DNA of 45,329 nt from an uncultured Eubacterium sp. Lineage in GTDB: Bacteria > Bacillota > Clostridia > Lachnospirales > Lachnospiraceae. The DNA lies in assembly GCA_947384955.1 (NCBI GenBank), contig CANDJC010000025.1, positions 1 to 45,329 on the forward strand, read 5' to 3'. Positions 1 to 45,329 of the stretch are shown here, in pieces. The notes under the pieces are model-generated. The model was not told the DNA's origin and ran no database searches. It saw nothing but the letters and a program-made list of their open reading frames with translations. Made by a program: the position numbers and the translations under genes. Position 1 is the stretch's first letter; each line of letters starts with the position of its first letter.

Positions 1-53
<53 letters not shown>

Positions 54-81
54 GCCAGTCAAAGAAAGAAAATGTTATCCG

Positions 82-130
82 AAAGGGCGCGCTGCGTCTG
101 CGGTTTTTCCGTGGGCGTGACGCGCCCTTT
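82..130 (+). other. Leader hairpin before the secreted repeat protein
   Basis: AAAGGGCGCG (82-91) is perfectly complementary to CGCGCCCTTT (121-130), with a 29-nt interior; the right arm ends in a short T run. It lies 45 nt before the ATG at 175. It could be a second terminator for the upstream gene or a 5' leader structure. No promoter is clear between it and the gene. Confidence 0.45.
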
Positions 131-174
131 TGCGCTGTTTTAACGGCGATTATCACAGAAAGGAAACAGGCGGT

Positions 175-3100
175 ATGAAAACAAAACGAAGATTATTAAG
201 CCTGCTGCTATGCGGCGCAGTGCTCTTTTCCCTCTGCGTCCCGCCGGCCTTTGCCGAAGCGCAGACGATACAGGACAGCGGGCAGAAAGAAAAAATTAAC
301 GGGGCAGAGATTTTTGAAAGCCTGTCTGCATTTTTTAACAGAGCAGCTGATACGCTTGTGGGCGAAAGCGGCATAGCGTATCTTGACGAGAATGGAAACA
401 GGCAGACAGCCGATTATGTAACGGATGTTACCAGCTCCCAGACAACATGGGATGGCGGCTGGTATGCAGTCAGCAGTGATGTAACTATTAGCGGCCGCGT
501 TACTGTCAAGGGGGAAGTTCACCTGATATTAGCAGACGGCTGTCATCTGCATGCTTCCAGCGGCGGTATCGGAGTAAGTGAAGGAAGCAGCCTGACCATA
601 TACGGGCAAACTGGTGGTACAGGTGAATTGACCGCGACCAGCAGCGACGGCTACGACGCAGGCATCGGCGGCACAGGCGTGGCTGGCGCGGGCGGCAGTA
701 TCACGATAAACGGCGGCACAGTGAATGCAGCTGGCGGTGACTACAGCGCAAGTATCGGCGGCGGTAGCGGCGGCGCGGGCGGCAGTATCACGATAAACGG
801 CGGCACAGTGAATGCAGCTGCAACTGGCGGTTATAGCAGCACAGGTATTGGCGGCGGTAACAACGGTGCGGGCGGCAATATCACTATCAAAGGCGGCATA
901 GTGACCGCAGCTGGCGGCAATGGCGCAGGTATCGGAGGCGGCACAGACGGCGGCGTCATCATCATCAGCGGCGGCACGGTTATCGCATCCAGCAGCAATG
1001 GCGGAGCAGGTATCGGAGGCGGCACAGACGGCGGCGTCATCATCATCAGCGGCGGCACGGTAACCGCATCCAGCAGCAATGGCGGAGCAGGTATCGGAGG
1101 CGGCATAGACGGCGGCGGTGGTGTAATCACGATTAGCGGCGGCACAGTGACCGCATCCGGCAGCGACTACGGGGCAGGCATCGGCGGCGGCCTCGGTGGC
1201 GCGGGCGGCAATATCACTATCAAAGGCGGTATAGTAACTGCGTCCGGCAGCAATGGCGGAGCAGGCATCGGAGGCGGCACAGACGGCGGCGGTGGTGTAA
1301 TCACGATTAACAGCGGCACAGTGACCGCAACCAGCGGCGCAGGCGGTACAGGCATCGGCGGCGGCCTCGGTGGCGCGGGCGGCACGTTCTCTACCGGACC
1401 GGACGGCAGCGCCTTTATTGCCGCGTCGTCCATCGGAGACAATGACGATAAAACTGGCTGGAGCGGCATAATCTTTGCAGGCAGCACAGGGCAGGTGTAC
1501 GGCGGCTCTGTTACCCTTAACACCGACGCGGAAATCCCGGCGGGCGCAGTCCTGACTGTCCCGGACGGCACAACTCTGACTGTCCCGGACGGCGTAACCC
1601 TGACTGTCCCGGACAGCGCAGTCCTTACTAACAACGGCACAATTAACGTGAACCCCGGCGGAAAGCTGACGGGGAATGTCACAGGCGGCACGGTCAGCCG
1701 GCCCTCTGACGAAACAGGGGTAACGGCGGTTTCTGTGGCCGGGACAGCCGGGACAGCCGATGAAACAGACGGCACAGTATTCCATGTTATCCTGCCTTTT
1801 CAAACAGCGTCCCTGCCGGCTGACAGCAGCGTAATCCGCATTACCGCGGCAGACCCGGACGCGTCAGTTTCCACTCCTGTTATGTCAGACGGCGGCGCTG
1901 CATGGACGTTTACTGTCACCGCCGAGGACAGGATAACCGCACAGGATTACACCATCAGCGTAAAGATTGCGGAAAATCCGGCAGCGGGAAATATCGCGGA
2001 TACTGCTGCGGCAGCGGCTGAAATCCAAAATGCAGTCTGGACAGCAGGGCAGTCCGACGCAGACACCGAAGCAGCGGTAAAGGCCTGGATTGAAAACCGG
2101 CTTGCCGCCATGAACCTGAACGGTGCGGCTTATGCTGTTTCGATAACAGGATTTACAGCGGCAGCCGCCGGAAGCAGCACAGATATAAACGGAACAGACG
2201 GCAGCTTTGTCTTTGCCGTTTCCCTCTCGAAAGGCGCAGGCGATACCCTTGCAGAAGTTACGGCAGCAGGAATAAACGGAACAATCACCGCCACACCGTA
2301 TCGTGCGAAAAATTATACGGTTTCCGTCAGCGCAAGCCCCGCAGAGGGCGGTACAGCTTCGGGCGGCGGAACATATCCGGAAAATGCGTCCGTGACCATT
2401 ACTGCCAGACCGAACAGCGGCTATCAGTTTGTAAAGTGGATGGAAAACGGCAGCAGTGTAAGCACTGACGCAGATTTTACATTTGCCATAACAGGCAGCC
2501 GCACTCTTTCCGCTGTTTTTGAAAAGAAAAGCGGCGGCTCTGGCGGCAGCAGCAGCGGAACGGGCAGCGGGGGTTCCGGCAGCGGCGGAAATACAGGCAG
2601 CGGCGGTTCTGGCGGCGGCAGCTGGAATACAGGCGGCGGTTCTGGCGGCAGCTGGAATACAGGCAGCGGCAGCACGGGGAGTGCAGGCAGCGGCGGTTCT
2701 GGCAGCACAGGCGTAAAACAGCCTTTCCTGAAAGACAGCTCTGGAAGGAAGGGGTGGGACGTTATCCGGGCAGAAGCTCAGAAAGCAGCGGCGGCTCCGG
2801 AAGGCGGCACGGTGGCCGTGGACATGAACGGCGCCGTCTCTGTGCCTGCCAGTGTATTTGAGGGCATCCGGGGGAAAAATGTTACCGTCAGCTTTGATAT
2901 GGGAGACGGCCTTGCATGGAGCGTGAACGGGAAAGACATTACGGCGGATAACATAAGCGATACCGATTTTTCCGTGAAAGCGGGCGCCGGGGAGATTCCG
3001 CAGGAGCTGGTGAAGGAAACGGCAGGCGGCCTTGCACACCTGGAATTCAGCCTTGCCCATGACGGGCCGTTTGGGTTTGCAGCCGTGCTCACCGTCCGGA

Positions 3101-3921
3101 TTGGCAGCAGCGGAAACGGCATTACGGCAGGCGGCTCCCCGGCGGCGGAATATGCCGGGATGTACGCAAACCTGTTTTATTATAACCCGGCCCGGCGAAG
3201 CCTGGAATTCATCTGTGCGGAAAAGGCCGGGGAAGACGGGACGGTGCGCCTGACGTTCGCCCATGCGTCAGATTATGCGCTTATCCTGTCCGCATCCCCG
3301 ATGGAAGGCACAGACGCGCCGGAGAAGCCAAAGGAGCCGGAAGAGACAGAAAAGCCGCAGGAACCGGAAGAAAACGCCCGTGCACAGGTAAAATCCGTAA
3401 AGCTTTCTAAAACACTGTACACATATGACGGGAAATCGAAAAGGCCGTCTGTTACCGCAGTGGATACAGAAGGCAGAAAGATTTCCAAAAGATATTATAC
3501 AGTAAGCTGCAAAAATAATATCAGAGCCGGAAAAGCCACGGTGACCGTTAAATTTAAAGGCAGATACAGCGGCACGGTAAAAAAGACATTTACGATACGC
3601 CCTGCCGGAACCTCCGTGAAAAAAATCACGGCAGCGCCGGGAGGATTCAGCGTCAGATGGAAGAAAAAGACCGCACAGACGAGCGGATACCAGATACAGT
3701 ATTCCACGGACAGGGGATTTAAGGGAAACAGCGTCCGCAGCGTGTCTGTGAAGAAGGATTCCGTGACAGAGAAGGAAGTAAAAAACCTGAAAGCCGGGAA
3801 AAAATACTATGTGCGCGTCCGCACTTACAAGACGGTAAAATACGGCGGGAAAAACATACGGGTCTATTCTGCATGGAGCAGCGCCGCCGGGGTAAGGACG
3901 CTTGCGGCCCCTGGCAGGTAA
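175..3921 (+). CDS. Secreted multidomain repeat protein (Gly-rich repeats, InlB B-repeat, FN3-like C-terminus)
   Basis: The ATG at 175 is chosen over a TTG at 130 because AGGAAA lies 9 nt before it and a signal peptide follows immediately (KTKRR, hydrophobic core, cleavage near AFA-EA, residue 27). The 1248 residues hold: Gly-rich repeats at roughly 150-410, each with a GIGGG element and a GGTVTA-type strand, suggesting a beta-solenoid; three TVPDG-type units near 465-485; a divergent InlB B-repeat-like domain near 712-783 (GYQFVKWMENG); a Gly/Ser/Trp linker near 784-847; an Ig-like module near 1071-1142 (KLSKTLYTYDGKSKRPSV); and a fibronectin-III-like C-terminus. No LPXTG motif, S-layer domain or C-terminal membrane helix is present, so surface attachment is unexplained. 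An adhesin or matrix role is inferred. Confidence 0.85.
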   Translation: MKTKRRLLSLLLCGAVLFSLCVPPAFAEAQTIQDSGQKEKINGAEIFESLSAFFNRAADTLVGESGIAYLDENGNRQTADYVTDVTSSQTTWDGGWYAVSSDVTISGRVTVKGEVHLILADGCHLHASSGGIGVSEGSSLTIYGQTGGTGELTATSSDGYDAGIGGTGVAGAGGSITINGGTVNAAGGDYSASIGGGSGGAGGSITINGGTVNAAATGGYSSTGIGGGNNGAGGNITIKGGIVTAAGGNGAGIGGGTDGGVIIISGGTVIASSSNGGAGIGGGTDGGVIIISGGTVTASSSNGGAGIGGGIDGGGGVITISGGTVTASGSDYGAGIGGGLGGAGGNITIKGGIVTASGSNGGAGIGGGTDGGGGVITINSGTVTATSGAGGTGIGGGLGGAGGTFSTGPDGSAFIAASSIGDNDDKTGWSGIIFAGSTGQVYGGSVTLNTDAEIPAGAVLTVPDGTTLTVPDGVTLTVPDSAVLTNNGTINVNPGGKLTGNVTGGTVSRPSDETGVTAVSVAGTAGTADETDGTVFHVILPFQTASLPADSSVIRITAADPDASVSTPVMSDGGAAWTFTVTAEDRITAQDYTISVKIAENPAAGNIADTAAAAAEIQNAVWTAGQSDADTEAAVKAWIENRLAAMNLNGAAYAVSITGFTAAAAGSSTDINGTDGSFVFAVSLSKGAGDTLAEVTAAGINGTITATPYRAKNYTVSVSASPAEGGTASGGGTYPENASVTITARPNSGYQFVKWMENGSSVSTDADFTFAITGSRTLSAVFEKKSGGSGGSSSGTGSGGSGSGGNTGSGGSGGGSWNTGGGSGGSWNTGSGSTGSAGSGGSGSTGVKQPFLKDSSGRKGWDVIRAEAQKAAAAPEGGTVAVDMNGAVSVPASVFEGIRGKNVTVSFDMGDGLAWSVNGKDITADNISDTDFSVKAGAGEIPQELVKETAGGLAHLEFSLAHDGPFGFAAVLTVRIGSSGNGITAGGSPAAEYAGMYANLFYYNPARRSLEFICAEKAGEDGTVRLTFAHASDYALILSASPMEGTDAPEKPKEPEETEKPQEPEENARAQVKSVKLSKTLYTYDGKSKRPSVTAVDTEGRKISKRYYTVSCKNNIRAGKATVTVKFKGRYSGTVKKTFTIRPAGTSVKKITAAPGGFSVRWKKKTAQTSGYQIQYSTDRGFKGNSVRSVSVKKDSVTEKEVKNLKAGKKYYVRVRTYKTVKYGGKNIRVYSAWSSAAGVRTLAAPGR

Positions 3922-4075
3922 AAAACAGCATCCGCCGTTCAGGGCAGGGCGTTTTGCGGGCGGGACGCGTTCTTGCTGAATCACGGCTGCCGGATAAGAT
4001 GAGGAGAGTGAGACTGTCGGAGTAATTTCAGGATTTGAGAATGGACAGGAAACGGGAAAGAACTGCTTACGGCAG

Positions 4076-4115
4076 AAAAAGCAGGGCGGCAGCAGTGCTT
4101 CCGGCACTGCTGCCG
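4076..4115 (-). terminator. Hairpin terminator after the antitoxin-like gene
   Basis: CGGCAGCAGTGC (4087-4098) pairs perfectly with GCACTGCTGCCG (4104-4115) over a 5-nt loop. On the minus strand the stem is followed six bases later by five T (4080-4076). It sits just past the stop of the minus-strand gene at 4125. It may also serve as the end of the secreted protein transcript on the plus strand, although that side has only a weak T run. Confidence 0.6.
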
Positions 4116-4124
4116 TATTTTGGA

Positions 4125-4304
4125 CTAAATCTTATCGGCTTTTGCGAGCTGTGATTTTGCGTGTTCAAGGGCAGCCCGGACAGGAGCAGCTTCTTCCTCC
4201 AGTAATCTATAATATTCATTATTTGGCAGGTCTTTAGTGCGGATACTGTGTTCCTTGCGGATTGCGTGGATTTCATCAATAGTTAATGAGATACTGCGGT
4301 TCAT
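4125..4304 (-). CDS. 59-residue antitoxin-like protein
   Basis: This is a short gene starting with ATG at 4304, preceded by AGGAGG at a normal distance. The protein begins MNRSISLTIDEIHAIRKEHS and ends in a charged helix (EEEAAPVRAALEHAKSQLAK). The compact N-terminal strand-turn-helix followed by an acidic helical tail resembles small antitoxins, and it sits 3 nt after a PIN-domain remnant on the same strand, which fits a former VapBC-like pair. The antitoxin role is inferred from size and context; I do not recognise a named family. The gene appears intact while its likely toxin is broken. Confidence 0.6.
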   Translation of the reverse strand: MNRSISLTIDEIHAIRKEHSIRTKDLPNNEYYRLLEEEAAPVRAALEHAKSQLAKADKI

Positions 4305-4307
4305 AAT

Positions 4308-4635
4308 TTAAAAACCTCCTAACATCATGGCTGGCGAGAATATTCCGATTTGCGGCAGGTTTAGTGTAATTTTTACTGCGTTAATTGTTTTCGGGTTTAC
4401 AAAGTGTTTGAAATTCCAGCTTACAATATAACGGCAGTCGTTTAATGTAGCGGCTGCAATATGTGTCAGGTCGTCAATGCTCTTTTTCCTTAATACATTG
4501 TTTTCTAAATAGAAATATGCAAGTTCCCGTACTGAATCATTGACTGGCACTTCTTTATAATCCATTATCTTTCCGTTCTTTGAATTGTTCCCATAATTCC
4601 AGTGTTTCACGCATTTTTTCTGGCACATCTTCTTG
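4308..4635 (-). pseudogene. PIN-domain (VapC-like) toxin remnant, 5' truncated and frameshifted
   Basis: The C-terminal part reads like a PIN domain: KKSIDDLTHIAAATLNDC followed by IVSWNFKHFVNPKTI, the usual Asp-His-Ala helix and the SWNFKHF strand of PIN toxins. Upstream, a second frame continues the homologous-looking text (EDVPEKMRETLELWEQFKER) up to a stop at 4636-4638, so a frameshift lies near 4555-4575. The N-terminal half with the first catalytic Asp is absent; the break lies about 25 bp from the left end of the 149-bp repeat. It is probably inactive. Confidence 0.65.
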
Positions 4636-4659
4636 TTACACAGCTGGCAGCTGGCCTAA

Positions 4660-4808
4660 CATTTCACACCGGCTTTACACCAGTATCACAGGAACTTCAA
4701 CGCAGTCTTTTATTCTGTCCTCATCAGGAGGGAACTCCCTCAGAAATAAGGAGGCGGCTAAGATGCTTTTAGGCTTAGAGTGGTACTGGTGGCTTGCGGC
4801 TGCAGCGG
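4660..4808. repeat. 149-bp direct repeat, copy 1 (partial duplicate of the ABC operon leader)
   Basis: Aligns without gaps, offset by 971 bp, to 5631-5779, with four mismatches that I can count (about 97% identity). It contains the same 11-bp-spaced TTCACA-type repeats, promoter-like segment, ribosome site and first 15 codons of the small gene at 5734. Confidence 0.95.
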
Positions 4809-4828
4809 AGTACGCTTTGCATCGCTGA
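4763..4828 (+). pseudogene. Truncated copy of the 50-residue small membrane protein
   Basis: The first 15 codons are the same as in the gene at 5734 (MLLGLEWYWWLAAAA); after the repeat ends at 4808 the frame runs into EYALHR and a stop. The ribosome site AAGGAGGC is kept. If expressed it would give a 21-residue peptide lacking most of the membrane helix and the charged tail. Confidence 0.75.
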
Positions 4829-4896
4829 GCTAACGGCATCTGCATATTTAACCCGTTCCTTTTTTAACTTGAGACAGATAATATCTTTGCGGGAAG

Positions 4897-5076
4897 CTAA
4901 TCTCTGATAAACGCTTCTTTCTCTTTTTCAGTTAATTCTATTACTTTAACGCCTTTTTCCCTGGCGTACTTCATCAGTCCGCGCAGATCCAGTTTGATTT
5001 TTGGGCACTGACTTAATAGAATCGGTTCCGGCATATTTGCAAGGCTTTCTTTATATCTCTTCATCTGTCCATTCAT
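4897..5076 (-). CDS. Small conserved-looking protein, 59 aa, partner of the GNAT-like pseudogene
   Basis: Start chosen at the ATG at 5076 because GGAGG (5090-5086) lies 9 nt upstream; an ATG two codons earlier is too close to it. The sequence has the look of a short conserved protein (MPEPILLSQCPKIKLDLRGL, then an alternating charged tail with IELTEKEKEAFIRD). It overlaps the 3' end of the acetyltransferase-like gene by 26 nt, so they were probably co-translated. Function unknown; no catalytic motif is visible. Confidence 0.6.
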   Translation of the reverse strand: MNGQMKRYKESLANMPEPILLSQCPKIKLDLRGLMKYAREKGVKVIELTEKEKEAFIRD

Positions 5077-5514
5077 AATCATACACCTCCATAATCTCTC
5101 TTGCAGCCTGCTCACCGATTGCAAACTGGTATGGATGCAGGATGGCAATCACTTCTCCATGAAATGTTCTGATATAATGTTTCAGTAATTCCTTATCTGC
5201 GGCAAAACCATACATATAGCCGTCATATCCATATATTACAGATTTTTGGGCGGCGATTGCGAACAGATGGCCTGCATGTCATCATTGCGGGTTACAGCAA
5301 CTAAACCCTGAATATCTACGGAACCCTCTGCTGCCAGAGCATAGATTTCATTTTCATCTGCAAGAGATTCCCAGTTTGTATACCATCCATTCTTTTTATT
5401 GTATTTTTTTAGAAATGATTTTCTTTTTATGCGGATTACTTCTGTCTGAACCAGTTCTCCTGTTCGTGAATCTTTCAGACAGGGAGTAAATTCATCTATT
5501 AAGACGTTTATCAT
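5051..5514 (-). pseudogene. GNAT-like acetyltransferase gene with an internal deletion and frameshift
   Basis: The N-terminal frame starts at ATG 5514 (MINVLIDEFTPCLKD) and runs to LVAVTRNDDMQAI. It then slips: the remaining protein continues in another frame as GHLFAIAAQKSVIYGYDG and ends with HPYQFAIGEQAAREIMEVYD at the stop at 5051. In recalled relatives a strand and loop of about 30 residues lie between MQAI and GHLFAIA, including the acetyl-CoA-binding region; here they are missing, so a deletion of about 100 bp with a length not divisible by three explains the shift. The uninterrupted frame would give a 92-residue fragment ending at 5236. Confidence 0.65.
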
Positions 5515-5630
5515 GGCAGCACCTCTTTTTTTTCATTTTACCACATAGTGCCGCATTTATCTATACGAAGATGAAAAATTAATTCTGAAAACGGCGGCTG
5601 GCTTTGAAACTACATAAAAAAGCTGGAAAA

Positions 5631-5779
5631 CATTTCACACCGGCTTCACACCAGTATCACAGGAACTTCAACGCAGTTTTTTATTCTGTCCTCATCAAGA
5701 GGGAACTCCCTCGGAAATAAGGAGGCGGCTAAGATGCTTTTAGGCTTAGAGTGGTACTGGTGGCTTGCGGCTGCAGCGG
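5631..5779. repeat. 149-bp direct repeat, copy 2 (leader of the ABC operon)
   Basis: Partner of 4660-4808. This copy continues into an intact reading frame and operon, so it is likely the parental one. The 822 bp between the copies hold the GNAT-like pseudogene and its small partner. Confidence 0.95.
5634..5687 (+). promoter_or_regulatory. Four 11-bp-spaced TTCACA-type direct repeats and a -10 box
   Basis: TTCACAC (5634), TTCACAC (5645), ATCACAG (5656) and TTCAACG (5667) start exactly 11 bp apart. TATTCT (5682-5687) is a plausible -10 with no good -35, as expected for an activated promoter. Direct repeats at one helical turn are typical of OmpR/PhoB-class response regulator sites. The assignment is by pattern only. 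Confidence 0.6.
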
Positions 5780-5886
5780 TGATTCTCATTTCTATTCCAA
5801 TTAAAATCAGGTTTATGAGATGGTTTCAAAGGCGGGAGCAGGAAAAGAAAAAGGAGCGGCATGGGAAATGGGGTGATGAGGAATGA
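5734..5886 (+). CDS. Small single-pass membrane protein, 50 aa, ABC-operon leader gene
   Basis: ATG at 5734 follows AAGGAGGC. The protein has a Trp-rich N-terminus (MLLGLEWYWW), one hydrophobic helix to about residue 28, then a basic tail (RREQEKKKERHGKW). Its stop overlaps the ATG of the ABC ATPase, indicating coupled translation. It is probably a small membrane subunit or a regulator of the transporter; no family name can be given. A truncated copy lies at 4763. Confidence 0.7.
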   Translation: MLLGLEWYWWLAAAAVILISIPIKIRFMRWFQRREQEKKKERHGKWGDEE

Positions 5887-6731
5887 TTGAGGTAACGAAT
5901 CTCACCTTTTCTTATGGGAAAGACAGGCAGGCGCTGCACGGCCTGGATTTTACGGTGGAGGACGGGGAAATTTTTGGCTTCTTAGGGCCGAACGGTTCCG
6001 GGAAATCTACCACCCAGAAGATACTGACTGGTATTTTAAAAGGATACGGCGGCAGGGTATCTTTATTCGGAACAGACTTAAACGGCATACACGCGCAGGA
6101 TTTTTTCAGCAGAATCGGCGTGCTGTTTGAATTCCCTTATTTATATGCGAATTTAAGCGCGCTTGATAATCTGCATTATTTTTCTTCGTTCTATCCAAAA
6201 GAACAGCTGCGGGATGCCCGGAAACTGCTGGACGAGCTGGAATTTAAGAAGGATTTTCTTAATAAACCGGTGTCTTCTTATTCTAAGGGAATGCGCCAGC
6301 GTGTCAGTATGGCGAGGGCTTTAATCAGCAGTCCGAAGCTTTTGTTTCTGGATGAACCGACCAGCGGCCTTGACCCTGGCGGGGCTGTCCTTTTCCGCAG
6401 AATCATAGAAAAAGAGCGGCAGAAAGGAACAACCGTATTCATAACGACTCATAATATGCTGGACGCGGAGCTGCTCTGTGACAGAGTGGCATTTATCGCA
6501 GACGGAAATCTTGCGGCGCTTGATACGCCGGGAAATTTAAAGGAGCGCAGCAGGAATCACAGCATTACGGCTTTTTACCTGTATCAGGGCAGCAGGAAGG
6601 AACAGACGCTGGAAGAAGCGGAGCTGAAATCCGGCCTTCCTTTTGCCTGTGATGAACTCATCAGCATTCATTCTAAGGAGCCGTCCCTGGAGGAGATTTT
6701 TCTCCAGTATACAGGAAGGAGGCTGTCCTGA
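5883..6731 (+). CDS. ABC transporter ATP-binding protein
   Basis: 282 residues. Walker A GPNGSGKST near residue 36, signature YSKGMRQRVSMARAL near 139, Walker B LLFLDEPTSGLD, and the switch His in TTHN. The C-terminal part (SLEEIFLQYTG) is typical of ATPases serving ABC-2 exporters. It follows the small membrane protein with an ATGA overlap and its stop overlaps the next permease start, so the genes form one operon. Likely drives export of a peptide, antibiotic or lipid; substrate unknown. Confidence 0.9.
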   Translation: MIEVTNLTFSYGKDRQALHGLDFTVEDGEIFGFLGPNGSGKSTTQKILTGILKGYGGRVSLFGTDLNGIHAQDFFSRIGVLFEFPYLYANLSALDNLHYFSSFYPKEQLRDARKLLDELEFKKDFLNKPVSSYSKGMRQRVSMARALISSPKLLFLDEPTSGLDPGGAVLFRRIIEKERQKGTTVFITTHNMLDAELLCDRVAFIADGNLAALDTPGNLKERSRNHSITAFYLYQGSRKEQTLEEAELKSGLPFACDELISIHSKEPSLEEIFLQYTGRRLS

Positions 6732-7732
6732 TGTGGAAAAGCTTTTGTTTTTTATTCAAAAAAGACTGCAGGATGATGGTATCGGGAAAATTTTTCTATG
6801 TGGCATTTGGGTCGTTTCTGCTCTATACGCTGTTTATCCATTTCGGATATCTGCATTTTATGGAGGACAATGCCGGTATGTATTCTGTATATCTCTATGA
6901 TCCGCACAAAGCGTATCCGCAGGCTTCCCCGCTGATGCATCCGGCAGCTTCTGTGGAAGAATTGTACGAAGCGCTTGCAAAGGATACGGGAGGCATCGGG
7001 GTCTGCGTCAGGGATGGCAGGCCGGAAGTGATACTCTATGCGGCAGCGCCGAAGGCAGACCGCCACAGGGCTGATTATGCACTGTCGCTGCTGACATCTT
7101 ACCGTGCATATACGCCGCAGACTGTGGGGGAGAATACGCTGGAGATGAAGCAGCGAAAAGAGATTACCTGTGAGCTGCTTTTTATCGAAATTGCCGCTAC
7201 AGGCTTTCTGGGGACTGCGTCGGTCTTATTTAAGGAAAAACAGATGGGAGTCATCCGTGTGCATGCCGTGATGCCGCTTTCAAAGCATCTGTATGTGTTT
7301 TCGAAAATGCTTCTTTTTCTGCTTTCGGATATGGTTTTTGCAGTTTTGATGACTCTTGTTAATGCGGGCTGGAAAAATGCGGCAGACATTCTGCCTTCCG
7401 TACTCATACAGACGGCCGTTCTTTCTATGATTATGGCCCTGACGGGTTTTGTCTGTACGATGATATTCAAAGATTTTAAACAGTTTTCGCTAGCCTATCT
7501 GGTGACTGCGCTCTTTACGGCGGCTCCGGTATTTCTGTCGGCGAATACTTCAATTAAAATGGACTGGATTGTGTATCATCCGTTTTACCATGTGTATATG
7601 GGACTGAAAAACGCATTTTTCGGCATGCCTGTTACAAATCCGGTTTATTATATCTGCGCGGGCTGTGCCGTCATCCTGTTATTTGGTTTTGCAGTGGCAG
7701 CGTTTCGCAGAGAAATGGGAAAGGAGGGCTGA
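6731..7732 (+). CDS. ABC-2 type permease, first subunit
   Basis: 333 residues; the ATG overlaps the stop of the ATPase and AGGAGG lies 8 nt before it. One N-terminal membrane helix (residues about 15-38), an outside loop of roughly 110 residues, then a cluster of about five helices from residue 155 on (for example FLLSDMVFAVLMTLV and PVFLSANTS). This is the ABC-2 layout. It probably pairs with the permease at 7735. Substrate cannot be read from the sequence. Confidence 0.8.
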   Translation: MWKSFCFLFKKDCRMMVSGKFFYVAFGSFLLYTLFIHFGYLHFMEDNAGMYSVYLYDPHKAYPQASPLMHPAASVEELYEALAKDTGGIGVCVRDGRPEVILYAAAPKADRHRADYALSLLTSYRAYTPQTVGENTLEMKQRKEITCELLFIEIAATGFLGTASVLFKEKQMGVIRVHAVMPLSKHLYVFSKMLLFLLSDMVFAVLMTLVNAGWKNAADILPSVLIQTAVLSMIMALTGFVCTMIFKDFKQFSLAYLVTALFTAAPVFLSANTSIKMDWIVYHPFYHVYMGLKNAFFGMPVTNPVYYICAGCAVILLFGFAVAAFRREMGKEG

Positions 7733-7734
7733 TT

Positions 7735-8757
7735 ATGAAAGGAATTATCTATCAGCTGAAAAGTGTCGGGAAAGATAAATTCTGCATTCTGTCGTTTCTG
7801 CTGCCTGTGATAGCAGCCGCTGCACTGAACCTTGCCGGTTCCATAGACCTTTCTTCTTTAGGAGAATATCATTTCTGCGTAACAGACGGCGGGGTGACTG
7901 AGGAGATAAAACAATGGCTTGCACGGTACGGCGATGTTACGGTCTGCCAGTCGGGGGAAGAATGGCTTTCCAGAATCCGGGAGCCTTCTACAAACGATAT
8001 CGGCGTGGAAATGGACGGAGACGGAATCAGGACTGTTTTAGCCGGCGATGAACTGGAAATATGGCGCCAGACGGCGTGCACGCTCCCGGCTCTTTATCAG
8101 CAGCGGGAAATGACAGCCCAAATGAATATACAGACGTTAGAACAGCCTGACGTGCTGACGGGATTTCAGCATCTGTTTATGGCAGTGATACTGATAGCCG
8201 CTATGTTCATGGGCTGTACCTTTAATGCGATGAACATCATTTCGGAAAAAGAAGAAGGCACTGCGCTGATTAACGAAATCCTGCCTGTGACATCCCTGCA
8301 GTACCTGATGCAGAAAATCTTTATCGGCTTTGTATGCGGCAGTCTGTCCGCTGTTGTTACGGCGGCGGTCTGTTTCAGGCTGTCTGCCGCGCGGGCAGCG
8401 GTTATGCTCGGACTGATTGTACTGTCTGCTTTTGTGGCGGCTCTGGCAGGACTGTTCGCCGGGCGTATTTCGGAAGGGCTGATGACCGGCGTGGCCTTTA
8501 TTAAAATCGTTATGATTGTATTTATGGCGGTACCCCTGCTGAAGTATCTGGCAGTGGCAGAAGGCAGTGTTCTTTCCTATGTCTGCTATCTGATTCCGTC
8601 CAGTGCAGCTTTTGAAGGGATTCTGTATCTGACGGACGGCAGCCTTACAGCCGCAGGAAAAGATATGGCAATCCTGGCAGTTCATTGTGCAGGCTGGTTT
8701 TTTCTCTGTCTTCTCATATCCAGGCACTGGAAAAAACATGAGAAAAGGATATCCTAA
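7735..8757 (+). CDS. ABC-2 type permease, second subunit
   Basis: 340 residues, starting 2 nt after the first permease. Same layout: one N-terminal helix (FCILSFLLPVIAAAALNLAG), an extracytoplasmic loop to about residue 135, then six helices including MAVILIAAMFMGCTFNAMN and the conserved-looking EKEEGTALINEILPV cytoplasmic loop typical of ABC-2 domains. Together with 5883 and 6731 it makes a heterodimeric exporter with one shared ATPase gene. Confidence 0.8.
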   Translation: MKGIIYQLKSVGKDKFCILSFLLPVIAAAALNLAGSIDLSSLGEYHFCVTDGGVTEEIKQWLARYGDVTVCQSGEEWLSRIREPSTNDIGVEMDGDGIRTVLAGDELEIWRQTACTLPALYQQREMTAQMNIQTLEQPDVLTGFQHLFMAVILIAAMFMGCTFNAMNIISEKEEGTALINEILPVTSLQYLMQKIFIGFVCGSLSAVVTAAVCFRLSAARAAVMLGLIVLSAFVAALAGLFAGRISEGLMTGVAFIKIVMIVFMAVPLLKYLAVAEGSVLSYVCYLIPSSAAFEGILYLTDGSLTAAGKDMAILAVHCAGWFFLCLLISRHWKKHEKRIS

Positions 8758-8780
8758 CCTTCGCCTGGTAAGAATCAGAT

Positions 8781-8809
8781 GTGCATATCCGTTTCGAATC
8801 TGCTATAAT
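8781..8809 (+). promoter_or_regulatory. Extended -10 promoter for the histidine kinase
   Basis: TGCTATAAT (8801-8809) is a consensus extended -10; the -35 region (GTGCAT) is poor. It lies 23 bp before the kinase start and after the stop of the upstream permease, so the kinase can be transcribed apart from the first transporter. Confidence 0.5.
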
Positions 8810-8831
8810 ATCCCTGCATGGAGGATTTGTT

Positions 8832-10022
8832 ATGAGCGGAAAGAAAACGATACTGGTCACGATAGGATTTGTATTATCTGTCAGCATGATGGTCTCAGCG
8901 GTGTCTGTTCTGGCTGTTTCCCGTTATTACAGCCGGATTCAGTTTGAACTGCTAAACCAAATCTGCACCGAAGCGGCAAAGCAGGACCCGGAGGCAGAAA
9001 GAAGGATAGCAGCTGCATTAAAGGAATATACAAAGGGAAATTCCGGCGGGGCAAAGCAGGGGCTGCTGTCTGAACTGGGATACCGCAGCTTTGATTTTTC
9101 AGGCTCTTTGGCGGGATATGGCATGCTGTATGCATCAGCCGGTTTCCTGACAGGGGTTTTGCTTTTTACAGCTGTATTTTTATACCGCAGCCAGATGGAA
9201 CAAAGGCGGATTCTGGCACTGGCAGAGTATCTGGAACAGGTAAATACCGGGAAGGCAGCCGTTTTATCTGTATCCGGGGAGGATGATTTTTCCAGGCTGG
9301 AGGATGAAATCTATAAGACGGTGACATTTCTTTATCAGACAAAAGACGCGGCGCTGCAGGCAAAGAAGCAGTTTGCTAATAATCTGTCTAATATTGCGCA
9401 TCAGATGAAAACGCCGCTGACAGCAGCGTCCCTGTCTGTTCAAAGATACAGGCAGGACGCTGACAGCCGGCATCTGCAGCAGGCGCAAAAGCAGCTCTGG
9501 CGCCTGAATCATCTGGAAGAAGCCCTGCTTGTATTATCCCGGCTCGATGCCGGAACGCTGCCTTTAAATAAGGAAGAAACAGATGTATTTACGCTGCTTG
9601 TCCTGGCGGCGGATAATCTGCAGCAGCTGTTAACAGACTCTGGCACTTCCATTGATATACCGGAATCTGGGGAGATACACATAACGGCGGATTTGGAATG
9701 GACGATGGAGGCAGTGATGAACCTGATAAAAAACTGCATCGAGCACTGTCCGGGAGGAACGGTTCACTGCTTTTACGCACAGAATCCGCTTTATACGGAA
9801 ATTTTGATATGGGATGAGGGGGAAGGCTTTGCAAAAGAAGATATTCCCCATCTTTTTGAACGGTTTTACCGGGGACAGAATGCGAAAGAGGGCGGTATCG
9901 GTATCGGACTGGCTCTGGCGAAGGAGATTGTGGAACGGCAGAATGGGACAATACGGGCGGGAAACCGGCCGGGCGGCGGGGCTGGTTTTGAGATTCGCTT
10001 TTACAGGGATTACTGTCACTGA
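8832..10022 (+). CDS. Sensor histidine kinase without an adjacent response regulator
   Basis: The ATG at 8832 follows GGAGGA at a good distance; an in-frame ATG at 8781 lies upstream of the promoter and is rejected. 396 residues: membrane helices near 8-30 and 96-117 bound a sensor loop of about 65 residues; a HAMP-length linker; dimerisation box NIAHQMKTPL with the phosphorylated His at 190; N box NLIKNCIEHCPGG; G1 DEGEGF; F box LFERFYRG; G2 GIGIGLALAKEIV. All ATP-binding motifs are present, so it should be active. Such kinases usually follow their regulator gene and precede a BceAB-like transporter, as here, but no regulator gene is found from 5734 to 12982. Confidence 0.9.
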   Translation: MSGKKTILVTIGFVLSVSMMVSAVSVLAVSRYYSRIQFELLNQICTEAAKQDPEAERRIAAALKEYTKGNSGGAKQGLLSELGYRSFDFSGSLAGYGMLYASAGFLTGVLLFTAVFLYRSQMEQRRILALAEYLEQVNTGKAAVLSVSGEDDFSRLEDEIYKTVTFLYQTKDAALQAKKQFANNLSNIAHQMKTPLTAASLSVQRYRQDADSRHLQQAQKQLWRLNHLEEALLVLSRLDAGTLPLNKEETDVFTLLVLAADNLQQLLTDSGTSIDIPESGEIHITADLEWTMEAVMNLIKNCIEHCPGGTVHCFYAQNPLYTEILIWDEGEGFAKEDIPHLFERFYRGQNAKEGGIGIGLALAKEIVERQNGTIRAGNRPGGGAGFEIRFYRDYCH

Positions 10023-10046
10023 GCTGTCACTTTCATCTGTTATACT
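10014..10046 (+). promoter_or_regulatory. Promoter with 11-bp-spaced TGTCACT repeats before the second ABC transporter
   Basis: TGTCACT occurs at 10014-10020 and 10025-10031, 11 bp apart, followed by TATACT (10041-10046) as -10. The first repeat overlaps the end of the kinase gene. The geometry is the same as upstream of 5734 (a TCAC core every 11 bp), which suggests a regulator of the OmpR class. Pattern evidence only. Confidence 0.55.
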
Positions 10047-10079
10047 GTATAAGAATACCAAATGAAAGGAGAACTCAGT

Positions 10080-10760
10080 ATGGAGATTTTAAAATGCGAA
10101 GGAGTGACAAAAGTATACGGTTCCGGTGCAGGTCAGGTGACCGCGCTGAACGGAATAGATTTGTCAGTCAGCAAAGGGGAATTTGTGGCGGTTACCGGGG
10201 CATCGGGATGCGGCAAGTCGACCCTTCTGCATATTTTAGGAAGCGTAGAGAAACAGACATCCGGAACAGTAATGATAGACGGAACAGACGTTTCCAGGCT
10301 GAACCAGACACAGGCGGCGATTTTCAGGCGCAGAAAGGCAGGGATTGTCTATCAGTTTTACAACCTGATACCGACGCTTACCATACGCAGAAATATTCTG
10401 ATGCCGCTTGCGCTTGATAAGAAAAAACCAAACCAGGAATTTTTTGATAAGCTTGTCAGCTCACTCGGGATTGCTGACCGGCTGGAAGCTCTGCCGAATC
10501 AGTTATCGGGCGGGCAGCAGCAGAGAGCAGCGATTGCGCGTTCTTTAATCTGCCGACCGGCGCTGCTTTTAGCCGATGAGCCGACCGGGAATCTGGACCG
10601 GAAAAATTCCAAAGAGATTATCGACATGCTAAAGCTGTCGAACCGGAATCTGGAGCAGACGATTTTGCTTATTACCCATGATGAAAAGGCAGCCCTGGAA
10701 GCGGACCGTATCATTACAATGGAAGACGGACAAATTGTCAGTGACGAGAAGAGGAGGTAA
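10080..10760 (+). CDS. MacB/BceA-type ABC transporter ATP-binding protein
   Basis: Start at ATG 10080 (GGAGA 8 nt before it) rather than the in-frame ATG at 10062. 226 residues, the usual length of LolD/BceA ATPases. Walker A GASGCGKST near 41, signature LSGGQQQRAAIARSL, Walker B LLLADEPTGNLD, switch His in LLITHDEK. The partner permease begins 5 nt downstream. Family members act in resistance to cell-envelope peptides or in peptide sensing with a neighbouring histidine kinase. Confidence 0.9.
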   Translation: MEILKCEGVTKVYGSGAGQVTALNGIDLSVSKGEFVAVTGASGCGKSTLLHILGSVEKQTSGTVMIDGTDVSRLNQTQAAIFRRRKAGIVYQFYNLIPTLTIRRNILMPLALDKKKPNQEFFDKLVSSLGIADRLEALPNQLSGGQQQRAAIARSLICRPALLLADEPTGNLDRKNSKEIIDMLKLSNRNLEQTILLITHDEKAALEADRIITMEDGQIVSDEKRR

Positions 10761-10765
10761 CGGAT

Positions 10766-12982
10766 ATGTGGAAAGATTATTCATCCGGTTACATAAAAAA
10801 CAACCGTTCCTCCAGCTTATCTGTCATGACAGCGGCATTTATTTCGGCGCTGTTTTTATCCCTGCTGTGCGGGCTGTTTTATAATGCATGGAAATATGAG
10901 ACAGAAAGAATTGTACAGGAGGAAGGCGGATGGCACAGCCGGATTATGGGAGAATTTACACAGGAAGATGCCGTAACGGTTCAAAATTTTGCCAGTGTAA
11001 AAGATGCGGTCATAAACAGGGACGAAAAGAAAGGCACGGCCCGGGCTATCGATATTTATTTTGAGGATATGCATGCTGTTTTTAAAGATACGCCCCGTAT
11101 CGCGGGAAAGATAGGAGCCGGGCCGCAGCAGACGGTTTATCATTATGGGCTGCTGGCAATGTACCTGCTGCGGGATTCGAAAGATACGGCTCCAAGGCTG
11201 CTGCTGCCGCTGTTTCTGCTGATTGTATCAGCAGCTTCGCTTTCGCTGACTGTGATTATTCACAATGCGTTTGCAGTATCCATGAATGCCAGGATTCATC
11301 AGTTTGGTATTTTTTCCAGTATCGGTGCTTCGCCAAAGCAGATTCGGGCATGTCTTTTGCAGGAAGCGGCGGTTTTGTGCAGCGTGCCGGTTATCGCCGG
11401 GAATCTGTGCGGCATTGCGGGCAGCATGGGAATTTTGCAGATGATAAATGTCCTGCTGGGCAGCGGAATCGAAGGACGGCACCGGGCGGTTTTCGGTTAT
11501 CATCCGCTGGTACTGGCGCTGACGCTGTCTGTAACGGTGCTGACCATATGGATGTCAGCGTGGCTGCCGGCCGCAAAGATAAGCCGGATGACACCGCTTG
11601 AAGCAATCCGAAATACAGGTGAGCTGCAGTTAAAGCGCCGGAGACATTCCCGCTTGCTTAAAATGATGTTCGGAGTGGAGGGGGAGCTTGCAGGCAATGC
11701 CTTAAAAGCGCAGAGAAAAGCGCTTCGGACGGCGTCATTATCGCTGAGCGCGGCGTTTCTGGCTTTTACTCTGATGCAGTGCTTTTTTACGCTTTCCGGA
11801 ATCAGCACAAGAGAGACTTATTTTGAAAGGTATCAGGGAGTCTGGGATATCATGGTTACGGTTCAAAATACGCAGGCGGATGCTTTTGAAAAGACGGACG
11901 CCGTTCGGGGGCTTGCCGGAATTAAAAGCGCCATTGTGTATCAGAAGGCGGCAGCTTCGAGGATGATTACAGAGGAGGAGATGAGCGGGGAAATGAAATC
12001 TTTCGGCGGATTTTCCCATGCTTCCAGTCAGTATGTAACAAAGACGGACGGCGGGTGGCTGGTAAATGCCCCGGTTATCATACTGGACGATGACAGCTTT
12101 TTAGCTTACTGTGAGCAGGCCGGCGTGACACCCGGGCTTGACGGGGCAGTGATATTCAATCAGATTCGTGACGTGACAAATCCTGATTTCAGACATCCTG
12201 ACTGGATGCCTTATATCAAAGAAGAAGGAACGGACAGTGTTTTAAGAAAGGCCGGCAGCGAAGAGGGAATGACGGCGCAGATACCGGTTCTTGGCTATAC
12301 CGAAACAGTGCCTCTTTTAAGGGAAGAATATAAGACGCTGGATTATTACGAGCTGGTGCATTTTGTTCCGGTGTCCTTATGGAAAGAGATAAAAGGAAGG
12401 ATAGGAGGAACGGAAGAAGACAGCTATATCTGCGTCCGCTGCGGGGAAAATCCGGCGCTGCAGGACCTGAGTGCGCTTGAAGGTGAGATTCGCCGGACTG
12501 TCAGCGGGACTTATACGATAACATGCGAAAACCGCATCCGGGAATATGAAACGAATCAAAAGCAGATACAGGGAATGATGGCTGTATTTGGCGGATTCTG
12601 CGTCCTGCTTGCGATAACGGGCATTGGCAGTGTGTTTTCGAATACCTTAGGATTCGTGCGTCAGAGGAGGCGGGAGTTTGCGAGGTATCTGTCTGTGGGG
12701 ATGACGATGGCAGGACTGCGGAAGATGTTTTGCATTGAGGCTCTGGCCCTGGCTGTGCGCCCGGTTTTAGTTACCCTTCCTCTGGCGGTGCCTGTGACGG
12801 CGTATATGCTGAAAGCAGGCTATATCGGAACGGGAGAATTCCTGGCTGAGGCACCGTTTGTTCCGGTTATTTTGTTTCTGTCTGCTGTTTTGGCGGCTGT
12901 GGCGCTGGCATATTACTCTGCGTGGCGCAGTGTACGGAAAATCAGTCTGGCAGAGGTTTTAAAAGATGATACCATGATGTGA
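10766..12982 (+). CDS. FtsX-family (BceB-like) ABC permease
   Basis: 738 residues following AGGAGG. An N-terminal helix (SVMTAAFISALFLSLLCGLF), a short outer loop, then three helices of the first FtsX domain (LLLPLFLLIVSAASLSLTVI; LVLALTLSVTVLTIWMSAWL) ending in SRMTPLEAIRN, the usual FtsX boundary. A large extracytoplasmic domain (about 355-600) follows, and a second FtsX domain ends in VRKISLAEVLKD. This fits a MacB/BceB-type mechanotransmission permease working with the ATPase at 10080 and probably the kinase at 8832. Confidence 0.85.
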   Translation: MWKDYSSGYIKNNRSSSLSVMTAAFISALFLSLLCGLFYNAWKYETERIVQEEGGWHSRIMGEFTQEDAVTVQNFASVKDAVINRDEKKGTARAIDIYFEDMHAVFKDTPRIAGKIGAGPQQTVYHYGLLAMYLLRDSKDTAPRLLLPLFLLIVSAASLSLTVIIHNAFAVSMNARIHQFGIFSSIGASPKQIRACLLQEAAVLCSVPVIAGNLCGIAGSMGILQMINVLLGSGIEGRHRAVFGYHPLVLALTLSVTVLTIWMSAWLPAAKISRMTPLEAIRNTGELQLKRRRHSRLLKMMFGVEGELAGNALKAQRKALRTASLSLSAAFLAFTLMQCFFTLSGISTRETYFERYQGVWDIMVTVQNTQADAFEKTDAVRGLAGIKSAIVYQKAAASRMITEEEMSGEMKSFGGFSHASSQYVTKTDGGWLVNAPVIILDDDSFLAYCEQAGVTPGLDGAVIFNQIRDVTNPDFRHPDWMPYIKEEGTDSVLRKAGSEEGMTAQIPVLGYTETVPLLREEYKTLDYYELVHFVPVSLWKEIKGRIGGTEEDSYICVRCGENPALQDLSALEGEIRRTVSGTYTITCENRIREYETNQKQIQGMMAVFGGFCVLLAITGIGSVFSNTLGFVRQRRREFARYLSVGMTMAGLRKMFCIEALALAVRPVLVTLPLAVPVTAYMLKAGYIGTGEFLAEAPFVPVILFLSAVLAAVALAYYSAWRSVRKISLAEVLKDDTMM

Positions 12983-13019
12983 ATTCGCGCATTTAAATGT
13001 AAAAATTCAAAATATATCG

Positions 13020-13047
13020 TTGAAATGCACATGAATTTTGCTATACT
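13020..13047 (+). promoter_or_regulatory. Promoter before the DUF4143-type remnant
   Basis: TTGAAA (13020-13025), a 16-bp spacer and TATACT (13042-13047); TATAAT also starts at 13047. It lies 30 bp before the ATG at 13077 and downstream of the ABC permease stop, so the remnant and the SRAP gene can be transcribed from here. Confidence 0.55.
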
Positions 13048-13076
13048 ATAATCATCCATTTGAAGGAGGACGGATT

Positions 13077-13559
13077 ATGTATAGAAAAATTATGGGTTTT
13101 CTGACAGCATGGAAAGAAAGCGGGCACCGCAAACCGCTGATTCTGCAAGGTGCAGGGCAGGTTGGCAAAACTTATTCTGTTTTAGAATTTGGACGCACGC
13201 ATTATGAAAATGTAGCATATAAAAATCTGGCAGCGGACGATATTCTTTATATGTCAGAGGAGCTGAATGATTTTAAGGGCGGAATGGCCGAAAATTATGT
13301 CAGTGTACATCTTGTCATGAACGGATACAGCGCCTGCTACTGGGAGTCAAAACGGGGTGCGGAAATAGATTTTGTGATTCAAAGGAACGGCCGGCTGATT
13401 CCTGTTGAAGTAAAATCCTCTGATAATACCAGGGCTAAGAGCTTAAAAGTTTATGTGGATACTTATAAGTCTGATTATGCGATTAAAATTTCTGCAAAAA
13501 ATTTTGGATTTGAAGACGGGAAAAAGACGGTTCCGCTTTATGCGGTATTTTGTGTTTAG
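13077..13559 (+). pseudogene. AAA/DUF4143 ATPase with a large in-frame internal deletion
   Basis: The ATG at 13077 follows AAGGAGGA. The 160 residues join the N-terminal Walker A region of this family (LILQGAGQVGKTYSVLEFGR; relatives have GARQVGKT) directly to the C-terminal DUF4143 nuclease-like end (ERGAEIDFVIQ-type text, here SKRGAEIDFVIQRNGRLIP, then VEVKSSDNTRAKSLK). Members of the family are about 420-440 residues, so some 260 residues, including Walker B and the rest of the AAA fold, are absent. The junction lies near 13218-13230 (NVAYKN to LAADDIL). The frame is open, yet ATPase function is very unlikely. Confidence 0.75.
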
Positions 13560-13577
13560 GAAAGGAGCAAAGGAGTC

Positions 13578-14210
13578 ATGTGCGGAAGATTCTATGCAGA
13601 TGATACAACCGTCAGGGAAGCGGAGAGAATCGTGCAGAATGTACAGCTGCAGATACAAAATATGCGTACGGGAGATATTTATCCTTCCCAGAATGCGGGT
13701 ATTCTGACAGGACGTATCCGGCAAAAGAATGTGCAGACGCAGGGCGCCGCAGAGAAACCCGCGCAGGGGCTCTGCCTGGAGGAGATGCACTGGGGCTTTC
13801 CGCGGTATCAAAAGAAAGGGCTGCTTATCAATGCCAGGGCGGAAACGGCACTGGAGCGCAAAATGTTCTGCGACAGCCTGCTGCACAGACGGTGCGTCAT
13901 CCCGGCAGGACACTTTTATGAGTGGGACTGCGATAAGAACAAAGTCATCTTTTATAGAGAAGACAGCCAGGTTTTGTATCTGGCTGGATTTTTTCAAAGA
14001 TTCCAGGAGGAAGAGCGCTTTATCATTCTTACGGCACAGGCCAATGCCTCCGTCAGCCCGGTGCATGACAGGATGCCTCTTATTTTAGAGAAAGCAGAGC
14101 TGCATGACTGGGTTTTCGATAACAGGTTTATGGAGTATGCGCTGCATAAAACGCTGCCGGAACTTGGACGGAAGCAGGAATATGAGCAGCAGTGCCTGGT
14201 TTTTGACTGA
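13578..14210 (+). CDS. SOS response-associated peptidase (SRAP; HMCES/YedK family)
   Basis: 210 residues. Met1 is followed by Cys2 (MCGRFYADD), the residue that forms the thiazolidine crosslink to abasic DNA after Met removal. Other family marks are NARAETALERKMF, the HRRCVIPAGHFYEW strand with the catalytic Glu, and HDRMPLIL with the catalytic His. The protein shields abasic sites in single-stranded DNA. AAAGGAG ends about 6 nt before the ATG. It stands 18 nt after the DUF4143 remnant and near LexA-like boxes at 14392-14426, although those boxes face the other strand. Confidence 0.9.
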   Translation: MCGRFYADDTTVREAERIVQNVQLQIQNMRTGDIYPSQNAGILTGRIRQKNVQTQGAAEKPAQGLCLEEMHWGFPRYQKKGLLINARAETALERKMFCDSLLHRRCVIPAGHFYEWDCDKNKVIFYREDSQVLYLAGFFQRFQEEERFIILTAQANASVSPVHDRMPLILEKAELHDWVFDNRFMEYALHKTLPELGRKQEYEQQCLVFD

Positions 14211-14285
14211 AGCATAAAGCGGACGGTTTTGAAACAGAACGGAAATCATCATGTGGATGATAATTTTAGTCAGTTCAGGGCGGAT

Positions 14286-14320
14286 AAAAAATATGGGAAT
14301 ATACAGAAGTATATTCCCAT
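14286..14320 (-). terminator. Strong Rho-independent terminator
   Basis: ATGGGAATATAC (14293-14304) pairs perfectly with GTATATTCCCAT (14309-14320) over an AGAA/UUCU loop. On the minus strand the stem is followed by ATTTTTT. It ends the short transcript starting near 14375 and may also end mazF read-through. Confidence 0.85.
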
Positions 14321-14375
14321 TTGAAAAAGCCTTTCAGGGCCAAATGCTCTTTCGAGCTTGATAACATTTAAATGT
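14286..14375 (-). ncRNA. Candidate SOS-regulated short RNA
   Basis: A consensus minus-strand promoter (14382-14409) would start transcription near 14375, and the terminator at 14320-14286 would end it after about 90 nt. The RNA would contain GCUC-GAAA-GAGC (14357-14346), a four-base stem with a GNRA loop, a small GCC/GGC stem followed by five U (near 14339-14324), and the 12-bp terminator stem. A 30-codon open frame (from ATG near 14366) passes through the region but has no ribosome site, so a non-coding or leader-peptide role are both open. No family is recognised. Confidence 0.5.
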
Positions 14376-14381
14376 ATATTT

Positions 14382-14426
14382 ATTATAACACCTATCGTAT
14401 GTTTGTCAATTCAGAACGTATGTTTG
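14382..14426 (-). promoter_or_regulatory. Minus-strand sigma-A promoter with two LexA-like boxes
   Basis: TTGACA (14409-14404), 16-bp spacer, TATAAT (14387-14382). GAACGTATGTTT (14414-14425) matches the Firmicute SOS box GAAC-N4-GTTC at seven of eight fixed positions. A second site (14392-14405) shares the ten bases CGTATGTTTG and is offset by 21 bp, two helical turns; it lies in the promoter spacer. Binding there would block RNA polymerase. LexA control is inferred. Confidence 0.6.
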
Positions 14427-14962
14427 ATATCGAGATGAGACAGTATGGAACGATTGATTTCTTCCAGCTTGTCAGTGCTGAGTTTTCCTATTTTCTTATC
14501 CAGTCTTGCTTTATCAATGGTTGTAATATCGGTAAAAATAATTCTTGAAGGATTTTTATCGAGCAGTCCTTCTTCTAAATCTTCATTTATTAATTTTATC
14601 TGGTAATGAGGATTGATTTTCCATCCATCTCCTTCAATAGGCAGTACCGTAACTTTTTCACCATATACATTACTGGAAAATCCCTGTATAATGATAACCA
14701 GATGGTTACTGCTTAATTCGCTTCCGGCATTTTCTGTGATACAGGCATTGTATATTTCACCTTTAAAAACCTTGATGGGATGATATTTCTTAGGATGATT
14801 ATTTCTTAAACATCTGTTTTTGGCAGATTTTATATTTATAGAGCATAAAACGGGTATTTGTCTTATATAAGAAATAATTTTTTCAATATTGTCACTTGCA
14901 ATTATCTGAGTTACGCTGTTGACATGATGAGAGTATTCTTTTATTTTGCTTACGATATCCAA
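14411..14962 (-). CDS. MazF/PemK-like toxin-family protein with N-terminal extension
   Basis: 183 residues from a TTG start at 14962; AAGGAG lies 9 nt before it and the only nearby ATG is out of frame. The C-terminal two thirds look like a MazF/PemK barrel: FKGEIYNACI in the first strand, NHLVIIIQGFSSNVYGEKVTV-type core, LDKNPSRIIFTDITTIDKARL and a final helix. The first 60 residues form an extra helical region. The gene is more AT-rich than its neighbours, which suggests horizontal origin. No antitoxin gene is seen beside it. Promoter elements upstream (a TATAAT-like box near 15015) are not certain. Confidence 0.7.
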   Translation of the reverse strand: MDIVSKIKEYSHHVNSVTQIIASDNIEKIISYIRQIPVLCSINIKSAKNRCLRNNHPKKYHPIKVFKGEIYNACITENAGSELSSNHLVIIIQGFSSNVYGEKVTVLPIEGDGWKINPHYQIKLINEDLEEGLLDKNPSRIIFTDITTIDKARLDKKIGKLSTDKLEEINRSILSHLDIKHTF

Positions 14963-15088
14963 TTATATCATCTCCTTTGATAAAGAATTAGATAAAAAGA
15001 TTAAGATAAAAACATTATATACTATAATACTACAAATTTCTACTATGTTTTTTATTTTGAAAAATTAAACAAGATTCTCCAATTAGTA

Positions 15089-15139
15089 TTGTGCTTTGCC
15101 TGAATCTGGGTTTATAATAAATATAGAAAAATATTCAGG
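15089..15139 (+). promoter_or_regulatory. Promoter for the EAL protein with an inverted repeat around the -10
   Basis: TTGTGC (15089-15094), 18-bp spacer, TATAAT (15113-15118). CCTGAAT (15099-15105) and ATTCAGG (15133-15139) form an inverted repeat centred on the -10 and start site, as an operator might. AGGGGGA at 15142-15148 is the ribosome site for 15155. Confidence 0.45.
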
Positions 15140-15154
15140 TCAGGGGGATTTCGC

Positions 15155-16918
15155 ATGGATAAGGAAAGCGGCGCAGGCGCACGGGACAGCCAGGAACGTT
15201 ATAAGGAAGCGGAGCTGTTAAAAGACAGCCGGATTTTGGAACACACACATTCTTTTATCGTAGAATATAATTTCAAGACAAAACAGTGCTACATAGACCC
15301 GGCACAGCGAAAGCATGTATACGGGGACTGGAACAGTGAATACAGTGAAAAAAGAAATTTCAGCCGGATTGCTTTAAAAGAAGATATTCCCAAATTAAAC
15401 GAACTGTTTGACTTTACAGGATTAAAGCCGGGAGACTCGAAAAGCACGGCGGCAAGGTTTTATGTCAAATCCCATACATATGAATGGTTCCGGGTAAGCC
15501 TGATTTGCTACGGCGAGCCGGACGGGGAGATTGAAAGGGTGCTCATTACCTTTACAAACGCGGAGCAGGAGCTAGAGACCGTGCAGAAGCTGAAGTTTCT
15601 GCTAGCGAGAGACCCGCTGACCCATATGCCGAATATGGACAGCTTCCGGCAGATGACGGAGGCGATGATTCAGCGGCACCCGGATTTAAGCTATGCGTTA
15701 ATCCGCATGGATATTGACAAATTCCGCATGATTAACCAGATGTACGGGACAAAGGAGGGAGACAATATCCTCCGCTACATCGGGGTAAAAATCCAGGAAT
15801 GGATCGGGCCGCTGCAGGAAGAGGACAATGACAGTACGTATGGCAGGATATCTTCGGATATTTTTTATGTCTGCATGCCGGCAAATGCCAGTGATATTCA
15901 GGAGATTATCGATTTTATCCAGGCGGCTCTCAGGGCTTATCCGATTAAATTTGAAATGATTATGTCATTCGGCGTTTACATTACATGTGAAGCGGACCGC
16001 ACGGAGCATGTATCGGTATCTACGCTGATGGACCGCGCGGCGTCGGCTCAAAAGACCGTGAAAAACAGCTATGTCAATCATGTAGCCTATTATGACCATT
16101 TAATCCGCAAAAAGGAAGTGGCTGAGAGGATTATTGTATCGGAAATGAAAAAAGCGCTGGAAACGGAGCAGTTTCAGGTATATTTACAGCCGAAGTGCGA
16201 GATGGATACAGGAAAGATTATCGGCTCGGAAGCGCTGGTGCGCTGGATTCATCCGTCCCAGGGAATTATTTCGCCGGGAGAATTTATACCGGTATTTGAA
16301 AAGAACGGATTTATTTCAGAGCTGGATTATTATATGCTGCGCTCAAGCTGTGAGATTATCAGAAGGTGGATTGACGAAGGAATCGGGCTGCATCCGATTT
16401 CCGTGAATGTATCCAGGACGGATTTGTATAACCCGAATCTGTTAGAGCAGATTAAAGAATGTGTGGACAAGTATGAGGTTCCTCATGACCTGATTGAATT
16501 TGAACTGACGGAAAGCGCGTTTGTATCGGACAATATGCAGCTTTACAATCTGGCAAAGCTGCTGCAGGAAAATCATTTCCGTGTGCTGATGGATGATTTT
16601 GGAAGCGGCTATTCTTCGCTGAATTCCTTAAGAGAGATTCCGGTGGACGTACTGAAAATCGATTTGAAATTCCTTCCGCCGTCTTCGGATGACAAACGCG
16701 GAAACGTGATTCTGCATTCCATTGTAGATATGGCAAAGCGCCTGGGGCTGGATGTGATTGTAGAAGGCGTAGAAACGGCAGGGCAGGCAGAATTCCTGTT
16801 ATCGATTGGCTGCAGGAATGCGCAGGGATTTTATTTTTACCGTCCGATGCCTGTTTCAGAATACGAACAGTGCCTGGATAAGCCAAAAGAAACCGGGCTT
16901 AGCGGCTGCGTACAGTAA
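15155..16918 (+). CDS. Cyclic-di-GMP phosphodiesterase with degenerate GGDEF domain
   Basis: 587 residues. A PAS-like sensory part (about 25-130) comes first. The GGDEF domain (about 145-300) has the DIDKFRMINQMYG helix, but its active site reads ISSDIF where RxGGDEF is expected, so cyclase activity should be lost. The EAL domain (about 325-580) has SEALVRW, the metal-binding N in SVNVSRTDL, E in IEFELTES, DDFGSGYSS and EGVE, all needed for catalysis, so it should degrade c-di-GMP, perhaps with the dead GGDEF domain sensing GTP. The next genes encode CheY and CheC-like proteins in the same direction. Confidence 0.88.
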   Translation: MDKESGAGARDSQERYKEAELLKDSRILEHTHSFIVEYNFKTKQCYIDPAQRKHVYGDWNSEYSEKRNFSRIALKEDIPKLNELFDFTGLKPGDSKSTAARFYVKSHTYEWFRVSLICYGEPDGEIERVLITFTNAEQELETVQKLKFLLARDPLTHMPNMDSFRQMTEAMIQRHPDLSYALIRMDIDKFRMINQMYGTKEGDNILRYIGVKIQEWIGPLQEEDNDSTYGRISSDIFYVCMPANASDIQEIIDFIQAALRAYPIKFEMIMSFGVYITCEADRTEHVSVSTLMDRAASAQKTVKNSYVNHVAYYDHLIRKKEVAERIIVSEMKKALETEQFQVYLQPKCEMDTGKIIGSEALVRWIHPSQGIISPGEFIPVFEKNGFISELDYYMLRSSCEIIRRWIDEGIGLHPISVNVSRTDLYNPNLLEQIKECVDKYEVPHDLIEFELTESAFVSDNMQLYNLAKLLQENHFRVLMDDFGSGYSSLNSLREIPVDVLKIDLKFLPPSSDDKRGNVILHSIVDMAKRLGLDVIVEGVETAGQAEFLLSIGCRNAQGFYFYRPMPVSEYEQCLDKPKETGLSGCVQ

Positions 16919-16934
16919 AAAGGAGGAATCATTT

Positions 16935-17300
16935 ATGGAAAAACTGATTTTGGTAGTGGATGACGCGAAATTTGCCAGGGTCATTGCGAAAAAGGCACTG
17001 CAGAACGCCGGATATGAAAATATCATAGAAGCAAAAACAGCAAAAGAAGCGCTGGAGCTGTTTCAGGAGAAAAAACCGGACCTAACATTATTAGACATTA
17101 CGCTCCCGGATAATACAGACCTGACGCTGCTAAAAAAACTGCTCGAAACAGACCCGTCAGCCTCGATTGTGATTAATTCCGCAATCGGACAGGAGCTGAT
17201 TATTACGGATGCGATTAAGGCAGGGGCAAAGGATTTTATTATCAAGCCGTTTGAGGAAAAACAGTTTATCGAGACTGTGAACAAAGCACTCGGCGTCTGA
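16935..17300 (+). CDS. Stand-alone receiver domain protein (CheY-like)
   Basis: 121 residues, a receiver domain only. Acidic pocket DD at 9-10, phosphorylated Asp54 (TLLDITLP), Ser82 at the switch Thr/Ser position (VINSAIGQ) and Lys104 (FIIKPF). AGGAGG lies 8 nt before the ATG and 2 nt after the stop of the EAL gene, so the two are co-transcribed. Without an output domain it must act by protein contact, and the CheC-like gene that follows is a plausible phosphatase for it. Confidence 0.9.
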   Translation: MEKLILVVDDAKFARVIAKKALQNAGYENIIEAKTAKEALELFQEKKPDLTLLDITLPDNTDLTLLKKLLETDPSASIVINSAIGQELIITDAIKAGAKDFIIKPFEEKQFIETVNKALGV

Positions 17301-17372
17301 TGCGGCGCAGCATGGCAAAAGACCGCCGGACTGCCTGCTTTTGAAAAAGGACAATTAGAAAGGAAGGGGTAT

Positions 17373-18014
17373 ATGAATCTGTTTGACCGGGATGGAAATC
17401 TGGATTTAGATGTGCAGGACGCTTTATCGGAGCTTGGCAATGTCGGAGTGGGCATGGCCAGCATTACAATCGGCAGAATTCTGGGAGTACGGGTAGAATT
17501 GGAAGCGCCGAATGTAGTTCCGAAAGAAGAAGTATCCGAGCAGACGCTGTTAGACTACATCGGACAGAAAAATATAGGAATCTGGATGAAATTTGCGGAG
17601 CCTTTAAACGGCTCGGTGCTGTGCATTCTGAAACGGGGATTTGTGTATGATGTTGTAGAAAAAATGACTGGCAGCCGCTATGAAGGAACAGGGCTTTATA
17701 AGAATGAAATAGCGCTGTCTGCTGTCAGCGAATTTGCAAATATGCTCTCAGCCGCGTATATGAAAGCGGTTGGGAAATATACAGGGATGCGCATCTTTGT
17801 ATCGCCCTATCTGCTGGTGGCAGGCGGGGAGCGGATTGAGCTTGGCGATGTCCCTGGGGAAGATGCGGCTAAGGCGCATAAGGCAATTTTAGTGGAAACC
17901 AGGTTTCAGCTTTTAGAAGAAGACGGAGATAAAACGAGAGTCGTCGGCAAGGTTGTGATGCTGCCGGATGACAATACGGTGGGCCTTTTGATGGAAGCGC
18001 TTGGGATGGAATAA
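17373..18014 (+). CDS. CheC-like CheY-phosphate phosphatase
   Basis: 213 residues, the length of CheC. Both CheC-family active-site helices are visible: DALSELGNVGVGMAS (E and N about residues 20-23) and SAVSEFANMLSAAY (about 117-128). CheC removes phosphate from CheY in chemotaxis of Gram-positive bacteria. Here it follows a lone CheY and a c-di-GMP phosphodiesterase with no flagellar or chemoreceptor gene in the window, so a non-chemotactic signalling role is possible. Ribosome site AAGGAAGGGG before ATG 17373. Confidence 0.8.
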   Translation: MNLFDRDGNLDLDVQDALSELGNVGVGMASITIGRILGVRVELEAPNVVPKEEVSEQTLLDYIGQKNIGIWMKFAEPLNGSVLCILKRGFVYDVVEKMTGSRYEGTGLYKNEIALSAVSEFANMLSAAYMKAVGKYTGMRIFVSPYLLVAGGERIELGDVPGEDAAKAHKAILVETRFQLLEEDGDKTRVVGKVVMLPDDNTVGLLMEALGME

Positions 18015-18038
18015 AAAACATATTTATGAAAGAAGCAG

Positions 18039-18073
18039 AAGGTTCCCTGGCAGGAGCCTTTTTGTATTATTTT
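18039..18073 (+). terminator. Terminator after the EAL/CheY/CheC operon
   Basis: AAGGTTCC (18039-18046) pairs with GGAGCCTT (18053-18060), one G-U pair, 6-nt loop, followed by TTTGTATTATTTTTT. It sits 25 nt past the CheC stop. Confidence 0.8.
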
Positions 18074-18186
18074 TTATCAAATTTTCTGCAACGAAAGGGG
18101 CAGAATATGCGTCTTATAAAGTACGGGTGTCCGGCAGATGCAGGGAAACAGCCTGTATGAAAAAAATCAGGGGAGATATTGCATAC

Positions 18187-18747
18187 ATGGAGGATGAAAA
18201 GATTATAGAGCTGTACTGGCAGCGGGATGAAGAGGCATTAAAGCAGACGAATCTGAAATACGGGTCTTTCTGTTATTACATAGCGCTTCACATTTTGAAA
18301 AATGAGGAAGACTCCAAAGAATGTGTCAATGATACATGGTTTAAGACCTGGCTGGTCATTCCTCCAAAGCGGCCGGAATTTTTACAGGCATTTTTAGGAA
18401 AAATCACAAGAAACCTGTCTTTGGACCGCTATCGGAAAAGCCATGCAGCCAAAAGGGGCGGAGGGAATATGGAGGGGATTTATGAGGAACTAAAAGAATG
18501 CATAGCTGACCCAAAGACGTTAGATTCGCAGACGGATACGATTGTCATAGCAGATGCGTTAAGCCGGTTTCTGTACGGGCTTTCGAAGGATGCCAGAATT
18601 ATTTTTGTGCGCCGTTACTGGTACGCGGACAGTGTGGGGCAGATTGCACAGCGGTTTGATATGAGCGAGAGCAAGGTAAAGTCGTCGCTGATGCGCAGCA
18701 GAAATAAGCTTAAGGCTTTTCTGGAAAAGGAAGGGATAACAGTATGA
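18187..18747 (+). CDS. RNA polymerase sigma-70 family factor (ECF type)
   Basis: 186 residues from ATG 18187 (MEDEKIIELYWQRDE), chosen because related factors start there and GGGGAGA lies upstream; an in-frame ATG at 18157 would add ten residues. Region 2 (NEEDSKECVNDTWFKTWLVIPP) and region 4 (IFVRRYWYADSVGQIAQRF, then SESKVKSSLMRSRNKLKAFL helix-turn-helix) are clear. The stop overlaps the next start by 4 nt, a usual sigma/anti-sigma arrangement. It directs transcription of an unknown regulon. Confidence 0.88.
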   Translation: MEDEKIIELYWQRDEEALKQTNLKYGSFCYYIALHILKNEEDSKECVNDTWFKTWLVIPPKRPEFLQAFLGKITRNLSLDRYRKSHAAKRGGGNMEGIYEELKECIADPKTLDSQTDTIVIADALSRFLYGLSKDARIIFVRRYWYADSVGQIAQRFDMSESKVKSSLMRSRNKLKAFLEKEGITV

Positions 18748-20537
18748 CAAAGAACGCAGAGGAACGGCTCTTTGAAGCATTTGGGCAGATTTCTGACGAA
18801 CTGGTCACAGAGGCGGACTGCAGCCGGCTGGATGATGCGGACGGGGACGTATCCGGGGAGGCCGCGGAGCAGGTTTTCACAGACGGGGAACCGGAAAAGG
18901 TGCAAAAGCAGCATACGGTTTATGCATTCGCGGCAAAGCTGGGAGGATTTTTGAAATATCTGCCGGCAGCGGCGTGCCTGTGCATTGTATTTGGCAGTGT
19001 ATTCTATGTTGTGAATCATGAGAAAGGGGCAGGAAATTCTGCCAGTTTTTCCATGTCAGGCAGCAGTGCGGATGCGGGAGGCGGAGCCAGCGGGGATGTC
19101 AGGATGGATGATGCGGACGGCAGTGCTTTTGATACGGAACCGGATGCAGGCTCAGATTCCGCGGAAAGGAAAGAAGATGCAGATATGCCTGAAAGCGGCG
19201 CCGCCTGGAATGAGGAATCTGCTGAAAACGGAACCGCAGACAGCGCGGACGGGCAGGCTCAGCTGCCGGTGCGTTACGGCGCTTACAGCGGCCCTGTATT
19301 TGCGCTGACCGCCACAGGGGACACACAGAAGCTGACGGCAGCAAGATCGCTGAAAGCAGACATTCTTACAGAAGAAAGCAGCGCGGGCATGCAGCCTTTG
19401 TTACAGATTACCGATACTTATCAGATTAAAAATACGTCAGACAGGGATAAGACCGTGCAGATTTTATATCCGTTTACAGGGGTGCTGAACCAGGCGCAGG
19501 AGCCGGACGGGGATATTCTTACCGTCAGCGGCCAGGAGCATCCCAAACAGGTGTCGTACAGCTTCGGCGCCAGCATAGCGGAATACCAGAACCTGGAGTC
19601 TTTCCAGCAGGCTCTGGATGGGGAAGCCATGAAGGATTATCAGGAGCATGCTCTGGAAAAAGAAGCAGACTGGGGCAGGGAGGTAACGGTATACACATTT
19701 ACCATGGAAAAGGAAGAGAATACTGCGCCGTGCGTTGCCGGAATTACGGTGAGAGGGGCCGGGGCGGATGTGCTTACCTTTGGATTTGACCATTCTTTTG
19801 AGCGGGAAGAGGATACGGCATATTACTGCTTCTTTGCGCCCGGAGAACTAGAGCAGGCATATCTGATTGTAACCGGCGAAATGGAAGGAGAGCCGGAGAC
19901 TGGATTTTATACAAATCTGGACTGCGACGAGAAAGCCGAAGGAATGCCGTATCAGATGCAGCGGCAGAAAATGGCTTATACAGATGCGCTCCGCTTATGC
20001 TCCGGCGCGGCTGCAAGGCAGATGGAGCAGGATTATGAGAGCGGCATTTACGATGCCAGCCTTCCGGAATATATGGATGCGGACGCAGCGAACCGGGCGC
20101 TTACCATGATAAGCGAAGAAGAAGACTTTTATGATACACTGACGAAGCGTTACGGCACCACGGAATTACAGGAAATATTTGAGCGTATTTTTGGAGAGAC
20201 AAGAATCGTGTATGCAATGACCGCGGTGACAGTCCCGGCTGGAAAGACGGTAAAAGTAACAGCCAGGTCGCAGAAACAGCAGGAGAACGGGCACTATATT
20301 TTAGGCAGCGGCCCGCAGGATACCGAAGAATTCCGGTATGATTTTCTCTCCGCAGGGCAGAGCAGGCTTAAAATAAAAAAGACAGCTTTTCGGTTAAAGG
20401 CGGAAGAAGCGTGGCAGTTAGCCGGGCAGAATATGGGCCTGGTGCAAAAACGAAAGACAGTGTGGAAAACGGTGCCGGGAGAGGATGACGGGTACTTTAT
20501 TTTAAGAAAAACAAATGTTTTGAATCAGAAACATTAG
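18744..20537 (+). CDS. Membrane protein, probable anti-sigma factor with large extracytoplasmic domain
   Basis: 597 residues, translationally coupled to the sigma factor. An acidic cytoplasmic N-terminus (MTKNAEERLFEAFGQISDEL) that could hold the sigma factor, one membrane helix near 71-90 (YLPAAACLCIVFGSVFYVV), an acidic low-complexity linker (about 95-175) and a 400-residue outside domain with many Glu/Tyr residues of unknown fold. Anti-sigma function is inferred from position and topology; I see no zinc-binding anti-sigma motif. Signal release by proteolysis would be expected but no protease gene is near. Confidence 0.7.
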   Translation: MTKNAEERLFEAFGQISDELVTEADCSRLDDADGDVSGEAAEQVFTDGEPEKVQKQHTVYAFAAKLGGFLKYLPAAACLCIVFGSVFYVVNHEKGAGNSASFSMSGSSADAGGGASGDVRMDDADGSAFDTEPDAGSDSAERKEDADMPESGAAWNEESAENGTADSADGQAQLPVRYGAYSGPVFALTATGDTQKLTAARSLKADILTEESSAGMQPLLQITDTYQIKNTSDRDKTVQILYPFTGVLNQAQEPDGDILTVSGQEHPKQVSYSFGASIAEYQNLESFQQALDGEAMKDYQEHALEKEADWGREVTVYTFTMEKEENTAPCVAGITVRGAGADVLTFGFDHSFEREEDTAYYCFFAPGELEQAYLIVTGEMEGEPETGFYTNLDCDEKAEGMPYQMQRQKMAYTDALRLCSGAAARQMEQDYESGIYDASLPEYMDADAANRALTMISEEEDFYDTLTKRYGTTELQEIFERIFGETRIVYAMTAVTVPAGKTVKVTARSQKQQENGHYILGSGPQDTEEFRYDFLSAGQSRLKIKKTAFRLKAEEAWQLAGQNMGLVQKRKTVWKTVPGEDDGYFILRKTNVLNQKH

Positions 20538-20640
20538 CAAATAAGGATTGATTTCTTTTATGGATAGTGCTTTAATAAAAGGAAGAATATGTATTTTATT
20601 TTTATGAAATGCATAAAAAAAGAAATCAGGAGGAGAAATT

Positions 20641-21624
20641 ATGTTTGGTTTTGGACAGATGATTAACATTTTAAAAAAGAGTCCGAAAAAAATCGTTTTT
20701 ACAGAAGGAAATGATCCGCGTATTTTAGAGGCAGCATCCAGGCTTCTTGCAAGTTATTTCCTGCATCCGATTCTGGTAGGGGATGAAGAAGAAATTATTG
20801 CAGCGGCAGAGGACAGCGGCTTTAACATCCGCGGCGCAGAAATTATCGACCCGAAAAAATATCAGGACATGGATGCCATGGTGGAGCTGTTCTGCGAACT
20901 GCGCAAATCGAAAGGCGTAACACCGGAGCAGGCCAGAAAAACACTGTCAAAGACAAATTATTTTGGCGCTATGCTTGTAAAGATGGGAATCGCGGATGCA
21001 CTGTTAGGCGGGGCAACTTATTCGACCGCAGATACCGTCCGTCCGGCGCTGCAGCTGATTAAGACAAAGCCGGGCAACAGCATTGTATCGTCCTGTTTTA
21101 TTCTTGTCCGTCCTTCTGCAACAGGTGATAATGAAGTATTGGCAATGGGGGACTGCGCAATCAACATTAAACCGACAGAAGACCAGCTGGTAGAAATCGC
21201 AATGGAAACGGCTGAATGTGCGAAAATATTCGGTATCGACCCTCAGGTAGCATTTTTAAGCTATTCGACCTTTGGCTCCGGGGAAGGCGAGGATGTAGAT
21301 AAGATGCGCAATGCCGCACAGAAGACAAAGGAAAGATGCCCGGAACTGCCGGTAGAAGGAGAGCTGCAGTTTGACGCGGCTGTTTCTAAGCGTGTAGCGC
21401 GTACAAAATGCCCGGAATCAGCTGTGGCAGGACATGCTAATACCTTTATCTTCCCGGATATCAATGCCGGAAATATCGGCTATAAAATCGCGCAGCGTCT
21501 CGGACATTTTGAGGCTTACGGGCCGATTCTGCTCGGACTGAATGCGCCGATTAATGATTTGTCCAGAGGATGCAACGCTTCGGAAGTGTATTCGATGGCA
21601 ATTATTACGGCAGCGCTGGCATAA
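20641..21624 (+). CDS. pta: Phosphate acetyltransferase
   Basis: 327 residues, the single-domain Pta length. Family text: KIVFTEGNDPRILEAA at the start, GGATYSTADTVRPALQLI in the middle and the C-terminal SYSTFGSGEG and FPDINAGNIGYK active-site segments. It exchanges CoA and phosphate on acetyl groups in the acetate pathway, giving acetyl phosphate for ATP by acetate kinase. No ackA follows in this window; the next gene is on the other strand. AGGAGGAG precedes the ATG. Confidence 0.95.
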   Translation: MFGFGQMINILKKSPKKIVFTEGNDPRILEAASRLLASYFLHPILVGDEEEIIAAAEDSGFNIRGAEIIDPKKYQDMDAMVELFCELRKSKGVTPEQARKTLSKTNYFGAMLVKMGIADALLGGATYSTADTVRPALQLIKTKPGNSIVSSCFILVRPSATGDNEVLAMGDCAINIKPTEDQLVEIAMETAECAKIFGIDPQVAFLSYSTFGSGEGEDVDKMRNAAQKTKERCPELPVEGELQFDAAVSKRVARTKCPESAVAGHANTFIFPDINAGNIGYKIAQRLGHFEAYGPILLGLNAPINDLSRGCNASEVYSMAIITAALA

Positions 21625-21692
21625 ATCAAGACGGCTGCCTTGTCTGGCATGGCGGATTTAAAAGCGCCTGTGACAGATATCAGTGAATCATA

Positions 21693-21742
21693 AAAAGCCA
21701 TATTTTACTGCAGGATTTTATATACAGTAAAATATGGCTTTT
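21693..21742. terminator. Bidirectional terminator between pta and the aminotransferase
   Basis: An 18-bp perfect stem: AAAAGCCATATTTTACTG (21693-21710) with CAGTAAAATATGGCTTTT (21725-21742), loop 14 nt, with A and T ends that serve both strands. Confidence 0.9.
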
Positions 21743-21789
21743 GCTGTCTGGACAGCGTTTTTGCGTATTCAGGTTCCGTCTGTCTGTTT

Positions 21790-22980
21790 TTACCGGTACA
21801 TTCCGGCCAGCTTTTCAAATGCCGGGAGTGATTTTTCGATACGGGAAGTCGGCACGCAGTAAGAAATGCGCACATGTCCCGGACAGCCAAAGCCGCACCC
21901 TGGCACAATCAGAAGATTCAGCTCCTTTGCGCGCTCCGCAAATGCGACATCATCCTGTTCGAGTGACCGCGGAAACATATAAAAAGTCCCGCCCGGTTCC
22001 ACAACATGATACCCCATGTCCCGCAGACTGTTCATCAGCAGGTTTTTGTTTGTTTCATAAATCGAAATATCGGAAGTTTCGTCAGCACAGGCAGCGCAGA
22101 CACGCTGAAACAGGCTCGGCGCATTGACATAGCCAAGCATTCTTCCGGCGCCTGCAACCGCGGCATAGACCTGTTCAAAATCCTGTACCGCAGACGGAAC
22201 CAGTACATAGCCCATGCGCTGGCCCGGCAGGGAGAGAGACTTTGACCAGGAGTAGCATACCAGCGTATTGCGGTAAAAATCCGGCAGGAACGGAACACGG
22301 GTGCCGGAAAATACAATTTCGCGGTATGGTTCATCTGCAATCAGATAAATCGGATGATGATACTCGGCGGATTTTGCCTCCAGAATCTCTGCCAGTTTTT
22401 TTACGGTATCTTCATTATAAACCGCGCCGGAAGGATTGTTCGGTGAATTGACAATCACAGCTTTGACAGAAGGGGTAAGCGCCTGCTCGAACGCGGCAAA
22501 ATCAATCTGGAATGCCCCGGTATCAGCCGGAATGATGACAGGCTCTGCCCCGGCGCCTTCTGTGAATACCGCATATTCTGGAAAATACGGCGCAAAGAGA
22601 ATCACCTTATCCCCGCTGCAGCAAAGGCCGTGCAGACAGCAGCATAATGCGGCGGCGGCGCCTGCGGTCATGTAGAAATTGTCAGCCGTATAATCCGTAT
22701 GAAAACGCCTGTTGACAGAATCTGACAGCATCGTGCGCACATCGGCGTCTCCCTGAGCGCTTGTGTAGCCGTGCAGCACGACAGGGTCCATTTCAGCCAG
22801 AATTTTCTGAGCGGTTTCATTGACTAAGGCTGGCGACGGAACGCTTGGGTTTCCGATAGAAAAGTCGAAAACATTTTCAGCGCCGATTTCTTCTGCTTTC
22901 ATTTTGCCGTATTCAAACAGCTCGCGGATGACAGAACGCTGCGTGCCGAGGGCTGCCATTTTTTCATTCAGATTTGACAT
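21790..22980 (-). CDS. PLP-dependent class I/II aminotransferase
   Basis: 396 residues from ATG 22980 (MSNLNEKM), with AAGGAG just upstream; an open frame extends 31 codons earlier but into the end of upp. Fold-type I marks: NSPNNPSGAVYN, the Asp in LIADEPYREIV, and the PLP lysine in YSWSKSLSLPGQRMGY; the final Arg that binds the carboxylate is in HVRISY. Related clostridial enzymes act on aspartate or aromatic/alanine substrates, so the exact substrate cannot be given. Same strand and 28 nt after upp. Confidence 0.88.
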   Translation of the reverse strand: MSNLNEKMAALGTQRSVIRELFEYGKMKAEEIGAENVFDFSIGNPSVPSPALVNETAQKILAEMDPVVLHGYTSAQGDADVRTMLSDSVNRRFHTDYTADNFYMTAGAAAALCCCLHGLCCSGDKVILFAPYFPEYAVFTEGAGAEPVIIPADTGAFQIDFAAFEQALTPSVKAVIVNSPNNPSGAVYNEDTVKKLAEILEAKSAEYHHPIYLIADEPYREIVFSGTRVPFLPDFYRNTLVCYSWSKSLSLPGQRMGYVLVPSAVQDFEQVYAAVAGAGRMLGYVNAPSLFQRVCAACADETSDISIYETNKNLLMNSLRDMGYHVVEPGGTFYMFPRSLEQDDVAFAERAKELNLLIVPGCGFGCPGHVRISYCVPTSRIEKSLPAFEKLAGMYR

Positions 22981-23008
22981 GTTTGCATGCTCCTTTGTAA
23001 GAAATTTG

Positions 23009-23638
23009 TTATTTGGTACCGAAAATCCGGTCTCCGGCATCTCCAAGGCCCGGACAGATGTACGCCTCTTCATTCAGGCAGCGGTCCAGGCATCCGCAGT
23101 AAAGCTGTACGTCAGGATGCGCATGGTGAAACCGCTCGATGCCTTCGGGTGCCGCAATAATACAGAGAAATTTAATATGTTTCCCGCCGTGCTCTTTAAT
23201 AAAGTTTACAGCGGATACCGCAGAACCGCCGGTAGCCAGCATTGGGTCTAAGACGGCGATGGTGCGTTCTTCAATCGGACTTGGCAGCTTGCAGTAATAT
23301 TCCTCCGGTTCATGTGTTTCATGATTGCGGCACAGGCCGATGTGCCCGACCTTTGCGCTTGGAACCAGTGTCAGAATGCCGTTTACCATTCCAAGCCCCG
23401 CCCTTAAAATCGGCACAACAGCCAGCTTCTTCCCGGAAATGACAGGGGTTTTGCAGGTTTCAAGCGGAGTCTGTACTTCCACAGCTTCTACCGGTAAATC
23501 CCGAAAAGCCTCATACCCCATCAGAACAGCGATTTCTTCCACCAGCTTGCGAAATTCGTTTGTGCCGGTCCGTTTGTCACGCAGCATCGAGATTTTGTGC
23601 TGGATAAGCGGATGCTCCATATAAAAAATGTTTTCCAT
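23009..23638 (-). CDS. upp: Uracil phosphoribosyltransferase
   Basis: 209 residues, the standard UPRT length. [17 protein letters not shown] at the start, [13 protein letters not shown] in the middle and the PRPP loop [12 protein letters not shown]. It converts uracil and PRPP to UMP in pyrimidine salvage. The C-terminus ([15 protein letters not shown]) is the usual uracil-binding end. Confidence 0.96.
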
Positions 23639-23695
23639 GCGATTGAATCCTTTCTTCTTATTTGTTTCTAAATCAGCTCCGCGCTGAATTTTTCT

Positions 23696-24277
23696 TTATG
23701 CCCGGCCCTGTTTATCAGCTAACAGGGGTCTTATCGCCCGGTATATTTCACTGGCCCTTTTGCTGTCTTTGATTTCTTTAATCAGGGCATTGTGCACTTC
23801 CTGCTTTGACCTGCAGCGCTGTATAATTTCTGCAATCATCGGGACGGGTTCCTTTTCCTGTATCAGATTTTCGATTTCTAAAAACAGCTGTCCGTTTTTG
23901 GCTTTTTCATCTTTTCCGGTACAGTCCATAACGGTTTTAACGGCGACATCTTTCTTATTCCAGTAACTGACCGGTACCGAAAATCCGCCGTCCGCAGTGA
24001 CGATAAAATATTCGGCGTCTTTGTTGCCGCTGTTTTGGCTGATTAGATACCCGAGGTAAGAAGACAGCTGGAAATCCAGCGCATTTTTCGTTCCGATTTC
24101 TACTTTCTGATAGGATATTCTGGCTTTGGCCTCGTTTAAGATAAAATGCAGCTCAAATGTCAGGCTGTCGGCATTGTCGCTGTAAAAAATGCAGACTTCG
24201 TCCTGCTGTGTGAGGCTGCTTAAGCCGTCTAATCCGTGGATTCTTACGTTTTCATAATCAACTAAATAATATGCCAT
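23696..24277 (-). CDS. PIN/NYN-like nuclease-fold protein
   Basis: 193 residues. The N-terminus reads MAYYLVDYENV, with the Asp and Asn of the NYN/PIN metal site; further acidic positions follow in FYSDNAD, ALDFQLSSYLG and FIVTADGGF. The C-terminal 60 residues are helical and basic. Proteins of this look are annotated as PIN-like RNases of unknown role. A promoter and a hairpin in its leader (24357-24468) suggest control at the level of premature termination. Confidence 0.7.
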   Translation of the reverse strand: MAYYLVDYENVRIHGLDGLSSLTQQDEVCIFYSDNADSLTFELHFILNEAKARISYQKVEIGTKNALDFQLSSYLGYLISQNSGNKDAEYFIVTADGGFSVPVSYWNKKDVAVKTVMDCTGKDEKAKNGQLFLEIENLIQEKEPVPMIAEIIQRCRSKQEVHNALIKEIKDSKRASEIYRAIRPLLADKQGRA

Positions 24278-24356
24278 GTTTCTTCATCCTTTTCTGCTCT
24301 TTCCCTGGTAACAGTCCGGCTGGCTTTTCTGTTACCGTTCCTTTCCTGATTTTTAG

Positions 24357-24400
24357 AAAAGCGTGTTTAACATGATACTTAGATTGTCAAACACGCTTTT
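24357..24400 (-). terminator. Leader hairpin/terminator upstream of the PIN/NYN gene
   Basis: AAAAGCGTGTTT (24357-24368) pairs perfectly with AAACACGCTTTT (24389-24400), loop 20 nt. It lies between the minus-strand promoter at 24441-24468 and the gene start at 24277 and ends in TTTTCT on that strand, so it can act as an attenuator. No open gene lies between promoter and hairpin. Confidence 0.6.
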
Positions 24401-24440
24401 TCATCGTTTATGCGGCATTCCGTATGCTTGGTCTTTATCT

Positions 24441-24468
24441 ATTATAACCAATTATGGAGTTTTTGCAA
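24441..24468 (-). promoter_or_regulatory. Minus-strand promoter for the PIN/NYN gene
   Basis: TTGCAA (24468-24463), 16-bp spacer ending in TGGT, TATAAT (24446-24441). The leader to the gene would be about 155 nt and includes the hairpin at 24357-24400. The 24469-24680 interval to the right shows nothing else I can support. Confidence 0.6.
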
Positions 24469-24682
24469 GGGATTTTCTTTCGGTTTCCGTGGTGTAAATG
24501 AAGGTTTTATGTCATGGTTCGGACAGGGGGAGATATTGTGGCTCTCTGGACGGTTTTCTGGCTGGGGTTACGTAGGTGAATTTTGGGCATAGAATGACAG
24601 ATTTTTGGCGGCAGTTTATAGTTTTTCAGGATTTTTTTCTGGTACTTGACTTTTAAATATTACTCGTGTAGGATTTACGGGG

Positions 24683-24865
24683 GGGGGAGGAGGGGGATGT
24701 GGCGGCGCGGACGCCGGGTGACGGGAAGATGCACCGGATTCCTGTGACGGCTCCGGAATGTTAAGAATCCCTAAGCATTCTGGAGCCGCCGCAGGAAGAC
24801 CGCGCAAATCCCCTCTCCCGGCGTCCGCGGAGCCAAAACATACTCCCCGTATCCGAACTGTTACG
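24683..24865. repeat. Dispersed palindromic element, full copy
   Basis: A long imperfect palindrome centred near 24768: CGGACGCCGGG (24708-24718) pairs with CCCGGCGTCCG (24817-24827) and CTCCGGAATG (24751-24760) with CATTCTGGAG (24776-24785, one mismatch). The reverse complement of its right half closely matches the last 90 bases of the window (45240-45329). It is GC-rich between AT-rich flanks and lies about 230 bp before the beta-lactamase gene. It has no coding capacity and looks like a MITE- or REP-type repeat. Confidence 0.85.
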
Positions 24866-25098
24866 GTTTTTCATGAAAAATAGCAGATGCTTTGCAGAAA
24901 ATTTATTGACTGGCTGTGACTGTTATTGAGATATCCATACGAAATCTGGAATATTTTATGCAGCGTCTGCTGGAAAACAGTTTTGAGCGGTTATGTGTGC
25001 AGTACCTTGCTGAAACTGCTGCTGTGAGGAAGTATTTACTCTGGAATCAGGAATGGAACGGGGAGAGGCGGAAAATAGAAAGGAAAGGATGGATTGTT

Positions 25099-26214
25099 AT
25101 GTATCATAAAGGACTTGGTATGAAAGTAATGGCCTGTGCGATTGCAGGAGGGCTTATTTTCAGCGGATGTCTGGGGATATCCGGGACAGAGAAAGAAAAG
25201 GGGATTTATGAGGAAGGCGGGGAGGATGTGTGTGAAAAAATTTCAGAAGAAAGGAAGGTATCTGAAGCGGGAGTGGAGGAAGAAAGAGACACTGAAAAGG
25301 GAAATGGGGAAAAGGAAGAAAAGGGAAACGGGGAAGAGGCAGAAACTGAAGAGGGAGTCAGGGAGACGGAAATTAAGAAGGAGGAAGGAAAGAGAAACGG
25401 GGAGGAGGCAGAGAAGGGGAAAGGAAGGGAAAAGAGAGACGAAGCCGCAGTTAAGACTGTGCAAAAAGACTGGTCTGGATATTTTGACGGATTACAGGGG
25501 GCGGCGGTGCTGTACGATGCTTCGAAACGGCAGTTTTCCATCTATCATGAAAAGACGGCTCTGACGCGGAGGTCGCCTTGTTCTACATTTAAAATTGTTT
25601 CATCTCTGGCAGCTTTGGAAAATGGAATTCTGGACCTGGATGATTCGGTGCGTAAATGGAGCGGCGAGGTGTTCTGGAAGGAGGACTGGAACAGGGATAT
25701 TGATTTTCAGGATGCTTTTCGCGCATCGTGTGTCTGGTATTTCCGGGAAGTTACAGATGAAATCGGAAAGGAGCTTATGCAGGAGGAGCTGGACAGGCTT
25801 TCGTATGGAAACTGCGATATTTCTGACTGGGAGGGGCGGATGAATGCGAATAATCATAACCGGGCGTTAACGGGATTCTGGATTGAATCTTCGCTGCTGA
25901 TTTCGCCGAAAGAACAGACAGAGGTTATGGAGCGGATTTTTGGACGGAATTCTGTTTATTCTGATAAAACGCGGAATGCATTGAAGGAAGTGATGCTGGT
26001 GAAGGATGCGGGCGAAACGGATGTTCTGATATATGGAAAGACCGGGATGGGGATGGCAGAGGGAATTGTCGTGGATGCCTGGTTTACCGGGTTTGCAGAA
26101 ACTGAGCAGGGAAATATGTATTTCTGCGTTTATCTTGGAAGGGATGATGAGCGGGAGGTATCCAGCGCGAAGGCGAGGGAAACTGCGGTCCGGCTGGTAC
26201 TGGGGGAGCTATAA
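25099..26214 (+). CDS. Lipoprotein class D beta-lactamase
   Basis: Start at ATG 25099 (AAAGGA 10 nt before it); the open frame extends 61 codons further up without a ribosome site. 371 residues: lipoprotein signal with lipobox FSGC (Cys24), an unusual Glu/Lys/Gly-rich linker (about 30-120), then a class D domain with STFK at 162-165, S-C-V at 210-212, YGN at 236-238, WIESSLLISPKEQ near 261-273 and KTG at 314-316. All core motifs are present, so it should hydrolyse beta-lactams outside the membrane. The BlaR1-type genes downstream suggest inducible expression, but I see no clear BlaI operator directly before it. Confidence 0.9.
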   Translation: MYHKGLGMKVMACAIAGGLIFSGCLGISGTEKEKGIYEEGGEDVCEKISEERKVSEAGVEEERDTEKGNGEKEEKGNGEEAETEEGVRETEIKKEEGKRNGEEAEKGKGREKRDEAAVKTVQKDWSGYFDGLQGAAVLYDASKRQFSIYHEKTALTRRSPCSTFKIVSSLAALENGILDLDDSVRKWSGEVFWKEDWNRDIDFQDAFRASCVWYFREVTDEIGKELMQEELDRLSYGNCDISDWEGRMNANNHNRALTGFWIESSLLISPKEQTEVMERIFGRNSVYSDKTRNALKEVMLVKDAGETDVLIYGKTGMGMAEGIVVDAWFTGFAETEQGNMYFCVYLGRDDEREVSSAKARETAVRLVLGEL

Positions 26215-26260
26215 AAGCAGCGCGTCTGCTCTGTCTTAAAATGAAACACACTGCTTTTAT
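26211..26260 (+). terminator. Weak hairpin after the beta-lactamase gene
   Basis: ATAAAAGCAG (26211-26220) pairs with CTGCTTTTAT (26251-26260), loop 30 nt. The T run is short and inside the stem, so it is a modest terminator candidate. Confidence 0.4.
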
Positions 26261-26363
26261 AGTCTGCTTATATGATATTACTAATGTATTTGTATGAGTT
26301 TCTTTTGTATGAGTATCCTGTCAGCTTTTTGCCCGTCCGGGGTTCTGCCTATAGGCGGGTGGT

Positions 26364-28787
26364 TTATCGGGTTTCGTCTGCCGGACTAAGCCGCAGATTT
26401 TCTCCGTCAAAATACAGGACACGTTTCCAGGGGCTGCCTGTTTCCCTGGAAAGGCCGGTGAACTGACAGGATTTGCTGTAAGTGTCCCATGCTGCGGATG
26501 TCCAGTCTGTAAGCTCCGGGCAGGCGTTTTGAACCAGCTTTCTGATATCAGCTTCATAAATCTGTCCGTCTTTCTCAAAGAGGATGACGCCGTCTCCGGC
26601 CGGAGTATCGGTGAGGCCTTTGCTGCATAGCAGTTCATCGGTGCCGTCTCCGGCTAAATCCAGTTCCAAAGCTTCGCCGAAGCGATGCATGTAAGCACGG
26701 CAGAGGCAGGTGATTTTGCCTGTTTCGTCAAAGTAAAAGTAATCCCGGCATGGCACGTTTGTCTTACCATTTTGCGAAGGAGCCGCGTACTCTGCATAGA
26801 ATCCGCTATGGCCGAAGATATCGTCATAGAAAAACAGACTCTCAAACTGGCCCTCATCCATAGTAAGAAATGCCTGATAACTGCCATCTTCCATTACTTC
26901 CGCCACACGGGTCAGTCCATCCGTGGCCCGGTAGGCCAGAATCAGGCGGTCGTCAAAATTCCAGAAGGCCAGCTGGTTTTCATAACTGCTGTTATCATAA
27001 TCAGAGGATGGGCGGGACTCTGTCACAGTCTCAGGGGCAGAGTAAGGCGAAAGCCCCGTCAGCGGAATCAGGACTGCGTCATTTTCCGGCATTGGCGTAG
27101 GAATGGCAGGCCTTTCGCATTCCTGATTGGACAGGAAACGGTATTCAGAGGTTTTTTCGCCCTCTGCGAGCGTTACACAGTACCAGTCAGCTGACCTTCG
27201 CTGATAGAGCTTTACAATGCTGCCACTGTCCGCAGATTCCCTCGTGCCACATGTGAAATACAAATCTCCGCAGTAATTGGTATCTCCGGCCATCCAGTAA
27301 TATGCGTCATATTTGGAAGAATACATAAAATTCTCCATTCCTTTTTGTTCTGTTTCTTCTAAGGACAGGCCGAGATATTTCTGCAGACAGCCGTTTATGG
27401 CGGAGGAGGTCACTTTATGGGCCGGGCATAGCAGGTTTTCTGGGTCACGTTTTAAAATATCCCGGATTTCCTTATCTGAGAGGGCATCCGGACTTCCGTC
27501 TTCTTTTGGAGAGCCGGTTCCTAGATAGAACAATTCAAACAGGTCGATTTCTTCTGGTGCAGTGTAGAGAATCGATGGATTGGCAAACTGATTTCGGATT
27601 TGGAAATCCCCGTTTTTTCCATTAAAAAAATTCTCGTTGAACCATTGAAGTTCTTCCCCTGAGAGCGGTATGCAGCCGTCTGCTTTGGGACGGGCGGATA
27701 AGGTCTGTGTGTCCGGCCGCGGGCTGGCAGAAGCGTTTTGTGTATTGTCTGCGGTATCGGCAGCGCGGCCTTTTGCAAACGTGCAGGCCGATGCGATTCC
27801 AGCCAGGAGCAGTACGGCAAAAACCGCTGCGAGCATTTGCCTTCGGCCCTGTACAATGCGCTGAATGCGTTCTTTCAGCTGCCGTTTTCCGGCTGTCATG
27901 GTGGTTGCTGAAAGCAGCGGATTACCCGGCGTTTTTACAGGGATAAGTGAAAGCAGCGTTTTTCCATACGGGATTCGTTCCTGTTCGTCCAGATGAGCCA
28001 GCGCCGATTCATCGCAGGCCAGTTCACAGTCATTTTGTGAGCAGATGGCGGCAGTCCAGACCAGCGGGTCAAACCAGTAAATGGTAAGGCACAAGACGCG
28101 AAACAGTGTCCAGAGAGGGTCGAAATGCCGTGCGTGCATTTCCTCATGGCAGAGAATATGGCGCAGGGAACTGTCAGAAAGCAGTGTTTTCTCTGGCAGA
28201 TAGATTGCGCTTCCAAAAAGACACGGGGACGGCAGAATTCCGTCTGGCAGTACGTATACGTTTCTTCTGACTGGGAAAGGGAGTTCTTTTTCAAACAGTT
28301 TCCGGTGTCTTTTTACCGTTCTCCAAAAGGCCGTGTTTATCAGGAAAAAGAAAGCGGCTGTCAGTCCCATGCCCAGTATCCAGATAAGCTGAAGAAAATC
28401 GGTTAAATTCCAGTCTGCCTCAGATTTCACTGGCGTATTTTCGGAGATATTACTAGAAATATGACTGGAGTTACCTTCCGCGGCATTCCGGGTCTGTGCG
28501 GCGCCGGATAACGGTTTTGTCTGGCTGTCTGCTGCAGATTCAGGAACCGTCGCCTGGTCTGGCCGAAAATAGGTATTTATCTGGCTGTTTATGGCTTCAC
28601 TGACTGGTCTGGCTGCGGTCAAAAGGGAAAAGTCCCAGGCCGGAAGGCTGACAGGAACCAGCAGCCGTATTATAACAAGCCCCCACAAAGCATATTGAAG
28701 CCGGGCGGATATATAGTTACGAAAAACCGCCCGTATGAGAAGCAGTAATAAAATGAGGACAGATGAGGTAGTAAGAATATCTTTCAT
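26364..28787 (-). CDS. M56-family (BlaR1/MecR1-like) membrane metallopeptidase without a penicillin-binding domain
   Basis: 807 residues. Hydrophobic helices at about 5-20, 33-48, 131-152; zinc site HEEMH at 214-218 within LRHILCHEEMHARHFDPLW and the third-ligand region CELACDESAL near 254-263; a further helix near 322-342. The outside C-terminal 460 residues show no SxxK/KTG motifs, so the sensor domain differs from BlaR1. The ATG overlaps the stop of a blaI pseudogene. It may sense another envelope signal, or be inactive now that its repressor is lost. Confidence 0.85.
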   Translation of the reverse strand: MKDILTTSSVLILLLLLIRAVFRNYISARLQYALWGLVIIRLLVPVSLPAWDFSLLTAARPVSEAINSQINTYFRPDQATVPESAADSQTKPLSGAAQTRNAAEGNSSHISSNISENTPVKSEADWNLTDFLQLIWILGMGLTAAFFFLINTAFWRTVKRHRKLFEKELPFPVRRNVYVLPDGILPSPCLFGSAIYLPEKTLLSDSSLRHILCHEEMHARHFDPLWTLFRVLCLTIYWFDPLVWTAAICSQNDCELACDESALAHLDEQERIPYGKTLLSLIPVKTPGNPLLSATTMTAGKRQLKERIQRIVQGRRQMLAAVFAVLLLAGIASACTFAKGRAADTADNTQNASASPRPDTQTLSARPKADGCIPLSGEELQWFNENFFNGKNGDFQIRNQFANPSILYTAPEEIDLFELFYLGTGSPKEDGSPDALSDKEIRDILKRDPENLLCPAHKVTSSAINGCLQKYLGLSLEETEQKGMENFMYSSKYDAYYWMAGDTNYCGDLYFTCGTRESADSGSIVKLYQRRSADWYCVTLAEGEKTSEYRFLSNQECERPAIPTPMPENDAVLIPLTGLSPYSAPETVTESRPSSDYDNSSYENQLAFWNFDDRLILAYRATDGLTRVAEVMEDGSYQAFLTMDEGQFESLFFYDDIFGHSGFYAEYAAPSQNGKTNVPCRDYFYFDETGKITCLCRAYMHRFGEALELDLAGDGTDELLCSKGLTDTPAGDGVILFEKDGQIYEADIRKLVQNACPELTDWTSAAWDTYSKSCQFTGLSRETGSPWKRVLYFDGENLRLSPADETR

Positions 28788-29069
28788 TTTGCCGTTTCCT
28801 CCTTTGCTTTTTCTAAAATTTCTGCCGGACCGGCTGTGTTATCCCGGGTCAGGGCATTTACGGCGGGCATCTTATCAACCGGCAGTCCAGGATTTCTGCG
28901 AAATGCCCTGCCGGGAAAATGTCTGGTTTCGGTTTCTACAGCATCTTTCTTTTTCCATACAGGATAAAAGAATTTCGGCCGGCCGCTCTTATTATGCCCG
29001 GATGGTAAGCGGAGATTCGTTCCGCAGCATCATCCGCTTCCGTTCACTTTCTGATAGCTTTCGTTTCAT
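28784..29069 (-). pseudogene. blaI/mecI repressor pseudogene
   Basis: Starts at ATG 29069 with AGGAGG upstream and reads MKRKLSESERKRMMLRNE, then SPLTIRA and a stop. In another frame the C-terminal part continues: GRPKFFYPVWKKKDAVETET, later AEILEKAKEETAK ending at 28784, overlapping the M56 start by 4 nt as blaI/blaR pairs do. Most of the winged-helix DNA-binding domain is missing and the frame is shifted. Intact family members are about 120-130 residues; this locus has room for 95. Confidence 0.7.
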
Positions 29070-29095
29070 CTGCATTCCTCCTATCTATATTAGCA

Positions 29096-29143
29096 GACAT
29101 TTGCTTACCTGTATAGAATAACACGATGGTAAGCATTTGTCAA
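29096..29143 (-). promoter_or_regulatory. Consensus promoter with a 14-bp inverted-repeat operator
   Basis: TTGACA (29143-29138), 17-bp spacer, TATTCT (29120-29115). Half-sites GACATTTGCTTACC (29096-29109) and GGTAAGCATTTGTC (29128-29141) are an inverted repeat, two mismatches, flanking the -10. This fits a BlaI-family operator driving the pseudogene and the M56 gene. Confidence 0.7.
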
Positions 29144-29190
29144 CCAAATAGGAGGCGGTTTCTGCGTAATTCTAAAAGACACTCAGAACG

Positions 29191-29219
29191 CAAAAAAACT
29201 CTGTACAAAACAGAGTTTT
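29191..29219 (-). terminator. Terminator after blaR1
   Basis: AAAACTCTGT (29195-29204) pairs with ACAGAGTTTT (29210-29219), loop 5 nt, followed on the minus strand by T down to 29192. It lies about 180 bp past the blaR1 stop; the interval 29220-29395 shows nothing else supportable. Confidence 0.75.
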
Positions 29220-29395
29220 CCTTAAGACCATGATAAATATAATAATCTATTTTCAAATCTGCAGATAAAAGCGTCATTCTTTTTTTACTGCGAGCAGCGG
29301 TTTCAGCGCTGAGGATTTTTGCCATGCACTCTCAAAGATTTATCCGGCGCAGTATAACCAGTTATTTATTTTACGGTGTACTAGAAACATTCGCA

Positions 29396-31231
29396 TCAAT
29401 TCTGCCAGATATCCATGTCAGAAAGAATCGAAAGGGTCAGTTCAGCCGCCATGGAGCCTGAGGCAGATGTTTCATTCTGAATATTTGTGGCAAAAAAATA
29501 CGTCTGTCCGTCCCGCTCGATATATCCGATAAACCATCCCAGGACATTCTGTCCGTTCGAGGACCCGGTGCCGGTTTTTCCATAAAGACGGCTGCCGCCT
29601 TTTGTATCCAGATAAATCGAATCCTTCACCGCCTGGATATTTTCCGGTGAAACATCAAGCTGGCTGTTATAAAACCGGATCAGCATCTCAACCTGTTCAG
29701 CCGGAGAGATGGTAAGGGCAGAATCGGCCCAGTAGCTGGAAAGATTTCCCTCAGCGGTTTGATTTCCATAGCCTGCTTTTTCAAGAAAATCACGGATAAC
29801 AGGAAAACCTGCCTTTTGGTCAATGGACTGAAAATACCAGGTAACAGAGTTTTGCATGGCAGAGCGCAGCGTCTGGTCCGCATTCCACAGGTCATATACA
29901 TAGTGTCTGCCGTTCCATTTCATAGATGTCTGCTCAGGGGAAATAATGCCGGATTCAAGCCCGTACAGTGCGGTGTATATTTTGTAGGTGGAGGCCGGGG
30001 AGATGCGCGTTAGTGCACATTCTTTATTATAAATCTGCCAGGCATCGCTTTTCGTATCGTACAGGACAAAACTGCCTGTATAACCGTCAAAAGAAGCGCT
30101 TAAATCAGGATACGAAATCGTTTTGTCATATTCTGTAAAAAGGCAGCGGTCCGAAGCGGCTGCGCGTATGGATAAAAGCGGGATAAAGAATGATAAAACA
30201 GCAGCCGTCAGTGCATAAGCAGCGATACCGTAACAGGTTTTTCGAAACGCTGTTTTCGGAGATGAACCGTTTTGGCAGTCTGCGATATTTAAAATCCTTT
30301 TTGTCATCTGTGCCATGCTTCCGCTGATACCCGGGGCATACGGAAAAGACGGCTGTGATATTTTTTCGGCAAAATGAATCAGTGCCGTTCCATATTCTGC
30401 ATAAGCATCCGGATGCAGCAGCTTTAGGACAGAGGTATCGCAGGCGATTTCCCCGTCGGTTTTCATTTCCCTGAGTGCGAGCCATACAAAAGGATTAAAC
30501 CAGTACAGCACACAGGCGGCATTCATCATAGAATGAACCAGGCAGTCTTTGTACCTGTAATGCGACAGCTCATGAAGCAGCATATACCGGATGTCTTTTG
30601 CATTGCATTCAGAAGTATTGCAGTCAGAAATCAAATGGATTGGCAGGTAAATGCATGGCCTGAAAAATCCCGTAATTACAGGAGATTTTAAAAATGCCGT
30701 GCTGTAAACAGGAATCTTTCTGGTAATATGCATCTCTTCCAGACAGTTTTGGTAAAGTCTTCGTACAGCGGGATTTTGCAGAGGCAGCGAAGATTTTTTT
30801 AACTGGTACAGGCGGAGCGCTGATTTCATCAGAAATAAAATCATCCCGGCCATGCCGGCAATCCACAAAACGGACAGCAGCGTTCCTATGCCGGAAGGAA
30901 TTTTCCGGCTGACGGCTGCGCCAAAGTCATTCATCCAGCCGGAAGCGCCGGCAGGTGCAGGGGCAGCATCTGGTTTTGCGGCAGTGCCGGCAGATACCGG
31001 TGCATTCTGAAGGCGTTTGAGCCATGAAACAAACTGTAAAAAACGCGGCGGCAGGGCCGGAAGAAAAGGAACTGCCAAAAATCCGAACATAAGAAACCAT
31101 AAAGCATACCGCATCCGGCTGGTCATCCAGTTTTTCAGTATGTGCCTGGCGGCAAACAGCAGTCCGATGATGATGCTGATAAAAACATTGCTGATAAGAA
31201 ACTGTACTGCGAAATCTCCCATATCAATCAC
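29396..31231 (-). CDS. blaR1: BlaR1-type beta-lactam sensor/signal transducer
   Basis: 611 residues. The GTG at 31231 overlaps the stop of blaI and has AAAGGA before it; an ATG three codons in is an alternative. Membrane helices near 8-27, 40-58 and 115-135, M56 zinc site HELSH at 220-224 with E261, a fourth helix near 335-355, then a class D-like penicillin-binding sensor: STYK 414-417, S-V-T 462-464, YGN 488-490 and KTG 552-554. Acylation of Ser414 by a beta-lactam should activate the protease and lead to BlaI loss. All motifs are intact. Confidence 0.93.
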   Translation of the reverse strand: MIDMGDFAVQFLISNVFISIIIGLLFAARHILKNWMTSRMRYALWFLMFGFLAVPFLPALPPRFLQFVSWLKRLQNAPVSAGTAAKPDAAPAPAGASGWMNDFGAAVSRKIPSGIGTLLSVLWIAGMAGMILFLMKSALRLYQLKKSSLPLQNPAVRRLYQNCLEEMHITRKIPVYSTAFLKSPVITGFFRPCIYLPIHLISDCNTSECNAKDIRYMLLHELSHYRYKDCLVHSMMNAACVLYWFNPFVWLALREMKTDGEIACDTSVLKLLHPDAYAEYGTALIHFAEKISQPSFPYAPGISGSMAQMTKRILNIADCQNGSSPKTAFRKTCYGIAAYALTAAVLSFFIPLLSIRAAASDRCLFTEYDKTISYPDLSASFDGYTGSFVLYDTKSDAWQIYNKECALTRISPASTYKIYTALYGLESGIISPEQTSMKWNGRHYVYDLWNADQTLRSAMQNSVTWYFQSIDQKAGFPVIRDFLEKAGYGNQTAEGNLSSYWADSALTISPAEQVEMLIRFYNSQLDVSPENIQAVKDSIYLDTKGGSRLYGKTGTGSSNGQNVLGWFIGYIERDGQTYFFATNIQNETSASGSMAAELTLSILSDMDIWQN

Positions 31232-31638
31232 TGATTCCTTTCGTTTTTAGGGGATTTTTTGGAACTTTTGCTGTCTTTGGACAGAAGGGAACGCAGCGTG
31301 TGAATGTCGTCCTGTGAGAGTCTGTCATGGTCTATATAAGCAGACAGCATGGCAGAAATATCTCCGTTATAGAAACGTTTTAGAAAAGTGCTGCTTTCCT
31401 GTCCGATATATTCGTCTTTGTCCACCAGCGGAGTATAGACAAATACCCGGCTGTGTTTTTCATAGGTAAGCGCGCCTTTTGTGACAAGGCGTTTAATCAG
31501 TGTCTGGATGGTTTTCGGACTCCAGGCGGTGGTCTTCAGCAGCCGGTCTGTGATATCATTAGTGCTTATCGGAGCGTATTTCCAGACAATTTTCATTACT
31601 TCATATTCAGCTTCCGAAATCTGGGGCAGAGTTTTCAA
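31228..31638 (-). CDS. blaI: BlaI/MecI-family transcriptional repressor
   Basis: 136 residues from a TTG start at 31638 with AGGAGG 8 nt upstream; no in-frame ATG fits. Winged-helix marks: ISEAEYEVMKIVW, then WSPKTIQTLIKRLVTKGALT and the wing YEKHSRVFVYTPLV; the C-terminal dimerisation helix (FLKRFYNGDISAMLSAYI) carries the cleavage region. The tail is Ser/Lys rich. Overlaps blaR1 by 4 nt, with a strong promoter upstream. It should repress this operon and perhaps the class D beta-lactamase. Confidence 0.93.
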   Translation of the reverse strand: MKTLPQISEAEYEVMKIVWKYAPISTNDITDRLLKTTAWSPKTIQTLIKRLVTKGALTYEKHSRVFVYTPLVDKDEYIGQESSTFLKRFYNGDISAMLSAYIDHDRLSQDDIHTLRSLLSKDSKSSKKSPKNERNQ

Positions 31639-31662
31639 AATGCAGTCCTCCTGTTTTCGTTC

Positions 31663-31710
31663 TTACGTGTGTAATAAAAATAGTATAGGATATGGGAGAG
31701 GGGATGTCAA
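31663..31710 (-). promoter_or_regulatory. blaI-blaR1 promoter and possible operator
   Basis: TTGACA (31710-31705), 17-bp spacer, TATACT (31687-31682), both near consensus. TTACGTGTGTAA (31663-31674) just after the start site is a small dyad (TTAC...GTAA) that could be a BlaI site. It shares TTAC/GTAA cores with the operator at 29096-29141. Confidence 0.65.
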
Positions 31711-31757
31711 GGGAATGTTATAAGATATCTGTTTTGTAAATGCATCCAGTATTGTGG

Positions 31758-31799
31758 AAAAAAGTGTAAAGCCTCTGGCAATTCAGCAGGCTTTACACT
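31758..31799 (-). terminator. Terminator of the 47-residue gene
   Basis: AGTGTAAAGCCT (31763-31774) pairs perfectly with AGGCTTTACACT (31788-31799), loop 13 nt; on the minus strand it is followed by T at 31762-31758. The site lies 14 nt past the stop of the gene at 31813. Confidence 0.85.
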
Positions 31800-31812
31800 A
31801 TGGTTTTGCGGG

Positions 31813-31956
31813 TTACTGGTTTTTAAGTATATTCATTGCTTCGTCTTCAGACGGTTTATGTGTTTCAATAAATACTAAAAACTCATTTATTTTCTTTGCG
31901 TCCCACCCTTCCTGGGTTAATTTAAGAATGATATTCGTTGTTTCTTTTGCTGTCAT
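31813..31956 (-). CDS. Small acidic protein, 47 aa, function unknown
   Basis: Start ATG 31956 chosen because GGAGG ends 8 nt upstream; earlier in-frame ATGs overlap that site. Sequence begins MTAKETTNIILKLTQEGWDA and continues with a helical, acidic end (KINEFLVFIETHKPSEDEAM). It has its own perfect terminator, so it is very likely expressed. It resembles the short helical proteins often found next to toxin-like genes in Clostridia, but no partner is adjacent here. Confidence 0.7.
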   Translation of the reverse strand: MTAKETTNIILKLTQEGWDAKKINEFLVFIETHKPSEDEAMNILKNQ

Positions 31957-32134
31957 TTCCATTACCTCCATATTCTCACCGCCTTTATGATTGATGCAGA
32001 TGTTTATTGCTATAATCATTATAGCGTATGTGGATGAGGGTGTAAAGACGTACAAAACTGTTCCCGGCAGAAAGACTGCCGCTGTGCAGTCAGAAAACTA
32101 AGAACGTTTCACTTTTTCCAGCATTCCTGCACTC

Positions 32135-32162
32135 TTGCAAAAATATTGTTAAGTGGTACAAT
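32135..32162 (+). promoter_or_regulatory. Promoter for the ybaK/radical SAM operon
   Basis: TTGCAA (32135-32140), 16-bp spacer, TACAAT (32157-32162), 75 bp before the YbaK start. Confidence 0.5.
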
Positions 32163-32236
32163 CATTAAATGAATGGAATGCGGGCCCGCACTAAATGGGG
32201 CTGTATCAGGACACTTCATGCATGAGGAGGAGAAAA

Positions 32237-32710
32237 ATGTCAATAGAAAGAGTAAAAGCCTATTTTAGGACACACGGAATGGAACATCTTATACAGGAAT
32301 TTGAAGTATCGAGTGCGACGGTAGAATTAGCTGCAAAAGCGCTTCAGTGCAAACCCGAAAGAATCGCGAAGACGCTGTCATTTATGGCGGATTCTCATGC
32401 GATACTTGTAGTGGCGGCCGGGGATGCGAAGATTGATAATCCCAAATATAAGGCACAGTTTGGCACAAAGGCGAAAATGCTCACGCCGGATGAAGCAGAA
32501 ACACTGACGGGACATGCCGTAGGCGGCGTCTGTCCGTTTGCAGTCAATGAGGGTGTGGATGTATATCTGGATGTATCGCTGAAACGGTTTGAAACGGTAT
32601 TTCCGGCCTGCGGCAGTTCGAACAGTGCGATAGAGCTGACGATTCCGCAGTTAGAGGAATATTCCGGCTATAAAGCCTGGGTGGATGTCTGTAAAGGGTA
32701 TCTGAAATGA
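32237..32710 (+). CDS. YbaK/EbsC-family aminoacyl-tRNA deacylase
   Basis: 157 residues from ATG 32237 with GAGGAGGAG upstream. Family marks: AAKALQCKPERIAKTLSF with the conserved Lys, GDAKIDNPKYKAQFG, the GHAVGGVCPFA loop and FPACGSSNSAIELT. Such proteins edit mischarged tRNA, for example Cys- or Ala-tRNA(Pro). The stop overlaps the next start by 4 nt, so it shares an operon with the radical SAM genes; the reason for this pairing is not known to me. Confidence 0.9.
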   Translation: MSIERVKAYFRTHGMEHLIQEFEVSSATVELAAKALQCKPERIAKTLSFMADSHAILVVAAGDAKIDNPKYKAQFGTKAKMLTPDEAETLTGHAVGGVCPFAVNEGVDVYLDVSLKRFETVFPACGSSNSAIELTIPQLEEYSGYKAWVDVCKGYLK

Positions 32711-34233
32711 TGGAGAAGCGGTATCTTCAGTATATGTACAGTTATCCGCATAAAACGGCTTACCGTTCTCTGTCCGGGGTTTCCCTGAAAGATTATGTGT
32801 CTTTGCTGGAAGGCACGGGGCACGGCCTGTATGTGCATATTCCGTTCTGCCAGGCAAAATGCGGCTACTGTAACCTGTTTTCGGTAACCGGGCAGGATAC
32901 GGAGGCTGTGGAGAGGTATTTAGAAGCGTTAGAAAGACAGAGCATGCAGTATGAAGAACTGGCATCCGGGGTACGGGCGGAATTTTCACAGTTTGCAGCC
33001 GGCGGCGGAACGCCCTTGTATCTGAATCCAGGGCAGTTAGAGCAGATGTTTGAAACGGTAAGGAACCATTTTCGATTTTCCAAAGGGGCGGAATTTGTAA
33101 TCGAAACGGCGCCGAATCAGACGGATGCTGCCAGACTGCGGATTTTAAAACAGCAGGGCGTTACCCGGGTGAGCATGGGCATTCAGAGCTTTCATGACAG
33201 GGAGCTGTCTGCACTCGGGCGGCATCACTGTGCAAAAAAAGCCAGAGAAGCGCTGGAGCTTTTGAAAATGGCTGAATTTTCGTGTGTGAATGTGGATTTC
33301 ATTTATGGGATTCCGGGACAGACATCCGATAGTCTGTTAACGTCGCTTCGGGAAGCGCTGGCCTATGAGCCGGATGAACTGTTTTTGTATCCGCTGTATG
33401 TAAGCCGCGGCGCCGGACTTCTGCGCTCAGGCGTTGTGCCGGATGAGAAAGAGGCGTTTTTACAGTATGAGCATGCCAGGGATTTTTTACTGGGCAGAGG
33501 GTTTCGGCAGGATTCGATGCGGCGGTTTGTGCGGCAGCATTCACAGGCTTTAGCAGACAGCTTTCGGCGGATTGGCAAAGCAGAAGGCGGACTGCAGAAT
33601 GCCAGAGCAGAAGGCGGACTGCATAATGCCAGAGCAGAAGGCGGACTGCATAATGCCAGAGCAGAAGGCGGACTGCGGAATGCCGGGAACAATCAGCCGT
33701 ATATGGAACGGGAATTTCAGGACTGCGGGTCTGGGACGTCGCTTGCATTAGGATGCGGGGGAAGAAGTTATCTTGGAAATCTTCATTTCTGCAGCCCTTA
33801 TGCGGTGACAAAAGCGGAATGCATGCAGAGAATCCGGGAATTTGAGCAGACGGATGATTTTACGGAAATTACGCATGGATTTTTTCTTTCAGAGGAAGAG
33901 TTAAAACGCCGTTATGTTATCCGGCATTTACTGATTTATCCGGGGCTGCCTTTGAACCGCTATCAGAATCTGTTTCACAGCGATGCGGCAGAAGATTTTC
34001 CGATACTGAATGACTGGACAGAGAAAGGATATGTGAGGAGAAAAGCTGCTGAGAATGGAGAAAGCAGGGCGGATGGTGTTTTTCAGGAGGAATTTCTGGC
34101 TCTGACGGAAACCGGGCTGGGGCTTTCGGACTGCCTGGGGCCGCAGCTGATATCCGATTCTGTCAGACAGGCAATGCAGGAATGGGAGGAAGAACACAGC
34201 CGGCATTTGTCAGGCAGGCGGAGCGGGGAATGA
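32707..34233 (+). CDS. Radical SAM protein, STM4012-like (HemW-related)
   Basis: 508 residues, ATGA overlap with YbaK. N-terminal YSYPHKTAYRSLSG and LYVHIPFCQAKCGYCNLFS with the CxxxCxxC cluster site near 48-56; AAGGGTPLYL and VSMGIQSFHDRELSALGR are HemW-like. The text YSYPHKTAYR recalls the STM4012 family described from Salmonella. Residues about 292-326 consist of four nine-residue repeats (AEGGLHNAR) in a surface loop, unusual for the family. The C-terminal half has the winged-helix-like end of HemW-type proteins. Substrate unknown; the paired gene at 34268 is the expected partner. Confidence 0.8.
   Translation: MMEKRYLQYMYSYPHKTAYRSLSGVSLKDYVSLLEGTGHGLYVHIPFCQAKCGYCNLFSVTGQDTEAVERYLEALERQSMQYEELASGVRAEFSQFAAGGGTPLYLNPGQLEQMFETVRNHFRFSKGAEFVIETAPNQTDAARLRILKQQGVTRVSMGIQSFHDRELSALGRHHCAKKAREALELLKMAEFSCVNVDFIYGIPGQTSDSLLTSLREALAYEPDELFLYPLYVSRGAGLLRSGVVPDEKEAFLQYEHARDFLLGRGFRQDSMRRFVRQHSQALADSFRRIGKAEGGLQNARAEGGLHNARAEGGLHNARAEGGLRNAGNNQPYMEREFQDCGSGTSLALGCGGRSYLGNLHFCSPYAVTKAECMQRIREFEQTDDFTEITHGFFLSEEELKRRYVIRHLLIYPGLPLNRYQNLFHSDAAEDFPILNDWTEKGYVRRKAAENGESRADGVFQEEFLALTETGLGLSDCLGPQLISDSVRQAMQEWEEEHSRHLSGRRSGE
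33580..33684 (+). repeat. 27-bp in-frame minisatellite inside the STM4012-like gene
   Basis: Four units start at 33580, 33607, 33634 and 33661, each GCAGAAGGCGGACTG plus a near-identical 12-bp end. The last unit is diverged at its 3' end. The length is a multiple of three, so unit number can change without breaking the frame. Confidence 0.95.
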
Positions 34234-34267
34234 GAGGCAGGCAGTGCAGGAATGGGAGGAGGATATT

Positions 34268-35782
34268 ATGAGCGGACGGATGGTCTTGTACCGGGGGAGT
34301 CTGAAAAGCTGTAATTATCAGTGTTCTTACTGTCCGTTTTCGAAGCATGCCATGCCGCTGAACGAGCTTGAAAAGGACAGGGAACAGTGGACGGATTTTG
34401 TGAGCGCTTATGCAAAGCATGCGGAGGAGTCTGAACATCATGCACTGATGATTGTGCCTTATGGAGAGGCGCTGATTCATCCGTGGTACATAAAAGGACT
34501 TGCCCGGGTCAGCGCGCTTGCGGGGACAGATGCCGCGGGTGCACAGACGAATCTGGGATATTCTGTGAAAAAGCTGCTGGACGATTTTCGAAATGCAGGG
34601 GGAATTACGCGCAAATTAAGGCTCTGGGCCACGTTTCACCCTGAGATGACGACAGTGGCGGAATTTGCAGAAAAATGTAGGTTTTGTATGGAAACGGGAG
34701 TAAAGATTTGTGTGGGAGCGGTGGGAGTGCCGGAACATACGGACCTGCTGATGCAGCTTCGAAAAGCGCTTCCAGAGGAAATTTATTTATGGGTGAATAA
34801 AATGGACGGTCTGGGAAGGCCGTATACGGATGAAGAGAAGACGGCTTTTGCGGACATTGACCCTTATTTTTTCCGGGAGCTTTTGGAGCACAGGCAGGAG
34901 GTAACAGAGTGCCAGAAAAGGATTTTTGTGCAGGGAGACGGGAAGAGACGGCTTTGTAATCTGAGCGGGGCGTTTGATTCCGGCCGGGAAACTTTTTTGG
35001 CGCAAAATGGCATGCATGGCTGTAAGAAAAAGCGCTGTTCCTGTTATCTGGCTTATGGAGGAAGGGAAAATCTGCAAAACGAGATGCTGTTTGGCCCGTA
35101 TCCGCTGTTTCGGATTCCGCGGCGCCCCAAAGCGGTGTTTCTGGATATTGACGGCACACTGCTTCCGAAAAAGAGCGTGGGCAGGAAGACGGGTGAAAAG
35201 AAGAAGGCGGAACCGGACGGTATTTCGGAGGAGTTAAGAACAGGGCTGAAGGTGCTGGCAGAAAGAGAACGGACGCTGTTATTTCTGGCAACGGCACGGC
35301 CTTATGAAGAGGCGTACAAGCGGTTAGAGAATATCTGGCAGCTGTTTGCGGGAGGAGTTTTTGCGGGAGGCGCTCACGTTTTATGGAAGGGAAGGAAGGA
35401 ACAGGTTTATTTTTTGGAGGAAGGGGAAGAATGCCTACAGTATCTTAAGCTTTTTCAGGAACAGTTTCGTTTCCGGGTGCTTGTGTATCGGAAGGACGGG
35501 CGCTGTTATAAAATAACGCTTCTGCGTGCAGGGAAAAAACCGTGGGATGTGGAAGAGGCGGACGCACTGATGGAGCAGGTTCCGGTGGCGGTCAGAAAGC
35601 GGGTGCAGTATTTTATTGAGGAAAACTGCATGCAGATTACGAGAAACGGGGCGGATAAGGCGGGCGGGGTCAGGCTGCTTTGCAAGTGGAGCGGGATTTC
35701 GCCGAAGGAGGCGTTTGCTGCGGGGGATTCTGCGCTGGATGCTCAGATGATAGAAATGTGTGCGGCGGGCGGATGTATATAG
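34268..35782 (+). CDS. Radical SAM protein (STM4011-like) fused to a HAD phosphatase
   Basis: Start ATG 34268 (GGAGGAGG before it). 504 residues: a radical SAM domain to about 285 (SCNYQCSYCPFSKH cluster site; PYGEALIHPWY; LRLWATFHPEMT; KKRCSCYLAYGG Cys-rich end) and a HAD/Cof-like domain from about 288 (FLDIDGTLLPKK with both Asp, LLFLATARPY, AAGDSALDAQMIEMC). It stops only about ten residues after the last HAD motif, whereas Cof proteins continue 25-30 more residues, so the end may be shortened. STM4011 and STM4012 are co-encoded in Salmonella with a sulfatase-like and an ATP-grasp protein, both absent here. Confidence 0.75.
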   Translation: MSGRMVLYRGSLKSCNYQCSYCPFSKHAMPLNELEKDREQWTDFVSAYAKHAEESEHHALMIVPYGEALIHPWYIKGLARVSALAGTDAAGAQTNLGYSVKKLLDDFRNAGGITRKLRLWATFHPEMTTVAEFAEKCRFCMETGVKICVGAVGVPEHTDLLMQLRKALPEEIYLWVNKMDGLGRPYTDEEKTAFADIDPYFFRELLEHRQEVTECQKRIFVQGDGKRRLCNLSGAFDSGRETFLAQNGMHGCKKKRCSCYLAYGGRENLQNEMLFGPYPLFRIPRRPKAVFLDIDGTLLPKKSVGRKTGEKKKAEPDGISEELRTGLKVLAERERTLLFLATARPYEEAYKRLENIWQLFAGGVFAGGAHVLWKGRKEQVYFLEEGEECLQYLKLFQEQFRFRVLVYRKDGRCYKITLLRAGKKPWDVEEADALMEQVPVAVRKRVQYFIEENCMQITRNGADKAGGVRLLCKWSGISPKEAFAAGDSALDAQMIEMCAAGGCI

Positions 35783-35969
35783 ATTATTTCAAAAGCCGTC
35801 AGGCTGGTGTGACAAAGACAGATAAATGCAGAGCTGTAGACAGGATTTGCAGCCGTTTAGTCTGTAAAAAGATAAGCTTATTCTATAATTGCTTTTATAT
35901 CTTTCATGTAGTATACTTAATAAAAACACAGTTTTGCATAAATAAAAAGAAAAGAGAAGCATAAATCAA

Positions 35970-36935
35970 ATGACAGCAAACAATGCATTAACAGAATCCG
36001 AATATACTTATGACCAGAAATTTAAGCAGCTGTTTCAAAATAAAAAATTCCTTGCTCCGATTCTAAAAAACATCGTAAAAGAATACAGGGACATATCCCT
36101 GCCCGAAATCGAAAGCCTGATTATCTCTGTAAGCGGAGATGAGGAAACAGCTGCGAGTATTGGTACAGAAGATGTCGGAAAAGGAAACGAAATGAAAACC
36201 TGTTATGATGTCCTTGCGGGCTGCAGAATGCCTGACTCAGAGGATTTATTTACTGCAGGGCTGTACTTTGATCTGGAGATGCAGCGGGAAAAAAATACTG
36301 GATATCCTGTCCCGGCACGAGGCATTTATTACTGCAGCAGACTCATCAGCAGACAGCTGACCAGTCTGGAAGGAGAAGCTTATACTTATCTGAAACCTGT
36401 ATATTCTGTATGGATTATCATTAACGATATCCCGCAGACTCTGCGCTATTCCAGATATGAAGTTTCCCTGAACGGGGTAAGCAGCATTATGGAAGAAAGC
36501 AGGAGCTTCAGCAAAAATAAAAGAAAAAGATTTCATGCAGCAGTCAGAAAATTAGACAGCCAGATTGATTATATTCATCTGTGCCTTGTATTTCTGTCAG
36601 AAGATTTTACAGACCAGGGAGAGTCCGGGGATGCGCTGATTCGTTACCTGCAGTCTGTCTTTATGAAAAAAATTGCCGATTCGGAATATAATCCGTATGC
36701 TGACTATTCGAAAAGCATTAAAAAGGAGGCGGATAAGCTTATGACAATCGTTGAAATGTTTGAAGAAAGAGCTGAGAGAAGAGGCAGAAAAATAGGGGAG
36801 AAAAGAGGCGAAGACCGCCTGAAAGAACTGCTCTGCTGCCTGAAACAGCAGCATCGTGATGAGGATATTAATCAGATTCTGTTTTCAGAAAACAGACACC
36901 TGCTGGAAAAGCTGTATTCTGAGTTTCATTTATAG
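35970..36935 (+). CDS. Rpn-family PD-(D/E)XK nuclease / putative transposase
   Basis: 321 residues. The start reads TYDQKFKQLFQNKKFLAPIL, typical of Rpn/PDDEXK transposase-like proteins; the nuclease core is LYFDLEMQRE near 92-101 (Asp-x-Glu-x-Gln). A variable middle follows and a coiled-coil basic end (ERAERRGRKIGEKRGEDRL). Rpn proteins promote recA-independent recombination. Ribosome site weak (AAAGAGAAG, 14 nt from the ATG). Not flanked by inverted repeats that I can see; the 186 bp before it show no other gene. Confidence 0.8.
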   Translation: MTANNALTESEYTYDQKFKQLFQNKKFLAPILKNIVKEYRDISLPEIESLIISVSGDEETAASIGTEDVGKGNEMKTCYDVLAGCRMPDSEDLFTAGLYFDLEMQREKNTGYPVPARGIYYCSRLISRQLTSLEGEAYTYLKPVYSVWIIINDIPQTLRYSRYEVSLNGVSSIMEESRSFSKNKRKRFHAAVRKLDSQIDYIHLCLVFLSEDFTDQGESGDALIRYLQSVFMKKIADSEYNPYADYSKSIKKEADKLMTIVEMFEERAERRGRKIGEKRGEDRLKELLCCLKQQHRDEDINQILFSENRHLLEKLYSEFHL

Positions 36936-37033
36936 TATTTTAATCTCAGAGTCCGGTACAGAGGTGCTGTATCGGGCAGCAGCCGGCTGCAGGATACGGA
37001 ATGCAGAAATTTCCTTTGCACGGCTGCTTCCAG

Positions 37034-37765
37034 TCACAGTTCTTCATCACAGTAATAATGGAAATACTGTTCTTTCAAAGCCGGATAAGCGCCTCTTGGC
37101 AGATAAATTTTTTTCCCGTTATCCAGCTGTATCGTCTGTACGCTCATGCTCTCGACATGGCGGAGGTTTACGATATAGGATACCCCGGCTTTTACAAATT
37201 CACCATATCCGCACAGCATTTCGTAAATCTTTGCCATTGTCAGGCGGAGCAGGCAGGAGCTTCCGTCTGACAGATACATGCACTGGCATTTTTTCTGTGC
37301 TTCAATATATTCGATATCATGTAACGGAATCCGGCACAGTCTGTTATCAATCCGAAGCACCAGATATTTTTTCCGGTCTTCTTCTATTTTTTTCCACACT
37401 TTGTCTAAAACCTGAAAGAGGCTGTCTTTGGATACGGGTTTTAGAAGATACTGTACGGCATTTACCTGAAAAGCTTCCAGAGCATATTCCCTGGATACCG
37501 TCAGGAAAATGATATGGCATCCGATTCCCATTTCCCGCAGCTCTCTGGCGGCATCTACGCCCAGCTTTCCCGGCATAAAGATATCCATTAACAGCAGGTC
37601 TGGAATGTATTCTTTTTCACGGACCATCCACAGCAGTTCATCTGCTTCTTGAAAGCGCCGGATGGAAACGCTGCATTCGCTGCGCTGTTTCTGGTACATT
37701 TTCAGCATGCTTTCTATTTTGTCTAATTCTTCGGCTTTATCATCGCAAAGTGCAATCTGATACAT
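37034..37765 (-). CDS. LytTR-family response regulator (orphan)
   Basis: Start ATG 37765 (GAGG 8 nt before it). 243 residues: receiver domain with DD at 8-9, Asp61 (LLLMDIFMPG), Thr in IIFLTVS and Lys in YLLKPVS; then a LytTR DNA-binding domain (residues about 135-240; IPLHDIEYIEAQKKCQCMY, VNLRHVESMSVQTIQLDN, LPRGAYPALKEQY). AgrA-type regulators are normally next to a histidine kinase, but none is near on either strand. A kinase elsewhere, or a quorum-type input, must be assumed. Confidence 0.92.
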   Translation of the reverse strand: MYQIALCDDKAEELDKIESMLKMYQKQRSECSVSIRRFQEADELLWMVREKEYIPDLLLMDIFMPGKLGVDAARELREMGIGCHIIFLTVSREYALEAFQVNAVQYLLKPVSKDSLFQVLDKVWKKIEEDRKKYLVLRIDNRLCRIPLHDIEYIEAQKKCQCMYLSDGSSCLLRLTMAKIYEMLCGYGEFVKAGVSYIVNLRHVESMSVQTIQLDNGKKIYLPRGAYPALKEQYFHYYCDEEL

Positions 37766-37965
37766 GGAATACACCTCTTTTGTAGTCTGTTTAACGTGGA
37801 GTGATTTGAGTACCCTATGTTATTATAACTGTTTTTTTCACAAAAACAATAGCTGTATTTTATAAAAATTTTACTGGAATACTGACAGGAAAATATGATA
37901 TAGTAAATACGTATGTGTATACGCCAGTACAGCCTGGCAATTTAAGGAAGAAAGAAGATGTTAGC

Positions 37966-39156
37966 ATGACAAAGATTGATATTATTTCAGGATTTTTAGG
38001 TGCCGGAAAAACGACGTTTATTAAAAAAATGATTGAAGAAGTTTTTCAGGGCCAGAAAATTGTACTAATTGAGAATGAATTTGGCGAAGTTGGCATTGAC
38101 GGCGGATTTTTAAAAGACGCAGGCATCGAAATCACAGAAATGAATTCCGGGTGCATCTGCTGTTCTTTAGTGGGCGATTTTGATAAGAACCTGAAGGAAG
38201 TATTAAATAAATTTCATCCGGACCGTATTTTAATCGAGCCGTCCGGGGTCGGGAAATTATCGGATGTCATGAAATCGGTGATTGACTTAGAAAAAGAACA
38301 GGATGTAAAACTGAATGCGCTTGTAACTGTAGTAAATGCGGCAAAGGCATCAAAGCAGATGAAGGCATTCGGAGAATTTTTCAATAACCAGATTGAATTT
38401 GCCACAACGGTCGTATTGAGCAGAAGCCAGAATGTATCTCAGGAAAAGCTGGAGCTTTGTGTGAAGCAGATACAGGATTTAAATAAGAAAGCAGCTATTA
38501 TTACAACGCCATGGGATGACCTGAAAGGAGAGGCCGTATTAAAGGTGATGGAGCAGAGTGATTCTATGGAAATGGAGCTGTTAGCCGAGGCACGCCATGC
38601 GAAGGAAGCAGCGGAGCATGCGCATCATCATGAACATGACCATGCGCATCAGGAAGCGGAGCATGCGCACAGCCATGAATGCCACGGCAGCTGCGAAGCA
38701 GGGCATGGCAGCGAAGAGCATGCACATCATGAAGCGGAGCATAGCCACAGCGAACATGTGCATCACGAAACGGAACATGGTCATGAGGGACATGTGCATC
38801 AGGAAGCGGAGCATGCGCACAGCCATGAGGACCATGCGCATCATCATGACGGGCACGGACATCACCACCACCATGCGGATGAAATATTTACCAGCTGGGG
38901 CAGACAGACGCCTCATAAATATGACAAATCCGTAATCGAACATGCCTTAAAGGTTCTTTCTGAAACAGAAGAATACGGAACGGTGCTGCGGGCAAAAGGA
39001 ATGGTGGAAGCTGCAGACGGTACGTGGATTTATTTTGACATGGTACCGGGCGAGTATGAGCTGCGGGAAGGACAGCCGGAGTATACCGGGCGCTTATGCG
39101 TCATTGGATGTGAGCTTAATGAGGACGGGCTGCAGCAGTTATTTGAGTTAGCATAA
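37966..39156 (+). CDS. COG0523-type metal-related GTPase with His-rich region
   Basis: 396 residues from ATG 37966. Walker A GFLGAGKTT (9-17), ENEFGEVGIDGG, metal motif CICC at 63-66 and IEPSGVGKL. Residues about 215-305 are a His/Glu/Ala tract with internal DNA repeats, often HAH, HEHD and HHHHH, likely for metal binding or storage. The C-terminus is CobW_C-like (YGTVLRAKG; YFDMVPGEYEL). COG0523 proteins are metal chaperones, often for zinc, nickel or cobalamin enzymes; the metal here is not readable. A related GTPase follows 66 bp downstream. Confidence 0.88.
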   Translation: MTKIDIISGFLGAGKTTFIKKMIEEVFQGQKIVLIENEFGEVGIDGGFLKDAGIEITEMNSGCICCSLVGDFDKNLKEVLNKFHPDRILIEPSGVGKLSDVMKSVIDLEKEQDVKLNALVTVVNAAKASKQMKAFGEFFNNQIEFATTVVLSRSQNVSQEKLELCVKQIQDLNKKAAIITTPWDDLKGEAVLKVMEQSDSMEMELLAEARHAKEAAEHAHHHEHDHAHQEAEHAHSHECHGSCEAGHGSEEHAHHEAEHSHSEHVHHETEHGHEGHVHQEAEHAHSHEDHAHHHDGHGHHHHHADEIFTSWGRQTPHKYDKSVIEHALKVLSETEEYGTVLRAKGMVEAADGTWIYFDMVPGEYELREGQPEYTGRLCVIGCELNEDGLQQLFELA

Positions 39157-39222
39157 TAAGTGCTTTTATTTCATCTGGTGCAGAATCTGCAGCGCTGGCA
39201 GTTTTGGAAAGGAATGTGACCC

Positions 39223-40170
39223 ATGGAGGAAATTCCAGTATATTTATTTACCGGTTTTATGGACAGCGGAAAGACGACGCTGATTCATGAAACACTGTAT
39301 GACAATGAATTTGGCAAAGATGCCCGTAATCTGGTCATCTGCTGTGAAGACGGGGATGAGGAGTATGATGAAGCAAAGCTGCGTACGATTACGGGAAACC
39401 TTGTCATGATAGAAAATCAGGATGAGCTTACCGAAGAAAAACTCCGCGAGCTGAATGAAACGTATCATCCGGAGCAGGTTTTTCTGGAATACAACGGCAC
39501 CTGGGAAGCGGGGCCGCTTTTAGAGATGACGCTGCCCGAGCGGTGGGTGATTGTGCAGTCTTTAGCCACGGTGGATGCAGGCACTTTTGAAATGTATCTG
39601 GCAAATATGCGCGCGATGATGATGGAGCAGCTGTTTCCTGCAGATGTTGTAATATTTAACCGCTGTGATGACGATACGCCGAGAGGAAAATTCAGAAGGA
39701 CGGTCAAAGCGTTAAACCGCAGGGCGCAGATTGTCTATGAGCGGAAAGACGGCACAATTGACGACCGGGATATGGAGGAGCTGCCGTTTGATTTGGACGC
39801 GGATGTGATTGAGCTGTCGGATGCGGATTATGGCATCTGGTATCTGGATGCTTCGGAAGACCCGAAAAAATATGACGGAAAAAAGGTACGGTTTTTAGCG
39901 CTTGTATACCGCCCGGAGCAGAAGCTGAAACGCAGCATATTTGTGCCGGGACGGTTTGCTATGACCTGCTGTGAGGCGGATATTCAGTTTGTCGGTTTTA
40001 AATGCAAATATGACAGGGCGGAGACGATACCGCACCGCTCCTGGATTGATATTACCGCAGAGATAAGATATGAGTTTGCGATGGAATACCGCGGGAAAGG
40101 GCCGGTGCTTTATCCGGTTTCCATAAAGCCGGCTGAAAAACCAGAAGATGAGCTGGTGTATTTTTCTTAA
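39223..40170 (+). CDS. COG0523-like GTPase with a TIGR03943-like C-terminal domain
   Basis: 315 residues. Walker A GFMDSGKTT, but no CxCC motif; NRCDDDTP probably takes the place of the NKxD loop. Residues about 225-315 (VRFLALVYRPEQKLKRS, FVPGRFAMTCCEADIQFVG, SWIDITAEIRYE) look like the C-terminal part of the TIGR03943/YcgQ protein paired with YcgR permeases, which suggests a metal- or membrane-linked role. The gene is close to the first GTPase, so they may work together. The fusion is inferred by recalled sequence likeness. Confidence 0.7.
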   Translation: MEEIPVYLFTGFMDSGKTTLIHETLYDNEFGKDARNLVICCEDGDEEYDEAKLRTITGNLVMIENQDELTEEKLRELNETYHPEQVFLEYNGTWEAGPLLEMTLPERWVIVQSLATVDAGTFEMYLANMRAMMMEQLFPADVVIFNRCDDDTPRGKFRRTVKALNRRAQIVYERKDGTIDDRDMEELPFDLDADVIELSDADYGIWYLDASEDPKKYDGKKVRFLALVYRPEQKLKRSIFVPGRFAMTCCEADIQFVGFKCKYDRAETIPHRSWIDITAEIRYEFAMEYRGKGPVLYPVSIKPAEKPEDELVYFS

Positions 40171-40209
40171 ACAAAAGCGTCCAGTTTAAAAATAAGGAGG
40201 AGGTACAAG

Positions 40210-41100
40210 ATGTTTCCAATTGTAAAGAAGGAATTACTGGCAGATAAGATTTACCTGATGGTCGTAAAAGCGCCGCGTGTAGCGAAATCGTGTCTGCCGG
40301 GACAGTTTGTAATTGTGAAAATGGATGAAGAAGGCGAGCGGATTCCGCTTACCATCTGTGATTATGACAGGCAGGAGGGTACGGTTACGATTGTATTTCA
40401 GACTGTCGGGTATTCTACAGAGCGCATGAAAGAATTAGAGGAGGGCGGCGGCTTCCGCGATTTTGTCGGGCCGCTTGGCTGCGCGTCTGAGATTTGCGAA
40501 GAAAAGAACCTGGAAGAGACAAGAAAAAAGCATATCGTATTTATTGCAGGCGGCGTCGGGACAGCTCCGGTTTATCCGCAGGTAAAATGGCTGAAGGAAC
40601 ACGGCGTGGACTGTGATGTCATCATGGGCGCAAGAAATAAAGAGCTGCTTTTTTATGTAGAAGAAATGCGGGCTGTGGCGGCAAACCTGTATGTCACGAC
40701 CGACGACGGTACATATGGATTTCACGGGATGGGAACGGACCAGCTGAAGGCTCTGGTGCAGGAAGGAAAAAAATACGACCACTGCGTAGCTATCGGGCCG
40801 ATGATTATGATGAAATTTGTCTGTATTCTGACTAAGGAGCTGGAAATACCGACGGTTGTGTCTATGAATCCGATTATGGTAGACGGAACCGGTATGTGCG
40901 GCGCATGCCGTCTGATAGTGGGTGGAAAAGTGAAGTTTGCATGCGTAGACGGGCCGGAATTTGACGGGCACCTGGTTGATTTTGACCTGGCCATGAAACG
41001 CCAGCAGCAGTATAAGACACAGGAAGGCAGGGCAATGCTGAAGTTAGAAGAAGGGGAAACTCATCATGGCGGATGCGGAAATTGCGGAGGTGACAGATAA
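40210..41100 (+). CDS. nfnA: FAD/2Fe-2S ferredoxin-NADP+ reductase subunit (NfnA-like)
   Basis: 296 residues. FAD-binding LPGQFVIVKMDEEGERIPLT, NAD-binding FIAGGVGTAPVYPQ, and a Cys-rich end (GMCGACRLIVGGKVKFAC, then the C-terminal HHGGCGNCGG). This is the small subunit of NfnAB, which couples NADH, ferredoxin and NADPH by electron bifurcation in anaerobes, or a dihydroorotate dehydrogenase electron-transfer type subunit. The stop overlaps the next start by 1 nt, as in nfnAB. AAGGAGGAGG before ATG. Confidence 0.85.
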   Translation: MFPIVKKELLADKIYLMVVKAPRVAKSCLPGQFVIVKMDEEGERIPLTICDYDRQEGTVTIVFQTVGYSTERMKELEEGGGFRDFVGPLGCASEICEEKNLEETRKKHIVFIAGGVGTAPVYPQVKWLKEHGVDCDVIMGARNKELLFYVEEMRAVAANLYVTTDDGTYGFHGMGTDQLKALVQEGKKYDHCVAIGPMIMMKFVCILTKELEIPTVVSMNPIMVDGTGMCGACRLIVGGKVKFACVDGPEFDGHLVDFDLAMKRQQQYKTQEGRAMLKLEEGETHHGGCGNCGGDR

Positions 41101-42482
41101 TGGATGTGATGAAGAGAGTACCAGTCAGAGAACAGGAACCGAAAGTACGGGCAGCAAATTTTGAAGAAGTCTGCCTGGGATATACAAAAGAAGAAGCGAT
41201 GCAGGAGGCTGAGCGGTGTTTAAACTGCAAAAATGCCCAGTGTGTCAAAGGCTGTCCGGTCGGGATTGACATTCCGGCTTTTATCCAGCAGGTAAAAGAG
41301 GGAAATATCGAAAAATCGTATCAGGTGATTGCGGAATCCTCCGCGCTTCCGGCTGTGTGCGGCCGCGTCTGTCCGCAGGAAACGCAGTGCGAGGGCAAAT
41401 GTATCCGCGGCATTAAGGGCGAGCCGGTTTCCATTGGCAAGCTGGAGCGTTTTACGGCTGACTGGGCATGTGAAAACGGTATCAGACCGGCTCCGGCTGC
41501 ACAGAAAAACGGACGGAAAGTGGCAGTGATTGGCTCCGGCCCGGCCGGGCTGACCTGTGCGGGAGACTTGGCAAGGCTTGGCTATGACGTTACGATTTTT
41601 GAAGCGCTTCATGAAGCCGGCGGTGTGCTTGTATACGGGATTCCGGAATTCCGTCTGCCAAAAGAGCGCGTGGTAGCAAAAGAAGTAGAAAATGTCATTT
41701 CATTAGGAGTAAAAATCGAAACAAATGTGGTAATCGGAAAAGCCGTTACGATTGACGAGCTGATGGAAGAAGAAGGCTTTGAGGCAGTCTTTATCGGCTC
41801 CGGCGCCGGGCTTCCGAAATTTATGGGCATACCGGGCGAACAGGCAAACGGTGTATTTTCCGCCAACGAGTTTTTAACGCGCAATAACCTGATGAAGTCG
41901 TTTAAGGATTACGATACGCCGATTTCAGAAGGGAAGAAGGTAGTCGTAGTCGGCGGCGGCAACGTAGCGATGGATGCGGCCAGAACAGCGCTCCGTCTCG
42001 GCGCGGAAGTGCATATTGTATACCGCAGAAGCGAAGCGGAGCTTCCGGCCAGAGTAGAAGAAGTGCACCATGCCAAAGAAGAGGGCATTATTTTTGACCT
42101 GCTCCAGAATCCGCAGGAAATCCTTGTGGACGAGAACGGATGGGTCAGAGGCATCCGCATTATCAAAATGGAACTCGGAGAACCGGATGAGTCCGGCAGA
42201 AGAAGACCGGTAGAAATACCTGGCTCAGAATACGAAATCGAATGCGACACGGTAATTATGTCGCTCGGCACTTCCCCGAATCCGCTGATATCTTCTACCA
42301 CAGGCGGACTGGATACCAACCGCTGGCAGTGCATCGTGGCAGAAGAAGAAAACGGACAGACATCCAAGCCTGGCGTGTTTGCAGGCGGCGATGCCGTAAC
42401 AGGCGCCGCAACCGTAATTCTTGCCATGGGAGCCGGGAAGGCGGCGGCAAAAGGAATTCATGAGTACCTGACAAATAAATAA
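41100..42482 (+). CDS. nfnB: NADPH-dependent glutamate synthase-type subunit (NfnB-like)
   Basis: 460 residues. N-terminal cysteine clusters for iron-sulfur centres (AERCLNCKNAQCVKGCPVGI and CGRVCPQETQCEGKCIRG), then FAD motif VAVIGSGPAGLTCAGDLAR, the VLVYGIPEFRLPKE segment, the NADP motif VVVVGGGNVAMDAARTALRLG and a final GDAVTGAATVILAMGAGK. Length and motif order match the large Nfn subunit or the small glutamate synthase subunit; no large glutamate synthase gene is near, favouring Nfn. Confidence 0.85.
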   Translation: MDVMKRVPVREQEPKVRAANFEEVCLGYTKEEAMQEAERCLNCKNAQCVKGCPVGIDIPAFIQQVKEGNIEKSYQVIAESSALPAVCGRVCPQETQCEGKCIRGIKGEPVSIGKLERFTADWACENGIRPAPAAQKNGRKVAVIGSGPAGLTCAGDLARLGYDVTIFEALHEAGGVLVYGIPEFRLPKERVVAKEVENVISLGVKIETNVVIGKAVTIDELMEEEGFEAVFIGSGAGLPKFMGIPGEQANGVFSANEFLTRNNLMKSFKDYDTPISEGKKVVVVGGGNVAMDAARTALRLGAEVHIVYRRSEAELPARVEEVHHAKEEGIIFDLLQNPQEILVDENGWVRGIRIIKMELGEPDESGRRRPVEIPGSEYEIECDTVIMSLGTSPNPLISSTTGGLDTNRWQCIVAEEENGQTSKPGVFAGGDAVTGAATVILAMGAGKAAAKGIHEYLTNK

Positions 42483-42513
42483 AAATCTGCGTGCCTTTGG
42501 GCATGGATTTAAA

Positions 42514-42570
42514 AAAACAGCCTGGAATGTACGGATTTGGAACAGGAAGCGGTACATGCCGGGCTGTTTT
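42514..42570 (+). terminator. Terminator after nfnB
   Basis: AAAACAGCC near 42514-42522 pairs with GGCTGTTTT at 42562-42570, with further GTAC/GTAC pairing inside. It lies 30 bp past the stop. Confidence 0.65.
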
Positions 42571-42608
42571 GCACAAGATTTATTTAAAGTCAGAAAAGGA
42601 AGTAAAAT

Positions 42609-42944
42609 ATGGATGACAGAATCAGGGATATTACAGCTGAAGTGAGCGAAGAAATGATAAGATTATTCGGCGAAAAGATTGAGCGTATTATTTTATACGG
42701 TTCTTATGCGCGGGGAGATTATGGAATAGAATCGGATATTGATTTTATGGTTTTATTAAACTGCAGACAGGAAGAAATAACGCGAAACCGTAAAGCAATC
42801 AGCCGGGCGGCGAGCCGCATTGGCCTGCGAAATGATATTATGGTGTCTCTTCTTGCGCGTAACTGCATGGATTTTAAAAATAACATGAAGTACCAGCCGT
42901 TTTATCAGAATATAGAAAGCGAAGGTTTGAATATATATGGATAA
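42609..42944 (+). CDS. Minimal nucleotidyltransferase (MNT-type antitoxin)
   Basis: 111 residues. The nucleotidyltransferase motif GSYARGDYGIESDID is at 31-45 with the metal Asp at 43 and 45. This is the MNT partner of HEPN toxins, which AMPylates or otherwise neutralises the RNase. The gene overlaps the HEPN start by 8 nt. AGGAAG lies 8 nt before the ATG. Confidence 0.85.
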   Translation: MDDRIRDITAEVSEEMIRLFGEKIERIILYGSYARGDYGIESDIDFMVLLNCRQEEITRNRKAISRAASRIGLRNDIMVSLLARNCMDFKNNMKYQPFYQNIESEGLNIYG

Positions 42945-43410
42945 AGTAAGAATGGACTTAGCTTTATACCGTCTGGAAACAGCCAGGCAGTGCATCGTAT
43001 CTGCAAAAGCCCTGATTGAAATATCGGATTATAAGGGAGCGGCAAACCGTTCTTATTATGCTGTCTTTCACTGTATGAGAAGCGTGCTGGCACTGCGGTG
43101 CATAGATTTTTCAAAGCATTCTGCAGTTGCTGCTTACTTTCGAAAAGAATATGTAAAGACAGGAATATTTGATGCAGCAATGTCAGATATTATATCCGAA
43201 GCATTTGATATTCGCAGTGACAGTGACTATAACGATTATTTTGTATTATCAAAAAAAGAAGTGGAAGAACAGGTATCAGATTCCCAGTATTTTTATGAAA
43301 AGGCAGAAGCATATGTTTTAAAGCAGATTGAGGATAGCAGAAAGAAGAGAGCATCTGACGCAGGTATGACACAAGAAACAGCTGATGTACAGCCGGATAG
43401 GAACAGCTGA
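42937..43410 (+). CDS. HEPN-domain protein (MNT/HEPN toxin)
   Basis: 157 residues. A helical HEPN domain with AANRSYYAVFHCMRSVLA and FSKHSAVAAYFRK; the catalytic region reads FDIRSDSDYNDYF near 90-102. The classical R-x4-6-H RNase motif is replaced by R93-x4-Y98, as in other MNT-paired HEPN proteins of this type. The last 25 residues (after residue 132) are a charged tail. Overlap with MNT marks one operon. Toxicity is inferred. Confidence 0.82.
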   Translation: MDKVRMDLALYRLETARQCIVSAKALIEISDYKGAANRSYYAVFHCMRSVLALRCIDFSKHSAVAAYFRKEYVKTGIFDAAMSDIISEAFDIRSDSDYNDYFVLSKKEVEEQVSDSQYFYEKAEAYVLKQIEDSRKKRASDAGMTQETADVQPDRNS

Positions 43411-43436
43411 TATGGATGCACTAAAAGGAGAACTTT

Positions 43437-43724
43437 ATGGAACAAAAAATATACGAATACGATTCGCTTATTTACGAAGCAGAAGGAAAAGGAGGCGCCT
43501 ACACGGTATTTCCTTATGATGTAAGAAAAGAATTCCAGGCCGGACGGGCAAAGATACACGCAGAATTTGACGGGGAGCCTTATGACGGAAGTGTGGTCAA
43601 TATGGGGCTTAAAAATCCGGACGGGTCGGTGTGCTATATCATTGGAATACGAAAGGATATCAGGAACAAAATCGGCAAGCAGCCCGGGGATACGGTGCGG
43701 GTCCGGGTACACAGGAGGGATTAG
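43437..43724 (+). CDS. DUF1905-domain protein
   Basis: 95 residues. A small beta-barrel-like protein with KGGAYTVFPYDVRKEF, HAEFDGEPYDGSVVNMG and IIGIRKDIRNKIGKQPGDTV, all matching DUF1905 text. AAGGAG before ATG. Function unknown. Its stop overlaps the holA stop by 4 nt on the other strand. Confidence 0.85.
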   Translation: MEQKIYEYDSLIYEAEGKGGAYTVFPYDVRKEFQAGRAKIHAEFDGEPYDGSVVNMGLKNPDGSVCYIIGIRKDIRNKIGKQPGDTVRVRVHRRD

Positions 43725-44707
43725 GCATCCCGCCTGCTATACGTTACAATCAGCATTTCCACCGCAATCTGATCTGTCATCCGCCCCGTCTTGCAGTCCG
43801 TTTCCAGTTCCGCTCCTTCATTCAGCGCCTGGCGCAGTTCTTTTTCAGAAAACGCGGCGGCCTGTTCCAGCGAGCGTTTTACCGCAAACGGCGGAATCGA
43901 GGCTTTTGCGGCCATTGTTTTTGCATCGAGACCTTTTTTATACATGGATTTTAAATCCAGCAGAATCCGGAACTGCCGGTTAATCAGGTACAGAATCCGC
44001 ATCGGCGGCTCTTTTAAAGAAAGCAGGTCATAGTAAAGGGCAAGTGCTTTTTTCTGTTCGCGTTTCCCAATGGCGTTTACCATGTCAAAAATCCGGTTCG
44101 ATACCTGTTCCGTGCAGACGGCTTCCACATCAGCCGCTTCGATAACTTCTTTATCCAGTGTATAACATAAGAGTTTTTCAAGCTCTTTGTCGATGATATT
44201 CATATCTGTCCCGGTCTTGGAAAGAAACAGCTGAAGGACAGACTGGGTGATTTTTTTGTTTTCTTTTTTCAGCCGCCCGAGTATCCAGCGTGTTAATAGC
44301 GGCTCCTTTTGTTCCCCGAACTCAATGACGCTGCCGGTTTTGCTTGCGGCTTTATACATTTTGCCCCGTTTATCGACTTTGGATTCTACAAACAGCATAA
44401 CGGTAGACGGCGGAAGCTGCGGCAGGTATTTTGCCAGTTCCTCGCAGCTGTTTTCGAAAAAACCGCTGTCTTCTATAAGAATCAGCCGGTAGTCCGCAAA
44501 GAAAGGCATGGTTTCTGCGATGTCTATCAGCTCCAGGGGATTGATATGCGCCCCTTCCCGGCAGGTAACGTTCATCGTATCATCCGGTTTTGCCAGCGCC
44601 TGCTTCAGCCTGCGTTTATACTGGTGTTTTAAATAATCCTCGCTGCCGTACAAAAGGTATACATTTTTAAACTGTCCGGTTTTAATATCTTCATCAATTG
44701 TTTTCAT
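43721..44707 (-). CDS. holA: DNA polymerase III subunit delta
   Basis: 328 residues from ATG 44707 with GGAGG 4 nt upstream. N-terminal VYLLYGSEDYLKHQYKRRLK, MPFFADYRLILIEDSGFF, LPPSTVMLFVESKVDKRGKMYK, TDMNIIDKELEKLLCYT and the C-terminal RILYLINRQFRILLDLK are typical of bacterial HolA. It loads the sliding clamp. It lies downstream of rpsT with a terminator between them, an order common in Firmicutes. Confidence 0.93.
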   Translation of the reverse strand: MKTIDEDIKTGQFKNVYLLYGSEDYLKHQYKRRLKQALAKPDDTMNVTCREGAHINPLELIDIAETMPFFADYRLILIEDSGFFENSCEELAKYLPQLPPSTVMLFVESKVDKRGKMYKAASKTGSVIEFGEQKEPLLTRWILGRLKKENKKITQSVLQLFLSKTGTDMNIIDKELEKLLCYTLDKEVIEAADVEAVCTEQVSNRIFDMVNAIGKREQKKALALYYDLLSLKEPPMRILYLINRQFRILLDLKSMYKKGLDAKTMAAKASIPPFAVKRSLEQAAAFSEKELRQALNEGAELETDCKTGRMTDQIAVEMLIVTYSRRDA

Positions 44708-44730
44708 AAATCCTCCGGTCTGAAATAACG

Positions 44731-44765
44731 AAAAAACCACTGATTAAGAGGGAATCAGTGGTTTT
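44731..44765 (-). terminator. Terminator after rpsT
   Basis: AAAACCACTGATT (44733-44745) pairs perfectly with AATCAGTGGTTTT (44753-44765), loop 7 nt; the minus strand continues with two more T (44732-44731). It lies 65 bp past the rpsT stop and 24 bp before the holA start. Confidence 0.92.
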
Positions 44766-44829
44766 GTTATGCAGTCATCTATGTTCCTCCAAAAATCCGG
44801 GTCAGATTCCAGACAGCATGTCCGGACTG

Positions 44830-45090
44830 TTACATTTTATTGACAGCCTGACTTAATCTCGAAATCTTTCTGGAAGAAGTATTCTTGTGATAAACGCCCT
44901 TGGTTGCTGCTTTACTGAGTTCTCCTGTGGCAGCTCTTAAAGCGGTTACTGCAGCTTCTTTGTCGTTTGCGGCAATTGCAGCATTGACTTTTTTAATCGC
45001 TGTCTTTACCTTAGAGCGGATTGATTTATTTCTGGCAGCTCTTTTTTCTGCTACAAGAATTCTTTTCTTTGCTGATTTAATATTAGCCAA
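44830..45090 (-). CDS. rpsT: 30S ribosomal protein S20
   Basis: 86 residues from a TTG start at 45090 with GGAGGTG 6 nt upstream; TTG is also the known start in E. coli rpsT. The sequence starts with ANIKSAKKRILVAEKRAARN and ends with KNTSSRKISRLSQAVNKM, typical of S20. A longer frame from 45111 would skip the ribosome site. TTG initiation may take part in self-control by free S20. Confidence 0.95.
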   Translation of the reverse strand: MANIKSAKKRILVAEKRAARNKSIRSKVKTAIKKVNAAIAANDKEAAVTALRAATGELSKAATKGVYHKNTSSRKISRLSQAVNKM

Positions 45091-45173
45091 TCGAAACACC
45101 TCCATTTGCAATAAGATTCAATGTATTGGTGTTCATTATGCGGACACGGACAATTTAACGAACACACTAAATT

Positions 45174-45202
45174 ATAATAGAATAATTGAAATGGTCTGTC
45201 AA
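45174..45202 (-). promoter_or_regulatory. rpsT promoter
   Basis: TTGACA (45202-45197), 17-bp spacer, TATTAT (45179-45174). The 80-nt leader between it and the start codon is AT-rich with no strong hairpin that I can see. Confidence 0.75.
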
Positions 45203-45239
45203 TACATAAAATGAGATTTTTTGTAAAAACTGAAATTAT

Positions 45240-45329
45240 ACGTAACAGTTTGGGGTGGGGGAGTGTGGCTTCGCGGACGCCGGGAGAGGGGATTTGCCAG
45301 GTCTTCCTGCGGCTGCTCCAGAATGTTAA
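45240..45329. repeat. Dispersed palindromic element, second copy cut by the window end
   Basis: CGTAACAGTT, TCGCGGACGCCGGGAGAGG, TCTTCCTGCGGC and GCTCCAGAATG line up in order with the reverse complement of the right half of 24683-24865. Only the first arm is inside the window. It lies about 40 bp upstream of the rpsT promoter on the other side of it. Confidence 0.85.

Follow-up and report, generated by a model that had tools for sequence, protein, structure and literature searches.

In a 45,329-nt stretch of DNA from an uncultured Eubacterium sp. of the Lachnospiraceae, which was analysed at its full length and is referred to as the window, the minus strand between a mazF-like gene and an SRAP gene carries a consensus promoter, a predicted LexA box and an intrinsic terminator. 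These elements are best read as a LexA-controlled, SOS-inducible non-coding RNA of ~90 nt, the body of which would be common to a phage-like element, and we give this reading as a whole about an even chance. As to its parts, LexA control appears likely from the sequence, and transcription is likely because the predicted RNA has a consensus promoter as well as a terminator. The elements of the locus are listed here; G142 is from another Lachnospiraceae genus.

14411 to 14962, minus strand: mazF/pemK-like gene with a TTG start and an N-terminal extension of ~65 residues (Pfam PF02452, E 6.7e-13; MazF chains in PDB)
14413 to 14426, no strand assigned: predicted LexA box 1, CAAACATACGTTCT on the minus strand, best matrix score in the window
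14404 to 14409, minus strand: -35 hexamer TTGACA, 6/6 match
14392 to 14405, no strand assigned: second LexA-like site (site 2), CAAACATACGATAG, half-degraded, in the promoter spacer, matrix rank 10
14382 to 14387, minus strand: -10 hexamer TATAAT, 6/6 match, TG before the -10, spacer of 16
14286 to 14376, minus strand: predicted small RNA of ~90 nt, start placed near 14375 from the -10 box
14286 to 14363, minus strand: stretch homologous to the end of the G142 intergenic region, 78% over 78 bp, E 1.6e-9
14346 to 14357, minus strand: small stem with GAAA tetraloop (GCUC-GAAA-GAGC), 3/4 pairs kept in G142, not predicted there by energy
14328 to 14341, minus strand: second small stem GGCC-CUGAAA-GGCU, then a U run; 4/4 pairs possible in G142 with one C-G to U-G change
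14286 to 14320, minus strand: intrinsic terminator with a 12-bp stem at 14320-14293, then A and a run of six U at 14291-14286
13578 to 14210, plus strand: SRAP gene (DNA repair), convergent with the RNA (Pfam PF02586, E 3.6e-34)

A consensus promoter flanked and overlapped by LexA-type sites

The minus-strand TTGACA-16-TATAAT promoter reported in the initial annotation is present at 14409-14382 with 12/12 bases, and it is the only 12/12 sigma-70 promoter in the window when spacers of 16-18 are scanned. LexA-type sites were scored with a matrix built from nine sites with the full RAAC-N4-GTTY core, which came from 5 of 13 upstream regions (those of lexA in 12 genomes of the genus and that of recA in the own genome); the full core is absent from the other eight, including the own lexA region. 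Among the 45,316 14-mers of the window, box 1 ranked first and site 2 tenth. Both sites had been noticed before: the near-perfect LexA box is found at 14426-14413, where it sits just upstream of the -35 hexamer and covers the final codons of the mazF-like gene; the second site is found at 14405-14392, 21 bp from box 1, with its first ten bases common to both sites and its right half lost. A LexA box overlapping or adjoining the promoter, as expected of a LexA-controlled small RNA, is present at the level of sequence.

In 300 dinucleotide shuffles of the window, a 12/12 promoter arose in 5 and a box scoring at least as high as box 1 in 10, and both arose together in 0. Either regulatory motif alone can arise by chance; it is their joint occurrence that is rare. 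Similarly, sites with a LexA-type core with at most one mismatch number 10 in the window vs 14 expected, which carries no significance by itself, and a looser LexA pattern had 18 matches genome-wide vs 17 for the reversed control.

In 11/12 genomes of the genus, the own one included (loci L017-L023 and L025-L028), lexA is preceded by CGAACAnATnTTC(A/T)GAATAnnnGTTTG or a slight variant, which forms a compact tandem operator. On the plus strand of the window, 14410-14426 reads TTCAGAACGTATGTTTG and agrees at 12 to 15 of 17 bases with each of the operator copies of equal length (n=10); the agreement with the majority sequence of these copies is 14/17 bases. Because 14410-14426 is the best fit to the operator on either strand of the window, we tie box 1 to lexA's own operator. 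Moreover, L020 has a site close to lexA (CAAACGTATGTTCTGAAT) to which box 1 and its flank (CAAACATACGTTCTGAAT) correspond. The lexA regions of L017, L018, L020 and L026 also contain a divergent promoter of the TTGACAAACRTNNGTTC..TATAAT type, and in each of them one matrix site overlaps that promoter.

The same arrangement, TTGACAAACRTNNGTTC followed by TATAAT, occurs at 8 of 123 fetched loci, corresponding to seven distinct places. Six of these belong to the genus of the window, including one from the own genome; the seventh (L048) is from a different genus. As judged by eye, the first ORFs downstream of these SOS-type promoters encode similar small proteins, and a LysM domain was confirmed in two of the seven, the two that were tested (L060 and L048); we take these LysM proteins to be YneA-like. 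The LysM gene of the own genome (L060, 147-545) lies behind a two-box SOS-type promoter and is probably an SOS division inhibitor gene. The promoters of the LysM genes have the layout TTGACAAAC box TATAAT, which is the skeleton of the window promoter as well, and site 2 occupies the same place as their spacer box. They differ from the window promoter in their intact spacer box and in the protein genes that they drive, whereas no gene lies behind the window promoter and its spacer box is half lost; unlike this spacer box, the box upstream of the window promoter is strong. In total, the best box of the window lying beside the promoter, the fit of this box to the lexA operator and the SOS-promoter layout of the genus support the putative LexA-type control that the initial annotation had put forward.

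The predicted transcript is best read as non-coding

The perfect 12-bp terminator stem, described earlier as lying ~55 bp past the start, is present, and the terminator begins about 55 nt past the inferred start. The whole transcript folds with a z of -4.6 and, without the terminator, with a z of -0.87; thus, the low z of the transcript comes from the terminator. Two further stems had been proposed. Both are present in the window sequence, but their conservation and stability are weak in G142 and folding energies lend them no support: their stability is not unusual in the window (z -0.87) or in G142 (z +1.21), and they are not predicted for G142. With the arms placed by hand in only these two sequences, 3/4 pairs of the first stem, 4/4 of the second and 10/12 of the terminator are kept between the window and G142. 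What is conserved between the two is sequence, largely that of loops and linkers, plus the terminator.

A product of 30 residues had been considered as an alternative to an RNA, and an ATG at 14367-14365 indeed opens 30 codons in a frame that is partly similar in G142 (EHLALKGFF vs EHLAVKGFL). However, the stop codon (14277-14275) lies past the U run of the terminator, no ribosome site is visible upstream of the ORF, and the relative in G142 has an in-frame TAA in the same frame. Because of the stop beyond the terminator and the TAA in the relative, the transcript is best read as non-coding, and the chance that it encodes a 30-residue SOS peptide appears close to negligible. The proposal of a short terminated RNA therefore stands as a prediction as far as the terminator and a body with a homologue in another genus are concerned, but the peptide part of it fails.

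Rfam models gave no match in the window at gathering scores and, at relaxed thresholds, two sub-threshold matches only (E 0.58 and 1.1). Two resemblances of the RNA body were rejected. It was compared with the end of a type II CRISPR tracrRNA, a likeness for which Rfam gave no supporting match. In addition, 28 bases of the body match at E about 0.045 in two genomes of the genus in a gene read as alaS; since a third genome has a better match in another gene, this resemblance was treated as chance.

The RNA body has a relative in another genus

A BLAST search of 14286-14440 against 397 genomes of the family gave matches in nine. The window itself aside, the RNA body is covered in G142 alone, and the remaining matches fall on the promoter with the start region or on part of the terminator. 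The local alignment of the window with G142, which includes a weak gapped upstream stretch, scored 266 vs at most 211 in 300 shuffles. A covariance model made from the two sequences matched strongly in 2/397 genomes of the family and, among 345 relatives of G142, in G142 only, in both cases with filters that lose weak matches. Matches to the model at 25-31 bits in five other genomes of the family were left uncounted, the core being missing from the alignments, and a match at 28.6 bits in G529, from another family of the order, was not counted either. The covariation search in Lachnospiraceae that the initial annotation had suggested as a check thus brought one homologue of the body, but the group has only two members and the small stems are weak in G142.

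Pattern scans for the body gave no match in viral contigs and eight loci in genome contigs, of which only L085, apparently the G142 record itself, matched the model, and no further member was added. BLAST of the RNA against phages and plasmids gave only weak matches of the terminator region to six Enterococcus, Listeria and Acinetobacter phage records (E 0.8), which were taken as chance after two of the six records had been inspected. Among the 12 other genomes of the genus, none shows more than 28 bases of the body, and no LexA box was found near the relative in G142 (best matrix score 6.1 vs 18.4 in the window). The promoter and box are not conserved jointly with the RNA, given that the body is absent at length from these 12 genomes and that there is no box at G142.

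The relative ends a folded intergenic region in a phage-like stretch

In the ORF listing of G142, the homologue falls between ORFs of 79 aa and 60 aa that are 491 bases apart. Plus-strand ORFs wholly inside this gap are at most 37 aa long, and an 83-aa minus-strand ORF overlaps it. The contig carries an integrase and a tail tape-measure gene. Bases 1136-1585 of this locus (L045), including the homologous end, fold with a z of -6.9. Because neither a consensus-type promoter nor a LexA box precedes the homologous end, this end would appear to close a longer RNA in G142. The upstream part of the G142 region has a second copy in G133 (70%, E 9.5e-18), and the gene order is similar in both, i.e. 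a large protein (1010/1091 aa), a small HTH gene, the RNA and the tape-measure gene; 9 of 67 predicted pairs of the large region are changed on both sides between G142 and G133. The G133 copy is without the window-like tail, the model finding nothing in L122 up to E 10, and the tail is therefore considered a separable module, which would stand behind a large RNA in G142 and behind an SOS-type promoter in the window.

L045 1150-1500 on the plus strand and L122 10870-11230 on the minus strand represent a structured intergenic region of ~350 nt common to phage-like stretches of two Lachnospiraceae genera; this region has no Rfam match and may correspond to a new large RNA of phages. In G133, a 91-aa ORF lies on the strand opposite the structured region. 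Scans of viral contigs with patterns of the large RNA gave either no match or L123, which aligned no better than shuffled sequence, and viral contigs held no relatives of the G142 1010-aa protein or the G142 MazF protein.

Neighbouring genes

Next to both copies of the RNA tail, at most 1 kb away, there is a PemK/MazF-family gene; two cases of such proximity prove nothing. The MazF-like toxins of the window and G142 are barely alike (24% over 45 residues), and no PemK/MazF was found among the four proteins tested between the RNA and the tape-measure gene in G133. For the MazF-like protein of the window, none of the 396 other genomes of the family gave a match at E 1e-10 and no relatives were found in viral contigs or phages; the best relative on plasmids, from Paraclostridium sordellii, is 33% identical. 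No antitoxin was noticed beside the mazF-like gene.

Pairing of the RNA body with mazF, SRAP or the start of GGDEF-EAL did not exceed shuffled controls. A type I toxin-antitoxin RNA was rejected, as the energies of duplexes with mazF fell within the range of 100 shuffles. In type III toxin-antitoxin systems, a tandem-repeat RNA lies upstream of the toxin gene. This candidate was likewise rejected, as the RNA here lies downstream of mazF and contains no repeat; a repeat search of 13500-15200 found a single two-copy 14-nt tandem pair at 14982-15009.

SRAP is present in 5 of the 12 other genomes of the genus. The 3' flanks of these five genes (four of 400 bases and one of 113) contain neither the core nor a 12/12 promoter and, therefore, the RNA does not travel with SRAP. 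An apparently truncated AAA_14/DUF4143 gene (13038-13559) lies directly before the SRAP gene in the same intergenic gap, and blastn of 13200-15200 against plasmids gave one match, which covers the AAA_14/DUF4143 part only.

Proposed mechanism and alternative explanations

We infer LexA binding, transcription, the start site and the mode of action as follows. In undamaged cells, LexA would occupy box 1, which is the strong site and precedes the -35 hexamer, and perhaps also the spacer site, and the consensus promoter would be shut. Following DNA damage, LexA would be cleaved and RNA polymerase would start near 14375, giving an untranslated RNA of ~90 nt that would end at the terminator (14320-14286). 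The RNA body would share an ancestor with the G142 homologue, which closes an intergenic region of phage-like DNA in another Lachnospiraceae genus, and the RNA would most likely function in trans or as a decoy via the conserved UUAUCAA, AGCAUUUGG and UGAAAGGCUUUUU, and not via the small stems. More specifically, a captured end module of a phage RNA could have come under LexA control and be made at prophage induction, and could then serve as a decoy vs the phage RNA or a partner, or work with the MazF-like nuclease; we give this elaboration a slim chance.

The main alternative is that the promoter is a leftover SOS promoter of the LysM-gene type, which lost its gene and now reads into a terminator-bearing mobile fragment, in which case the RNA would be idle. 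A spacer box that is half degraded in a layout that nevertheless equals that of the LysM-gene promoters would be in line with such a history, as would the absence of the body at length from the 12 other genomes of the genus and the apparently truncated AAA_14/DUF4143 gene in the same gap; however, the promoter still has 12/12 bases, box 1 is intact, and the body keeps 78% identity to its relative in the other genus, loops and linkers included. We consider this alternative a considerable, though minority, possibility.

The hairpin could also be the terminator of the mazF-like gene, and any small RNA would then be a processed mRNA 3' end. DinR, which derives from the dinI mRNA, sets a precedent for such an origin, and a scan of 12000-17000 found no other minus-strand terminator between the mazF stop (14411) and 14293; still, a consensus promoter between the mazF stop and the RNA would be superfluous, and we regard this origin as unlikely. 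Finally, the promoter might respond to another repressor, as some regulator genes elsewhere carry TTGACAAACATAC followed by a different palindrome. L046, L049 and L051 have the same -35 region and spacer start as the window, and the proteins beside these sites appear to be of the TetR type; however, the window lacks their palindrome, and box 1 matches both the L020 lexA site and the lexA operator, so that another repressor seems very improbable. Our preferred reading remains that of an SOS-inducible small RNA controlled by LexA.

Relation to known systems

IstR-2 is encoded at the type I toxin-antitoxin locus of tisB and is directly LexA-controlled. The initial annotation knew of no SOS-induced short RNA of this kind; however, IstR-2 in E. 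coli and DinR in Klebsiella are SOS-induced small RNAs. IstR-2 is a short RNA switched on by DNA damage (PMC3009722), as predicted for the window RNA; it comes from another phylum and has another sequence. DinR is a LexA-governed small RNA that is cut from the dinI mRNA 3' end and depends on Hfq (PMC10907235). DinR is thus under LexA control, as is predicted for the window RNA, and differs from it in being processed from the dinI mRNA 3' end, whereas the window RNA has its own predicted promoter. In the same study, no other small RNA gene was both SOS-box-linked and Hfq-enriched in the Klebsiella data (PMC10907235).

Other studies report that 28/629 non-coding RNAs rise with mitomycin C in Vibrio cholerae (PMC5963079) and that LexA bound 16/20 tested fragments chosen by GAAC-N4-GTTY-type motifs in C. 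difficile (PMC4234289). Among the papers listed on LexA or SOS small RNAs, no title or abstract opening named a LexA- or SOS-controlled small RNA in Lachnospiraceae.

The GOLLD and ROOL phage RNAs (PMC12286853) resemble the relative in G142 insofar as that RNA end is part of a large, folded intergenic region within phage-like DNA. The difference is that the G142 region, of about 400 nt, has no Rfam match and that only the final ~80 nt occur in the window; the Rfam GOLLD and ROOL models had no match in the window, L045, L072, L073 or L122 10500-11500. If our reading is true, the window would encode a stand-alone LexA-controlled small RNA in Lachnospiraceae and, through the kinship of this RNA with a phage-like RNA region, SOS induction would be connected with phage RNA biology. 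As damage-induced small RNAs are known elsewhere, the window RNA therefore probably adds to a known class.
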